Both the position numbers and the translations under genes were made by a program. A model generated the notes under the pieces. It searched no databases. It was not told where the DNA came from and saw nothing but the letters and a program-made list of their open reading frames with translations. A DNA stretch of 64,000 bases from Corynebacterium glucuronolyticum (GTDB lineage Bacteria > Actinomycetota > Actinomycetes > Mycobacteriales > Mycobacteriaceae). The stretch lies in NCBI GenBank assembly GCA_022772305.1, contig JALFAQ010000002.1, positions 1 through 64,000 of the forward strand. Reading direction: 5' to 3'. Every line of letters begins with the position of its first letter. The stretch's first letter is position 1. Shown here one piece after another: positions 1 through 64,000 of this stretch.

Positions 1-434
1 GTCCCGGTGGCATTGCCCAGGATCAGCTGGCAGATGGCATCGGCCAGATCAATGCCTTCCTTTTCCGCATACGCCTTCGCAGCAGTAACAGCCTGGGTGA
101 CCAAATGGCTGGAGGTGCGCACACACAAATCCTTCAACGTGGAGTTTTTCACCCTCCTGGTCGACACCGACTTCTTCGAGTTGTCCACCTCAGGGGCATC
201 AATGGCGGTCAGTAGTTCTGTGGCGCGGTGTTGGATCGCTGCCTGGTCTGAGGGTTGTTGTAGCAGGCCGATGCGGAGTTTCCAGGCGTGGTTTTTGTTT
301 ATCAGCTTGCGCACATGCCGTTCAATCTCCCGCAGCGATTCAATCGTGTGGTGGTTGGCGGTGGAGCGTTCACGGCAGTGTTGTTGTTTGGTGGTGGCGT
401 TGGTGGCCTCGAAGTAGATGCTGCACAGGTTTTA
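1..434 (-). pseudogene. Unidentified ORF remnant running off the left edge, possibly frameshifted
   Basis: Minus-strand reading gives an open stretch ...NLCSIYFEATNATTKQQHCRERSTANHHTIESLREIERHVRKLINKNHAWKLRIGLLQQPSDQAAIQHRATELLTAIDAPE... preceded by an in-frame TAA. A second minus frame (SVTKLIRGGADPVHARVIKTCA) is open just upstream. Family not recognised. Confidence 0.3.
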
Positions 435-636
435 ATCACCCGGGCATGTACCGGATCGGCCCCACCCCGAATAAGCTTTGTGACACTCCATCCCTGATAC
501 TGACCAAGGATGGAGTTCATCGTATCTGCATAAAGGAGTAAATAATCCCCCCGAGAATTCCCTTCCATACCCCACACCATAACGGTGCCGAAGGCACCCC
601 GCAGCGCACAACGGGGGAGCAGCCCACCCCCGAAGG

Positions 637-2064
637 CTAACGATCCTCGACGGCGTGGCTGGCTGTGTCGGCCCACTCCTGCCACTGAACAGCCTGTGCG
701 CGCAGCTCCTTGGCCTTGGCAGCCTTGCCCTTAGCTTCGGCGGCATCGGCCTGCTCGTTGAGCTCGTCTACCTTGCGGGAGAACTGGTCGGCGCGGGCTT
801 GGGCAGCCGGATCGGTCCGACGCCACTGGTCATCGGCGGCGTTGGAGACGCGGGATTCGAGGGCTGCGATTTTCTGCTCAAACTCGCGGATGCGGTTGCG
901 GGGGACGTAGCCGATGTCTTCCCACTTGTCCTGCAACTCGTGGAGCTTGGTGCGGGCAGAATCGAGGTCCTTGTCGGGCTGAATGAGCGGCTCGTATTCG
1001 TCGATGAGCGCCTGCTTGGCATCAGCGTTGGCTTCGAACTCTTCGTCGCGTTCCCGGGTGACAGCATCGCGGTTGCCGAAGAAGACATCCTGTGCGGCGC
1101 GGAAGCGTGCCCACAGCTTGTTATCGGCATCGCGCGGTGCACGGCCGGCGGCCTTCCATTCCTTCATGAGTTCGCGGTACTTGCTGGCAGTTTCGCCCCA
1201 ATCGGTGGAATCCTGTAGGGCTTCGGCGCGCTCAACGAGATCTTCCTTGATCTTCTTGGCAGCGGCACGGTTGCGGTCGAGCTCAGCGAAGTGGCTGCCA
1301 CGACGGCGGCGGAAGGAGTCGCGAGCGCGGGCGTAACGCTTCCACAGTGCGTCGTCTGTCTTGCGGTCGATGCCACGGATCGTCTTCCATTCCTCGAGGA
1401 TGGACTTGAGACGGTCTCCGGCGGCCTTCCACTGGGTGGAGTCGGCGGCGATGGACTCAGCTTCGGCGATGAGTTCTTCCTTGCGGGCGATGGCCTTCTC
1501 GGAGCGCTCCTCCTTCGCCTTCTTTGCCTCCTGGTGCGCGGACTCGGTCGCGTTGACGAGGAAGTCGAGGTAGGCGCTGACGGAGTCGAGGTCACCGACG
1601 ACTTGCTCGTCGCCGAGGCGGTCGGCAATACCGCGTGCCTGGTTGGCGATGGTGGAGGCTTCCTCCGGGTGTGCTTCCAGGCGACTGCCGAGTACGAGAA
1701 CCTCCGTGCGCAGGTCATCGAAGCGCTGTGCGAAGTGGGAAAGTCCCTGTGTGGGGTCGCCCGCCTGCCAGGAGCCGACCTCTACCTCGCCGACAGCGGT
1801 GGTGCGGAAGATGGTGCCCTTGTCATCGGCACGGCCGAAGGCAGAGGGGTTGGTGGACGCGACGGGAATGGTCGGTGCACCGACGAGCGTGAAGGAGGTA
1901 GCAGGCTTAGGTGCTGCGGGGGAGCGACGGGGTGCGCGTGAACGGGCGGGGCCGGGCTTGGGCCGGGGGCCAGGCTTCGGGGTGGGACGCGGTGCTGACG
2001 CGGGTGCGTCCGGTTTCCCAGCGGCGGTCCGGGGGTCGTCAGGATTGAGATTCTGCGTCGTCAT
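637..2064 (-). CDS. DUF349 domain-containing protein
   Basis: 475 aa ORF with Pro/Lys/Ala-rich N-terminus followed by repeated W-K-x-A-G-R/W-K-T-I-R-type coiled-coil repeats typical of DUF349. Confidence 0.85.
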   Translation of the reverse strand: MTTQNLNPDDPRTAAGKPDAPASAPRPTPKPGPRPKPGPARSRAPRRSPAAPKPATSFTLVGAPTIPVASTNPSAFGRADDKGTIFRTTAVGEVEVGSWQAGDPTQGLSHFAQRFDDLRTEVLVLGSRLEAHPEEASTIANQARGIADRLGDEQVVGDLDSVSAYLDFLVNATESAHQEAKKAKEERSEKAIARKEELIAEAESIAADSTQWKAAGDRLKSILEEWKTIRGIDRKTDDALWKRYARARDSFRRRRGSHFAELDRNRAAAKKIKEDLVERAEALQDSTDWGETASKYRELMKEWKAAGRAPRDADNKLWARFRAAQDVFFGNRDAVTRERDEEFEANADAKQALIDEYEPLIQPDKDLDSARTKLHELQDKWEDIGYVPRNRIREFEQKIAALESRVSNAADDQWRRTDPAAQARADQFSRKVDELNEQADAAEAKGKAAKAKELRAQAVQWQEWADTASHAVEDR

Positions 2065-2221
2065 GGGTTTCCATGCCCTTCTACCGCCACCGGCGGCTCC
2101 GTAGTGCCGCGCAACACGGCTGCCAAATACATGCGATCCGAGTTGTGCCCGGAATCCATTCTCAGTTTACAGCGACTGCGGTCAAAAGTCCGCGTTTTTT
2201 TCGGATGATTACACTGTCCGT

Positions 2222-3142
2222 ATGACGTCCGCTGCTCTTTGTCCGCTCGCGATTGTTGGCCCGACGGCATCGGGGAAATCTGACCTCTCTTTGAGGCTGT
2301 GCGAGCAGCTTGGGGGTGAGGTCGTGAATATGGATTCGATGCAGCTCTACCGGGGGATGGATATCGGTACGGCGAAGCTTTCCGTGGAGGAGCGGCGGGG
2401 GATTCCGCATCACCTGTTGGATATCTGGGAGGTGACTCAGGAGGCTTCGGTGCAGCGGTACCAGGAGCTGGCCGAGGCCTGCATCGCTGATCTTCTGGCG
2501 CGGGGTATCCGCCCTGTTCTGGTCGGTGGTTCGATGATGTACTACCAGAGCCTTGTCGACGCGTGGAGGTTTCCTCCCACCGATGTTGCCGTTCGCTCAC
2601 GCTGGGAGGCACGCGCCGAGGAGATCGGAGTACATGCGCTGCATGCGGAGCTCGCGCAGAAGGATCCCGCGGCAGCGGCCATCATTGAGGAAAACGATGA
2701 GCGCCGCACAGTCCGTGCCCTGGAGGTCATTGAGCTGACGGGGAAGCCGTATGCCGCGAGCATGCCCACCCGCCGGGAGGTACCCCGATGGGGCACGAAA
2801 GTGGTGGGGCTGGCAACCGAGTCGGCGTGGCTCAATCCGCGAATCGACCTGCGGTCCAGCCAGATGTTTGATAACGGACTTGTGGAGGAAACACGCGGGC
2901 TTGTGCACGAGGGGCTGACGCGGGAGTCGACGGCCGGCCGTGCGATTGGTTACGCCCAGGTGCTCGATATGGATGCCGGCCTGCTCACCCCGGAGGAAGC
3001 AGTGGAGCGCACGATTACAGGGACGAGGCGCTACGTTCGCAGGCAGCGCAGCTGGTTTAAGCGAGATCCGCGGATTACCTGGTTTGCGGCGGACACTGTT
3101 TCTGCAACAGGTGTGTGCGAGGCTCTACACTTGGATGCATGA
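2222..3142 (+). CDS. miaA: tRNA dimethylallyltransferase
   Basis: IVGPTASGKSDLSLRL P-loop, NMDSMQLYRGMDIGTAK, PVLVGGSMMYYQSL motifs of MiaA. Confidence 0.95.
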   Translation: MTSAALCPLAIVGPTASGKSDLSLRLCEQLGGEVVNMDSMQLYRGMDIGTAKLSVEERRGIPHHLLDIWEVTQEASVQRYQELAEACIADLLARGIRPVLVGGSMMYYQSLVDAWRFPPTDVAVRSRWEARAEEIGVHALHAELAQKDPAAAAIIEENDERRTVRALEVIELTGKPYAASMPTRREVPRWGTKVVGLATESAWLNPRIDLRSSQMFDNGLVEETRGLVHEGLTRESTAGRAIGYAQVLDMDAGLLTPEEAVERTITGTRRYVRRQRSWFKRDPRITWFAADTVSATGVCEALHLDA

Positions 3143-3981
3143 TTTCTTCCAGGTTCGCTGACGCGACTGTTCTCAAAGGTCACGGGACGGAAAACGACTT
3201 CGTCATCCTCGTGGATACAGAAAATCGCTTCAATCCCACCCCTGCGGAGGTTGCCGAGCTGTGCAACCGACACAGTGGCATCGGCGCCGATGGGCTGCTT
3301 CGCGTCGTGCGCTCTGCCGACGTGGACGAGCCGTCGCAGGCCGAGTGGTTCATGGATTACCGCAATGCCGACGGTTCGGTGGCTGAGATGTGCGGAAATG
3401 GCACGCGCGTTTTCGCCCACTATCTGGTCGCCTCGGGGCTGGTAGCGGACCAAGATTTCCTCGTCGGTACCCGAGCAGGGGATAAGCACGTGACTGTGCA
3501 CGCGGCAGACCGCAGAGTGGCAGACGTGTCGGTGGAGATGGGGGCTGTGGAGGTTACCGGTGTGTCCACCTGTGTGCTGGGAAAAACCACCTTCGCCGGC
3601 CTCGGCATCGATGTGGGTAATCCGCACTTGGCCTGTATTATTCCGACGCTTACCCGCGAACAGCTGGAGTCGCTCCCGATCCAGGATGGGTTCACCATCG
3701 ATACGGAGTTTTTCCCCGCCGGGGTAAATGTAGAGATTGCCACGGAGCTCACCGATGGCGCGGTGCACATGCGGGTGAATGAACGCGGCGTGGGGGAAAC
3801 GCGCTCGTGTGGCACAGGAACGGTCGCCACCGCTGTCGCAGCGCTTGCCGACGCAAGCGAGGAAGACGGTACCGTTGACGTTCACGTGCCTGGCGGAACA
3901 GTGCAGGTCACCGTGCGTGACGGGCAGGCAACACTGCGTGGCCCCTCGGAAATTGTCTTCCAGATTAATCAGAGTCGTTGA
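3139..3981 (+). CDS. dapF: Diaminopimelate epimerase
   Basis: KGHGTENDFVIL, ADGSVAEMCGNGTRVFAHY, GVGETRSCGTGTVA active-site Cys motifs. ATG overlaps the miaA stop (ATGA at 3139-3142). Confidence 0.95.
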   Translation: MISSRFADATVLKGHGTENDFVILVDTENRFNPTPAEVAELCNRHSGIGADGLLRVVRSADVDEPSQAEWFMDYRNADGSVAEMCGNGTRVFAHYLVASGLVADQDFLVGTRAGDKHVTVHAADRRVADVSVEMGAVEVTGVSTCVLGKTTFAGLGIDVGNPHLACIIPTLTREQLESLPIQDGFTIDTEFFPAGVNVEIATELTDGAVHMRVNERGVGETRSCGTGTVATAVAALADASEEDGTVDVHVPGGTVQVTVRDGQATLRGPSEIVFQINQSR

Positions 3982-4639
3982 GGTCGTTAAGCTTGCGCTT
4001 CGACCACTTGTGGTTCCACTGAACAGCACCCGAGGTATCGATCCCGGCCTTATTCCAGGCCTTGAGCGAGTTTGTGGGGGTTGACGTATCGGGGAAGGAC
4101 GAGGAGGTGCCGAGGCGCAGCGCCGTGCGGCGGGCTGCGTGCCACTGCTCTTCGAGCTCGGCGGCGCGCTCATCGGTGGCTGTGAGGATACGGCGCAGCT
4201 CGTCTAATGACGTGTCCGGGCCGATCTTGGCATCGAGCCGGTTGAGGAAGCGCCGGCAATTGGCCGCCGTGTAGTGGAAGGCCTCGATCTCCGGGGCCTC
4301 GGAGTCCATATTCGCCAGTTCTGGGCGGTGCAGCGTGCGATCGGCAAGCGAGTCGGTATCCGTCCCGTTTAGGAACGTGGAGTACTGCTCCAGCGTGGTT
4401 TCGATATCCTCGCTGGACAGCCGAATGGACATGATGAGCGCGTCGCGCTCGGTTGATTTCTGGTCCTGGTTCACCAGGAAGAAGGTGCCAAGCAGGATGA
4501 AGGTGGAGAGAATAAGCCCCGGCACCTTCAACCACAGTGACAAGATGATGCAGCAGATGATGACCACGACGGTGGGGAGCACCACGCTCTGGCGCGCGGA
4601 AAAGGACGAGCGCTCTGGCGTCGGCTCATCCGTTGCCAT
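3965..4639 (-). CDS. Conserved hypothetical membrane protein
   Basis: ORF from MATDEPTPERSSFSARQ; two hydrophobic segments (VVLPTVVVIICCIILSLWL, GLILSTFILLGTFFLV). Convergent and overlapping the dapF 3' end. Confidence 0.7.
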   Translation of the reverse strand: MATDEPTPERSSFSARQSVVLPTVVVIICCIILSLWLKVPGLILSTFILLGTFFLVNQDQKSTERDALIMSIRLSSEDIETTLEQYSTFLNGTDTDSLADRTLHRPELANMDSEAPEIEAFHYTAANCRRFLNRLDAKIGPDTSLDELRRILTATDERAAELEEQWHAARRTALRLGTSSSFPDTSTPTNSLKAWNKAGIDTSGAVQWNHKWSKRKLNDLNDSD

Positions 4640-4688
4640 GGGGATCGCTCCTTTATCGTCTGCTGGGTATAAATGGTCCCGGTTGATT

Positions 4689-5438
4689 CTACGCGTGACC
4701 GCCGCAGCCACAGCCACCGCCGCCACACCCGCAGCTACCGCCACCGCCACAGCCGGCGGAAGCAGGCGAGGCAACGGAACCGGTGAGCATGACCGTGCCG
4801 GAAATGATGTCGCCCTTTTCCGGAAGCGTGGGTGCATCAGGGAGGCAGATATCCATCGGCAGCGGCTCGTGCACGACGGCGTGGACGAAACGCTGGCCGG
4901 TTAGCTCCGTCGTGCGGTAATCAGCGCGGACAATGGGGGCGGTGAGCCTGGCGGAGGCATCGGGGACGGCGGAACCCGACCCAGCGTCGATAAGCTGAGC
5001 ACCGAGGGACTCGATAGCCGGTTCCGCAGAGCCTTGGGTGACCGACGCATCGATGGCCATCGCGGTGATTTCTACGCCCTCGAACTGGAGTGGCTCCGCA
5101 TCCACGAGGATGGGGCCCTGCGCGAGGTTCACAGTAAGCGAGGTGAGGTGGAAACCCTCGTCGTTGACAACGTCAAGGAGGGCGAGCACGTCGTTGACCA
5201 TCGTGACGTGGGCAGTCACTACAGTCGAGCCGTTAAAGCCACTGAACACGGCGTACGGCTCCGAAGTAAGAACTGAGATGCGCGCGCCAGACGGGTCGTT
5301 GAACTGCACCAACTGCCCGCCGTTGGTCTCGCCGACAACAGCGAGCGTGCCACTGTTAATCGCGGCCTCCACCGTCTTGGGCCAATCGCCCAGGTCGAGG
5401 CCGATGCAAGAGAGATCTGTAGTCGTGTCAGAGGTCAT
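4689..5438 (-). CDS. Uncharacterised protein with Gly/Cys-rich C-terminal tail
   Basis: ORF MTSDTTTDLSCIGLDLGDWPKTVEAAINSG... ending ...SAGCGGGGSCGCGGGGCGCGGHA. Confidence 0.75.
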   Translation of the reverse strand: MTSDTTTDLSCIGLDLGDWPKTVEAAINSGTLAVVGETNGGQLVQFNDPSGARISVLTSEPYAVFSGFNGSTVVTAHVTMVNDVLALLDVVNDEGFHLTSLTVNLAQGPILVDAEPLQFEGVEITAMAIDASVTQGSAEPAIESLGAQLIDAGSGSAVPDASARLTAPIVRADYRTTELTGQRFVHAVVHEPLPMDICLPDAPTLPEKGDIISGTVMLTGSVASPASAGCGGGGSCGCGGGGCGCGGHA

Positions 5439-5527
5439 GGGCACCATCTTACAAACGCCGGAGCAGCTGGGCATCACCGGTGCGGAGAATTACTGAATAG
5501 CAAGGTCATGTGGAACAATGGGGCACA

Positions 5528-7057
5528 ATGACTGACTCTACTTTTGGATCGAAAAACCAGGATCACGATTTCCTACTGCGCGAGGTGTTCCGCGACCACG
5601 AGGACACGACCGTGGATCGGTACAGCGCCGAACCGTTGACGCATCTCGAACATCACCCGCACACACCTTCCGTGGGTGAGCTTGACCTGGAGGATCGTTC
5701 CCGCCTACGCGGTGTGATGAGCCATACGGATATCTCCCGCACGGAGCGGGAAGACGGCTACGACGTGGAGTACCGCAAGCTGCGCCTGGAGCGCGTCGTT
5801 CTCGTCGGGGTGTGGACGGATGGCACGCTGGCGGAGATTGAGGCGGCCATGGAGGAGCTCAAGGCGCTGGCGGAGACAGCCGGCTCCGAGGTCGTGGACA
5901 CCCTGTACCAGAAGCGCGACAAGCCGGATCCCGGCACCTACATCGGGCAGGGCAAGGTAAGCGAGCTGAAGGCCGCGATTAACGCGCACGACGCGGATAC
6001 GGTGGTGTGCGATGGTGAACTCTCTCCCGGCCAGATGATTGCTTTGGAGAAGGCGCTCGATGTCAAGGTCATCGACCGGACGATGCTCATTCTGGACATC
6101 TTCGCCCAGCACGCTAAGTCTCGCGAGGGCAAGACGCAGGTTGCGCTCGCGCAAATGGAATACCTCATCACGCGTGTACGCGGGTGGGGCGGCGCACTGT
6201 CCCGTCAGGCCGGCGGTCGTGCTGGTTCCAACGGCGGTGTCGGCCTGCGTGGCCCCGGTGAGACGAAGATTGAGGCGGACCGTCGGCGGTTGCGCAGCGA
6301 GATGGCCAAGCTCCGCAAGGAACTGGCATCGATGAAGAAGGCCCGCGACGTCAAGGCCATGCGTCGCCGCGGCTCGACGATTCCGAAGATCGCCATCGCC
6401 GGCTACACCAACGCGGGTAAGTCCTCTCTCATCAACGCCCTGACGGGTGCTGGTGTGCTGGTCGAGGATGCGCTGTTCGCCACCCTCGATCCCACCACCC
6501 GCCGAGCACAGCTTGTCGACGGCCGGTCGATCATCTTTTCTGACACCGTCGGCTTCGTCCGGCACCTGCCCACCCAGCTCGTGGAGGCCTTCCGCTCGAC
6601 GCTTGAGGAGGTTCTCGGGGCTGATGTAATTCTGCATGTCGTAGACGGCTCGGATCCGTTCCCACTCAAGCAGATCGAAGCTGTGCGTAGTGTCATCCTC
6701 GATATCGTCCGTGAGGAGGGTGTTGAAGCGCCACCGGAAATCATCGTGGTGAACAAGATTGACCAGGCCGATCCGCTCGTGTTGGCGGAGCTCCGGCACG
6801 CACTCGACGATGTGGCCTTCGTCTCCGCCCGTACGGGCGAGGGGATTGAGGAGCTGGAAAGCCGCATCGAGCTGTTCCTCAATACGTTGGATAGCCACGT
6901 GACGCTCCGCGTGCCCTTCTCCCGCGGCGATGTCGTCGCGCGCGTGCACGAAGAGGGTACGGTGCTCAGCGAGGATTACACAGAAAAGGGCACGGTCATC
7001 GATGCCCGTATTCCGCAGCAGCTGGCAGCCCAGCTCAGCGAATTTGCTGCCGAGTAG
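5528..7057 (+). CDS. hflX: GTPase HflX
   Basis: GTYIGQGKVSEL, GLRGPGETKIEADRR, GYTNAGKSSLINALTGA, DTVGFVRHLPTQLVEAFRSTLEE motifs. Start could be GTG 5510. Confidence 0.95.
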   Translation: MTDSTFGSKNQDHDFLLREVFRDHEDTTVDRYSAEPLTHLEHHPHTPSVGELDLEDRSRLRGVMSHTDISRTEREDGYDVEYRKLRLERVVLVGVWTDGTLAEIEAAMEELKALAETAGSEVVDTLYQKRDKPDPGTYIGQGKVSELKAAINAHDADTVVCDGELSPGQMIALEKALDVKVIDRTMLILDIFAQHAKSREGKTQVALAQMEYLITRVRGWGGALSRQAGGRAGSNGGVGLRGPGETKIEADRRRLRSEMAKLRKELASMKKARDVKAMRRRGSTIPKIAIAGYTNAGKSSLINALTGAGVLVEDALFATLDPTTRRAQLVDGRSIIFSDTVGFVRHLPTQLVEAFRSTLEEVLGADVILHVVDGSDPFPLKQIEAVRSVILDIVREEGVEAPPEIIVVNKIDQADPLVLAELRHALDDVAFVSARTGEGIEELESRIELFLNTLDSHVTLRVPFSRGDVVARVHEEGTVLSEDYTEKGTVIDARIPQQLAAQLSEFAAE

Positions 7058-7104
7058 GACCCCAAGTTTCCTATTCTTTCTCCTCCTAGGGATAATGGAG
7101 GTTC

Positions 7105-8391
7105 GTGAAATGGAATTGGGGCTGGACCGTCCACGGAGACGGCAAACGCATTGAGCCAGGCGGCGTGGTCGCGCCGGAAGAAAGGCTGTCATGGCCACGG
7201 ACCATCGGGATCGGCATGCAGCACGTCATCGCCATGTTCGGTGCGACGCTGCTCGTTCCCACGCTGACGGGCTTCCCCGTCAATACGACACTGTTGTTCT
7301 CCGGGCTGGGAACCATCATCTTCCTGCTCATCACGCGCAACCGGCTGCCTTCCTACCTGGGTAGTTCGTTCGCCTTTATCGCGCCGCTGACAGCGACGGC
7401 AGGGGAGACCATGTCCGCCCGTCTCGGCGGCGTGGTGGTTACCGGTGTGTTGCTCATCGTCGTCGGCTTCGTGGTGAAAGCCGCAGGTAAGAAGGTTCTC
7501 GACGCGGTCATGCCACCGACTGTTACAGGTGCAATCGTTGCGCTTATCGGCCTCAACCTCGCACCGACGGCAGCGACGAACTTCGCGAGCTCGCCACTCG
7601 TAGCCACGGTGACGCTATTCTCCATCCTCATCTGCACCGTCGCGGGCAGGGGCATGGTGTCGCGTCTGGGCATCCTCATCGGTGTCATCATCGGCTGGGT
7701 GTTTGCAGCACTCACCGGCAACCTGTCTGAGGGTGCCGAAGAGGCCATTGCACAGGCACCGTGGATTGGTTTGCCGACCTTCCACACGCCAGAGTTTCAG
7801 CCCTCTGTCATCTTCGTTACGCTGCCGGTCATTATCGTGCTCATCGCCGAAAACGTGGGCCATGTGAAGGCTGTTTCTGCCATGACGGGCAGGAACATGG
7901 ATGATCTCGCAGGCGACGCGCTCCTGGCCGACGGTGTCGCAACGACCTTTGCCGGCTGCTTTGGCGGCTCGGGTACGACCACCTACGCCGAGAACGTCGG
8001 TGTCATGGCTGCCACAAAGGTCTATTCCACGGCCGCGTACTGGGTCGCAGCACTAACTGCCATCGCCTTGGCATTCATACCCAAGTTCGGTGCGTTGATC
8101 TTCACCATCCCTACCGGTGTGCTTGGTGGTGCCACGCTCGTTCTCTACGGCCTCATCGGCATGTTGGGCATCCGCATTTGGCAGGACAACAACGTCAACT
8201 TCAACAACCCGGTCAACCTCACGGCCGCCGCGGTGGCGCTTGTCGCGGGCATCGGCAACCTGACGCTCACCATCTTCGGGGTGGAACTGCAGGGCATTGC
8301 CTGGGGCTCTGCCGGCATTATCATCCTGTTCCCGATCATGAAGTGGCTTTACGAGCACATCGGTGAGGGAACGAACATCTACGCCAAGTAA
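7105..8391 (+). CDS. NCS2 family uracil/xanthine permease
   Basis: IGMQHVIAMFGATLLVPTLTGF, PSYLGSSFAFIAPL, ENVGVMAATKVYS; NCS2 permease motifs, many TM segments; GTG start. Confidence 0.9.
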   Translation: MKWNWGWTVHGDGKRIEPGGVVAPEERLSWPRTIGIGMQHVIAMFGATLLVPTLTGFPVNTTLLFSGLGTIIFLLITRNRLPSYLGSSFAFIAPLTATAGETMSARLGGVVVTGVLLIVVGFVVKAAGKKVLDAVMPPTVTGAIVALIGLNLAPTAATNFASSPLVATVTLFSILICTVAGRGMVSRLGILIGVIIGWVFAALTGNLSEGAEEAIAQAPWIGLPTFHTPEFQPSVIFVTLPVIIVLIAENVGHVKAVSAMTGRNMDDLAGDALLADGVATTFAGCFGGSGTTTYAENVGVMAATKVYSTAAYWVAALTAIALAFIPKFGALIFTIPTGVLGGATLVLYGLIGMLGIRIWQDNNVNFNNPVNLTAAAVALVAGIGNLTLTIFGVELQGIAWGSAGIIILFPIMKWLYEHIGEGTNIYAK

Positions 8392-8407
8392 AGGGCGTCG
8401 ACAAGCA

Positions 8408-8440
8408 AAAAGCACCAGCAAGAAGCTGGTGCTTTTCTTA
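8408..8440. terminator. Bidirectional rho-independent terminator
   Basis: aaaagcaccagc-aagaa-gctggtgctttt hairpin with A/T tracts between convergent permease and ptsH. Confidence 0.85.
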
Positions 8441-8451
8441 TGAAGAGAGGA

Positions 8452-8721
8452 TTACTCGGCGTCGAGATCCTTCTCGATGAGAGCAGCGATGGCCTCGACA
8501 GCCTCGGCGTTATCGGAGGTCACGGTGACTTCATCGCCGTGCTCAGCGCCCATAGCCATGATAGAGAGGCTGGAGGCAGCGTCTGCCTCGTCGTCCTCAT
8601 CAGCACCAACAACGAGGAGCTCGATGTCCTCGTCGTAGTTGCTGGCAGCCTCAGCAATGATAGTTGCAGGGCGAGCGTGAAGTCCCACGGAGGAGCCGAC
8701 CTTAACAGTCTTAGAAGCCAT
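8452..8721 (-). CDS. ptsH: Phosphocarrier protein HPr
   Basis: 89 aa; VGLHARPA active-site His and SSLSIMAMG motif. Confidence 0.95.
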   Translation of the reverse strand: MASKTVKVGSSVGLHARPATIIAEAASNYDEDIELLVVGADEDDEADAASSLSIMAMGAEHGDEVTVTSDNAEAVEAIAALIEKDLDAE

Positions 8722-8883
8722 GTCTGGATCCTTTCAAAGTAGATATCGTTGCAGCGTGGTGCTGTGGTGCGCAAACTCAGCACGGCCCACGTGTTCCTTT
8801 ATTACGGTACATCGTACCCGAGAATGCTCGCCAGATTACCTGATTCTGTGAAAGCGGGCACACGTTGTGACCTAAATCCTACG

Positions 8884-8912
8884 AAAAACGCCCCGCAACG
8901 GAGTGCGGGGTG
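8884..8912 (-). terminator. Rho-independent terminator downstream of the ptsF-like gene
   Basis: ccccgca/tgcgggg stem followed on the minus strand by cgtttttcgt. Confidence 0.75.
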
Positions 8913-8934
8913 TGATGCGCAGGTAGCTGGGCGT

Positions 8935-11040
8935 TTAGGCCTTGGTATCAGCCTTGACAGCCTCGACCTGCTTTTCGACGATCTTCTGCGGCCACACCGT
9001 CTTCAGCAGCACGACAGCTGCGGCGGAGACGATGACACCGGCGATAATCGCAATGAGCCAGCCAATCTTCGGATCAATGGCGAAGAGCACGAACACGCCA
9101 CCGTGCGGTGCACGGGAACCAGCACCGAACAGCATGGACAGAGCACCGGTTACAGCGCCACCGGCCATCATGGACGGGATAACGCGCAGCGGGTCAGCGG
9201 CAGCGAACGGGATAGCGCCCTCGGAAACGAAGGACAGTCCGAGCAACCAGGAAGACTTGCCGTTTTCCTGCTCCGCTGGGGTGAATACGCGCGGGCGAAC
9301 AAGCGTGGCGATGGACAGCGCGATCGGGGGAACCATACCGGCGGCCATGACCGCAGCCATGATCTTGAGGGAAGCCTCGTCGCCAGCGGACAGGCCAGCC
9401 GTACCGAACAGGTACGCGGCCTTGTTCACCGGGCCACCGAGGTCGAAGCACATCATGAGGCCGAGGATGATGCCGAGCAGAACAGCGGAGGTGCCCGTCA
9501 TCGAGTTTAGCCAGTTGGTCAGACCCGTCATGATGCCGGCGAGCGGAGCGCCGAGCAGGAAGAACATGACAAGTCCCACGATGAGGGAGGTAAGCAGCGG
9601 GATGATCACCACCGGCATGAGGGAGACGATCACGCGATGCACCTTCCAGGAGCCGATCCACCACGCCACAAAGCCGGCGAGAATACCGGTTACGAGGCCA
9701 CCAATGAAGCCCGCGCCGAGCAGGACAGAGATGGCGCCACCGACGAACCCGGGGGCGATGCCCGGGCGACCGGCGATAGCGAAGGAGGTGTAGCCGGACA
9801 GGGCAGCGACGATGAAGCCCATGGCCATCTGACCCGTGGCGAACAAGACCGCGCCCAGGTAGAGGCTGAAGCCCGCCTTTGTCAGGGTCATGACCTCACC
9901 GTCAACGGTGATGTCGTGGCCAGGCAGGTTCGTGAGGGAGTAATCCGTCACGATGGTCTCCCATGCGTTGGCCATATCGTAGCCACCGAAGAGGAAGCCA
10001 AGAGCCAGAAGCAGACCGCCGGCAGCAACGAAGGGAACCATGTAGCTCACGCCGGTCATAATGGCCTGCTGAATACGCTTGGGCCAGCTCAGGGAAGAAC
10101 CAGAGTCGCCGGAATCTGCCTTGGCAGCGGAAGCATCGCCGGAGACGCGGTGTGCCTTGGGATCCTTACTTGCCGCGATGGCTTCTTCGATCATGACACG
10201 AGGTTCGTTAATGGCGCGCTTCACACCAGATTCGATAACCGGCTTACCGGCGAAGCGTTCGCGGTCCTTAACTCCTACGTCGGTAGCGAAGATGACAGCA
10301 TCGGCAGCGGCGATGGTCTCCGGATCCATCGGCGTGACGGCAGAGGAGCCCTGCGTCTCGACGGTGAGCTCCACGTTGTCCATCTCGTCGGCGGTATTGG
10401 TCAGCGAGTCCGCTGCCATGTACGTGTGAGCAATACCCGTCGGGCAGGCTGTGATAGCGACAATGCGCGTGACCTCAGCTGCGGGAGCTGCGTCCTGCTT
10501 CTCAGAGGGAACAGCGGCGACAGCAGGAGCACCTGCAGCAGCCGGAGCAGCGTCGGTGGCCGGCTTCTTCTTTTTCTTCTTCGGGGGGTTGTTGAGAACC
10601 TCGGTAATGAGGGCAACAACCTCTTCGTCGGAACCCGCGGCGCGAAGGCTAGCAACGAAATCCTTGTTAACAAGTGCGCGAGCGAGCGTGGAGAGGATCT
10701 TCAGGTGCTCACGTCCGCCACCCTCGGGGGCAGCGATGAGGAAGGTCAGGTCAGCGGGGCCGTCCGGGGCACCGAAGTCCACGGGATTCTTGAGACGGGC
10801 GAAGCCGAGAGTCGGTTCGGTCACCGCTGCGCAGCGGCAGTGGGGGATGGCCACGCCACCGGGTACGCCGGTGTGGGACTTGGCCTCACGGGCATGGGCA
10901 GCAGCCGCGAGCTCGTCAACGCTGGTCGAACGGCCGGCATCGGTCACGACGGCCGCAAGCCCCGAAATAACCTCGTCAGGCGTGGAGCCGAGCTCGGCAT
11001 CCAGCCTCACCAGGGAGGGGTTGATAATCTTTGTCTCCAT
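8935..11040 (-). CDS. ptsF: PTS fructose-specific EIIABC
   Basis: EIIA (GVAIPHCR), EIIB (ITACPTGIAHTYMAADSL) and EIIC domains in one 701 aa ORF. Confidence 0.95.
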   Translation of the reverse strand: METKIINPSLVRLDAELGSTPDEVISGLAAVVTDAGRSTSVDELAAAAHAREAKSHTGVPGGVAIPHCRCAAVTEPTLGFARLKNPVDFGAPDGPADLTFLIAAPEGGGREHLKILSTLARALVNKDFVASLRAAGSDEEVVALITEVLNNPPKKKKKKPATDAAPAAAGAPAVAAVPSEKQDAAPAAEVTRIVAITACPTGIAHTYMAADSLTNTADEMDNVELTVETQGSSAVTPMDPETIAAADAVIFATDVGVKDRERFAGKPVIESGVKRAINEPRVMIEEAIAASKDPKAHRVSGDASAAKADSGDSGSSLSWPKRIQQAIMTGVSYMVPFVAAGGLLLALGFLFGGYDMANAWETIVTDYSLTNLPGHDITVDGEVMTLTKAGFSLYLGAVLFATGQMAMGFIVAALSGYTSFAIAGRPGIAPGFVGGAISVLLGAGFIGGLVTGILAGFVAWWIGSWKVHRVIVSLMPVVIIPLLTSLIVGLVMFFLLGAPLAGIMTGLTNWLNSMTGTSAVLLGIILGLMMCFDLGGPVNKAAYLFGTAGLSAGDEASLKIMAAVMAAGMVPPIALSIATLVRPRVFTPAEQENGKSSWLLGLSFVSEGAIPFAAADPLRVIPSMMAGGAVTGALSMLFGAGSRAPHGGVFVLFAIDPKIGWLIAIIAGVIVSAAAVVLLKTVWPQKIVEKQVEAVKADTKA

Positions 11041-11115
11041 GAGTCAGTAGATTCCTTCGATTCTCTGTGCGTACAGCCAAGGGCTGCGGGATGAAATGAA
11101 ACTTGTAATTCGTGG

Positions 11116-12078
11116 TTAGAGCGCGCGGGCTTCCGTCTGCTCCAGGTTGATCTGGTCCGGGGAGGGGATCGTCGTTCCTGGGAGTGCCGTTGCAGCCGAG
11201 CCGTAGGCAACCGCCATCGCTGCGCTTTCCACCATCGGCTTGCCTAGGTGCCGGGCGCGGAGGAAACCAGCAAGAGAGCTGTCGCCTGCGCCGACGGTGG
11301 AAACCGGATCTGTGGGTGGGGGAGTGGCCAGGAAAGATCCCTCGGGTGAGACGAGGAGGGCGCCGGCAGCACCCAAGGTGATGAGCGCGAGTTGCACGCC
11401 CTTTGCCTGAAGCTGCGTGGCGGCTTCGATCACCGGACCGTAGGAACCGCTCTTACCGGCGGTCTCCAACGCGTTACCATCGATGCCCAGGATCTGGCCA
11501 AGCTCGAAGGCATTCGGCTTGATAAGATCCGGTGCGGTCTCCGGGAAGGACGCAGCGAGCTCCTGTAGCGGCTTATCTGACGTATCCACGCAGATCATCA
11601 CATCCGGCGTTTCCTTCCGCAGGAGGCGAACCATCTGTGCGTACCAATCAGTGGGCAGTCCCGGGGGCAAAGAGCCTGCGAAGACAACGACATCTGCCTC
11701 GTGTGCCTCCCCGAGGATGGCCTTTTCGAATACAGAGCGTTCCTCTGCGGAAAGCTCCGCACCACTTTCATTGAGTTTCGTGGTCGTGCCATCGGGTTCG
11801 CAGAGCGTGACGTTGGTGCGTACCTGGCCGGCGATATCTACGCGGCGCTGGGGCACACCAGTGCGGTCAAGCAAACCGATGAAGTAGTCGTCGGCATGCG
11901 CGGGGAAGATAGCCTTGGTGGGCACATCTGCCTTGTGGAGTGCTACGGACACGTTGATGCCCTTGCCGCCGGCGACGGACTCGTGTCCGGTTAGCCTATG
12001 GACGGAGTCTCTTTCCAGGAAACCTGGAAGATACAGCGTCTGGTCGATGGACGGGTTAGCCGTCACGGTAACAATCAT
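11116..12078 (-). CDS. fruK: 1-phosphofructokinase (PfkB family)
   Basis: GGKGINVSVALHKAD, LKPNAFELG-like and TVGAGDSSLAGFL (PfkB signature); adjacent to ptsF. Confidence 0.93.
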   Translation of the reverse strand: MIVTVTANPSIDQTLYLPGFLERDSVHRLTGHESVAGGKGINVSVALHKADVPTKAIFPAHADDYFIGLLDRTGVPQRRVDIAGQVRTNVTLCEPDGTTTKLNESGAELSAEERSVFEKAILGEAHEADVVVFAGSLPPGLPTDWYAQMVRLLRKETPDVMICVDTSDKPLQELAASFPETAPDLIKPNAFELGQILGIDGNALETAGKSGSYGPVIEAATQLQAKGVQLALITLGAAGALLVSPEGSFLATPPPTDPVSTVGAGDSSLAGFLRARHLGKPMVESAAMAVAYGSAATALPGTTIPSPDQINLEQTEARAL

Positions 12079-12905
12079 GCAGTAACAACCTTTATGTTGT
12101 ATTGGAAACAGGTTTCTAGAAATTCTCGTGGCGCGTGAATATCGGTCACGATCGCGTCAACTGTGGTCAGCTGAGCGAATGTAACTAGGAAGTCGCGGCC
12201 GATCTTGGAGGAATCCACCAGCGCCACCGTCTTCTTCGCAGAACGAGCGATGGCGCTTTTCACAGCAGCCTCGGTCGGATCGGGCGTCGAAAAGCCGTGT
12301 GAGGGGGTGACACCGTTAGCCGCGATGAAAGCGATATCCGCGCGCAGCGAATAGAAGTGGCGTGCTGCCGCTTCGCCAACGATGGCGCGGGTGTACGGAC
12401 GAACATTTCCGCCAACAACGTTGACTCCCGTGAGTCCACCACCGGACAAAATCTCAGCGACGGGCATGGAGTTCGTCACCACTGTGGATCCCTTGTCGGG
12501 AGAGGACTGGCGCAGTGCAGCTGCGAGAGCCGCAGTCGTCGTGCCCGCGTCGATAGTAATAGAGCACGGTCCCTGGGGGATGAGCTCCATGGCGGCACGC
12601 GCGATCGCCGTCTTCTCTGGCATATGCTGCTGGGTCTTATCGGAGTACGCAGTCTCTTCGCGGTAACTCGGGGCCGCGACCTGTACCAAGTTGGCGGTGT
12701 AATTTTCGGGGCCAAACCCTTTATGAGTGGGCGGAATAGCTCCGCCGTGGACTCGTCGCACGAGACCCATCTTCTCCAGTTTCGCCAGATCCCGTCGAGC
12801 GGTTTCTGGGGCAACACCACACGCTTTGGCCAGCGCTGGTACGCTGACGTGGCCGTCTCTTGCAAGCGAAGATTCAATGAGCTCTTGGCGTTCTGAGAAC
12901 CTCAT
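12075..12905 (-). CDS. fruR: DeoR-family transcriptional regulator (FruR-like)
   Basis: N-terminal DeoR HTH (ELIESSLARDGHVSVPALAKACGVAPETARRDL); stop overlaps the fruK start by 4 bp. Confidence 0.85.
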   Translation of the reverse strand: MRFSERQELIESSLARDGHVSVPALAKACGVAPETARRDLAKLEKMGLVRRVHGGAIPPTHKGFGPENYTANLVQVAAPSYREETAYSDKTQQHMPEKTAIARAAMELIPQGPCSITIDAGTTTAALAAALRQSSPDKGSTVVTNSMPVAEILSGGGLTGVNVVGGNVRPYTRAIVGEAAARHFYSLRADIAFIAANGVTPSHGFSTPDPTEAAVKSAIARSAKKTVALVDSSKIGRDFLVTFAQLTTVDAIVTDIHAPREFLETCFQYNIKVVTA

Positions 12906-13255
12906 GCGCCTCCTCCTTCCTTACATGCGCCACACCGTCATCCGTGAAGCCAGGCCCAACTTAGGGCGCAATCATGGCGACCTCACGGTGTGTGATCCAA
13001 GCGATCGCCACCTGCTAGTGAGGGAAAACGGACACCTTTTGCGGTGGGAAGTACCAACGCTGATGATGTTCGCATTCGTCCTGTGCAAAGTGGTGAACGA
13101 CCTGTGTTTACACTCTAATATGCAGATGTGCGGATGAGAAGGTGCGCATAGTCAATGAGACTCACGACACGTCGGCAATGACTGAAACCGGGCATTTTTT
13201 CTCAAGAAGGCACGAAAAACCGAGGGGTGCGTCTGCATCCCCTCGGTCAAATAAG

Positions 13256-14038
13256 TTACGCGTCTGCGATGATGACGTTGATGGAGCGTTCACGCATCGC
13301 ATCGACGAAGCTTTGTGGCGCGCCCGTATCGGTGATGACAACGTCGATATCGTCGAGGGAAGCAAACGAAACGAGGTAGTCGGATCCCATCTTGGTGGAG
13401 TCGCACATGGCAACCACCGTACGCGCGTTCGTAATCATTGCCCGCTTCACAGCGGCCTCCTGGCTATCGGCTGTTGAAAGGCCGTGATCCAGGGTGAGGG
13501 CATTGGTGCCGATGAAAGCGACATCGGCACGCATCAGGGCGAGGGTGCGGAGGGCGGTGTCACCGACGACGGCCTGGGTAATCGCGCGAACGCTGCCACC
13601 GAGGAGCTGTACTTCGTCCAGACCTGCAGAGGCAAGATCCAGAGCAATGGAAAGACAGTTGGTGACAATGGACCACTTCTTCGCATCGGGATGCTCAGCA
13701 AGCATGTGCGCGAGCTGCATGACAGTAGTACCGGCATCGAGGAACATGCCTCCCTGTGGTTCGGGCAGGAACTTCAACGCGGCTTTAGCGATTTCATGCT
13801 TCGCGCCCGATGCGCTCCGTGCGCGGATATCCACGCTGCGTTCCGTCGTCTGGTAATTCTGGCTGGCGACTGCACCGCCGTGTACGCGGTGTACCGCGCC
13901 CTCCTGGTTAAGGACGGCCAAATCCCTACGAATTGTCTCGGCAGTGACATTAAACCTCTCGGCGAGTTCGGTCACGTTCACGCGACCTTCGACCGCGGTC
14001 AGCGAGGTGATCTGTCGCCTACGTTCTTCTGCATACAC
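13256..14038 (-). CDS. sugR: DeoR-family transcriptional regulator (SugR-like)
   Basis: EERRRQITSLTAVEGRVNVTELAERFNVTAETIRRDL HTH; position between lexA and fruR matches sugR of C. glutamicum. Confidence 0.85.
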   Translation of the reverse strand: MYAEERRRQITSLTAVEGRVNVTELAERFNVTAETIRRDLAVLNQEGAVHRVHGGAVASQNYQTTERSVDIRARSASGAKHEIAKAALKFLPEPQGGMFLDAGTTVMQLAHMLAEHPDAKKWSIVTNCLSIALDLASAGLDEVQLLGGSVRAITQAVVGDTALRTLALMRADVAFIGTNALTLDHGLSTADSQEAAVKRAMITNARTVVAMCDSTKMGSDYLVSFASLDDIDVVITDTGAPQSFVDAMRERSINVIIADA

Positions 14039-14414
14039 TGTCGGTCACTCCATTCCTGATATCGCCTGGCTTCATCCCCCTAGCGGGTGTAGCCTGGCTC
14101 GCCGATGCGACCGAATCATTGTCTGAGGCGGTGTACTCAGCGTAAAACAGTGGCAATCGGGCATTGAGACGGTGTCTCCTAATTAAAACCAACACTATTG
14201 TGGCATGATTTTTGTGGGTTTGCTTGCGTTCGGGCATCAGTGGTTTGGGAATTGTCTGCCATATAAAGGGGTGATTGGTGTTCATCGATTTCCGAAAACG
14301 TTTTGACGTGAGAAAATATCAGAAAAATGGAGGAACTTCGAATGGGCAAACAAAAACCAAAAGATGTCTAGGTGGGCATCCGTCCTCCCCTCATGTGGGG
14401 TTAAGCGTCGCATG

Positions 14415-14447
14415 AAAAAGCCCGGCGTGCGTGCTGCAGGCCGGGCG
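14415..14447 (-). terminator. Rho-independent terminator of lexA
   Basis: gcccggc...gccgggc stem followed on minus strand by tttttcatg. Confidence 0.75.
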
Positions 14448-14463
14448 GGGTGGTCGAGGGTTT

Positions 14464-15174
14464 TTAGTAACTGCGGAAAACAGCGGTGACGATGCCGAGG
14501 ATTTCTGCGTCGTTACCGGGGATAGGGTCGAAGTTTTCGTTGTAGGGGAGGAGCCAAACACCCGTGGAATCCTTGTGGAATTCCTTCACGGTTGCCTCGC
14601 CGTCAATAAGTGCCGCAACGAAATCGCCCTTTTCAGCAATGGACTGCCTCTTGCAGATCACCCAATCGCCATCCATGATGCCGGCATCCTTCATGGAGCG
14701 ACCATTGACCTCGAGCATAAATAGCTCACCGTCACCCACAAGCTCGGACGGCAGGGGCATGTACTCTTCGATGGTCTCCTCGGCGAGTACGGGGAGTCCG
14801 GCGGAAATCGTTCCCACGACGGGGATGTAGGTGGGCTGAACAAACCCTTCCTTCAAAACCCCGTCCTCATCGACTGTGACCTTTGATTCTTCGGGTGCGG
14901 TCTGACGAAGGTGGCGAACGTCGACGGCACGAGGCTTGTTCGGGTCGCGCTTGAGGAACCCCTTCTTTTCCAGCTCCTTGAGCTGATAAGCGACAGAGGA
15001 GGTCGACTGAAGGCCAGTGGCATCTCCGATTTCCCGAATGCTTGGCGGGTAGCCACGGAGAGCGACCGAGTCCCGGATGACCTCCATAATGCGCTTCTGT
15101 CGATCCGACAAAACCCGCTGATCGAGGTGCTTCTTGCCGGAACTGTGCTCAGAGCGCTTTTTCTTCGTTGCCAT
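14464..15174 (-). CDS. lexA: SOS repressor LexA
   Basis: LSDRQKRIMEVIRDSVALRGYPPSIREIGDATGLQSTSSVAYQLK HTH, AG cleavage site (ISAGLPVLAEE), S24 Ser/Lys dyad (NGRSMKDAGI, GDFVAALIDGEATVK). Confidence 0.97.
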   Translation of the reverse strand: MATKKKRSEHSSGKKHLDQRVLSDRQKRIMEVIRDSVALRGYPPSIREIGDATGLQSTSSVAYQLKELEKKGFLKRDPNKPRAVDVRHLRQTAPEESKVTVDEDGVLKEGFVQPTYIPVVGTISAGLPVLAEETIEEYMPLPSELVGDGELFMLEVNGRSMKDAGIMDGDWVICKRQSIAEKGDFVAALIDGEATVKEFHKDSTGVWLLPYNENFDPIPGNDAEILGIVTAVFRSY

Positions 15175-15271
15175 CGTCTTCCTTACCCGTGTTCTCAACG
15201 GCCGGTGATGGGGTTCATCGTGACCGTTACAAGTGGTGATCTCCGTTATTGAGTTCTCATTCTAACAAAGA

Positions 15272-15287
15272 TACAACAGGTGTTCGA
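15272..15287. promoter_or_regulatory. Candidate LexA/SOS box in the lexA-divS intergenic region
   Basis: tacaacaggtgttcga resembles the actinobacterial SOS box (TCGAAC-N4-GTTCGA type) with one strong half site, about 100 bp upstream of lexA. Confidence 0.5.
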
Positions 15288-15447
15288 GAGGGTAACCCGA
15301 ATGTCGAAAGAAGTGTAGTATAAACCGGGTTTACAGGATCGCTCAGATGTTCTAATATGGGTGTGTGTTCGAAAAGCGACGCGACGTGTGGACCCACGAT
15401 TGTAGGGTAGGTCGCGTACAAGAAAAACAAACAAAGGAAGATCCACA

Positions 15448-15828
15448 ATGTCTCTTGCAATGAGGAACGTACAACAGGTTAACAGTATGAATGGTTGCCA
15501 CAGGAATGTGGTTCCAGCTGCTGCGGTATGGAACGGCGGAGCCCCAACGGGGATGGGCCGTCGCGGGCACACTGTTCGAACCGTTCCTAGCGGGCATCGA
15601 ACATCTACACGTTCGGTTCCTTGCCGCGAGGTCGTAACTAACTCTTCGAACGAAGATACGGGCACGATCGAACCGGTGGCACACTCGTCACTTGGAGCTA
15701 AGGCTCGGGATATGGGGATTGGCCTGCTATTTGGCCTTGTACTCATCGGTTCGCTGTTTATGGGATCGGGTGAACAGCAGATGAACGAGGACATCGCACA
15801 GCTAGAAACGTCTCTTGTAGCCCATTAG
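15448..15828 (+). CDS. Small single-TM protein, candidate DivS-like SOS cell division suppressor
   Basis: 126 aa ORF divergent from lexA and upstream of nrdR, with C-terminal TM (MGIGLLFGLVLIGSLFMGSG); same position as divS in C. glutamicum. Assignment is positional. Confidence 0.55.
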   Translation: MSLAMRNVQQVNSMNGCHRNVVPAAAVWNGGAPTGMGRRGHTVRTVPSGHRTSTRSVPCREVVTNSSNEDTGTIEPVAHSSLGAKARDMGIGLLFGLVLIGSLFMGSGEQQMNEDIAQLETSLVAH

Positions 15829-15927
15829 CCTGCACAAAGTCGGACAGCCTCGCACACGTTACTAAGCTGGATGGGGTAGAGAGACGAGGGATCTCGTTAC
15901 CGGTTTTGGTAGGTGGTGAGGAGAGTT

Positions 15928-16392
15928 ATGCACTGTCCGTTTTGTAAATGTGCAACCAGCCGAGTCATTGACTCGCGTGTGGTCGACCAGGGGAGCGCAA
16001 TTAGGCGCAGGCGAGAGTGCCCGCAGTGCAAGGGGCGCTTTACCACTATGGAACAGGCCGTGCTCCTGGTACTTAAGCGCAATGGGCTGACCGAGCCGTT
16101 CAGCCGTGAAAAGGTCATTCGGGGTGTCAGACGGGCATGTCAAGGGCGATCTGTTTCGGAGGACTCCCTCAAGAAGCTCGCACAGGAAGTTGAACTCACC
16201 GTGCGACAGAAGGGCTCATCTCAAATTCCCGCCAACGATATCGGCAAGGCGATTCTTCGTCCTCTGCGCGATCTTGACGAGGTTGCCTATCTCCGATTCG
16301 CATCCGTATATAAGTCTTTTGACTCTGCGGATGATTTCGAAAAGGAGATCAGACAGTTGCGCCGCGACGAGCGGCGCGAAAACCGCATCTAG
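15928..16392 (+). CDS. nrdR: Transcriptional repressor NrdR
   Basis: MHCPFCKC...[15 protein letters not shown] zinc ribbon plus ATP-cone. Confidence 0.96.
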
Positions 16393-19300
16393 AGCGCAAT
16401 GATCTGCTTGGAGATCTTCTTCTCGGAAACCTTGTGTGCAGTGCCGAGACGTTGGGCAAACAAGCTGACACGCAATTCCTGGATGAGCCAGATAATGTCC
16501 TTCACCTTTTTGCTGTGAGCTGCCGATTTCGGTAGCTTCTTCAGTTTTGAGGCGAGCTGTCCCGTAACCCGATCGATAACATCCTGGCGCTCGCCGTCCT
16601 TGTCAGGGTTGGCCTCCAAGTCTTCGAGTCGAATCCGGGCGGCCTGGATGTACCGTTTCAGATGCTTGAGACGGGTGATTCCGAACGTAGAGATGGCGTT
16701 CGGGGGCACGATGGTATCTAGTTGCTTGCGGATGTCATCAATGGCCGATCCATCCCAATTCTTGAGCTCTTCACGTAGGGCTTCATACTCGTACAGCGCA
16801 GGGGCTAGTGCGGTAACCGTCTGGCGAACGTAGGAGGGTACGTCCGCTGCTACCTTTTTCTTGAGCTCCTCGAACTCGTCAGGAGAACGAACAGGCCCGC
16901 CGTGGGTGAGCATTAAATCCCTGATGGCAGCAATCCGAGCATCATTCACCAGCCCATCAGCGCCACCGTGTGGGTAGTTTTCCACGGCGACGCGTTGCTG
17001 CAGTGGGAGCCCCTTGAGCATCGCCTTGGTACCGACACTAATCGCGGACATGAGCATCGTCATGGTGGCCTGCACCATCGACATCTCGGCAGCTGCCTTT
17101 GTAGGCATAGCCTGCACCTTGAAGCCACCTTTGTCGGCGACGAGTGCGGGGTAGGCGGTGACTTTTTGGCCGTCGACCTCCGTATCGACGGTTTCCGGCA
17201 CGCTTCCCAAATTCTCCTTTGTCCAAGACTTAACCAGGTTGGACGAGGATGCCTTGGCCGCTTTTCCAATAGACGAGCGAATCTGGCCGGAACGTCGGTT
17301 TTGCAGAGCCTGCAAGTCCTTGTCCGAGTCCTTAATCTTGCCGTGCTTGTCGATGGCCGCGAAGGTGACCTGAACGTGCGGTGACACAGAGGAGAGGTCG
17401 AAATCCGTAGGTTCCACATTCCGCAAACCGAGGGACTGGAAGACGGAGGTGAGCTGGTCGACGATATTTCCCTCGTAGGGAATCAACCGGGGTAAAACCT
17501 TTGCTGCGTAGTCGGGGGCAGGTACCAACAGGCGTCGATAATGCTTAGGAAGGCTGCGAATAAGCTCCTTTACCAATTCCTGGCGAAGCCCCTGAACCTG
17601 CCACGTGAAGGGCTCAGGATCGACGGTGGCCAGGAGGGGAAGAGGTATGCGTACCGTCACGCCGTCGAAAGGAGAACCAGGTTCGAAGTGATAGGACAGC
17701 TCGAACTCGAGAGAACCCTGACGCCAGGCATCGGGGAAACTCTCCTCCGCGACAGCGTCTGCGTCGGGGTTGACCAACTTGTCCACATCGAAATCGAGGA
17801 GGTGCGGATCCTTTTGCCGACGACGCTTCCACCAGTGATCGAAGCGAATGCCCGAGGTGATGTGGCTCGGGAGGATGCGGTCATAGAAGCCGAATAGCGT
17901 GTCGTCATCAACGGTGATGTCTCGCCGGCGGGCCTTTTCCTCCAGGTCACGCACCTGCTCTAGCTTCTCTTGGTTTTCGTGGTAAAAGCGGTGGTGCGTT
18001 GTCCATTCGCCCTGTACGAGGGCATGGCGAATGAACATGTCGCGGGCAGCTTCTTCATCGACGGAGCCGTACAGTACGAGCCGATCAGCGATGATGGGCA
18101 CGCCGTAGACGAGGGTTTTCTCGTGAATCATCGCAGCAGAGCGCTTCTTCGACCAGGTCGGCTCCGAATACGTACGCTTCAACAGGTGTGGTGCAAGTTC
18201 TTCGACCCACTGCGGGTTGATAGCAGCGACTCCTCGAGCCCACAGCCGAGAGGTATCGACAAGCTCGGATGCCATGATGAACTCCGGAGGCTTCTTTGCC
18301 AGGCCAGATCCGGGGAAGATGAGGAACGATGTCCCCCGCGCCCCAGAGAACTCCTTGGAATCGCCCTTGCGTACGCCGATATGAGAAAGCAGCCCACTGA
18401 GGAGTGCCTTGTGGATGGAGTCCGCGTCAGTGAAGTACGAATGCGCGACCTCGACCGGTGTCGTAGGTGCAGGTGTTTTACCCTGCTGGGAGCCAGCCCC
18501 ACCACCGAGGTTCGGCGGAGCAGTGAGGTCAGGAATGTCCTCGCACCACAGCTTAGAGGTATCGACATTCCAGTACAGATCCTCGTAGACGCTGACCAGC
18601 TGACGGATCAAGTCGCGCCACTCGCGTGAACGCATGTAGTGGAGGAATTCGCGCTGTAGCCGCTTGCGGAACTGATTTCCTGACAGCCTGCTTTTAAGAG
18701 AACACAGGTATGCCCACAGGGCGAGGTAGCTCATGAGATCTGAGCCCTTGTCCTTAAAGCGCGAGTGCATTTGGTCTGCCTGCTGCTGCTTGTCCATGGG
18801 GCGCTCGCGAATATCCTGCAAGCTGAGAGCCGCGACGATGATGGTCACCGGCGCGAGAACATGCATCTTCTCTGCCTCGATGAGCATGCGTGCAAGGCGG
18901 GGGTCGACTGGAATCCGAGCAATTTGTCGGCCGATATCGGTGAGCTTAGGTGACGCGTCGTGGGTATTCTGCTCGAGGATTGCCCCAAGTTCCAAAAGCA
19001 GTTGAATGCCGTTTCGGATCGATTTCTCGTCGGGCGCTTGGACGAAGGGGAAGTTGCGGATATCCCCGAGTCTGAGCAGAGCCATTTGGAGAATGACGCT
19101 GGCGAGGTTGGTGCGATGGATTTCTGGGTCCGTGAATTCTGGTCTAGCCTCGAAATCTTCCTCGGAGTAAAGCCGAATGGCGATGCCATTTGCCACACGG
19201 CCGCAGCGGCCCGACCGCTGGTTTGCTGAGGCTTGACTAATCGGCTCGATGGGAAGTCGCTGTACTTTGGTGCGGTTGGAGTAGCGGGAGATACGTGCTA

Positions 19301-20411
19301 GACCAGTGTCGACGACGTAGTGAATTCCCGGCACTGTCAGAGATGTCTCTGCAATGTTTGTTGCTAGGACGATTCTCCTCCCGCGGTGGGAAGAAAAGAC
19401 GCGGTGTTGCTCGGCGTTGGACAAGCGCCCAAAGAGGGGAGTGACCTCTACATTTTTGTATTTGCGAGCGGCGATTGCATCCATGGCATCGCGGATATCG
19501 CGTTCGCCAGCGAAGAAGCAGAGGATGTCTCCTGTTCCCTCGTTCATGAGCTCGTCAAGTGCATGTGTGAGACCGTCGAGTTCGTCGATGGCTACCTCTT
19601 TGTCTCCCTGCATTCTCACGAGTGGTCGGTAGCGAATCTCCACGGGATACGTGCGTCCGGAGACCTCTACGACGGGGGCTGGGTTGCCGTCACGATCCGC
19701 AAAATGATGGGCAAATCGTTCGGGGTCAATAGTCGCCGACGTAATAATGACCTTCAGGTCTGGCCGTTTGGGAAGAAGCCGCTTGAGGTAGCCAAGTATA
19801 AAGTCAATGTTGAGTGAGCGCTCGTGTGCCTCGTCAATAATGATGGTGTCGTACGCGTTGAGGAAACGGTCGCGCTGCATCTCGGCGAGAAGAATACCGT
19901 CAGTCATAATTTTGACTGCCGTGTGTGGCCCCACCTTGTCATCAAAGCGGATGGCGTAACCTACGGATTCGCCAATCTTTTGACCAACCTCGTCGGCGAT
20001 GCGCTCTGCCACCGTTCGGGCCGCGAGCCTGCGGGGCTGAGTGTGCCCGATCATGCCGCGCCTGCCACGCCCAATATCCAGACAGATTTTGGGAATCTGG
20101 GTAGTTTTACCCGAGCCGGTTTCGCCGGCGATGATGACGACCTGGTTATTCTTGATGGCATCGGCGATGTCATCGACGCGCCCACTGACGGGAAGCTCAG
20201 CAGGGTAAAAGACTTCGGGGATCCTAGAGGAAATGCCTGCCATGCGCTTCTCTGCGTGGACAAGATCCTTTTCAATAGCTTCCAGTGCCCGATCTGTGCG
20301 TGCCTTTTTCAGGCGAGCGCGAAACCGCCGTTCATCCTGAAGTCGGACGTTGGCGAGGCGGGCGTAGAGGGAGTTCTTGGACGTCGAAGAGTTAGTCATG
20401 TCGCCGAACAT
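16389..20411 (-). CDS. hrpA: ATP-dependent helicase HrpA (DEAH box)
   Basis: 1340 aa; [55 protein letters not shown]; long C-terminal region. Confidence 0.95.
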
Positions 20412-20447
20412 TCTAGGTGGTAATGCAAGGACTCACCAAGTAATGGA

Positions 20448-20486
20448 AAAAAGCCGGTGTGTTACCCATGGAGTAACACACCGGAC
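20448..20486 (-). terminator. Rho-independent terminator of oxyR
   Basis: ccggtgtgttac-ccatgga-gtaacacaccgg 12-bp perfect stem with T run on minus strand. Confidence 0.85.
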
Positions 20487-20544
20487 TGGTGGCATATCGC
20501 CGGAAACCGGCAACAGCCTAAGACTACAGCCTGAAATACCTCGT

Positions 20545-21483
20545 TTACAGATCCTTTTCTGGAACTGCGTCGTAAGCGTTCTTGAACACGGTGCCTAGCT
20601 GCTCAATTTCCGCGGTGCGGGAGCTGGAAGAGCGGTGTACGAGACCAATGGTGCGACGAGCGCCGGCATCCTCTGCAAAGGTGGCGAATGCCAGACCCGG
20701 ACGGTGGATCTCGGAGTGCAGAGCGGAGACGGGCAGGAGGGTGGAGCCCATGCCATTTGCGACGCACTGAACGACGGTGGTGAGGCTTGCGGCGCGAGTA
20801 ACACGGCTGTACACCCCAGGCTTTACATCTGCGGAGCGACACAGATCGATGATCTGATCGCGCAAGCAGTGGCCATCGTCGAGAAGCAAAAGCTCGGTGT
20901 CATTAAGCGCAGAGATCTTGAGATCCTTGGCACCGGCGAGTTCGTTGTCCTCTGGGACGACGAGCACGAAGGGCTCCTCGTACAACGGGATATCGATGAG
21001 GCCAGAGGTGTGCGACGGGAGGGCCATGAGGTTCACGTCGATGTGGCCATCGCGGAGAGAATCCACCAGGTGCGTGGTTTGATCCTCGACGATGCGGGGC
21101 TTGAGCTCCGGGTATTCTTCCCTCAACGCGGTTAGTGCGTTGGGGAGGATGTACGGTGCGACGGTGGGGATAATGCCGACGGTCAGCGGCCCAGTGAGGG
21201 AGCCGTCGGCACCACGTGCGTGGTTATAAAATGCATCGGCTGCTTCCAGAGTCTGCTTAGCGTAGGGCAGAAGTGCTTCGCCTACGGGCGTGACGAGAAC
21301 GCGACGGGTGGAGCGCTCGATGAGCTGGATTCCGAGCCCATTTTCCAGGGCTACGAGAGCCTGACTGAGGGAGGGTTGGGAGATGTTTAGCTTGTTTGCT
21401 GCTGCACCAAAGTGCTTGTTTTCCGCGATCGTGACGAATGTGCGGATTTGAGCCAAGGTAGGTTTGTAGTCTTTGTTACTCAT
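20545..21483 (-). CDS. oxyR: LysR-family regulator OxyR
   Basis: LysR HTH (QIRTFVTIAENKHFGAAANKLNISQPSLSQAL), Cys-containing regulatory loop (LLLLDDGHCLRDQIIDLCR). Confidence 0.93.
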   Translation of the reverse strand: MSNKDYKPTLAQIRTFVTIAENKHFGAAANKLNISQPSLSQALVALENGLGIQLIERSTRRVLVTPVGEALLPYAKQTLEAADAFYNHARGADGSLTGPLTVGIIPTVAPYILPNALTALREEYPELKPRIVEDQTTHLVDSLRDGHIDVNLMALPSHTSGLIDIPLYEEPFVLVVPEDNELAGAKDLKISALNDTELLLLDDGHCLRDQIIDLCRSADVKPGVYSRVTRAASLTTVVQCVANGMGSTLLPVSALHSEIHRPGLAFATFAEDAGARRTIGLVHRSSSSRTAEIEQLGTVFKNAYDAVPEKDL

Positions 21484-22020
21484 ACCAACACAATAACCTA
21501 TCGTTGGGCTTACAAAGTAAACTGATCACTGACCAAACATAAAAATTCAATTATGGTAAATCGTCTTTGCAGGCCAGTGGGGATAAAAAAATTACAGTGA
21601 GTTCTGTCACATTGATGTAAATCTTGCCTAAATAGCGAAAGTATTATCTTTGTCGCACGCGTTGTCGCTGTTTTGCTAATGGTGTGGTAAACCGTAAAAA
21701 CTGCACGTAATCCTAGGGTATGAGGACGGTCAAAGTAGACTGTGAGATTGCTGTATGTGTGCAATTTACACGTAAGATAAAGGGTAATTTGGGTAGGTTC
21801 TGAGGTTTTCTGGTAGAAAGTAATGGAGATGATTTTTTAGGCAAATATATTTGCATATGACGAGGTCAGAGCTTTGTGAGAACCTGCCTATTAACGGTAA
21901 ATCTAATAAGTTTGACGATTCTACCGGGTAATTACGCTGTCACCTGGACACCTGGGGCAGTGGTTAGGTTCACTTTACTAGACTGTATGGCGAATGTCGG
22001 GGTGAAAACGGGTGGGGTCT

Positions 22021-22683
22021 CTACAGTGTCGAGATAATTTGAGAAGCCGCCTCATAGAGGAAGGTCGCACCAACGATTGCGAAGATTGCACCCGAGCCCA
22101 TGTCTATGTATGATCCCGCTTTGAGCAGCTGCTGTTGGATTGCCCTGGTAGACACGACGACAGCCAAGAAGGAGAAGAAAACCAAGGTGGAAAGCCCCAT
22201 GACTGCGATGATCGAAAGCGAAACCGAGAGTGATGGATCCGGAGGAACCAGTGGGGCAAAAAGGGACAGTAGGATGAGCAGGAACTTCGGGTTGGACAGG
22301 TTTGTAAAAAGCCCCATCCGCATAGCCTGGGGAACTGAGCGATTGCTGTCCCCTGCATCTGAGCTGGGAAGCTGGAGATCGTTGTTTCGATTCTTCCATT
22401 CGCGGAAGCCGGAGCGGAGGGTCTTGAGCCCGAGGTAGACAAGCCACATGCCACCGAGCCCCTGAATAAACACCATGATCGCGGGGTGGGTGACGAGAAC
22501 AGCTGCGATACCGGCAACAGTAATCGTGACCCAGATGATGTTGCCGATGGTGATACCGAATGCGGCACCCAGGGCGCGAGCCCGCGAACGCACAGCCAGC
22601 CGAAGGACGAGGAAAATATCCGGTCCTGGGGCGACCATTCCAACAAAGTTGAGCACAAGCATGGTCAGCAGCATCTTTGCCAC
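22021..22683 (-). CDS. LysE/RhtB family exporter
   Basis: LNFVGMVAPGPDIFLVLRLAVRSR..., six hydrophobic segments, NPKFLLILLSLF motif. Confidence 0.88.
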   Translation of the reverse strand: MAKMLLTMLVLNFVGMVAPGPDIFLVLRLAVRSRARALGAAFGITIGNIIWVTITVAGIAAVLVTHPAIMVFIQGLGGMWLVYLGLKTLRSGFREWKNRNNDLQLPSSDAGDSNRSVPQAMRMGLFTNLSNPKFLLILLSLFAPLVPPDPSLSVSLSIIAVMGLSTLVFFSFLAVVVSTRAIQQQLLKAGSYIDMGSGAIFAIVGATFLYEAASQIISTL

Positions 22684-22800
22684 GGTCCGGCGCCCCTTTC
22701 GTGTATAACCGTCATGTCATTCTTTCTCGGCCGGTACGGCCTCGTTAGGTTATACCATAGTGCAGGGGATGCGAGCGCTGATTGGCGCGCCCAGTTAACG

Positions 22801-23220
22801 TTATTCGGCGCGGAGGAGAGCCTCACGTCCGAACATCGCTGCGGTATCCACTGCCGTGGGGTGCCCGATATCAAGCTTTGCCCCGGCCTGGAGAAGAACC
22901 TTCACAATCTCATCCTCGCCCTTGAAAAGCGCGCCGGCGATGATGGATTGGTTTCGCTTGTTAAGCCTGTTGACATCGGCACCGAGATCGATGAGGCCAC
23001 GAACTGCGGGACGATTGCCACTGTAAGCTGCGAGCATGAGGAGTGTATTGCCATCTTCGTTGGTGAGATCCACGGGTACACCAGCGCGAACATACTCGAG
23101 AAGCAACGCGGAATCTGCAGGTGTAGCAGAGCGGGCGAGGTTAAAAACCTTGGAAGCAAATTCTATCGTCTCGTTATCCATACCAGCCGGAGTCGCGGAA
23201 TGAGTCGAGTTGTCAGTCAT
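22801..23220 (-). CDS. Ankyrin-repeat protein
   Basis: DLTNEDGNTLLMLAAYSGNRPAVRGLIDLGADVNRLNKRNQSIIAGALFKGEDEIVKVLLQAGA; two or more ankyrin repeats. Confidence 0.88.
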   Translation of the reverse strand: MTDNSTHSATPAGMDNETIEFASKVFNLARSATPADSALLLEYVRAGVPVDLTNEDGNTLLMLAAYSGNRPAVRGLIDLGADVNRLNKRNQSIIAGALFKGEDEIVKVLLQAGAKLDIGHPTAVDTAAMFGREALLRAE

Positions 23221-23230
23221 GTCATCCTTT

Positions 23231-25747
23231 CTAGTTCTGCTCAATCGTGAGGGAGCTGAGTCGGACCTCACCCTCGGCGTCGGAGGCATCGAGATCGACG
23301 GTGCCTACGAAAGCGAAGGAGCGATCATCTTCTGGATCCTTAATGATCTGGCGGACATGCCAGGTGCGGCCGTCTTCCTCCAACCGGAAATACTCCTTGC
23401 CACGGGCTGCGTTGGTGAGATCCACATCGTCGTAGTCGTCGAAGTAGTTGTCCAAAGCAAGGGACACATCGGGTTTGTCGTCGAGATAATCGATGAGTTC
23501 GTCAAGAGTGTCTTCCTTTTCCAAAGCGAAGAGCTCGACGATGTGGAAGAAGTAGTTGCGTACCATGATCGTAAATGCACGCCTATTTGCCGTCAGTGCG
23601 TTGGGATCGGTGACACCGAACGCGAGCTGCTGTTCCACCGTGTCTTCGGAAACAGGGGCATCAGGGTCTGCCATCTGCGCCCATTCGTCAATCAGTGAGG
23701 AATCAACCTGCTGGATGATTTCGCCGAGCCACACCACGATATCGTCCAGCTCGTCTGTGTAGTAGGCCTCCGGTACTGATTGCTTGAGCGTTCGCCACGC
23801 ATCGGTGAGATAGCGCAGCACTTCGCCTTCCGAGCGGGAGACTCCGAATTCGGCGACGATATCTGAGAAGGTAAGACCGTGCTCGATCATGTATCGCACG
23901 ACCGTCTTGGGGGTGAGTTCGTATTCATGCACCCAGGGGTGACCGGACGCGTAAGTCTCGAAGGCCTGTGTCAAGAGCTCTCCGAGAGGCTGAGGCCAGG
24001 TAACCTCGTCCAAGATGGCGCGTCGCTCGTTGTAGTCCACGCCCTCATCCTTGAGCGTGGCGTTTTCCTCGCTGCGCTCCGCACGTTGTTGGGCGCGCAG
24101 GAGATTTCGGGGATTCTCCAGAATCGACTCGAATACGCTAATGACATCAAGCGTGAACGACGGCGATTCTGGATCCAGAAGTTCGAGCGCTGCAAGAGCA
24201 AATTGCCCCAACGGCTGGTTGAGCGCAAAGTCTCGGGGCATGTCCTCGGTGAGTTCGACTCCATCCTCTGTGGAAACAACGCCTGCTTCCACCAGACCCC
24301 GGTAGAGCTCGATTGCGGTGAGGATATCGTGGTTTTGCTGTTTGCGCGTGTTGTGCGAGGTGCGCAGGAGATGCCGGAAATGCTCAAACGTATCGCCCTC
24401 GCGTGCAAGGACGTTGATGATCATGGAGGTGCTGACCCGGAACTGACTCGTCAGCTGCTCAGGCGCTGCCGTTGTGAGCTTGTCAAAGGTCTCGTCACTC
24501 CATGTCACCTCGCCCTTTTTCACTTTCGTCTTGCGCAGCTTCTTGAGCTTCTTTTCATCCTGTCCGGCGCGCTTGCGCAGCTTGTAGTTTTCAATCTCGT
24601 GCTCGGGAGCTTCGACGATGACGGTGCCCATCGTGTCAAAGCCGGCGCGACCAGCACGGCCGGCAATCTGGTGAAACTCGCGGGATTTCAATACACGGCT
24701 GCGGAAGCCGTCGTATTTGACGAGGCCGGTAAACAACACGGTGCGAATTGGGACGTTAATGCCAACGCCGAGGGTATCGGTACCACAAATGACCTTGAGC
24801 AGCCCTGCCTGTGAAAGGCGCTCGACGAGGCGACGATATTTGGGAAGCATGCCGGCATGGTGCACGCCGATTCCCTTGCGTAAGAGGCGTGACAATGTTT
24901 TGCCGAACTTGGTGGTGAAGCGGAAGGAGCCGATCTCCTCGGCAATTTTTTCCTTCTCCTCTTTGCTGCACACGTTGATGCTGGTCAGTGCTTGTGCCTG
25001 TTCCAGAGCTTCGCGCTGCGTGAAATGCACGATGTAGACCGGTACGGTGCCGGACTCGAGGAGATTCACGACAGTTTCCTGGACAGGGGTGTAGACGTAA
25101 TGGAATTCGAGCGGAACAGGTCGTTCCGAGCCTGTCACTTCGTTGGTGTCCCGCCCGGTCCTCTGTGTCAGGTCCTCACGCAAAGCGGTGGTATCACCGA
25201 GTGTTGCGCTCATGAGGAGGAATTGAGCCTTGGGGAGTTCCAGCAGCGGCACTTGCCATGCCCAGCCACGCTGTGGATCTGCGTAGTAGTGGAACTCGTC
25301 CATAATGACCTGGTCGATGTCCGCCTCGGCACCGTCGCGTAGGGCAATGTTTGCGACGATCTCTGCCGTTGCGCAAATGATTGGTGCCTTACCATTGACG
25401 GTTGCATCGCCGGTCATCATGCCGACGTTTTCGGGGCCGAACATTGAGCACAGCGAGAAGAATTTCTCACTCACCAGTGCTTTAATAGGTGCGGTGTAAA
25501 ACGACCTCTGACCGCGAGCGAGGGCAATGAAATGAGCAGCATTTGCCACCATCGACTTGCCGGATCCAGTTGGCGTGGACAAGATGACGTTGTCCCCGGC
25601 GAGGATACCGAGGGCAGCTTCCTCCTGTGCAGGGTAGAGCCCGATGCCCTTAGAACGTACGTAGTGCAAGAATGAGTCGAAGGTTGCTTCGTCGACAAGC
25701 GATTCTGGGACCTCTTCGAGGTCGGGGAGCATCTGAGAGAGATTCAC
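23231..25747 (-). CDS. Ski2-like DEAD/DEAH-box helicase (DUF3516-type)
   Basis: STPTGSGKSMVANAAHFIAL, DEFHYYADPQRGWAWQ, SATLGDTTALREDL, QIAGRAGRAGFDTMGTV. Confidence 0.9.
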   Translation of the reverse strand: MNLSQMLPDLEEVPESLVDEATFDSFLHYVRSKGIGLYPAQEEAALGILAGDNVILSTPTGSGKSMVANAAHFIALARGQRSFYTAPIKALVSEKFFSLCSMFGPENVGMMTGDATVNGKAPIICATAEIVANIALRDGAEADIDQVIMDEFHYYADPQRGWAWQVPLLELPKAQFLLMSATLGDTTALREDLTQRTGRDTNEVTGSERPVPLEFHYVYTPVQETVVNLLESGTVPVYIVHFTQREALEQAQALTSINVCSKEEKEKIAEEIGSFRFTTKFGKTLSRLLRKGIGVHHAGMLPKYRRLVERLSQAGLLKVICGTDTLGVGINVPIRTVLFTGLVKYDGFRSRVLKSREFHQIAGRAGRAGFDTMGTVIVEAPEHEIENYKLRKRAGQDEKKLKKLRKTKVKKGEVTWSDETFDKLTTAAPEQLTSQFRVSTSMIINVLAREGDTFEHFRHLLRTSHNTRKQQNHDILTAIELYRGLVEAGVVSTEDGVELTEDMPRDFALNQPLGQFALAALELLDPESPSFTLDVISVFESILENPRNLLRAQQRAERSEENATLKDEGVDYNERRAILDEVTWPQPLGELLTQAFETYASGHPWVHEYELTPKTVVRYMIEHGLTFSDIVAEFGVSRSEGEVLRYLTDAWRTLKQSVPEAYYTDELDDIVVWLGEIIQQVDSSLIDEWAQMADPDAPVSEDTVEQQLAFGVTDPNALTANRRAFTIMVRNYFFHIVELFALEKEDTLDELIDYLDDKPDVSLALDNYFDDYDDVDLTNAARGKEYFRLEEDGRTWHVRQIIKDPEDDRSFAFVGTVDLDASDAEGEVRLSSLTIEQN

Positions 25748-25876
25748 CGGAGGGGATGTCCTTTCACATCATGCAGTCGACTGGCAACCCGGCGTGGAGG
25801 TCACGCTGTGCCTGGTTGATTTCCAGAGTACTTGGGTGACCCCACACGGGGTGACACTCCTCCGCCGGCACCGAGG

Positions 25877-27028
25877 CTACTGGGCATTGGGATCCTCACC
25901 CTCGTCAGACGGAGGTGTCTCCGGTTGTTTTGTCTCGCCCTCGTCGCTGTCTTCGTGATCAGCAGGGGACGAGGTTGGTGTGCCACCGAGCTCCTCAGTG
26001 AAGGACCGAAGCGCCTCCCTCGGGTCGGTGGTGCCTGGGGCAGCTTGTACTTCGTCATCACCGGCGGAACTGCGTGGCAGCGCGCCGGGTTGCTGGGGAG
26101 ACTTCTGGTCGGTGACAGAAGCGAGGAACCGTTCGAACTCTTCGCCGATTTCCTCTGAGGAGGGAATTGCTGCTTCACCAGGCAACGCCATTCCCGGATG
26201 TGTCTGTCGGAATTCTTCCAGCCGCTCATCGTACTGCTGCTCAAGAATGCCCACGACCTGCTGGATCTCGCCGTTTTCGGCAGTCTGCTGGTAGAGCTGT
26301 TCTTCCACCTTCTCCGCATCACGCTCGAGAACGTGGAGGGGAAGCTTCACATCGGCAATGTCTTCCACCGCCCGGAGGAGGTTCAGCGTTGCCTCTGGGT
26401 AGAGCGATCCAGCGATGTAATTGGGAACCATGGCGGTGTACCCGCCTGTCTTCTTCCCGCGTTCCTGCAGAACGGACTCAATAGTCAGCTGTGCAGAACC
26501 GGGCAGGTGAACGATGGAATCAAAGAAGATGTGCTTGTTCTTCAGCGCGGCGAAGTTGCCATGGGCAGAGACGAGCATGGGGCGCGTGTGCGGTACCGCC
26601 ATCGGGGCAGAGTACAGGCAGATCGTCTTGTCCACACCGTACTTTTCCACCAGATCAGCAACCGCCTGGGAAAAACCGTCCCAGCGCAGATCCGGCTCCG
26701 GACCGGAAAGCAGCAGGAAAGGGTGCCCCTCAACGTCGCGAACGACGCGCAGTCCAAGCTCCATCTTGTCTACTGCAGCGACCCGAGAGTCTCGCAGGGT
26801 GACAGTAGGACGGCGCGAGCGGTAGTCGATCAACTCGTCGTTGTTAAACGAGGCAACCAAGCGATTATCAAGGGCGGCAAGCAGATGATCTGCGGCCGCC
26901 TCTACTGCATGACCTGCGTCTGCGTATCCCTGCAGCGCGACAATCATTGTGACCGTGGATTCGTGTGAACCGGCCATCTCCGGTGCAGGATATTCAAGGT
27001 CGTACATGGAGCGTTCATTGTCAGCCAT
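25877..27028 (-). CDS. PAC2 family protein
   Basis: MIVALQGYADAGHAVEAAADHLLAAL, LLLSGPEPDLRWDGF, FFDSIVHLPGSA; acidic C-terminal tail. Confidence 0.85.
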   Translation of the reverse strand: MADNERSMYDLEYPAPEMAGSHESTVTMIVALQGYADAGHAVEAAADHLLAALDNRLVASFNNDELIDYRSRRPTVTLRDSRVAAVDKMELGLRVVRDVEGHPFLLLSGPEPDLRWDGFSQAVADLVEKYGVDKTICLYSAPMAVPHTRPMLVSAHGNFAALKNKHIFFDSIVHLPGSAQLTIESVLQERGKKTGGYTAMVPNYIAGSLYPEATLNLLRAVEDIADVKLPLHVLERDAEKVEEQLYQQTAENGEIQQVVGILEQQYDERLEEFRQTHPGMALPGEAAIPSSEEIGEEFERFLASVTDQKSPQQPGALPRSSAGDDEVQAAPGTTDPREALRSFTEELGGTPTSSPADHEDSDEGETKQPETPPSDEGEDPNAQ

Positions 27029-27644
27029 GAGCCATTCCTTTCCGTTTCCTCCACGTCATTGCTTGTCCGCCGGGTGCGGGCAAGCCTACAGATGTGTCTG
27101 CATGTTGTAGCCAAAGCTACACCACGGTGATACAAGCGGGAAGCACTCTGTGCGGTTGTGAGGAGATTCGGAGGCTTCTCACAACCTGCCGTGGGTGACA
27201 ACAATTCTGTCAACCGTGGCGAGTGGGTTCCCCGTGCAGGTGAGCCAGGTAATCCTGGTGTTTCCACTTTGTCCACCGTATGTACATACATCAACGGTAC
27301 CTACCTAGCAATTATTCCCCGCGTACTATGCAAAACTATATATCGCCAGGTCAAACGTACTCAACCGGAAGCAGGTTCCGCAAGGAGAGATTGGTAAGCG
27401 ACAATCGTGAAGGCGTAAAAGTCGTGCCCGGCCACTGTGACATAGGTGACATAGGTCTCGTTTGAATTGGTTGCGGTTGAACTATTTCCCCAGGCACAGC
27501 ACTCGTAGGCGCAGGTTGACTGTTGAACGAAGGGGGAAGTTTTCACACATTCATGCAATGCGGCGTACCTACTGCGTTGCATACTTGTGGATAACTGGCA
27601 GAAAAGGGGCAGACAGCCGTCCCGCTACGGGGCATAGTGGAGTC

Positions 27645-28925
27645 ATGACACAGACAGTACTCGGTACACCAGCCCAAATATTCGCCAACATTCCAGGTCT
27701 CCTGGGGTTCTACCCAGAGGAGTCCATCGTCTTCCTGAACTTCTCCGCCACCACGGCGGGCAGCAAAGTTCGGCTCTCACTCGACTTTGCGTCCCGCGCA
27801 GACATCACTGACTGGCGCTCCATCGACCGCGCCTGTGAGGTCATCGCCCAGCATGAACCAGATGCGGTCTGGGTGGTTCTCATCACCAAGGATCTCGATC
27901 CGTTCGTTGTCGACGAAACCGTCGATGAGGTCGTCGACAAGGCAAAAGACACCGGAATCCACCTCGCTGCCGTATGGGTAACACCAGAGATCGCCAGCGG
28001 AAGTCCCTACTTCCTCGCCGGCTGCGGGACTAACGACGACGGCTCAAGCGTCATCCCGGACACCGGAGTGTGGGACAAGGGAACCATCTGCGACATTGCC
28101 ACGGCCATGTCCACAAAGCAGTTGGTGGACGAGGGAAGCCTCCCAGAGCTCAGCCGGGCAGATGTCTTGGCACGGTTTGCTCACGGCAACCCCTACGTCT
28201 CACTCTCTTCCGGCAATCAAAAGAAGCTGCGGCAGAAAGCGCGGGCACTCATCAGCGATATCCAGCTTGGGGAAAGTCCTGCCAGCGTGCGGCTCCAGTT
28301 CCTCAGTGCCCTTCACATGGCAGGAAAAGCAGAAAAGGAAACTGCGCTACTGAAGGAGAAAGACACGCTCTACTCTGTGATCACCTTGATGAGCGAGAAG
28401 TTTTCGCGCGACTTGGTCCTCGATCTGGCCATCAGCTTGCCGGTGGAGGCTCGTCGGCTCTGCCTCGCAGTGGCGAAGACCGCGACGGGATTCCCGCGAC
28501 ACAACGCGCTGTGCATCTACGTTTTGGCGAGTATCGCCCTAGAAGCCCACAGCCACAATTTCGCTGCCACAGAAGTCATCCTCAAGGAGGATCCGCAGCA
28601 TGTTCTCGCTCAGTGCATAGGGCAGGCCTGCATGCACGGCATCCACAAGGAACTCCTCGATGCTTGCCTTGCTGGTTCGAGGGAGCTTCTCGCGGACCTG
28701 GAAGGCGACACGAATGACTGCGACGAGAATGACGACGCTGACGAATTCGAAGACGATGACTGGCTCGAGGAAGACGACTGGGATGAGGACGAGGATGACG
28801 AGGTAGAAGACCACGTCACCGGATCTAACAGCGAGGGGGAGAGCCCGCTCACGGAGCTGGGGAAGGCTCCGCAGACCGAGGACGAGGAACCGGACAAAGA
28901 TGGGGATGTCCGACAGGCCAGTTGA
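27645..28925 (+). CDS. DUF4192 domain-containing protein
   Basis: GTPAQIFANIPGLLGFYPEESIVFL start characteristic of DUF4192; very acidic C-terminus. Confidence 0.87.
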   Translation: MTQTVLGTPAQIFANIPGLLGFYPEESIVFLNFSATTAGSKVRLSLDFASRADITDWRSIDRACEVIAQHEPDAVWVVLITKDLDPFVVDETVDEVVDKAKDTGIHLAAVWVTPEIASGSPYFLAGCGTNDDGSSVIPDTGVWDKGTICDIATAMSTKQLVDEGSLPELSRADVLARFAHGNPYVSLSSGNQKKLRQKARALISDIQLGESPASVRLQFLSALHMAGKAEKETALLKEKDTLYSVITLMSEKFSRDLVLDLAISLPVEARRLCLAVAKTATGFPRHNALCIYVLASIALEAHSHNFAATEVILKEDPQHVLAQCIGQACMHGIHKELLDACLAGSRELLADLEGDTNDCDENDDADEFEDDDWLEEDDWDEDEDDEVEDHVTGSNSEGESPLTELGKAPQTEDEEPDKDGDVRQAS

Positions 28926-29356
28926 GACGAGGGGAAATAACACTTAGGGGTCACGGGGAACCGGGGAATACACGGGGAACGAGGGGACACCAGACGGAGG
29001 GGATTGAAAAGACATGACGCGGATACGGTCACCGGACTGATAACACGATCCACACAGCCACAACACCACATAACCACCACCTTCCCAGAACGGTCACGGA
29101 AAGGCTCAAACTCACCATGGCAGAACGCCTGCACGCCAATGAAAGTCGAAAACGCTGGCGCTTCGGGGAACGGGGATTCGAGGGGAGCGAGTAGCCGGCA
29201 CCCAGCGCAGCGGGGGATCGAGGGGAAACACGGCTTCGACGGGGAAACGTGCAGTACAGCACATGGTCGCAGAAAGGTGGATGGGGGATCCGTTAGGTGC
29301 TTCGGGGGAAAACAGAGAAAGGAGGTAACTAACGGGATAAGAAAAAGGAAAGAATG

Positions 29357-29390
29357 AGGGGCCTGCGGCTGTTACCTAGCGCAGGCCCCT
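29357..29390. terminator. Rho-independent terminator between the G-rich spacer and galE
   Basis: aggggcctgcg ... cgcaggcccct 11-bp stem. Confidence 0.7.
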
Positions 29391-29472
29391 TTGCCTGTTT
29401 ATCACAGCGCATCGTGTCCCCCGGCGCAATGTGTCGGTCTGGGGACGTGCTGTGGGCTACACGTGCCGAGAA

Positions 29473-30450
29473 CTACTTGTGCAGGAAGTGCATGTCGGCA
29501 TTTTTGGTGAACTCCCACGCATCCTGCACAATCTGGTGAAGTGTTGTGCGAGTGGGATTCCATCCCAGTTCCTTCTTGATCTTCTCGGAGCTGGCGACAA
29601 GCACGGCTGGATCGCCTGCGCGCCGGGGAGCGACCTCTGCGGGGATCGGGTGGCCCGTGACCTCGCGACATGCATCGATGACCTCCTTGACGGAGTAGCC
29701 ATCGCCAGACCCCAGGTTGTAGATCCGGTGTGTGGAGGGCTCATTGGTGGTCAGGGCGAGAACGTGGGCATCGGCAAGGTCGCGGATGTGAATGTAGTCG
29801 CGGACACAGGTGCCGTCCTTGGTCGGCCAGTCATCGCCGAAGATCTTGATGTCTTCGCGTGCACCGAGGGGAACTTGCAGGATGAGGGGGATGAGGTGGG
29901 TTTCCACCTTGCGGTTTTCACCAATGGAACCGTAGGCACCGGCCACGTTGAAGTAGCGGAGGCTGGTGGCGGCGAGCCCGTAGGCATGGCAGTAGGAGGA
30001 AATGGCGTAGTCGATGGAAAGCTTCGTGGCGCCGTAGGGGTTGGTGGGCTGGGTGGGGAAGTCCTCGGTGATCGGTACGGTCTTCGGTTCGCCGTAGGTG
30101 GCGGCGGTGGAGGAGAACACGAGGTTCTTCACATCGTGGGCGACCATGGCATCCAGCAGCGTGAGGGTGGTGACCATGTTATGGTTCCAGTACTCGGCTG
30201 GCTTTTCGACGGACTCACCGACGAGCGAGCGGGCAGCAAAGTGCAGCACACCGTCGTAGGAGTCTTTGGAGAGTACATCGTCGATCACATTGCGGACGTC
30301 GCCTTCGACAAGTTGAGCGTCGGGGTGGACGGCGTTGCGGTTGCCTGTGGTGAAGTTGTCCACGATGGTGACATCGTGGCCTGCCTCAATGAGGACTGCT
30401 GCGCAGACACTACCGACGTAGCCTGCGCCTCCAGTGACTACCAATTTCAT
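29473..30450 (-). CDS. galE: UDP-glucose 4-epimerase
   Basis: [52 protein letters not shown] (YxxxK). Confidence 0.96.
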
Positions 30451-30672
30451 TTACTAACACCTAATTTCAGTTCGTAGTCTGTGTGCGCATTCGATCCGCA
30501 GCTGGGCCCACAGGGGACGAAAGGCCACGTTGTGTGTGGCAGCGGGTGCGCACGTGAACGACGCTAACAAGTTTACAGCGGAGCAGCCACGAGCGGTTGC
30601 TCCCTTCTCCATCGGTAGGGCGGAGCCGTAGCAGTCAGCGTACGAAAGAAAAGGCATGAAAAAACCAGAAAA

Positions 30673-30699
30673 GGCACTGCCCGTGCGCGGGGCAGTGCC
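30673..30699 (-). terminator. Rho-independent terminator of dtxR
   Basis: ggcactgccc...gggcagtgcc stem with T-rich tail on minus strand (ttttctggtttttt). Confidence 0.8.
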
Positions 30700-30779
30700 G
30701 TCGAATGAATGTCGTTCACGCGTCGATGTGTGAAGTGACGCGCGCCGATTCGTTGCGGGGTATTCCAGCGTCTTCTGGT

Positions 30780-31472
30780 TTAGTCCTCTGCAGGGTAGAT
30801 GCGGACGGCGTGGACGATGTCCTCGGGGAGCGAGAAGGTGGAGTCTTCTGTGATGATTTCGCCCCATGCGCCGTGGTTGATTGCCTTCAGTGCACACCCT
30901 GGGCGGAGAGCCGCCTCGCAGAAATTGCGGAAAACGCTCTCATTGACCTGGACAATTTCGTGCAGCTGTGCGAGGGTGCCTGCAATCTCTTTCTCTTGTG
31001 GGAGGTCGACGATGCGGACTCCGAGCTTGGTGGGCTTCGTGTCCTCTGATGGCGTGTCGAGCTCATCGAGGCCGGGAATCGGGTTCCCGAAGGGCGAGAC
31101 GGAGGCAGTGGAGAGAACCTTGGTGAGGCGGTTTTCCACGTCGTCGCTCATGACGTGTTCCCAACGGCAGGCCTCGTCGTGAACCTTGTCGATGTCCAGG
31201 CCAATGACCTCAGAAAGGAGTCGCTCGGCCAGGCGATGCTTGCGCATGACCGCGGTTGCCCGCTCGCGACCTTCCTCCGTCAGCTTCAGCCGGCGGTTGG
31301 GCTCAACTACGAGGAGGCCGTCGCGCTCCATGCGGGCAACGGTCTGGCTGACCGTAGGGCCGGACTGCTCTAACCGTTCCACAATGCGGGCGCGGAGGGG
31401 AGGAACGCCCTCTTCCTCCAGCTCAAAGATGGTCCGAAGATACATCTCGGTGGTATCCACAAGTTCCTTCAC
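30780..31472 (-). CDS. dtxR: Iron-dependent repressor DtxR
   Basis: MKELVDTTEMYLRTIFELEEEGVPPLRARIVERLEQSGPTVSQTVARMERDGL; HDEACRWEHVMS metal-binding motif. Confidence 0.97.
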   Translation of the reverse strand: MKELVDTTEMYLRTIFELEEEGVPPLRARIVERLEQSGPTVSQTVARMERDGLLVVEPNRRLKLTEEGRERATAVMRKHRLAERLLSEVIGLDIDKVHDEACRWEHVMSDDVENRLTKVLSTASVSPFGNPIPGLDELDTPSEDTKPTKLGVRIVDLPQEKEIAGTLAQLHEIVQVNESVFRNFCEAALRPGCALKAINHGAWGEIITEDSTFSLPEDIVHAVRIYPAED

Positions 31473-31779
31473 GGAATTCGCCTTTCAATCCGGTCGTTTT
31501 GCTAAAACCTTACCAATAAATACTGGCTTGTGCCTGTGTTGGGCTGCACAGGGCTTCGTTCCCCACAGTCTACCGCGAAGCGGCGGGCACAAGCGGTCAA
31601 TTTCCGTCCGTGGACTCTCATCTTTCCTCTCTACGTGGGATTTTGCTTGTCGACGAGCAGTGCTCGCCGAAGACTATGCTGTCACCGTCCGTTCTGAGCT
31701 GACGCAAAACCCCTCGGCGGGGTCTATCCGTCGAGGGGTGAGTAGGAGTAGTGTTACGGCGCGCGAGACGCGGTCTGGG

Positions 31780-33117
31780 CTAGGAGAGTGCTAGCCCCTT
31801 TTGCTCAGGGAGGGTAAACGCTGCTGCGGCAGCGAGGGCAAAGGCGATACCGAAGACTCCAAAGACGGTGATGTGACCGCCAAGGAGAAGCAGGGGCGGA
31901 ACGATAAGCGGTGCAAGGATCGAACCGATACGACCGAAGCCGGCGGCAGCTCCTGTGCCGCGTCCGCGGACGGACGTGGGGTAGAGCTCTGGACCGATGG
32001 CGTACAGTGCGCCCCATGCGCCGAGGTTAAAGAAGGACAGGAGGCAGCCAGCGAGGATAATCGCCCAACTGGTGGTGGCGAGGCCGAAGAAGACGGCGGC
32101 CAGCGCGGAGCCTGCAAGGAAGACAGACAGCGTGACGCGGCGACCCCAGACCTCGATGAGCCAGGCAGCAGCAGCGTAGCCCGGGAGCTGGGCAAGCGTG
32201 ATGATAAGCGTAAAGCTAAAGGAGCGGACAAGGGTGAAGCCCTGATCCATGAGGAGCGAGGGGATCCAGGTAAAAGCCCCGTAGTAGGACAGTGAGACGC
32301 AGAACCACACGCACCACAGTGCGACGGTGCGGCGTCGCAAAGCAGAAGACCAGATGCTGCCGGCAGCCGTAACAGACTGGAGATCCTCCGGCGGGGTAAT
32401 CGTCGCGTCCTCCGGTTGGTGTCCCTCGGCTCGGGCAGCATCTTCGAAGCTGGTCACGACGGCCTCGGCCTCTGCGTCCTTCCCTTTGAGCTCAAGGTAG
32501 CGAACGGATTCGGGAATCGTGGCGCGCACATAAAGTGCGTACAAGGCGGGCAATGCGCCGATGGCGAGCCCCCAGCGCCACCCGTTGTCGTTATGGGCAA
32601 CGACGAAGGTGCCGATGACGGCGGCAGCGATCCAGCCGACGGCCCAAAACGCTTCCAGGAGGACAACGATCCGGCCACGAACACGACGCGGGGAAAATTC
32701 GCTGACCAACGTCGAGGTGACGGGAAGCTCCGCGCCCAGGCCCATGCCGGTGAGGAAGCGGAAGATGAGGAGCATAGCGACAGACGTCGCCAATGCGGAG
32801 GCGCCTGTGGCTATGCCGTATACGAGGAGCGTAACGGAGAAAATACTGCGACGTCCGTAGCGGTCGGCCAAGAGACCGCCGAATGTGGCGCCGATGGCCA
32901 TGCCGATGAACCCGACGGAGGCGATCCAAGAGGTGACGGTTTTGTCTAAGTGCCAGTCGACGGCGAGGGACGCGATGACAAAGGAGACGAGCCCTACGTC
33001 CATGGCATCGAGTGCCCAGCCGAGGCCAGAGCCGAGAAGTAGCTTTTTATGTTTACGTGTAAAGGGGAGTCGATCCAGTCGCTCGGAGCGTGTGGGAGTC
33101 GACGTATGAATATTCAT
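31780..33117 (-). CDS. MFS transporter (sugar/aromatic acid-type)
   Basis: 12-TM ORF, FGGLLADRYGRRSIFSVTLLVYG MFS signature; start at MNIHTSTPTRSERL. Confidence 0.9.
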   Translation of the reverse strand: MNIHTSTPTRSERLDRLPFTRKHKKLLLGSGLGWALDAMDVGLVSFVIASLAVDWHLDKTVTSWIASVGFIGMAIGATFGGLLADRYGRRSIFSVTLLVYGIATGASALATSVAMLLIFRFLTGMGLGAELPVTSTLVSEFSPRRVRGRIVVLLEAFWAVGWIAAAVIGTFVVAHNDNGWRWGLAIGALPALYALYVRATIPESVRYLELKGKDAEAEAVVTSFEDAARAEGHQPEDATITPPEDLQSVTAAGSIWSSALRRRTVALWCVWFCVSLSYYGAFTWIPSLLMDQGFTLVRSFSFTLIITLAQLPGYAAAAWLIEVWGRRVTLSVFLAGSALAAVFFGLATTSWAIILAGCLLSFFNLGAWGALYAIGPELYPTSVRGRGTGAAAGFGRIGSILAPLIVPPLLLLGGHITVFGVFGIAFALAAAAAFTLPEQKGLALS

Positions 33118-33277
33118 GTCATGAAAACTTAAGCCTGAACTTATGTTCTCGAGTGACTTTTGGCGCTTCTCCACCAATTTAGGGGTGGGATACTATTTGC
33201 CCCGCATTCTCATCGGCCGTCACTCGAGAGAACGTCCGTGGCGACTCATCCTGGACAAAGAGGGGTGCGGGTAGGAA

Positions 33278-33322
33278 TGAAAACCCGCCTCCACTGTGAC
33301 CATTTCACAGTGGGGGCGGGTA
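33278..33322 (-). terminator. Rho-independent terminator of sigB
   Basis: acccgcctccactgtga / tcacagtgggggcgggt long stem downstream of sigB. Confidence 0.7.
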
Positions 33323-33375
33323 ATCGAATGCGTGCAGTACGTATAGGCTTATGCAGCTTATATAGCTTCTACAGT

Positions 33376-34359
33376 CTATACGGCGTAGGCGCGGAGCTTG
33401 TCTGCGCGGGAGCCTTCGCGAAGCTTCGCCATGACCTCGCGCTCAATTTGGCGGACGCGCTCGCGGGAGAGTCCGTAGCGGCGACCGATCTGGTCGAGTG
33501 TGCGGGGAACGCCGTCGTCGAGCCCGTAGCGCATCCGGATGACATCCTGCTCGCGTCCCTCGAGGGTGTCGATCACAGTGCGGATGTCCGAGTGGCGGAG
33601 GGAGACAACGACGGCCTCTTCGGCATCGGTGGCCTCGGAATCTTCGATAAAGTCACCCAGGGGTGCTTCCTCATCTGTGCCAACTGGCATATCAAGGCTG
33701 ACCGGGTCGCGGGACTGGCGGAACAGCATCTCGATCTTGTTCTCGTCAATGCCAGACTCTTCGGCCAGTTCCTCGTTGGTCACTTCGCGGCCAAACTGCT
33801 GGTACATCTCGCGCTTAATCCGGGAGAGCTTGTTCACCTGCTCTACGAGGTGGACGGGGAGGCGGATGGTGCGGGACTGGTCAGCCATGCCGCGGGTAAT
33901 AGCCTGGCGGATCCACCATGTGGCATAGGTGGAAAACTTAAAGCCCTTGGCGTAATCGAACTTCTCCATTGCGCGGATGAGGCCCAAGTTGCCCTCCTGG
34001 ATAAGGTCCAGAAGTGGCATACCGCGACCGGAGTAACGCTTGGCTAGGCTGACTACGAGTCGCAGGTTCGCTTCGAGCATATGCTTGCGAGCCTTGTCGC
34101 CTTCGCGAGCCAACTCCTTCAAATCGCGCTTCATGGCGCGGGTGGGCTTGTACTCCGGGTCATCGAGGAGATGCTGGGCGTAGAGGCCAACCTCAACTGT
34201 CTTTGCTAATTCGACTTCTTCCTCGGCGGAGAGAAGCGGGGTCTTGCCGATGCCATTTAAGTAGACGCGGACAAGGTCTGCGGCTGGATTGTCATTCGTT
34301 TGGTGGCGCCGATTCCGCGGATCGACCTTGCTGTCTTCCTGCTTGACTTGTGTTGTCAT
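33376..34359 (-). CDS. sigB: RNA polymerase sigma factor SigB
   Basis: Sigma-70 regions 1.2-4.2: [53 protein letters not shown]; no long N-terminal extension. Confidence 0.94.
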
Positions 34360-34564
34360 GTGGCAACCTCCAACCGATCGTCGTTAACTTTCTACATGGT
34401 TCAACGGGTTTTCATCGGTGAAGGTTCCACCACACCTTAGACTACCCCTAAACGGGGGTGATGGTTTCGGGGTGTTCCGCGCGCCTAAGTGCTAAAACGC
34501 AACATTAATGGTTTTTTCCATCCATTATCCGCACCGTGAGGAGCCCAGGGGGAGTACGGTGGCC

Positions 34565-34612
34565 TGCTACAAAAACGCCCGAACCCCCGGTAGCGCGTTC
34601 CGTTCGGGTGCT
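34565..34612 (-). terminator. Probable terminator of dtd
   Basis: cccgaac...gttcggg stem followed on minus strand by cgtttttgt. Confidence 0.6.
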
Positions 34613-34648
34613 ATCGCTGAGCGGTTACGTGACAAGAGAATAAGTTAG

Positions 34649-35086
34649 TTATTCGCACTCGACGAGGACGGTGAAGGGGCCATCGTTGACGGAGGATACC
34701 TTCATCATCGCTCCGAACTGGCCGGTTTCCACCGTGATCCCACGGTTGCGAAGTTCCTCAGCGATCTTGTTAATGATGGGTTCTGCCTCCGGCCCCGGCG
34801 CGGCATCTGACCACGATGGGCGACGCCCCTTGGCCGTCTTGCCCATGAGTGTGAACTGGCTGACGAGGAGCACAGGAGCGTGGGCATCCGTGACGGATAC
34901 TTCGCCGTCGAGGATCCGTAGCTCGGCAATCTTTCGCGCCATCGTTTCCCACGCCGTTTCTGAATCGTCGCGGCCAACTCCTACAAGAGCGAGTATCCCC
35001 CCGGTTTCTGGGCAGTCGATCGCGCCGACAACCTCCCCATCAACAGTGACAGCTGCTTCTGTTACTCGTGTTAGAACAGCGCGCAT
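34649..35086 (-). CDS. dtd: D-aminoacyl-tRNA deacylase
   Basis: [43 protein letters not shown] (SQFTL motif). Confidence 0.95.
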
Positions 35087-35262
35087 TCGGCGGATACCTC
35101 TCTCATTTCTCGGTGTTTCGATGGTCGGAGTTTATCTTCAGGGTAGTAAACAGAAACTCGTGAGGAGGGTCGGATCAGATCGCGCGCCGACGCAGCGGGC
35201 GCAACCTTGGACAAGGCAGGCAGAGGCAGGCAGGGAGGCCAACCACCCGCCGAGCCGCGAGC

Positions 35263-36828
35263 CTACGGGAGGAACTGCGGTGACACGAGATCTGCAGGGA
35301 GGATCATGCCATGCTGGATGAGCGCGGTTACAAGTGGCACTGCCGTGCGTGTCAGCTCGTCCTCGTCGAGACCGCGGGCCATGGCAAACAACCCGCACAC
35401 CTCGCCCAACGACAGGCCCTGCGGGTGCAACCCTGAAATGAGAGAGCACAAATCCTCATCAATGTCGTGCGTGTAGGCGAAGCCGTCCGTACGTGTCAGC
35501 CGCAGGGCCGTCTGGTTCCAGCCTGATCCTTGCTCTGTATCGGGAAGGGCAACATCTTCCTTCGCCACCGTCGGGCGGACGAGGTACGTTGCCGAAAGAA
35601 GCGAGTCGGGCGTCTGTTCGCGGAGCCACTGCGCCCGGGTGAAGAACTCGGCAACCTCGGCACCCGCGTCCGGGCCGAGGGGAGTGAGAATCTCCTCCGT
35701 AAACACCTCGCTTGGTTGCTCCGGAGCCAGCGCGCTGAGGTGGATCATTCCAAGGCCGATGCGTTCAACACCTTCTTCGGCAAAAAACGACAACCATGCG
35801 CGTGTTGTCCCCTTACCCTTGTCGGACCGCGGATCGATGCCCTCGTCGCGCAGTAACAAGGCCGTGTAGGCGGCAGGGGAGACCTCGTCACGTTGGATTG
35901 CCCAGCAACACACGCCGGTATCGGGGACAAAGGACGCGACATGTTGTTCCCATCCTTCGCCTTCTCCCAGCGCCCAGGCACCGAGGATATGGGCAGTCGC
36001 GCCCTCATGGAGGTAGTCACGCACGGTACCGACGACAAAGCGCGTCGCGCCGTCCAAGTCGAAACTGGATTGGCGATATGTCTTGGCGGCCCCAGGAGGT
36101 GCGATGACGAACGGCGGATTGGCGATGATCCGGTCAAAGGTCATCGATTGCACAGGCTCAAACCAGGAGCCCTCGGTGAGCGTTACCCCCGTGCCGGCAA
36201 GCGTCAGCGTGGCAAAGTCCAGCGCTCGCCGTGAAATGTCCGTTCCCCACAGCTCACGGGCGTGCCCAACCTGGGAAAGCAGGAGGGGCCCTGCGCCGGT
36301 GCCAAGATCGAGGACGCGCGCCACGGGGGTTGTGGGTACGACATCGAGCATGAGGCGCGAAGCTGCGCCCAACCCCATGACATGGTCATCGCTGAGTTCA
36401 CGGATGCGCATTGAAGGGTCCGGATCGGAGAACACCCACCGCGGGACACCACCAATGGCGTGGGGTCGGATGTCACAGATGAATTCCCCCTGGCGCGCAT
36501 CGGTGACAGACGGCTCCTCGCTAAAGGTCACGAGCCCAGTCTCCGCGCACCGGTCGGCAAGCGCCGTGCCGAGTGCAGAATCCAGATCAGCCGGCAGGTG
36601 GAGGATCGCTGCGCGTACAAGCTGATCGATGGGCCTTCCCGCCTCCGTGGCCACCTCCACCGGTGCGGGTTCCCCGCGTGCAATGCAGCCGAGGATCTCC
36701 GCGCCGTAGGTTTCCGCAAGTCCGTCTGGCGTAAACCCGCAGTCGGCAAACCTCTGTGTGAGGTCGCGTCCGAGTTGTTCCCTGGGCGTTGCCTCGAGCT
36801 TTCCCTGTGGCGATTGCATGCGTCTCAT
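35263..36828 (-). CDS. Class I SAM-dependent methyltransferase (HemK-like NPPF motif)
   Basis: VARVLDLGTGAGPLLLS SAM motif, FDRIIANPPFVIAPP; N- and C-terminal accessory domains. Confidence 0.85.
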   Translation of the reverse strand: MRRMQSPQGKLEATPREQLGRDLTQRFADCGFTPDGLAETYGAEILGCIARGEPAPVEVATEAGRPIDQLVRAAILHLPADLDSALGTALADRCAETGLVTFSEEPSVTDARQGEFICDIRPHAIGGVPRWVFSDPDPSMRIRELSDDHVMGLGAASRLMLDVVPTTPVARVLDLGTGAGPLLLSQVGHARELWGTDISRRALDFATLTLAGTGVTLTEGSWFEPVQSMTFDRIIANPPFVIAPPGAAKTYRQSSFDLDGATRFVVGTVRDYLHEGATAHILGAWALGEGEGWEQHVASFVPDTGVCCWAIQRDEVSPAAYTALLLRDEGIDPRSDKGKGTTRAWLSFFAEEGVERIGLGMIHLSALAPEQPSEVFTEEILTPLGPDAGAEVAEFFTRAQWLREQTPDSLLSATYLVRPTVAKEDVALPDTEQGSGWNQTALRLTRTDGFAYTHDIDEDLCSLISGLHPQGLSLGEVCGLFAMARGLDEDELTRTAVPLVTALIQHGMILPADLVSPQFLP

Positions 36829-36979
36829 GTATTCATTATCTATAAAAACGCGGGCGAAAAAACTCAGCGAAGCTCAGCAGAGCGAAACGTGCGAAACACA
36901 CCGTGCAAGGAAGCGTCGATAAGCCCCGGGATCGCGTAACACGGACACCGTGACCAGAGCTCGTAGGAGAGGAGGCGAG

Positions 36980-37687
36980 TCACTGCGCGGGGTCGTCCTC
37001 ACCCGGAGCCGCGTCGCGCCGGGGGTCGGCCCGCTCGAGCGCGGGAATAGTAGTCGACGCGTCCTCAGCCGGGGACGGTGCGTGGAGCGCTGCATAGGCG
37101 GAATGTGCATGCTCGGCGCGGGCCCGCTCTGGCCTGTACACGTTCTGCTCCCGCTTATCACGCGGCTCACCAGCCCCGTTGGCGATGACCACGCTGATCC
37201 AAGGGAGTGGAACAGAGATGAGGAAGATGACCCAGCTCAAAATGATGTTGTGCCACACAAGGTAGGTGATCGCCGAGCCGACGAGGAAGGGGATGCGCAT
37301 ACCCTGCATCCACATGTAGATGATCTTTCGGTGCTCGTGGTTTTGCCACGGGGTGCGCTTTTCCTGATCCGTGATGAGCTCCACAGAGGTACTCCGTCGT
37401 GCGTGCGTAGACCACCAGTGGCGCAGCGAGGACTGGCTGGAGCTGTCATCTTCCACCTCCGATATATCCGCATCGATGACACCGGGGGAGGGATCACGCC
37501 CATCGGTGTGGAAGTGAGATGACTGAGATGACTCAGATGAAGCAGTAGAATCTGCGTACTCAGAGGTGTCCCCGGACTCGTTCTCGTGCCCAGGGGACGA
37601 GGAAGCGTCCGCCGTCCGGGCCGCGTCAGTCTCGCGGGGGTCGCGGCGCTGAGAACTCTCGCCTGGGTATGAGCCTGTCATATCCAT
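36980..37687 (-). CDS. DUF3099 domain-containing membrane protein
   Basis: ELITDQEKRTPWQNHEHRKIIYMWMQGMRIPFLVGSAITYLVWHNIILSWVIFLISVPLPWISVVIANG. Confidence 0.82.
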   Translation of the reverse strand: MDMTGSYPGESSQRRDPRETDAARTADASSSPGHENESGDTSEYADSTASSESSQSSHFHTDGRDPSPGVIDADISEVEDDSSSQSSLRHWWSTHARRSTSVELITDQEKRTPWQNHEHRKIIYMWMQGMRIPFLVGSAITYLVWHNIILSWVIFLISVPLPWISVVIANGAGEPRDKREQNVYRPERARAEHAHSAYAALHAPSPAEDASTTIPALERADPRRDAAPGEDDPAQ

Positions 37688-37739
37688 TAGCGTAAACCCA
37701 ATTGAGCATTTCTGGGGAAACTGGGGCATGATAGGGGGC

Positions 37740-37979
37740 GTGCCTACTTCTACGAAAACTATTGAGCGCCCGGATGTGCGGGAGGATACATCCACGTCAG
37801 ACGACACCCCACGGTTTTTCCACTACGTAAAGAAGAATCAGATTGTTGATTCTGCCGTGAGTGGAAAGATGGTGGTTGCTCTCTGCGGGGAGACCTTCCC
37901 CGTCCGGAAGCAGGCGAAGCCCGGTTCCCCTGTCTGCCCTGATTGCGAACGAATCTACAAGAGCCTGCGTAAAAGGTGA
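37740..37979 (+). CDS. DUF3039 domain-containing protein (putative zinc-binding)
   Basis: RFFHYVKKNQIVDSAVSGKMVVALCGETFPVRKQAKPGSPVCPDCERIYKSLRKR; GTG start. Confidence 0.85.
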   Translation: MPTSTKTIERPDVREDTSTSDDTPRFFHYVKKNQIVDSAVSGKMVVALCGETFPVRKQAKPGSPVCPDCERIYKSLRKR

Positions 37980-39697
37980 GTATGGGGCTTCGTAATTGGC
38001 AAAAACGTGCGCTTGATACCTATCTACGAGAAAACCCCAAGGACTTCCTTGCCGTTGCTACCCCTGGTGCCGGTAAGACGACATTTGCGCTGACTGTTGC
38101 CTCCGAGCTGCTCAAGCGCAGGATCGTTAACCGTGTCATCGTTGTCGTTCCCACCGAGCACCTGAAGACGCAGTGGGCCGAGTCGGCAGCCCGCTTTGGG
38201 ATTGCTCTCGACGCGCACTTTTCAAACACCGACGGCGTGAACCCGGCCATGACGGGCGTGTGCGTGACCTATGCCCAGGTGTCCATGCACCCCTACAAGC
38301 ACCATGCCGTGGCAGAGGCGAAGAAGTCTCTCGTCATTCTCGATGAGGTCCACCACGGCGGCGATGCGAAGAGCTGGGGCGAGGGTATCCGCATGGCCTA
38401 CGCCGATGCTGAGCGACGCCTCTCACTCACCGGTACGCCGTTCCGCTCCGACGACGCGGCGATCCCGTTTGTGCGCTACGCACCGGACGGTGACGGCCAC
38501 CTCGTCTCGCAGTCGGACCACACGTATGGGTATGGTGACGCACTCGCCGATGGCGTTGTGCGCCCCGTTGTCTTCCTTGCCTACTCCGGTCAGGCTCGCT
38601 GGCGCGACAGTGCGGGCGAGGAGTACGAAGCGCGTCTCGGCGAGCCTCTCAATGCTGAGCAAACGGCGCGCGCGTGGCGAACTGCGCTTGATCCCAAGGG
38701 TGATTGGATCCCCGCAGTGCTGCAGGCTGCCCAGACGCGGCTTGAGCAGCTGCGCCAGAACATGCCCGATGCAGGCGGGTTGGTCATCGCGACGAACAAG
38801 GAGACTGCCCGCGCCTACGCCAAGATCTTGGAGCGACTGTCACGGTCGCCTGTGACTGTCGTGCTTTCCGACGATTCGAAGGCCAGCGAGAAGATCGCTA
38901 ACTTCTCCGGCAATCAGGACGAGTGGATGGTCGCTGTCCGCATGGTGAGTGAGGGCGTGGATGTTCCGCGTCTCGCCGTCGGCGTGTACGCGACCTCTGC
39001 GTCTACCCCGTTGTTCTTCGCTCAGGCAATCGGCCGTTTCGTGCGTTCCCGGATGCCGGGGGAGACCGCCTCCATTTTCCTGCCTTCCGTTCCGGTTCTT
39101 CTTGATCTGGCCGCCAAGCTGGAGCAGTCCCGCGACCACGTTCTCGGTAGGCCTCATCGTCCCTCCGAAGGCTGGGACGACGAAGCGCTCAACGACGCGA
39201 ACAAGGAGAAGAACGAACCCGATGCAGAAAAGGGATATGAGTCCGTCTCCGCCGAGGCGGAGCTCGATTCCCTCATCTACGATGGGTCCACCTATGGCAC
39301 TCCCACCTTTACTGGTTCCGACGAGGAGCGGGACTACCTCGGCTTGCCGGGGCTTCTCGACGCCGACCAGATGCGTGACCTGCTCCGTCGTCGTCAGGAA
39401 GAACAACTAGACAAGCGGGAGCAAGAGCGTAAGCGGGAAGAAGCCCGTCTTTCTGAGCAGCGCAAGAATGCCTCCTCAACAGGGGGAGTAGCTGCAGCGA
39501 AGTCTCGTGTCGCCTCACAGGAAATCCCTCGGCTACGCAAGGAGCTGAACGCGCTTGTCCAGATCGCCGCAGCTCGTAAAGGTAAGCCACACGCCCAGAT
39601 CCACACGGCGGTACGTAAGGCCTGCGGTGGCCCGCCGACTTCGATGTGCACGGCAGCCCAGCTGCAGGAGCGCATCGATTACCTCCGCCGCTGGTAG
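37976..39697 (+). CDS. SF2 DEAD/DEAH-box helicase
   Basis: VATPGAGKTTFALTVASELL, VILDEVHHGGDAKSWGEG, SLTGTPFRSDDAAIPF; overlaps DUF3039 stop by 4 bp. Confidence 0.9.
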   Translation: MSMGLRNWQKRALDTYLRENPKDFLAVATPGAGKTTFALTVASELLKRRIVNRVIVVVPTEHLKTQWAESAARFGIALDAHFSNTDGVNPAMTGVCVTYAQVSMHPYKHHAVAEAKKSLVILDEVHHGGDAKSWGEGIRMAYADAERRLSLTGTPFRSDDAAIPFVRYAPDGDGHLVSQSDHTYGYGDALADGVVRPVVFLAYSGQARWRDSAGEEYEARLGEPLNAEQTARAWRTALDPKGDWIPAVLQAAQTRLEQLRQNMPDAGGLVIATNKETARAYAKILERLSRSPVTVVLSDDSKASEKIANFSGNQDEWMVAVRMVSEGVDVPRLAVGVYATSASTPLFFAQAIGRFVRSRMPGETASIFLPSVPVLLDLAAKLEQSRDHVLGRPHRPSEGWDDEALNDANKEKNEPDAEKGYESVSAEAELDSLIYDGSTYGTPTFTGSDEERDYLGLPGLLDADQMRDLLRRRQEEQLDKREQERKREEARLSEQRKNASSTGGVAAAKSRVASQEIPRLRKELNALVQIAAARKGKPHAQIHTAVRKACGGPPTSMCTAAQLQERIDYLRRW

Positions 39698-40221
39698 TGA
39701 ATGCTCCAAACGCCAAAAACTAAAGACAATAAAAGGAGGGGGAAGATCCCACTCCTTTTTCTTTCTCCCTTCGCCATACGCCACCGATCCCCGCGGGGGA
39801 CGGTTCGCTTGCCACCCTCTAGACGTGCCGGAAACGCTCCAGTCAAAACACGAGTATGCGAGGTGCGCGAGGGAGGGGCAAGGAGACTGGTTCAAATCGT
39901 CGCTGCCACTTTACCGACTTTGCCCGTTGTCGTGCATCCCACACTGCGGTTGTTCTGCGATAACTTGCCTATATGCCTATATATTGCCACTGCGACCAGC
40001 AAAGAATACACATTCTTTTCCAATAATTTTCCGCAAGACAGATCACAGAGAGACAACAAACAGGGACAAACCGGCCACAAAGTGTTAGCTTTTTTTATGT
40101 CCCCCAAACGCAGGGGCACATCAATAGCTGCAGCAGGCACCTCTACGGAATTTGCTCCCGGTCGCGCCACTGCTGCACGACACAACTACATCCTGTAAAC
40201 AGCGATGCGAAGGACATAACA

Positions 40222-41049
40222 ATGGCCGATATGGACGACAAAGCAGGCAGCAACGACAACGCTGGAGTGGACAACACAGCGGAAATGACAGAAACGCACG
40301 CGTTTCCAAGCAGCGGTAACAAGACTACGGAAGCTACGAACGGTACGTCCGGATCCCAGGCCTACACCCCGGAGAACTCTCATACCCCGGAGGTAGCGTC
40401 GGAAAACGAAATAGGAGGAGACGCGACAGCCCACACGGCGAACGTATACGGCGAGGGCGCTACCGCCACGCAGTCCTTCGAACAGCCTGTCACCGCCCAC
40501 GGCCAGTACCCGCATTCCGCCAGCTCTAGTCAGCAGCCGCAAGCCTCTTTCTCCCAAGGAATCCCGACAGTCCAGTATTCCCCGTGGGCATCGGAGGCTC
40601 CCTCAGTATCCGGTGCAACCGGCGGCTACCCAGCTTCTTCTGCGTACCCGCAACAGCAGCCACTGACAGAGCAGGCCTCTGCCACGCAGAATCCCGTCTG
40701 GACAGGGGAGAGTAGCAGCACCGGTGATCACAAGGGGTTCTTTGCCGCGCTGTTCGACTTCTCCTTCTCCCACTTCATCACGCTGAAGTTTGCCAAGTTG
40801 ATTTATATTCTCGCGGTCGCGCTCAATGCCGTGTTTATGTTTTTCGTGGTGATTGGTGCTTCGACCTTTGTCTTTGATGATTACTACGGATTCTTCTCTG
40901 GCCTGCTCATCTTCATCTTCGCCATCATCGCTGCTGCCGTCAGCGCTTTGCTCAACGTCATCTTCCTTCGGATTGGCCTCGAGCTCGCAGTAAGCGTCAT
41001 CCGGCTAGCCCAGAACTCAACGGAGATCAAGAACAAACTGAATCGCTAA
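40222..41049 (+). CDS. DUF4282 domain-containing membrane protein
   Basis: Low-complexity Gln/Ser/Thr N-terminus; FDFSFSHFITLKFAKLIYILAVALNAVFMFF...RIGLELAVSVIRLAQNSTEIKNKL. Confidence 0.82.
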   Translation: MADMDDKAGSNDNAGVDNTAEMTETHAFPSSGNKTTEATNGTSGSQAYTPENSHTPEVASENEIGGDATAHTANVYGEGATATQSFEQPVTAHGQYPHSASSSQQPQASFSQGIPTVQYSPWASEAPSVSGATGGYPASSAYPQQQPLTEQASATQNPVWTGESSSTGDHKGFFAALFDFSFSHFITLKFAKLIYILAVALNAVFMFFVVIGASTFVFDDYYGFFSGLLIFIFAIIAAAVSALLNVIFLRIGLELAVSVIRLAQNSTEIKNKLNR

Positions 41050-41064
41050 AACAGCAAACTGAAA

Positions 41065-41095
41065 GGGCGACATCCGCATTACGCGGATGTCGCCC
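41065..41095. terminator. Bidirectional terminator between the DUF4282 gene and sigA
   Basis: gggcgacatccgc-attac-gcggatgtcgccc, 13-bp perfect stem. Confidence 0.8.
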
Positions 41096-41115
41096 TGTGA
41101 TGTTTAGGCGTGCTA

Positions 41116-42876
41116 TTACTCCAGGTAGTCTCGAAGCACCTGAGAACGCGACGGGTGGCGTAGCTTAGACATTGTCTTGGACTCAATCTGGCGAATGCGC
41201 TCACGGGTCACTCCGTAGACCTGACCAATCTCGTCCAACGTGCGAGGCATGCCGTCGGTGAGGCCAAAGCGGAGCTTGACCACGCCCGCTTCACGCTCGG
41301 ACAGAGTCTTGAGCACATCCTGCAGCTGGTCCTGCAGCAGCGTGAACGACACGGCGTCAACTGCGACAACAGCCTCAGAGTCCTCGATGAAATCACCCAG
41401 CTGGCTGTCGCCCTCATCGCCGATGGTCTGATCCAGGGAGATCGGCTCACGAGCGTACTGCTGGATTTCCAGCACCTTCTCCTCGGTGATGTCCATCTCC
41501 TTGGCCAGTTCCTGCGGGGTGGGTTCGCGACCCAGATCCTGCAGCAACTCGCGCTGGATTCGGCCGAGTTTGTTGATGACCTCAACCATGTGAACCGGGA
41601 TACGAATAGTACGGGCCTGGTCGGCCATGGCACGGGTAATCGCCTGGCGGATCCACCACGTGGCGTACGTAGAGAACTTGTAGCCCTTGGTGTAGTCGAA
41701 CTTCTCCACTGCGCGGATGAGGCCGAGGTTACCTTCCTGGATCAGATCCAGGAACGCCATTCCACGACCGGTGTAGCGCTTGGCGAGAGACACCACGAGA
41801 CGGAGGTTTGCTTCCAGCAGGTGGTTCTTTGCCTTGCGTCCATCGCGGGCAACAGCGCGCAGATCTCGCTTCTGGGAGTTTGCCGGCTTTTCGTGGGATT
41901 CAAGCCACTCCGGATCCTTGAACTGTCCCAGAAGGTGAGTTGCGTAGAGGCCGGCCTCAATGCGCTTGGCGAGTGACACCTCTTGCTCTGCATTCAGCAG
42001 CGCAACCTTACCGATCTGCTTGAGGTAGGCACGAACGGAGTCTGCAGAGGCGGTGAGCTCGGCATCCTTACGCGCCTGGCGGAGGGCTGCGGATTCCTCC
42101 TCATCCCAGACCGAGTGCTCTTCTTCTTCCTCTTCGTCGTCTACGTCGGCATCGGCACCGGAATCGAGAGGATGGGCCTCGTCGTCGGTGTCCTCCTCGA
42201 GATCCTCCGACTCGGTATCGTCAGCAGCCTTCGTATTCTCGTCCTCGTCTGCCTTCTTGGACGAGCGACGGGTGGTCTTCTTTGCTGTTTTCTTTGTCGA
42301 CTTCTTGGCAGTCTTCTTTGCCGTCTTTTTGGCCGTCTTCTTGGTGGTCTTGGGCGTATCCTCAGACTCGCCAGAATCGGTCTCAGCGTCGGCAGTGTCA
42401 GCGGTCTTCGCCGCGGTGGACACCTTGGAGGCTGCCTTGCGTGCGGTCTTCCGCGCAGTTTTCTTTGAGGTCTTTTTCGCCGTTTTCTTTGCAGCCTTCT
42501 TGGCTGTATTCTTTGCTGGGGTGGACGTGGTTTCGTCCTCTGTATCAGATTCGTCAGCAGACGTGGCCGCAGTGGGGGAGGCGGCCTTCGTCGCCTTGCG
42601 TGGTGTAGCCTTGCGTGCCGTTTTCTTCGCCGTCTTCTTGGCGGGAACAGAGGCGGATGCTGCATCATCCGCTGTCGATGCCTCGTCTGCCGCAGCGGTG
42701 GTTGCCTTGGCGGTACGGGCGGAGCGGGTGGCCTTCCGCGGGGTGGCCTTCTTAGCTGTCTTCTTCGCGGTGCGCGCCACCTTCTTAGCCGTCTTCTTCG
42801 CAGGGGCGGATGAAGTCACGGAGTTATCCTCCTGAGACTCATTCTGGGTATTATCCGAAGATTCAGTGGCTGTCAC
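41116..42876 (-). CDS. sigA: Primary RNA polymerase sigma factor SigA with long Lys/Ala-rich N-terminal extension
   Basis: [83 protein letters not shown]-terminal KKTAKK repeats. Confidence 0.96.
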
Positions 42877-43196
42877 GTACGCCCTTTCGCTTCAACTACA
42901 ACATCGAGTCCGTCACCGGTTAATTAAGCGAAAACTATTCACCTCAAAAACAGTGACTGTCTACGGCACTACATAGTAGTTCGGGTACTTGCCAGGCAAG
43001 AATTCACCCCGCCGTCGACGATCGACAACCCAGTATAGGTCAACTTTTGTAAACGTGTGCTTTCTCCTCCCCCTACCTTGTGTGAATTTACTCACAATGG
43101 TCTGTTATCTTTTGCCAGGAGTGTGTATAGGCGGTAGGGGAGAGAAACATTAACAGTGCCTGATTGGGTGGATGACCTGGCACAAATTCTTTGCGG

Positions 43197-43949
43197 TTAA
43201 GGGCGGAGTTTGTGCTCCGCAGCGAGCGCTGCTCCAATGATGCCCGCCTTATTTCGCAACTCTGCGGGAACAACGGGAGTTTCGCATGTGAGATAGGGGA
43301 CCCACTTGTCCGCCTTCCTAGAAATTCCGCCACCAACGATAAACAAGGACGGCCAGAAAAGCTGCTCGTATTCGGTCAAAACCTTGGATACACGTTTGGC
43401 CCACTTCTTATAGGTGAGGTCTTTTTTCTCCTTGACCGCGCTGGAGGCGTATTTCTCAGCCTCATGGCCGTCGACTGTAAGGTGCCCGAGCTCCGTATTC
43501 GGGTACAACGTGCCGTCGATAAGCAAAGCAGTGCCGATACCGGTGCCGAGGGTGACAAGAATGACGGGGCCTTCCTTGGCTTCGGGGACACCGTAGGTTA
43601 CCTCGGCGAGTCCGGCTGCATCGGCATCGTTGAGAACGTAGACATCCTCTGTGCCGAGAGCCGTGGAGAAGAGGGCGTGCGCGTCCGTATTGACCCACGA
43701 TTTGTCAATGTTTGCGGCCATAAGAGCGGTCTGATTCTTCACCGCTGACGGGATGGTAATCCCCACAGGGCCATCCCACTCTGCTTTGTCCACAATCTCT
43801 TTCACGGTGTCTGCGACAGCTTCGGGAGTAGCTGGTTGTGGAGTGAGAATCTTGATGCGGTCGCCGATGAAGTCGCCCTTGTCCAGGTCAACTGTGGCCC
43901 CCTTGATTCCGGAGCCGCCAACGTCGATGCCAAATCCGATACGCGTCAT
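43197..43949 (-). CDS. ppgK: Polyphosphate glucokinase
   Basis: [45 protein letters not shown]-type; divergent to suhB and next to sigA. Confidence 0.94.
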
Positions 43950-44204
43950 GCCCATCATCCTAACCGGTACGACGAGACGACACAGAGGTTTCGATTTTTC
44001 ATGTGGATGCAGACCGGAGGGGCAACGCTGGCGCCGTAAAGGGGGTCTCGGTGTGCGGGAACGGCTGTGCCCGTCGTTCGTGGTTAGTCTTGGTGTGTGG
44101 GTAGCGACGACTGTTGTCACTGGTGCGATACCTGCGTGACGGAGATTCCGCCATCGGCATGACACGCGTGGCACGTACGAACAAGCGTTAAAGGAGAAGC
44201 AACA

Positions 44205-45098
44205 ATGAACCAGCATAACGGGGCGGCAGCATCTAAGGAATCAACTACATCTCCCGCGAGGCTTCGGGATATTGCGGTAGTTGTCGCGCTCAAAGCCGCA
44301 GCGCTCATCCGGAAGGAGCGTGCGGCGATTGGGGACTTAGGAAAAGTTACAACGACGAAGAGTTCAACGGTGGACCCGGTGACGGAGGTAGACAAGCACT
44401 CTGAGCAGCTGATTACTTCTACCGTCGCAGCGTTGCGTCCCGGGGATGGGTTCTTAGGGGAGGAAGGTGCACGGTCGAGTTCGCAGACCGGTGTCACGTG
44501 GGTCATTGACCCGATCGATGGGACCGTCAACTTCATTTACGGGATTCCGCAGTACGCGGTGTCCATTGCAGCAGCTGTTGACGGTGAGATTGTCGCCGGC
44601 GCTGTGATAAACGTGGTCACCGGCGAGCTGTACCGCGCGGCCCGTGGTGAGGGCGCGGAGAAAGCACGCACCCCGCTGGATACCGACGTGGAAAACGTCG
44701 AATTTCTGCCCATCACTGCCTCCGGTGTCGACTCGATCGGCCAAAGCTTGCTTGCGACGGGGTTTGCCTACCTTGCTTCGCGACGCGTGAAGCAGGCGGA
44801 AATCCTCACGCACCTACTTCCTGCCGTGCGTGATATCCGTCGTATGGGCTCGGCGGCATTGGACCTGTGCGCGCTGGCTGAGGGGCGTGTGGAATGCTAT
44901 TTTGAGCACGGCATTCATCCGTGGGATTACGCCGCGGGGCAGATCATTGCGGAAGAAGCGGGTGCTCGCATGCATTCCCCGGGGATCGATGTTCCCGGTA
45001 GTCAGGGGCACCCTGTGTGGGGTGCCGCACCCAATATCGAACAGAGATTCCGCGAACTCCTCGCGTCTGCGCATGCGTTAGACCCGATCCCGGACTAA
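44205..45098 (+). CDS. suhB: Inositol monophosphatase family protein
   Basis: FLGEEGARSSSQTGVTWVIDPIDGTVNFIYGIPQYAVSIA; HPWDYAAGQIIAEEAG. Confidence 0.93.
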   Translation: MNQHNGAAASKESTTSPARLRDIAVVVALKAAALIRKERAAIGDLGKVTTTKSSTVDPVTEVDKHSEQLITSTVAALRPGDGFLGEEGARSSSQTGVTWVIDPIDGTVNFIYGIPQYAVSIAAAVDGEIVAGAVINVVTGELYRAARGEGAEKARTPLDTDVENVEFLPITASGVDSIGQSLLATGFAYLASRRVKQAEILTHLLPAVRDIRRMGSAALDLCALAEGRVECYFEHGIHPWDYAAGQIIAEEAGARMHSPGIDVPGSQGHPVWGAAPNIEQRFRELLASAHALDPIPD

Positions 45099-45635
45099 AC
45101 TGAGCGGTCAGAGGGATGTAACCGGTGTGAGTGCTAAGGGTGAAAATCTCGCCAAAGCCATGAGGCGCGGTGCCAACGAGGGTTCGACGAGCCGTCGCTG
45201 GCACTGCGCCGTATCCGGTTAACGATGATGGGGCGAGGTCCCTTGGGCGTGTCTGAAGCGTAGGGGGGAATCGCTATGTGGATATGGGGGCCGGGGCGAA
45301 AGCGAGGCATGAAAAAGGTCAGTGGGTGACCGCATACGAAGCTAGATTTTGCGGTGTTTCGTGGATGTGTGAGCGGGCTTCACGGCGGCGGGAAAAGCTG
45401 CCGGATTCGAAGCTTAGGAAACATCAGGAAAAGATAAGAAACACTCAGATTCTTTTGGGGTTGAATATTCTTGAAAATTACCCCCATGCAGCGCTGTGTA
45501 CTGCTGTTATCTCTAGTGGGGGTGGAAGAAGTGACAACATCTGATAGGTCGCTCTAGTATGCCGAGAAAGCAAGGAACACACATGTGATTCCTTACCACT
45601 TGACAAGACTGAGTAATAAGGATTATTCAACTTAC

Positions 45636-45929
45636 ATGGCTACTGATTACGATGCACCGCGTCGTCTCGCAGACGATGATCCGGACGCCGATTCCCTCGA
45701 AGGTCTCCGCTCGCAGGAAAAGCAAAGCGATGAGATGGATGACAACGGTGACGAAGTTGAAACTTTTGACATTCCGACCCAGGATGTCACCCGTGAGGAA
45801 ATCGATGTTGCAGTAGTTCCGAAGCGTAGCGACGAATTCACCTGCGGCTCCTGCTTCATTGTTCAGAGCCGCAAGCGCTTGTCCCACGAGGAGCCGGACG
45901 GTACCCTCATCTGCATGGACTGCGCATAG
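45636..45929 (+). CDS. DUF4193 domain-containing protein
   Basis: MATDYDAPRR...FTCGSCFIVQSRKRLSHEEPDGTLICMDCA. Confidence 0.9.
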   Translation: MATDYDAPRRLADDDPDADSLEGLRSQEKQSDEMDDNGDEVETFDIPTQDVTREEIDVAVVPKRSDEFTCGSCFIVQSRKRLSHEEPDGTLICMDCA

Positions 45930-46268
45930 ACTTTACGTTCCTGTTCTGACTCACCTTCCTCGTGGTTGGTGTCCTCCATGTCTGTGGAGAAAGCATACTG
46001 CGGAGGGTAGCAGAAAATAGTTCTTATGACCGGCCCGTGCCTGACATGGCACGGATGCGTCAGCTCCTGTGCACGCACTAGCGTGCGCGCACACTGCGCT
46101 ACTCGGATTTCCTAGCGCACACAGTAAACCCCTGTCTCTAGAAAGAGACGGGGGTTTATCCATTGGTAGTGGAGCGTAGCGCTACGGCACCGAAATTGAG
46201 AACATAAAAATACCCGCGACGGGATACCTCAATGCGTATTCACCGTGCGGGTTTGTGCGTTTGCGTCT

Positions 46269-46799
46269 CTAAGCCTTGTCGGAGTCGACCATCATCGAGA
46301 GAGCTTCGTCCACCTGGTCGGGGACGAAAGCGCGAATGAGACTTTCTGGATCGCGGGAGCTCACTAGCCAGTAGGGGGTGGGATCTTCGGGATCGTCGAG
46401 AACGAACATCGCAAGCTGCTTCACCCAACCGTGGTAAATGAGGAACGCTGCGGGATCGAGCTGTCGTCCCATGGCGGATTGCTTTGCAGATTGGGGAATA
46501 GCAAGGCTGCGGGAGACAACAGACGCTGGGAGATTGGCACCTTTAGATGTCAGCCACCGCTCGCCGGAGGAATCCTGCTCGACGCGCACGGAGTTACTGG
46601 ACAATGAGAGGAGGAACCAGATGACTGCGCCTCCGAAGATAGCGAAGGTGATGTACCCCCAAATCATTTCCCTGTTGTGCTGCACCTGGGCTGCGATGAG
46701 GAATGCAACTGCGAGACCGAAAACCCACCACCATACGGGTGCATGGTGTCGTTCTTGGTAGAGCACAACGGGTTCGTGTGCCTTCTTTTCTCCGCTCAT
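46269..46799 (-). CDS. DUF3093 domain-containing protein
   Basis: VLYQERHHAPVWWWVFGLAVAFLIAAQV ... PYWLVSSRDPESLIRAF. Confidence 0.87.
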   Translation of the reverse strand: MSGEKKAHEPVVLYQERHHAPVWWWVFGLAVAFLIAAQVQHNREMIWGYITFAIFGGAVIWFLLSLSSNSVRVEQDSSGERWLTSKGANLPASVVSRSLAIPQSAKQSAMGRQLDPAAFLIYHGWVKQLAMFVLDDPEDPTPYWLVSSRDPESLIRAFVPDQVDEALSMMVDSDKA

Positions 46800-47241
46800 G
46801 GTTCATCAGTCTAACCCACTTAAAACTTTAGGCGGATAAGGGCTAGCCTTATGTGTGTTGCGCGACACATACCTCATTCTCACCGCCCTTCTTCTGCATT
46901 CGCACCTGCTGTGAGTGGTGTTTTTCGTCACGCATGCCCCGGCGGGCACATTCGTTTTCAGCACATGTCACAAACACTTGTCGTAGTGGTAGCGTTTTGG
47001 CAGGCGTGCACGAGCCCTCTTCACAGAAGGGCTGCTTTGCCTCGTCACCTCCTTTTGTACTGCGGTCTTGAACCCCCGTTTTGTACTGCCGGCTGGTGCT
47101 CTGCGTGTACGACACGTGAAAATAGGAAACGAGGTTAACGTGTGCAGGAACCCTGGGCTGGTAGCCGTACCTTTGTGGCCGGTTCGCGTCTGCACAGCTA
47201 CCTGAGGGGAAACAGTAGGAGAATTTTTGTAGTCTGGAGCG

Positions 47242-47691
47242 GTGGAAAAACTAGCAATTAAACGACTCGATCCTGACCTCCCTCTGCCACAGCGCGCCCA
47301 TGCAGATGACGCAGGAATCGATCTGCACTCTGCGGAGAACATCACCCTCCAACCGGGAGAGCGTGCCCTCGTATCGACGGGTATCGCCATGGCTATCGAG
47401 ACGGGCTACGTTGGCCTTATTCATCCTCGTTCCGGTCTCGCAGCGAAGAAGGGGCTGTCCATCGTCAATACTCCCGGAACAATTGACTCCGGGTACCGCG
47501 GGGAAATCAAGGTATGCCTGGTCAACACCGACCGCTCCGAGGCGATCGACATTGTCCGTGGAGACCGGATTGCCCAGCTGCTCATTCAGAAGATTGAGCT
47601 CCCTGTCGTTGTCGAGGTGGACGAGCTCGATGAGACGGAACGTGGCGAAGGCGGTTACGGATCCACAGGTGGCTCTGCGCTTCTCAGCTAA
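47242..47691 (+). CDS. dut: dUTP diphosphatase
   Basis: [67 protein letters not shown]. Confidence 0.96.
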
Positions 47692-47837
47692 CAGATCCTA
47701 GGGGCATTGACGCTGCCCGACCCGTACGTGAGTGCAGGAGCTCCGTCGTGGAAACGAAGAGGGCTGTACTATCCGAAAGTAAAGCAAGACAGTGGACTGT
47801 GTGACACGAACGACCACAATCAACTAAGGACAAGACA

Positions 47838-48836
47838 GTGGATATTTTTGGACCATTTGATTCGGCAAGCGCCGCGGCGACAGACCTCGACGTAAGCGAC
47901 TTTGCATCGAGCGTCTTGGACTTGGGATCCCTCAGGATTCCGCTTCCTCACAACTCAGAGGTACAGGTGGAGATGGGGGAGCAGGGGCCGAAGTTGCTCC
48001 ACATCGTCACGCCTTACGGACGCATTACTCCTGTCGGTTTCGCTGCAGCAAAATCGGGGAATCTTTGGCGAGAGGTGTACCCCAGCATCGTCGACGGCAT
48101 GACCAATGATGGGCTGGAGGCTCACGTTGAAGACGGCCCCTGGGGGGCAGAGGTGGTCGGCCGCACGCAGCGGGCAACCCTGCGGCTCATTGGTGTACAA
48201 GGTGGCCGGTGGATGATCCGGTTCACCTGTGCAGCACCAAATGAAACGGCCGATGAGATGGCGGACATCGCGCGAGAAACAATCGCGCGCACGGTTGTTG
48301 ATCGCGGCGAGGCCCCCATCCCTCCAGGACAGCCACTGCCTATCTCCGTTCCCGATGCGCTAGCCAAGCAGATCCAGGCGGCAATGCTAGCACGGGCCCA
48401 ACGCGCACACACCATCGCGCGCCAGCCCCAGGACACCTCCGCTAGAGCAGCAGCGGCACAAACGGAAAACGCGAACCAGGCACCAAGCCAAAGAGACGAT
48501 AAAGAGGAATCTGAATCTGAGGAGGGGGCTGGATCCAGCCGCCATTCTTTGGCCGGAAACGACACGGATTCCGGTGCACACGCCTACGCCGCCCCAGGGG
48601 CGACCGGTTTCGACCAGTCTGCCCACGATAGCCGGACCGAGGAGCTCGACACCGAGGGCAAGAGCGCCGAGGATGTCGCTGAGATGGGTAACACCGGTGA
48701 GTTTGTGGAAAGCACCCGTGGGACCAATACGTCCAGCAATGCAAAAGAGGCGCGGGAGCGCATGTTCGAGTGGCGCTCCGATAGCGTGAATGGTTCTGCT
48801 ATCCAGCAGATTGCACCACAGAACCGCTCCTTTTAG
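47838..48836 (+). CDS. DUF3710 domain-containing protein
   Basis: DLGSLRIPLPHNSEVQVEMGEQGPKLLHIVTPYGRITPVGFAAAKSGNLWREV ... EDGPWGAEVVG. Confidence 0.87.
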   Translation: MDIFGPFDSASAAATDLDVSDFASSVLDLGSLRIPLPHNSEVQVEMGEQGPKLLHIVTPYGRITPVGFAAAKSGNLWREVYPSIVDGMTNDGLEAHVEDGPWGAEVVGRTQRATLRLIGVQGGRWMIRFTCAAPNETADEMADIARETIARTVVDRGEAPIPPGQPLPISVPDALAKQIQAAMLARAQRAHTIARQPQDTSARAAAAQTENANQAPSQRDDKEESESEEGAGSSRHSLAGNDTDSGAHAYAAPGATGFDQSAHDSRTEELDTEGKSAEDVAEMGNTGEFVESTRGTNTSSNAKEARERMFEWRSDSVNGSAIQQIAPQNRSF

Positions 48837-48981
48837 AGCTCGCATCAGCGTGCCCCAGCCTTGGCAAGCTGTGGCATTCGTGCTGTGCTACGTGGCTGCC
48901 CGCCCTGCGGGTTGTGTGGACGAGCCCGGGCAACTGTAATGTGACTACATTGCCCGAGATGACAGAGAACAAGGACACAAT

Positions 48982-49854
48982 GTGACTCAAGACGAAAACG
49001 CGCAGCAGCCGGGAAGCGAGGAAAGGTTAACGCTTCCGCAAAACCCTCAGCTTGCCGGGGACAGCTCAGTGGGCACTAGTGCTGGAGATGCACCGACGGT
49101 TGACGCACCCGGAAACGGCGATCACGGCGCAGTTGGGGTGACCACGACCGCCGGGAAGAGGGACGTAGCGGAAGACCGAAGCTCTTCCCCGCACGGCACG
49201 GTAGGCATCCCCGCGGACGAGGATGATGCACCAAGCCTCCTCGATCAAATGGGTGGGCTGTCCGGGCTTATTGCGACGACACTGCCGATTGTTGTCTACG
49301 TCCCCGCCAACTCGTTTTTCGGGCTGACGACGGCGATCGTCGCGGCCCTTGGTGTGGCTGCACTCGTCTTCGTCTGGCGCCTGGTGCGCAAAGAAACTCT
49401 CCAGCCGGCAGTATCCGGCTTTCTTGGATTGATTTTCTGCGCAGCAATCGCGTGGTTCATGGGTGACGCGAAGGGATTTTTCCTGTACGGAATCTGGATG
49501 TCACTGCTCTACGCCGTCATCTTTGTCATTTCCATCCTTGTTCGCTGGCCTGCTGTCGGCGTGATTTGGAAAGGAATCAAGGGAGATGGCTTCGGCTGGC
49601 GGAAGTTCCCGCGGGCTCGACGCTTTTATGATGTGGCGACCGTAGCCTGGGCGATTGTGTTCGTCGCCAGGTTTATTATTCAAAATCATCTTTACAATGC
49701 TGCCTCGACAACGGCACTTGGCGTGGTGAAAATCCTCATGGGGTGGCCACTTACTGCTGTTGTCCTGCTCGTCACCATCTGGGCAGTGAGGAAGGCCGAT
49801 GCAGTCATCGCGGATGTGGAAGAAGACCAGAAGTTAGGAGAAAGCCATGAGTGA
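48982..49854 (+). CDS. DUF3159 domain-containing membrane protein
   Basis: LLDQMGGLSGLIATTLPIVVYVPANSFFGLTTAIVAALG..., several TM segments. Confidence 0.87.
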   Translation: MTQDENAQQPGSEERLTLPQNPQLAGDSSVGTSAGDAPTVDAPGNGDHGAVGVTTTAGKRDVAEDRSSSPHGTVGIPADEDDAPSLLDQMGGLSGLIATTLPIVVYVPANSFFGLTTAIVAALGVAALVFVWRLVRKETLQPAVSGFLGLIFCAAIAWFMGDAKGFFLYGIWMSLLYAVIFVISILVRWPAVGVIWKGIKGDGFGWRKFPRARRFYDVATVAWAIVFVARFIIQNHLYNAASTTALGVVKILMGWPLTAVVLLVTIWAVRKADAVIADVEEDQKLGESHE

Positions 49855-51097
49855 AACCGAGGCATCAGAGGAAACGAAGCAAGAGATCACTGTTGGGGAT
49901 CGCGTGAATGTACGCGCCGATCGTCCCGCCCACGGGGGAGAGTCGATCGGAACCGTGGACGAACGAGTAGTTTTTCTCGAGGGAGCGCTCCCAGGCGACA
50001 CTGTTGTCGCAACCGTGACCCAAAAGAAGAAAAGATTTCTCCGCGCAGCGGTTGACTCAGTCGCAGAAGGCGGCCCCTACCGTGGACCATCCCGGTGTGA
50101 CGCAGCCGCAGCAGGTGCCGGTTGCTGTGACTTCCACGAGGTCATTCCTGAAAAGGAAGCGGAGCTTAAACGCGTGATCCTGGAAGATCAGCTCCACCGG
50201 ATTGGGCACTTTGACGGTGAACTCCCGAGCATCGAAATCGTGCCCATCGACGATGCGCCGGGGTACCGCACACGAGCGCGATTCGGCGTGAACACGTCGG
50301 GGCATGCCGGAGTCCGCAAGCGGCACTCCAACGAGGTGCTTACAACTCGCTGCAGCGCCATCGATCCGCGCATTTATAACGTGGTGGAACAACACACCTT
50401 TACTCCCGGGGCCGAGGTTGTCTGCGCCGTGGACGCTAACGGAGAAGTGCACGTAAAGGAAACCGTTCGTGCGCCTCGCGGGAAGCGTGTGAGCAACCGT
50501 GGGCACCAGGTAAGTGGCGACAAGCTAGTCCAAGAAATGGTGGGCACCACGCCGTTCGAATTCCCTGTAACGGGATTCTGGCAGGCGCACAAAGACATCC
50601 CCGAATTGTTCAGTTCGCTTATCCGTACGGCGACGGAAAGCGATGATTTCTCGGCTGCTACCCCTACCGAGGAGAGCCTAGTGGGCTGGGATCTCTATGG
50701 TGGCGTCGGGGCACTCGCACCGGCCGTTGTCGATGCATTGGGGAGTCCGGAGGCCGAGGTGATCAGCGTGGATACGACAAACGTGAAAGACTGGCAGGGG
50801 TCGGACCAGGTTGCGTTCGCCCGCGGTGATGTCGCCGCGACGATAGCAACGTTGCCAAACCCAGCACTGGTCATTCTCGATCCGCCGCGGACAGGTGCAA
50901 GTGACAAAACTATCGCTGACATCGCCATGCGACGACCACAGCGGGTCATTCACTTCGGCTGTGACCCTGCAACCTGCGCCCGCGATCTACGTACGTGGGT
51001 TGACAATGGGTATCAGGTCGATCGCATCTTCCTGGTCAATGCGTTCCCAGGAAGCTATCACTTTGAGACAGTGGTTTCCCTTTCCGCCACGAATTAG
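49847..51097 (+). CDS. TrmA/RumA-like class I SAM-dependent RNA methyltransferase
   Basis: N-terminal TRAM-like region; GFWQAHKDIPELFSSLI, LVGWDLYGGVGALAPAV, LVILDPPRTGASDKTI; overlaps the DUF3159 stop by 8 bp. Confidence 0.88.
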   Translation: MSETEASEETKQEITVGDRVNVRADRPAHGGESIGTVDERVVFLEGALPGDTVVATVTQKKKRFLRAAVDSVAEGGPYRGPSRCDAAAAGAGCCDFHEVIPEKEAELKRVILEDQLHRIGHFDGELPSIEIVPIDDAPGYRTRARFGVNTSGHAGVRKRHSNEVLTTRCSAIDPRIYNVVEQHTFTPGAEVVCAVDANGEVHVKETVRAPRGKRVSNRGHQVSGDKLVQEMVGTTPFEFPVTGFWQAHKDIPELFSSLIRTATESDDFSAATPTEESLVGWDLYGGVGALAPAVVDALGSPEAEVISVDTTNVKDWQGSDQVAFARGDVAATIATLPNPALVILDPPRTGASDKTIADIAMRRPQRVIHFGCDPATCARDLRTWVDNGYQVDRIFLVNAFPGSYHFETVVSLSATN

Positions 51098-51387
51098 GTA
51101 CAGATTGAAAGAAATACGTACACGGGCCAGGGTAAAGTTTTGCTCTATTGGGTAAATGTTTACCCCCGCTTTCCTAAGAATCCACCTTTGGCTGTGTCTC
51201 GTTTCAGCCACAGGTACACTCTTTTAACAAACGGTGCGCGCGTTCTGGTGGCAGTTTTCTATCAGAATGTTCGCCTACTGTGGAGACTCGCCGGTAATGC
51301 GTGTGAAGCGATTGGCTTTTAGCGAGTAGCTCCGTGGCTACCGTTCCTGTCCGCGCAATGTGTGTAAAGTGAGGCATCGAATAACTT

Positions 51388-53379
51388 ATGAGCCTTCTCG
51401 AAAGGATTGTTTCCCCCCGCGACGTTCGCGCTCTTCCGCAAGAGCGCCTCGAAGATCTGGCCAGCGAGATTCGCGATTTCCTGGTTGAGAAGGTCTCCGC
51501 AACTGGAGGGCACCTTGGGCCGAACTTGGGCGTTGTCGAGCTCACTATTGCACTCCACAGGATCTTCGAATCCCCCAAGGATCCGCTCATCTTTGACACC
51601 TCGCACCAGTCGTACGTGCACAAGATACTGACGGGCCGGGCAGACAAGTTCGATACTCTGCGACAAAAGGACGGACTTTCCGGGTACACGGACCGGGCCG
51701 AGTCGGAACACGATTGGACCGAGTCCTCCCACGCGTCGGCCGCGTTGAGCTATGCGGACGGGCTGGCGAAGGCCTTCGCTCTGACGGATCAGATTGACCG
51801 CAAGGTCATCGCGGTTGTCGGCGATGGCGCTCTTACAGGTGGAATGTGCTGGGAAGCACTGAATAATATCGCTGCGGATAAGACGCGCAACATCGTCATT
51901 GTCGTCAACGACAACGGCCGCAGCTACTCGCCGACGATCGGCGGCTTCGCCAATAGCCTTGCCGATCTTCGCACCCAGCCGTTCTATGACAAGGTGATGG
52001 AGCAGGGCAAAACCACACTCAATTCCATGGGGTGGGTGGGCAAGCGCACCTTTGAGGTCATGCACGCGCTCAAGGAGGGCGTCAAGTACCACGTCATCCC
52101 CACGGAGATGTTCCCCGAACTGAACATGAAATACGTGGGCCCGGTGGATGGCCACAATATCCAGGCGCTGGAGCATGCGTTCAAGTACGCAAAGGAATAC
52201 ACCGGTCCGATCATCATCCACTGCGTGACGGAAAAGGGGCGCGGTTACGCCCCGGCGGAAAACAAGACGAGCGATCTCATGCACTCCACCGGCGCGATCA
52301 ACCCGGAGACCGGTATTCCGCTTGCTAAATCACAGCGCTCGTGGACGGATGTCTTCACCGAGGAGCTCCTCAAGGCGGGTGCTCGCCGGGACGATGTTGT
52401 CGCAATCACGGCCGCGATGGCAGGCCCAACCGGGCTCGCGAAGTTTGGGGAGAAGTTCCCCGATAGGCTTTTCGACGTCGGCATCGCTGAGCAGCACGCG
52501 ACAACGTCGGCTGCCGGCTTGGCGCTGGGTGGTCTGCACCCGGTTGTGGCGTTGTACTCCACGTTCCTCAACCGTGCTTTTGACCAGATGCTCATGGACG
52601 TGGGACTGCTCAAACTCCCCGTCACCATCGTGCTTGACAGGTCCGGTATCACCGGCTCAGATGGTGCATCTCATAACGGTGTGTGGGACATGGCCATTGC
52701 CGGCATCGTTCCCGGAATGCACCTGGCTGCGCCGCGCGACGATGAGCGCTTGAAGGAACAGTTCAACGAGGCCATCGAATACGCAGACGGGCCGACGATT
52801 GTTCGCTTCCCCAAGGGTGCCCTCGTCCCTGTCATTGATCCGGTCGAGACCGTAGAGGGGGGAGCGGAGTTCATCTATAAGTCGAGCCGTGTGGACGGTA
52901 ATGACCGTGACGACGCAGCTGCAGATAAGCAGCATTCCGTTCTTATCGTCTCTATTGGTGCGTTGGCCGGTTCCTGCGTGGAAGCAGCTCGCATGCTGGA
53001 AGAGGAAGGCCTCGCGGTCGATGTCCTCGATCCGGGCTGGGTGATTCCCGTCAACCCGGTGATCCCTGAGCTCGCCGAGCAGTATGACACCGTCGTCACG
53101 GTGGAGGATGGCGTGATTCATGGTGGCGTTGGCTCGATGATCGACTCCGTGTGCGATCAGTGCGGTGTCGATACACCGGTGCGCATTATCGCCGTGCCAC
53201 AGAAGTTCCTGCGCCACGCGTCTCGTTCCCAGGTTTTGGCTGAACTTGGAATGGATGCACCGGGCATCGCCGAATCTATCCGTGGGTGGTGCACACCAGG
53301 TGCGGGAAGCCCTGCTCACCCGGACGCGCAATCGAGTGTGTCGTACTTGCGAGCCTTCGGCAACCACAGCGGAAAATAA
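51388..53379 (+). CDS. dxs: 1-deoxy-D-xylulose-5-phosphate synthase
   Basis: [38 protein letters not shown] (TPP motif), [21 protein letters not shown]. Confidence 0.97.
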
Positions 53380-53411
53380 GCTCAGCTCACATAATCTGGA
53401 ACAAAGCAGTA

Positions 53412-53443
53412 GGCACCGCTCCAGCCGACGCTGGAGCGGTGCC
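53412..53443. terminator. Hairpin downstream of dxs
   Basis: ggcaccgctccag-ccgacg-ctggagcggtgcc 13-bp perfect stem; no obvious T run. Confidence 0.55.
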
Positions 53444-53530
53444 GACAGTGACGTACCCGGCTACTATTCATAGCAGTCGGGAACACGTTTGAGTTGGAAG
53501 ACGGCTCGGATGGCTTAGTCGTGCCAGTAC

Positions 53531-54715
53531 CTAGCCTTCTTGCAGCGCGGTCTGAAGAACCTCCACCGCGTGGGTGATCTCCTCGTCGGTAATAACAAGC
53601 GGGGGAACCAGCCTGATGACGTGCGGATTGGGGGTGTTGATAAACACGCCATTTTCCAGTGCAGTGCTGGCTACCTGCTTGGCGATCTCAGCGTCGAGAA
53701 CGAGGCCGAGCATGAGGCCACGTCCACGGATCTCCGTGACATGGGGGAGTGCAGCACACAGTGATGCCAGCGACTCGCCCTTTCGTTTGACCTCGTCCAG
53801 GAAGGCATCGTCGAGCACATCGAGGACAGCATTGGCGGCGGCTGCAACAATTGGATTACCACCAAACGTAGAGCCGTGATCGCCCGGACCGAGGAGTGTT
53901 ACCGCTTTCCCGCTGGCGAGGACAGCGCCCATCGGCAGGCCACCACCGAGTGCCTTGGCCATGGTCACCACGTCAGGGACGATACCCGCGTGACTAAAAG
54001 CGAAGAAGTCACCGGTACGACCGACACCGGTTTGTACCTCGTCAATGATGAGGAGAATCCCATGCTCATCGCACAGTTGCCGCACAGAACGGAGGAAACC
54101 GTCCGCTGCGGGGATGACACCAACCTCGCCTTGGATCGGTTCGAGGATGATCGCCCCCACAGTGTCGTCGACAAGCGAAGACAGTGACTCGAGATCACCG
54201 TAGGTGAAGTACTCGACACCGGCGGGGAGAGGAGCGAAAGCCTTCTGCTTGTCCGGCTGGCCCGTCAGTGCCAGCGAGCCCATCGTGCGGCCGTGGAATC
54301 CATCATGGGCGGCGAGGATCCGGGGCCGTCCCGTACGGCGGGCGATTTTAAACGCTGCCTCGTTGGCTTCAGCGCCGGAATTACAGAAGAATACGCGTGC
54401 ATCGTCGGCCGGGAAATATTCCACTAGGCGCTCAGCCAGGTGAACGGCGGGCTCGGTAATGACGAGGTTGGAGGTATGCCCAATCGTCCGGGTTTGCTCT
54501 TCGATCGCCTTGGTGACGTGGGGGTGCGCGTAGCCCAAAGCGTTGACGGCGATGCCGGAAACCAGATCGAGGATTTCTGTGCCGTCAGTGGTCACGAGCC
54601 AGGAGCCATGGCCGGAGGCAATCTCCAGGGAGGGGGTCCCGTAGTTATTCATCATGACGGCATTCCACCGGGCGGTCAGGCCCGGAGAGGTTGGAGAGTT
54701 GTCAGGTATAGTCAT
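53531..54715 (-). CDS. argD: Acetylornithine aminotransferase
   Basis: [38 protein letters not shown] class III. Confidence 0.95.
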
Positions 54716-54721
54716 CGTCTT

Positions 54722-55645
54722 CTATGCACTTTCTGTGAGGTCAGGATTTTCTGGGGGAGTATCTGCCGCGGTCGGAGTAACCATCGTCCCGATGCCCGAC
54801 GAGGACATGAACTCGAGGAGAACCGCGTGTGCGACACGGCCGTCGATGACGTGGGCGGCGGACACCCCGCTATCCACCGCATCGAGACACGCCTCCATTT
54901 TGGGAACCATCCCCGAATCGAGGGTGGGCAGCAGAGTACGCAACGCATCCGTGTCGAGCGCACTGATGAGGCTTGCTTCGTCCGGGTAGTGGGCCAAGAG
55001 ACCGGGAACGTCGGTGAGCATCACCAGACGCTCGGCGTGGAGGGCGGAGGCGAGAGCACCGGCTGCCGAATCCGCGTTGATGTTGTAGATCTGGCCGTCC
55101 TCATCGGGGGCGATGGTGGACACAACGGGGATGCGACCATTGGCAATGATGTCGGTGATTGCTTCCGTCTGTACAGAGGCGATGTCACCTACGAGTCCCA
55201 CGTCGGTCGGCTTGCCTTCGACGCTGACGTATCGCTTCGTGGCGGTGAAGAGGCCTCCGTCCTCACCTGTGGTGCCCATTGCATAGGGGCCGAAGGAGTT
55301 GATGAGTCCGACGAGCTCCCGACCAACCTTGCCAAAGAGCACCATGCGGACCACATCGAGGGTGTCCGGTGTGGTGATGCGGAAGCCACCACGAAACTCT
55401 CCCTCAATGCCGAGTCGGTGCAGCATCGAGGTGATTTGCGGGCCACCACCGTGGACTACGACGGGGCGTGCGCCGACGGTGCGTAAAAAGACCATGTCGG
55501 CGGCAAAGGCCTTCTTCAGATCGTCATTGACCATGGCGTTTCCGCCGTATTTCACGACGATGATTTTGTCCTTAAAGTGTTGCATCCATGGGAGAGCCTC
55601 AGCGAGTACCTCCGCCCGGATGCTGGGAGACACATCTACTGTCAT
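54722..55645 (-). CDS. argB: Acetylglutamate kinase
   Basis: [45 protein letters not shown]. Confidence 0.97.
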
Positions 55646-55720
55646 GGATTATCCTTCCTGGGGTTAATTCTTTTGTCTGTCGTGTCTTACCTTCGTGCTC
55701 AACGCGTCAAAACCAACCGG

Positions 55721-56881
55721 CTACGTGTGGTAGGCGGAATTGATTTCCACGTATTGGTGGGACAGGTCCGTGGTACGCACCGTGGCGGTTCCTTCACCGC
55801 CAATGCCTAGGTCGATGACGACTGCGATGTCGGGACCGGAAAGATCGACATCCTTTGCATCAGCCGTTGGTGTGGACTGTGTGCAGACCGTGTGCCCGTT
55901 GAACGTCACGCTGAGGTTTTCCGCATCGAGCTCCGCGTCCGCCATGCCGACAGCCGCGAGGGCGCGGCCCCAGTTGGGGTCGGAGCCGAACATCGCGCAT
56001 TTGAAGAGGTTGTCCCGCCCCACTGTCCTGGCGGCATTGAGCGCCTCCGCATCCGAGGCAGCGCCCGTGACAGTGATGCTGACACGCTTGGTAGCACCTT
56101 CTGCGTCACCTTGCAACTGATTAGCCATGTCTTCGCACGCCGTCCGAACCGCACTGTTGAGCTCATCCTGGCTGGGTTGGTAGCCACTGGCACCGTTGGC
56201 AAGGAGGATGACGGTGTCGTTGGTAGAAGTCGTGCCGTCAATATCCAAAGTGTTAAAGGTCTTGTCGGAGCTGCTCTGCAATGCCTCCTGGGCCATTTCC
56301 GGTGTGATGTCCGCATCGGTGGCAAGAACACAGAGCATGGTGGCTAGCGAAGGAGCCATCATGCCCACGCCTTTGCCAATCCCGCCGACGACGAAGCCGT
56401 CGGCTTTCACCAAAGTCGTCTTGGCTACCGTGTCCGTCGTCATAATCGCTTCTGCGGCGGCTTCACCTGCTTCGGGTGTACTGGCCAATGCTGTGACTGC
56501 GGTGGGGATGACCGGGATGAGCGTATCCATATCCAACTGCTCACCGATGATGCCTGTGGAGCAGACAGCCACGTCCTCCGTCGCAATGCCCAGCTCCTTA
56601 GCTGTTACCTCTGCCTGGGTGTGGGCGTTGTCAAAGCCTTGGTTACCCGTACACGCATTGGCGTTGCCGGAATTGATAATCACTGCCCGAAGCGAACCAT
56701 TCCCAACGTGTTGCCGAGTCAGCTTAACGGGAGCAGCAAAGACTTTGTTCCGTGTAAACACGGCGGCGGCAGCGTGCTGTGGCCCGTTGTTGGCGATAAC
56801 GGCAAGATCCTTCTTGCCAGATTTCTTTAGTCCTGCGGTAATTCCTGCGGCGCTGAAGCCCGGGACTGATGTAATAGACAA
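55721..56881 (-). CDS. argJ: Bifunctional glutamate N-acetyltransferase/ornithine acetyltransferase
   Basis: [31 protein letters not shown] (autocleavage A-T). Probable TTG start at 56881; the ORF extends further upstream. Confidence 0.94.
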
Positions 56882-56999
56882 TCGATTTTCTTCCTTTGCT
56901 TTGTAACGTGTTGTAACTAACTGGTGGTGGTGCCCCGCAGCGAAATGCTGCGGGATGAAAGTGGTGTACGCACAACGCTGCCACGTGCTGCGTTGCCAC

Positions 57000-58046
57000 C
57001 TAGGGAGCGATAGCCACCTGGGTGAGCCCGGAGTGTTCTGGCCATCCAAGCGCCAGGTTCATTGACTGGATGGCATTTCCCGCTGTTCCCTTGGTGAGGT
57101 TGTCGATTGCCGAGGTGATCACGGCTTTGCCTGCATGTGGATCCGTCGTCACCTGAATGTGGCAGTAGTTGGAGCCGAGAACATTTTGGGTTGCGGGTTG
57201 CTGGCCTTCGGGGAGCACTACAACAAATTCTTCGTCCGCATACCACTGCGTATACAAGGCGTGGAGATCCTGGGAACTCATCGCTTTGTTCGCCAACGGG
57301 GCGACAACGGTGCTAAGGATGCCCCGGGTCATGGGTGCGAGGACCGGGGTAAACGAGACCGTGACCGGTTCGCCTGCCACGTGTGTGAAGTTCTGCTCCA
57401 TTTCTGGGGTGTGTCGGTGAATCCCTCCCACGTTGTAAGCCCTGGCCGAATTCATTGTTTCTGCCCCGAGGTTGGCTACGGAGGCTTTCTTCCCGGCCCC
57501 CGAGACGCCGGAGAAACTGACGATAGTCACTTCAGGGGCGATGATGTGCTTGGCTAATGCGGGAGTTGCCGCGAGGGCAGCTCCGGTAGGGAAGCATCCG
57601 GGAACGGCAATTGTCCGTGACTGTGTGAGTTTTTCGCGCTGCCCGGGAAGCTCCGGTAGACCGTACGTAAACGTTCCGGCGTGTACCGAGTGGTAGAACT
57701 TTTCCCACTGTGTGGCATCTTCGAGCCGGAAGTCGGCGGAAAGGTCCAGGATGAGACAGTCACCTTCCACCTCGCGGGCGACCTCTGCGGAATAGCCATG
57801 GGGGAGTCCCAAAAAGACCACGTCACATTGGTGGAGGTGTGCAGCATCGGTTGGCTCGATGATTCGGTCTGCGAGGGGGGACACATGCGGGAGGAGTGCG
57901 CCCACGCGCCCTCCGGCGTTGGAGTTACCCATGAGCGGTCCGATAATGAGCTCATCTGAATTGTATGCGGGGTGGTTGAGCAGGAGTCGCAATACTTCAG
58001 CTCCTGCATATCCGGTTGCACCGGCGATTCCTACTGTAACTGCCAT
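57000..58046 (-). CDS. argC: N-acetyl-gamma-glutamyl-phosphate reductase
   Basis: [34 protein letters not shown]. Confidence 0.96.
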
Positions 58047-58065
58047 GCCTGAACTCTAATAAAGC

Positions 58066-58090
58066 ATGCACTTAAATGCAAAATATGCAT
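58066..58090. promoter_or_regulatory. Tandem overlapping ARG-box-like palindromes upstream of argC
   Basis: ATGCAcTTAAATGCA (58066-58080) and ATGCAAAATATGCAT (58076-58090) share the central ATGCA; 20 bp upstream of the argC start. Confidence 0.65.
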
Positions 58091-58463
58091 TAAAAATTGA
58101 AGATATATACCCCCAAAAGTGCCAAGGAGGTGAGAAGCGGTGGGTCACTCTGTCAACCGGCACATCTGGCAACAGCGCTGGTCAATCGCGGATGAGACCA
58201 GGGGGGAAACAAGAAGATAAACGTGCACGAACGAGGGGATCGTTAGTCGCAGTCAGGTGTGGGTAGCCAGCTCAACGTGGAGCAAACGCGTGGAGAAAAC
58301 GAGAAGAATTGATAGGCACGCCGATCCACAGGCATGCTGAGTCACGCAGGGGGAAGATGAGAGGGGTGTACCGCAGATAATTGGCTGGTAGCCGGCTGTA
58401 CTCTGCGGTCACCAGAATGCCACGCAATACCGTGATGCGTGTGTCTCCGTCTGGGGGCGTGTG

Positions 58464-59630
58464 TTATTCGCTACGAAGAGACTCTTCAAGTAGTTCGCTG
58501 ACAAGTTCCACCTGCCAGGGGCGGGCGCCGAAGCCTGTGAGCAACTCCGCGACAGGGGTGTCGTCCTCGTGTGCGACGCGCTGCCACACGACATCGCGGA
58601 CGACGGCAGGGGCTACGAGAACAATGGGGTCCATCTCGAGCTCGTCGGCCCGATCGGCGACTGCAGTGGTTGCCTCGTGCAGAGCATCCCACGCTTCGGG
58701 GCACAACCTCTTCCAGGCGCTTTTCGTCGGGGTGCCCTCTTCTTTGGGTAGAGTTGCCCAGGAGTCTTGCGGTTTGTTCAGCGCTTGGCTAATGACTGAT
58801 GCCCACAAACGAGGGTTAGATCGGTTGCGGAGTATGGAATGCACGTCGTCAGGCGTTGTCGGGTGTTTTTCTGCCAGCAGGCTGAGCAGCTTGTTGCTGA
58901 GCACTCGACCGGGGGCAATGTCCTTGCTGCGGGCAATTTGGTCGCGCTTGTTAAACAGCGCCCAAGCCGCCTGCACTTGGGGGCCGTGCATGCGACGAAT
59001 ACCTTTCACGTCGTGCCATGTCTTTTCATGCTGGACGGGAGGAAAATCAATGATGTGCTGAAACTCATCTTCCGCCCAATCAAGCTTTCCCTCGCGGTTT
59101 AGAAGTGCTGTGAGGGTATCGGCTAGTTCGATGAGGAGCTCTACATCGAGCGCTGCGTATATGAGCCACGAGCGTGGGATCGGGCGTTTTGACCAGTTTT
59201 CGGCGGCGTGACCTTTCTTGAGGTCAATGCCGAGGATCCGGCTCGTCATCGCAGCCAGGTTGACCTTGTCAAAACCGAGGAAGCGGCCAGCCACCTCAGT
59301 ATCGAAAAGCTGCGGTGCCGTCATTCCCACCTCTCCCAAACATGGGAGATCGCTCACGGCGGCGTGCAGGATCCATGGGCAGCGGTTCACTACAGGGGCC
59401 AAGACGGATGGAAGCTCAGTGCGTAGAGCTTCTGCATCAACAAGAAAGGTGCCAGCAGTTTCCTGGCGGAGTTGGATAAGGTAAGCCCGGTCATCGTAGG
59501 TGTAGCCGGAAGCGCGCTCTGTATCGATGGCGATAGGTGCTCCCGGCTCGAGGCTGGCAGCACAGTCAGCCAATTCGGAGGAGGTAGTTACCAAGGGGGT
59601 CTTTCCATCCCGCGGAGCTGTCAGAAGCAT
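58464..59630 (-). CDS. rnd: Ribonuclease D-like 3'-5' exonuclease with HRDC domain
   Basis: PIAIDTERASGYTYDDRAYLIQLRQ, FDTEVAGRFLGFDKVNLA, HRDC region (RDQIARSKDIAPGRVLSNKLL). Confidence 0.92.
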   Translation of the reverse strand: MLLTAPRDGKTPLVTTSSELADCAASLEPGAPIAIDTERASGYTYDDRAYLIQLRQETAGTFLVDAEALRTELPSVLAPVVNRCPWILHAAVSDLPCLGEVGMTAPQLFDTEVAGRFLGFDKVNLAAMTSRILGIDLKKGHAAENWSKRPIPRSWLIYAALDVELLIELADTLTALLNREGKLDWAEDEFQHIIDFPPVQHEKTWHDVKGIRRMHGPQVQAAWALFNKRDQIARSKDIAPGRVLSNKLLSLLAEKHPTTPDDVHSILRNRSNPRLWASVISQALNKPQDSWATLPKEEGTPTKSAWKRLCPEAWDALHEATTAVADRADELEMDPIVLVAPAVVRDVVWQRVAHEDDTPVAELLTGFGARPWQVELVSELLEESLRSE

Positions 59631-59806
59631 CGCTAACCTTGTAACTCTTTCTAGCTACGTCGTCCGGCGTAGCGCGTATATTGCGTTTGGTCCTTGGACC
59701 GGCGCAGCGCCTACGGTGTGCAAGCCGTAAGTATGCACGTTGCCATCGCAGCACCAATTGTCACAGTACCCCGCCCGTGCGGACGACGATGGCGCACTGT
59801 TTGTGA

Positions 59807-60457
59807 CTATGAACCGATGTTGGTGACGCCTTCGGGTGGCAGGCCAGCCACAGCACTGAGAACGTGTGCGAATCCCTCAACATGGGAGGACAAGTCTGTA
59901 CCCGTTGCCGTCCAGGATGCACGTAGTTCTACCTGGTAGGCGCGCGGAGGCCCGCCGATTTCACCGTAACGGACAGAGGCGGTGGATGTGACTGTTCCAC
60001 CCATGTTGGTATAGTGTGCGGAAGCCTCGTACAACCCTTCCTTCAGCCATTCCCAGGCAACTTCAGGTAGTAGAGGATCGCTGGCTACGGAGCTATCCAG
60101 ATCGGCTTGGATGTAGGCAACAAGCCGCATAGGGGAGTCCCATGCTTCCTCGGAACGGGGATCGTAAAGAAGGATGAGTCGTCCGAAGGCATCACCATCG
60201 GAATCTAGTGCGCTCACGGCCTCATCTTCGGATTCCCTGTCCACTTCAAGTCCAATTGCATGACTGAATTTGGCAATCTTTTGTGGTGGTCGAATCGTCC
60301 CCAGGACGATCTCTTTACGCAGCTGGGCTGCGTGCATGGATTCTGCGGCGGCGATGAACTCCTGTGGAGTCTCCGCCTCCTGGGTCCGAGCATGCGTCAG
60401 CTCGTGCACAGCTGCGCTTGGACGCTGAGAAGATACCTGTTGGTCAGTCACGTACAC
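59807..60457 (-). CDS. DUF3000 domain-containing protein
   Basis: RKEIVLGTIRPPQKIAKFSHAIGLEV ... LILLYDPRSEEAWDSPMRLVAYIQADLD ... ALPAVAWEWL-like region. Confidence 0.87.
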   Translation of the reverse strand: MYVTDQQVSSQRPSAAVHELTHARTQEAETPQEFIAAAESMHAAQLRKEIVLGTIRPPQKIAKFSHAIGLEVDRESEDEAVSALDSDGDAFGRLILLYDPRSEEAWDSPMRLVAYIQADLDSSVASDPLLPEVAWEWLKEGLYEASAHYTNMGGTVTSTASVRYGEIGGPPRAYQVELRASWTATGTDLSSHVEGFAHVLSAVAGLPPEGVTNIGS

Positions 60458-60574
60458 AACGGTAACTAAGCACCCCTGGCAACTGTAGGAGCCACGCCGG
60501 TCTACTCCAGCGTGGGCACAAACAAGTATGATGTCCTAAGTGGATCTAAAGGTTGATGTAGAAAGGCATTAGTA

Positions 60575-61282
60575 ATGGGTAAATTCAGTCATCCTGATTT
60601 TGCTGCCCTCAATGAGGTCAAGCAGTACTCGCAGTTCCTCGTGTTCGATGTCATCCCGGGTGTGCTTCCCGACGACCGCAGCGAGGTCATCGATCAGCTA
60701 CACGGCTTCTTCGCCGGCCTGAAGGAAAAGGGCATCACTGTGCGGGGTGTCTACAACATTTCCGGTGTGCGCGCCGAAGGCGATTACATGATCTGGTGGC
60801 ATGCGGAGAACCTGGAGGATCTTCAGGACGCGTACAACCAGTTCCGTCGTGAGACGATCCTCGGCGCTGCCAGTGAAAAAAACTGGATCGGTACGAGCAT
60901 CCACCGTCCCGCGGAATTCAACAAGTCGCACCTGCCGGCCTTCATCATGGGCATGGAGCCGGAGCGCTGGATCACGGTGTACCCGTTTGTGCGTTCCTAC
61001 GACTGGTACCTTCTCGATCCGAACGATCGGCGCAAGATCCTCGCCGACCACGGCCAGGCCGGTCGCAAGTTCGGCAATGTGCTCGCCAACACCATGAGCG
61101 CCTTCGCCCTGGGCGATTACGAGTGGATCCTGGCCTTCGAGGCCCCGGATATGGAGACTATCAACGAGCTCATGCACGCCATGCGCTACACCAAGGCGCG
61201 CGAGCATGTCCGCGTGGAGATTCCGTTCTACTCCGGCCGTCGCGTCGATGACATCGCAGAAATCGTCAACGTCCTGCCCTAG
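60575..61282 (+). CDS. hemQ: Coproheme decarboxylase (chlorite dismutase family)
   Basis: FVRSYDWYLLDPNDRRKILADHGQAGRKF, LGDYEWILAFEAPDM. Confidence 0.95.
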   Translation: MGKFSHPDFAALNEVKQYSQFLVFDVIPGVLPDDRSEVIDQLHGFFAGLKEKGITVRGVYNISGVRAEGDYMIWWHAENLEDLQDAYNQFRRETILGAASEKNWIGTSIHRPAEFNKSHLPAFIMGMEPERWITVYPFVRSYDWYLLDPNDRRKILADHGQAGRKFGNVLANTMSAFALGDYEWILAFEAPDMETINELMHAMRYTKAREHVRVEIPFYSGRRVDDIAEIVNVLP

Positions 61283-61363
61283 GGGCTTGTCGACGAGGAG
61301 TCGCTGACTTGGCCCAATGGCACCGAAAGGCGCCATGCAGCGGCTATAGGCTTCGTAAATGAA

Positions 61364-61401
61364 AAAAGCCGTGGAAGCGCTCATCGCCTTCCACGGCTTT
61401 T
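61364..61401. terminator. Bidirectional terminator between hemQ and msrB
   Basis: aaaagccgtggaag...cttccacggctttt, 14-bp stem. Confidence 0.85.
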
Positions 61402-61447
61402 CTGGTTCTGCCTCCAGGCAATAAACCCGGTTACCCCAGCTCCCCAG

Positions 61448-61861
61448 CTATTCTGTCGGCTTAGCAGGCTTGAGGGTGAGGCTCACGGAGTTGATGCAGT
61501 AGCGAAGATCGGTGGGGGTGTCGTACCCCTCGCCCTCAAAAACGTGGCCGAGGTGTGACTTGCACCGTGCGCAGAGCACCTCCACGCGCCTCATTCCGTG
61601 TGACAAATCCTCGCGCTCAATGACGCGGTCACCGGCGAGAGGGGAGAAGAAGGATGGCCAGCCGCAGTGCGAGTGGAACTTCTCCTGGGAACGGAAGAGC
61701 TCGGCACCGCACGCCTTGCAGGAATACACGCCCTCTGTTTCCGTATCAGTGTATTCGCCGGAAAAAGGGGGTTCGGTGCCCTTCTGACGTAACACGGCAA
61801 AAGAGAGTGGGTCGAGGCGCTCACGCCACTGATCGTCAGTAAAGTCTTCGTAATTCGTCAT
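61448..61861 (-). CDS. msrB: Peptide-methionine (R)-S-oxide reductase
   Basis: CKACGAELFRSQEKFHSHCGWPSFFSPL, RVEVLCARCKSHLGHVFEGEG, RYCINSVSL. Confidence 0.96.
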   Translation of the reverse strand: MTNYEDFTDDQWRERLDPLSFAVLRQKGTEPPFSGEYTDTETEGVYSCKACGAELFRSQEKFHSHCGWPSFFSPLAGDRVIEREDLSHGMRRVEVLCARCKSHLGHVFEGEGYDTPTDLRYCINSVSLTLKPAKPTE

Positions 61862-61930
61862 GCGCCCAGCCTACCCACCCATAGGCGCAGAGACTGAGCC
61901 GCGGATTGTGAGTAGGGGCGGAAGGGGGCA

Positions 61931-63175
61931 CTACGCGCCAGCAGAGGCAGGGGTTACCTGGTGGTTAGACGCACGACGCGAACTGTATGCCCGCGCGATG
62001 GCACCAACGGAGATGACGATGATGAGGACTGCCCATCCTGTCGTAGGAAGGAAGTACTGTGCCCACATACCTTCGGCGGGGAAGGTGGCTGATTTCCAGC
62101 TGTCCGGTGTGAACATGCAATATGCAGCAAACCAGGCGAAGGGATTGCGGGCAAGGGAACCAGGTTGGATCACCGCAATGAAGAAGGGGAAGAGAAACAT
62201 CGAGTAGTACATCTGCCCCAGAGAGGAAAGGAAGAACACGCCGACGAGGAGAAGGGTGGACGTTGTCACAATCCACCACAGTCGATCCGAGTAGCGGAAC
62301 TTCAGGGCTGCGAGAACACCAGCTGCGACGATGACCGCGAAAAAAATCCAGATTGTGGCGGTAAACCACGTGGGAGCACCAGACCACAACGCCATCCCAC
62401 GCAGGGAGGAATTGGAAAAGTCACGAATCTGCGCGATGTAGGGGGTCGTGCGGGTGATGTAATCGGTAGCTCCCGGAACCAGTGGCCACGCGATGAGGTT
62501 CATCACGATCGGTACCCCCACAGCGGAGATGACCGTCTTCCAATTCAGCTTGGCTAGAGGCAATACAAGGAGGGGAAGGAAGATCGGTTTGAAGACAATG
62601 GCAAAACCAATTGCAAGGCCTGCCAGCCACTGGCGGTCACGCACGAGGAAGTAATAAAACCCCACCAACAGGAGGAAGAGAATTCCGTTGATGTTGGAAA
62701 AGATGAGGGTGTTCCTAACCGACTCCGTGAGGAGAGACGCAGTCACGAACAAGGGAAACAGGAAACTCGTCGGCTTCCTTCCCAGTAGCTTCAGGAAGAG
62801 CCCGATAGCGGCGATGACACAGCCGGCATTGATGAGAATGAATCCGAAGCGGGCGATGGCTAGGCGCGCAAAGGAGAAGGGGTAAAGCAGGATCGTCGCG
62901 CCGGGGGACCACAAGTAGTGAGGATCCACGTACATGTAGTTCTCGTTGTACACGGGGATTCCTTCCCGCATGCGGGCGATGGCCTCGTAGACGGTCGTGA
63001 AATCATCCGTAATCGCCCCATCGATTGACAGGAGGAAAATCCTATGGATGAGGAGCATGACCACGAGCGGCCAGAACATCCAATTCAGCACGGCATTCCA
63101 GGAAGGAGCGTCGCGTTGCGGTTCTGGAGCGTCAGCTACCCATGTGTTGCGGAGCGATTCTGCGAGACTAGACAC
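61931..63175 (-). CDS. aftC: GT87-family polyprenyl-phosphate arabinofuranosyl/mannosyltransferase, AftC-like
   Basis: Multi-TM GT-C protein, YEAIARMREGIPVYNENYMYVDPHYLWSPGATILLYPF; position next to msrB-hemQ matches aftC in C. glutamicum and Mycobacterium. Confidence 0.8.
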   Translation of the reverse strand: MSSLAESLRNTWVADAPEPQRDAPSWNAVLNWMFWPLVVMLLIHRIFLLSIDGAITDDFTTVYEAIARMREGIPVYNENYMYVDPHYLWSPGATILLYPFSFARLAIARFGFILINAGCVIAAIGLFLKLLGRKPTSFLFPLFVTASLLTESVRNTLIFSNINGILFLLLVGFYYFLVRDRQWLAGLAIGFAIVFKPIFLPLLVLPLAKLNWKTVISAVGVPIVMNLIAWPLVPGATDYITRTTPYIAQIRDFSNSSLRGMALWSGAPTWFTATIWIFFAVIVAAGVLAALKFRYSDRLWWIVTTSTLLLVGVFFLSSLGQMYYSMFLFPFFIAVIQPGSLARNPFAWFAAYCMFTPDSWKSATFPAEGMWAQYFLPTTGWAVLIIVISVGAIARAYSSRRASNHQVTPASAGA

Positions 63176-63483
63176 GCAATAACCCTAACTAATCCGCTAC
63201 CGTAGGGTTCGCACGTGCCCCCTGCGTGTTGCCTATGGAATTAGTTTCCCCCCGTTGGGAAGCTCACGTTGCGCTCCGAATCTGTCACTCCGTGCTTTCG
63301 TTATTTGCTTGTCGACGCCACCATCGTCCATCCCCCGTTGGCTATTCGTTGCAGCTTCTCCGCTGCGAGCGGGGGATAGAAATACCGAAATTCTCCTGTT
63401 GTGATTTAGTCGATGACGCTTCTCCGGCCTTTGACCTGGCGATTAGTTACCCGCCGGGGAAACGTGTAACCTATTCAGACGTT

Positions 63484-63555
63484 GGTCCCATGGCTCAGTG
63501 GAAGAGCGTTCCGTTCACACCGGAAAGGTCGCTGGTTCGATCCCAGCTGGGACCA
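63484..63555 (+). tRNA. tRNA-Val (anticodon CAC)
   Basis: Cloverleaf: GGTCCCA acceptor/TGGGACC, D-arm GGCTCAGTGGAAGAGC, anticodon arm TTCCG-TTCACAC-CGGAA, T-arm GCTGGTTCGATCCCAGC; CCA not encoded. Confidence 0.92.
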
Positions 63556-63560
63556 CTGCC

Positions 63561-63586
63561 GGCCCGCCTCGTGCGGGCCTTTTGTT
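63561..63586 (+). terminator. Rho-independent terminator of tRNA-Val
   Basis: ggcccgc-ctcgt-gcgggcc-ttttgtttt. Confidence 0.8.
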
Positions 63587-63634
63587 TTGCATGCATTCTT
63601 TGTGTCCGGGGTTTAGCTTCTTCCTGCCCATCCT

Positions 63635-63715
63635 TTCCGCTACAGCCAAAGTAGCGGAAAGCGAACTTAAGTGGATAAATGTGTGCCTCTGCAGCGTGTC
63701 CGCTACATGAGCGGA
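63635..63715. repeat. Two related small inverted repeats (TCCGCTAC core)
   Basis: TTCCGCTAC-agccaaa-GTAGCGGAA (63635-63659) and TCCGCT-acatg-AGCGGA (63699-63715). Confidence 0.6.
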
Positions 63716-64000
63716 AGAATTATTTGGGGAATCGCGCACCTATCAATCCGTCTTTCGCGGATTTGAAGAGTTGTTTTGATGGAGAGAAATGCGGGTGGGG
63801 GAGGGAAGATATTGCATGAGGGAGAGACTCGTTGGTGCGTTCATCGTGAAATAGAGTGCTGTGGCGACAATGCGGGGCAGGGATTGGACGCCTCCCGTTT
63901 GTCGATGCTTTTTGTTCTTTGCTCACTAATGTCACGGATGTGATTTAAACGGCTCCAACAAAAGTTGTATCTACCAGCGGATTTGTTTCATCCTTGAGTT

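Follow-up and report, generated by a model that had tools for sequence, protein, structure and literature searches.

In Corynebacterium glutamicum, the arginine genes argCJBDFRGH are transcribed as the operons argCJBDFR and argGH (PMC4258820, PMC3827942). In the Corynebacterium genome examined here (G000), argC, argJ, argB and argD lie between dxs and rnd in a window of 64,000 nucleotides (the whole stretch of DNA that was analyzed), which raises the question of how four genes of this cluster came to stand at this site, and where the rest of the arginine pathway is encoded. The original prediction proposed either a split of the operon with relocation to this core region, or loss or separation of argFRGH. 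Gene identities were assigned from open reading frames and NCBIfam models with curated cut-offs, and the features of the locus are as follows.

51388-53379, plus strand: dxs, flank downstream of the block, convergent with argD (TIGR00204, 608 bits)
53531-54715, minus strand: argD, acetylornithine transaminase, last gene of the block (NF002874, 561 bits, above cut-off)
54722-55645, minus strand: argB, acetylglutamate kinase (TIGR00761, 254 bits, above cut-off)
55721 to about 56881, minus strand: argJ, glutamate N-acetyltransferase (NF003802, 446 bits, above cut-off)
57000-58046, minus strand: argC, N-acetyl-gamma-glutamyl-phosphate reductase, first gene of the block (TIGR01850, 374 bits, above cut-off)
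58061-58089, minus strand: tandem ARG-box-like pair TGCATATTTTGCAT-N5-TGCATGCTTT, presumed ArgR operator (matrix score 28.4)
58464-59630, minus strand: rnd, ribonuclease D-like, flank upstream of the block (TIGR01388 is the best family match, at 122 bits, below its cut-off)

The genes argC-argJ-argB-argD are intact and lie in this order on one strand (53531-58046, minus strand), and all four frames are open both in G000 and in its nearest relative, G097, the genome of which is complete on a single contig. The start of argJ is probably a TTG codon with a purine-rich stretch upstream, as judged from sequence reading and comparison with G097. The ends of dxs and argD are 151 bp apart, and 417 bp separate argC from rnd on the upstream side; rnd is the neighbor of dxs in relatives too, and here runs in the same direction as the block. 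The open reading frames and family models bear out the predicted order, strand and dxs-rnd position of the four genes, as well as the predicted absence of further arginine genes after argD: convergent dxs comes next, argF is not directly downstream, and argR, argG and argH are not in this cluster. The end given to the block in the original prediction, 58090, matches the upstream end of the box pair.

G000 is a draft of 92 contigs (2.61 Mb, completeness 100), and absences therefore lean on the single contig of G097. A full-genome check for argF, argR, argG, argH and a second argCJBD, as first proposed with the prediction, found ArgB in single copy in G000, so that there is no duplicate operon, and located argR, argG and argH together on another contig (C79), away from argCJBD. 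The order on C79 is pheS-pheT-focA-argR-argG-argH-(small ORF)-tyrS, where pheS, pheT and tyrS were named from sequence and conserved order; this is the ancestral site, and no remnants of argC, argJ, argB, argD or argF are left there. A search of G000 for the ornithine carbamoyltransferase (OTC) family returned no canonical, ArgF-type OTC and two proteins only, both on contig C14: PyrB and one OTC, the gene of which is divergent from the adjoining pyrR-pyrB. Of the proposal that argFRGH were lost or separated, loss thus holds for argF, whereas argR, argG and argH are present and unmoved.

With the ArcB-type model NF003286 the OTC of G000 scored 475 bits, against 326 with the ArgF-type model NF001986; the corresponding scores of the canonical ArgF of G199 were 231 and 404, and, unlike that ArgF, the OTC of G000 does not have its best score with NF001986. 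NF003286 is its best model, but 475 bits is below the cut-off of 515, while the cut-off of the general OTC model is exceeded. The protein is approximately 80% identical to the OTC of the arc operon in G064. No match to arcA was found in G000 or G097, nor was arcC found in either genome, where the kinase-family matches were weak and one of them was ArgB itself. The OTC of G000 consequently stands outside any deiminase pathway and is presumed to serve arginine biosynthesis. Judged from the genes seen, the arginine pathway looks almost complete despite the break-up of the operon, and arginine auxotrophy would not be predicted. The first step of the pathway, N-acetylglutamate synthase, is Cg3035 in C. 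glutamicum (PMC3827942).

The arrangement was then set against 242 Corynebacterium genomes, 154 of which had both argB and dxs placed. Only two of the 154 carry argB less than 10 kb from dxs, namely G000 and G097; the two genes are on different contigs in 58 genomes, and where they share a contig the median distance between them is 260 kb. In nearly all relatives whose regions were read, argCJBD(F)RGH lies between pheT and tyrS, the exceptions being G016, G047, G100, G144 and G004, which are without argCJBD, and G183. The dxs and rnd genes are convergent in relatives, and in most of them lie directly tail to tail, abutting or overlapping by a few bases, so the two are close neighbors, as stated with the original prediction. 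Both the pheT-tyrS location and the dxs/rnd adjacency fit an operon that was split and moved into a core region. The order dxs-argDBJC-rnd, which would be common in the closest relatives if it were the ordinary arrangement, is shared with G097 alone. G097 has the order rnd-argC-J-B-D-dxs and the same three-way split: pheT-focA-argR-argG...argH occupies the old site, and the OTC gene adjoins pyrR-pyrB.

Since focA lies between pheT and argC in G045, G091 and G214, the former place of the block was between focA and argR; for the same reason, focA was rejected as an insertion that replaced argCJBD. At the other end, the dxs/rnd junction of some relatives holds other ORFs (L173:6864-8537 in G063 and L187:7527-8862 in G103), which are single and, as judged by eye only, seemingly unrelated. 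The junction seems to be tolerant of insertions, and its convergent layout fits such a site because an insertion disrupts neither flanking gene.

Two further observations concern the old site. In G097, approximately 4 kb with three ORFs lie between argG and argH (L148:11307-15398), a gap of only about 0.5 kb in G000. The genomes in which argCJBD is missing as a block (L165 in G016, L166 in G047, L164 in G100, L156 in G144 and L167 in G004) mostly keep argF-argR-argG-argH, and a short argD-like piece remains in G004.

An ArcB-type OTC is present in 21 of the 242 genomes, and most of those examined are without ArgF; some keep arcA and arcC, and in G064 the OTC is part of an operon arcD-arcA-OTC-arcC-argR-like (L190). 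G198 carries both OTC types, its argF match having an in-frame TAG. At the old place, argD is directly followed by argR in G045, G064, G063, G083, G129, G035 and G071, and also in G114, G130, G197, G219, G201 and G232; G045, G064, G063 and G083 are without argF, have an ArcB-type OTC and still hold argCJBD in the old place, and G045 looks like an intermediate. A second relocation was found in G183, where argCJBD lies beside murA on a separate contig (L225, G183:C10, 545-5368), and argG and argH lie before tyrS, next to arc genes, on the contig that also carries an ArcB-type OTC (L193, G183:C12). These genomes can be arranged as a series, which is not proof, from an intact operon, through addition of the OTC with a stop in argF (G198) and disappearance of argF, to movement of argCJBD.

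Most genomes with an ArcB-type OTC have it no more than about 10 kb from pyrB (L006, L188, L189, L190, L192-L197, L202, L203 and L265), in settings that vary from a full arc operon to arcC only or the OTC alone. The OTCs of G130 (L192) and G198 (L195) are nearly identical (tree branches of 0 and 0.003) and share a pyrR-pyrB-pyrC-like context in two distant species, which suggests recent transfer. G114 holds a tandem pair of ArcB-type OTCs with equal score and the same N-terminal sequence (L199:8478-10798). The OTC tree was mostly unresolved and contained two very long rows.

Two TGCATA-type boxes, with starts spaced by 19 nt, precede argC in most relatives, and such pairs resemble tandem ARG boxes known from actinomycetes (PMC5839063). 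With a box matrix built from relatives other than G000 and G097, the pair of G000 scored far above every other separate site in the window (at most 8.8), and the G097 pair at the same place scored 27.5. A weaker pair precedes argR in both species (12.1 and 10.9); no similar pair was seen at the OTC gene, and searches for sigma-70-like promoters and intrinsic terminators gave nothing above chance. Because a pair typical of the genus stands before argC, the block carries its own operator, and ArgR, the gene of which lies at another locus, could act on it in trans. We infer binding of ArgR at 58061-58089, and the block is probably an intact four-gene module under ArgR control.

Taken together, these data make it likely that argCJBD left the argCJBDFRGH locus with its operator for the dxs/rnd junction, after an ArcB-type OTC had replaced ArgF. 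The displacement of argF would probably have come earlier, and the incoming OTC, now beside pyrR-pyrB, is presumed to have a biosynthetic role. In an ancestor common to G000 and G097, the four genes and their own tandem ARG boxes would then have left their place downstream of pheT, with focA on one side and argR on the other, and entered the junction where dxs and rnd meet tail to tail; argR-argG-argH would have stayed behind at the old site. The pathway would accordingly run from ArgJ, ArgB, ArgC and ArgD at the new site, through the ArcB-type OTC at the pyr locus, to ArgG and ArgH at the old site, and ArgR would act on the moved block in trans.

Alternatively, argCJBD and argF may have been lost while argRGH were kept, and argCJBD with its promoter later regained from another Corynebacterium. 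This is an unlikely course of events, although G016, G047, G100 and G144 lack argCJBD and mostly retain argR, argG and argH, and the block of G000 and G097 sits on a long stem, its best position in the trees not being the one found for the old-site genes. G000 and G097 fall inside Corynebacterium in the trees of argCJBD as well as in those of argR-argG-argH-pheT-tyrS; a donor outside the genus was unsupported, argCJBD falling inside it in 49- and 66-row trees. The sister group of the two genomes was unstable: with the gene set and the sampling it changed between G163, G098, L054 and the focA clade. Under a mixture model, their grouping with the focA-bearing relatives G045, G091 and G214 was rejected for argCJBD (p-AU of 0.023), a possible sign of transfer from another Corynebacterium, but not for the old-site genes (0.69); however, the same grouping gave 0.12 and 0.10, respectively, once long rows were removed, and no single argCJBD gene rejects it. 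The trees, suggested originally as a check, thus keep the pair within Corynebacterium, but the exact place of argCJBD was unstable, and the two sets of trees do not separate movement within a genome from transfer between Corynebacterium species. Regain would also need two events and a donor block without argF; no close donor was found among the 242 genomes (the best ArgB after that of G097 is approximately 71% identical), and the GC content of argCJBD is ordinary. No repeat, mobile element or scar showing how the block moved was found, and candidate repeats or pseudogene remnants linking the old and new sites were chance-level matches only. These sequences are read more simply as movement within the lineage, with transfer between Corynebacterium species possible.

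It is very improbable that argCJBD is decaying or without function here, with arginine taken from host or medium. Between G000 and G097, argCJBD has diverged strongly compared with argG/argH (a ratio of 4.9, at the upper end of the 1.7-4.9 of other pairs); however, besides the open frames and the conserved operator pair in both species, dN is 0.11-0.18 with dS above 2 (NG86, the genes being too saturated for YN00), which indicates strong constraint on argCJBD, and the dN of flanking rnd is similar (0.15). An assembly artefact in the 92-contig draft, or a second copy of an intact argCJBDFRGH elsewhere, is scarcely credible, since single-contig G097 has the identical order, no second ArgB was found, and the old site is present without argCJBD.

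Extending movement of the block with its operator to the genus, it may tentatively be proposed that argCJBD is a self-regulated movable module, and that the operon dissolves repeatedly once an ArcB-type OTC replaces ArgF; the block would have relocated at least twice (dxs-rnd, and murA in G183) and been lost as a block in other lineages. The locus shows an operon coming apart in steps that can be read across relatives. It allows a direct test of whether an operon breaks up after one of its enzymes has been replaced by a distant homolog, and of how genes that take their operator to a new site remain regulated although the repressor gene does not move. Neither argF nor an unbroken operon is a safe guide to arginine prototrophy in Corynebacterium. 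No published account of this rearrangement was found in the open-access literature.

Similar to the cluster of C. glutamicum, G000 has the orders argCJBD and argR-argG-argH and an ArgR-type operator before argC, and its unmoved part keeps pheT upstream and tyrS downstream, as in the usual cluster of the genus genomes read. Dissimilar from C. glutamicum, argCJBD is at dxs-rnd, argF is absent, and argR-argG-argH stand alone at the old site. The OTC is like that of the arc operon in G064; however, unlike Corynebacterium arc operons, G000 and G097 have neither arcA nor arcC, and the OTC is alone beside pyrR-pyrB. Clusters of argCJBD apart from argG and argH are found in Streptomyces and Geobacillus (PMC4258820, PMC5839063), and Streptomyces coelicolor uses an OTC gene named arcB and has tandem ARG boxes before argC (PMC4258820, PMC5839063). 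G000 resembles these clusters in the separation from argG/argH, and gene order and predicted operator would fit a regulated promoter of its own; however, location, operator sequence and OTC setting differ, and the split is secondary, in a genus that usually has one eight-gene cluster. What appears to be new is this secondary break-up within Corynebacterium, in which the block retains its operator and one enzyme has given way to another.
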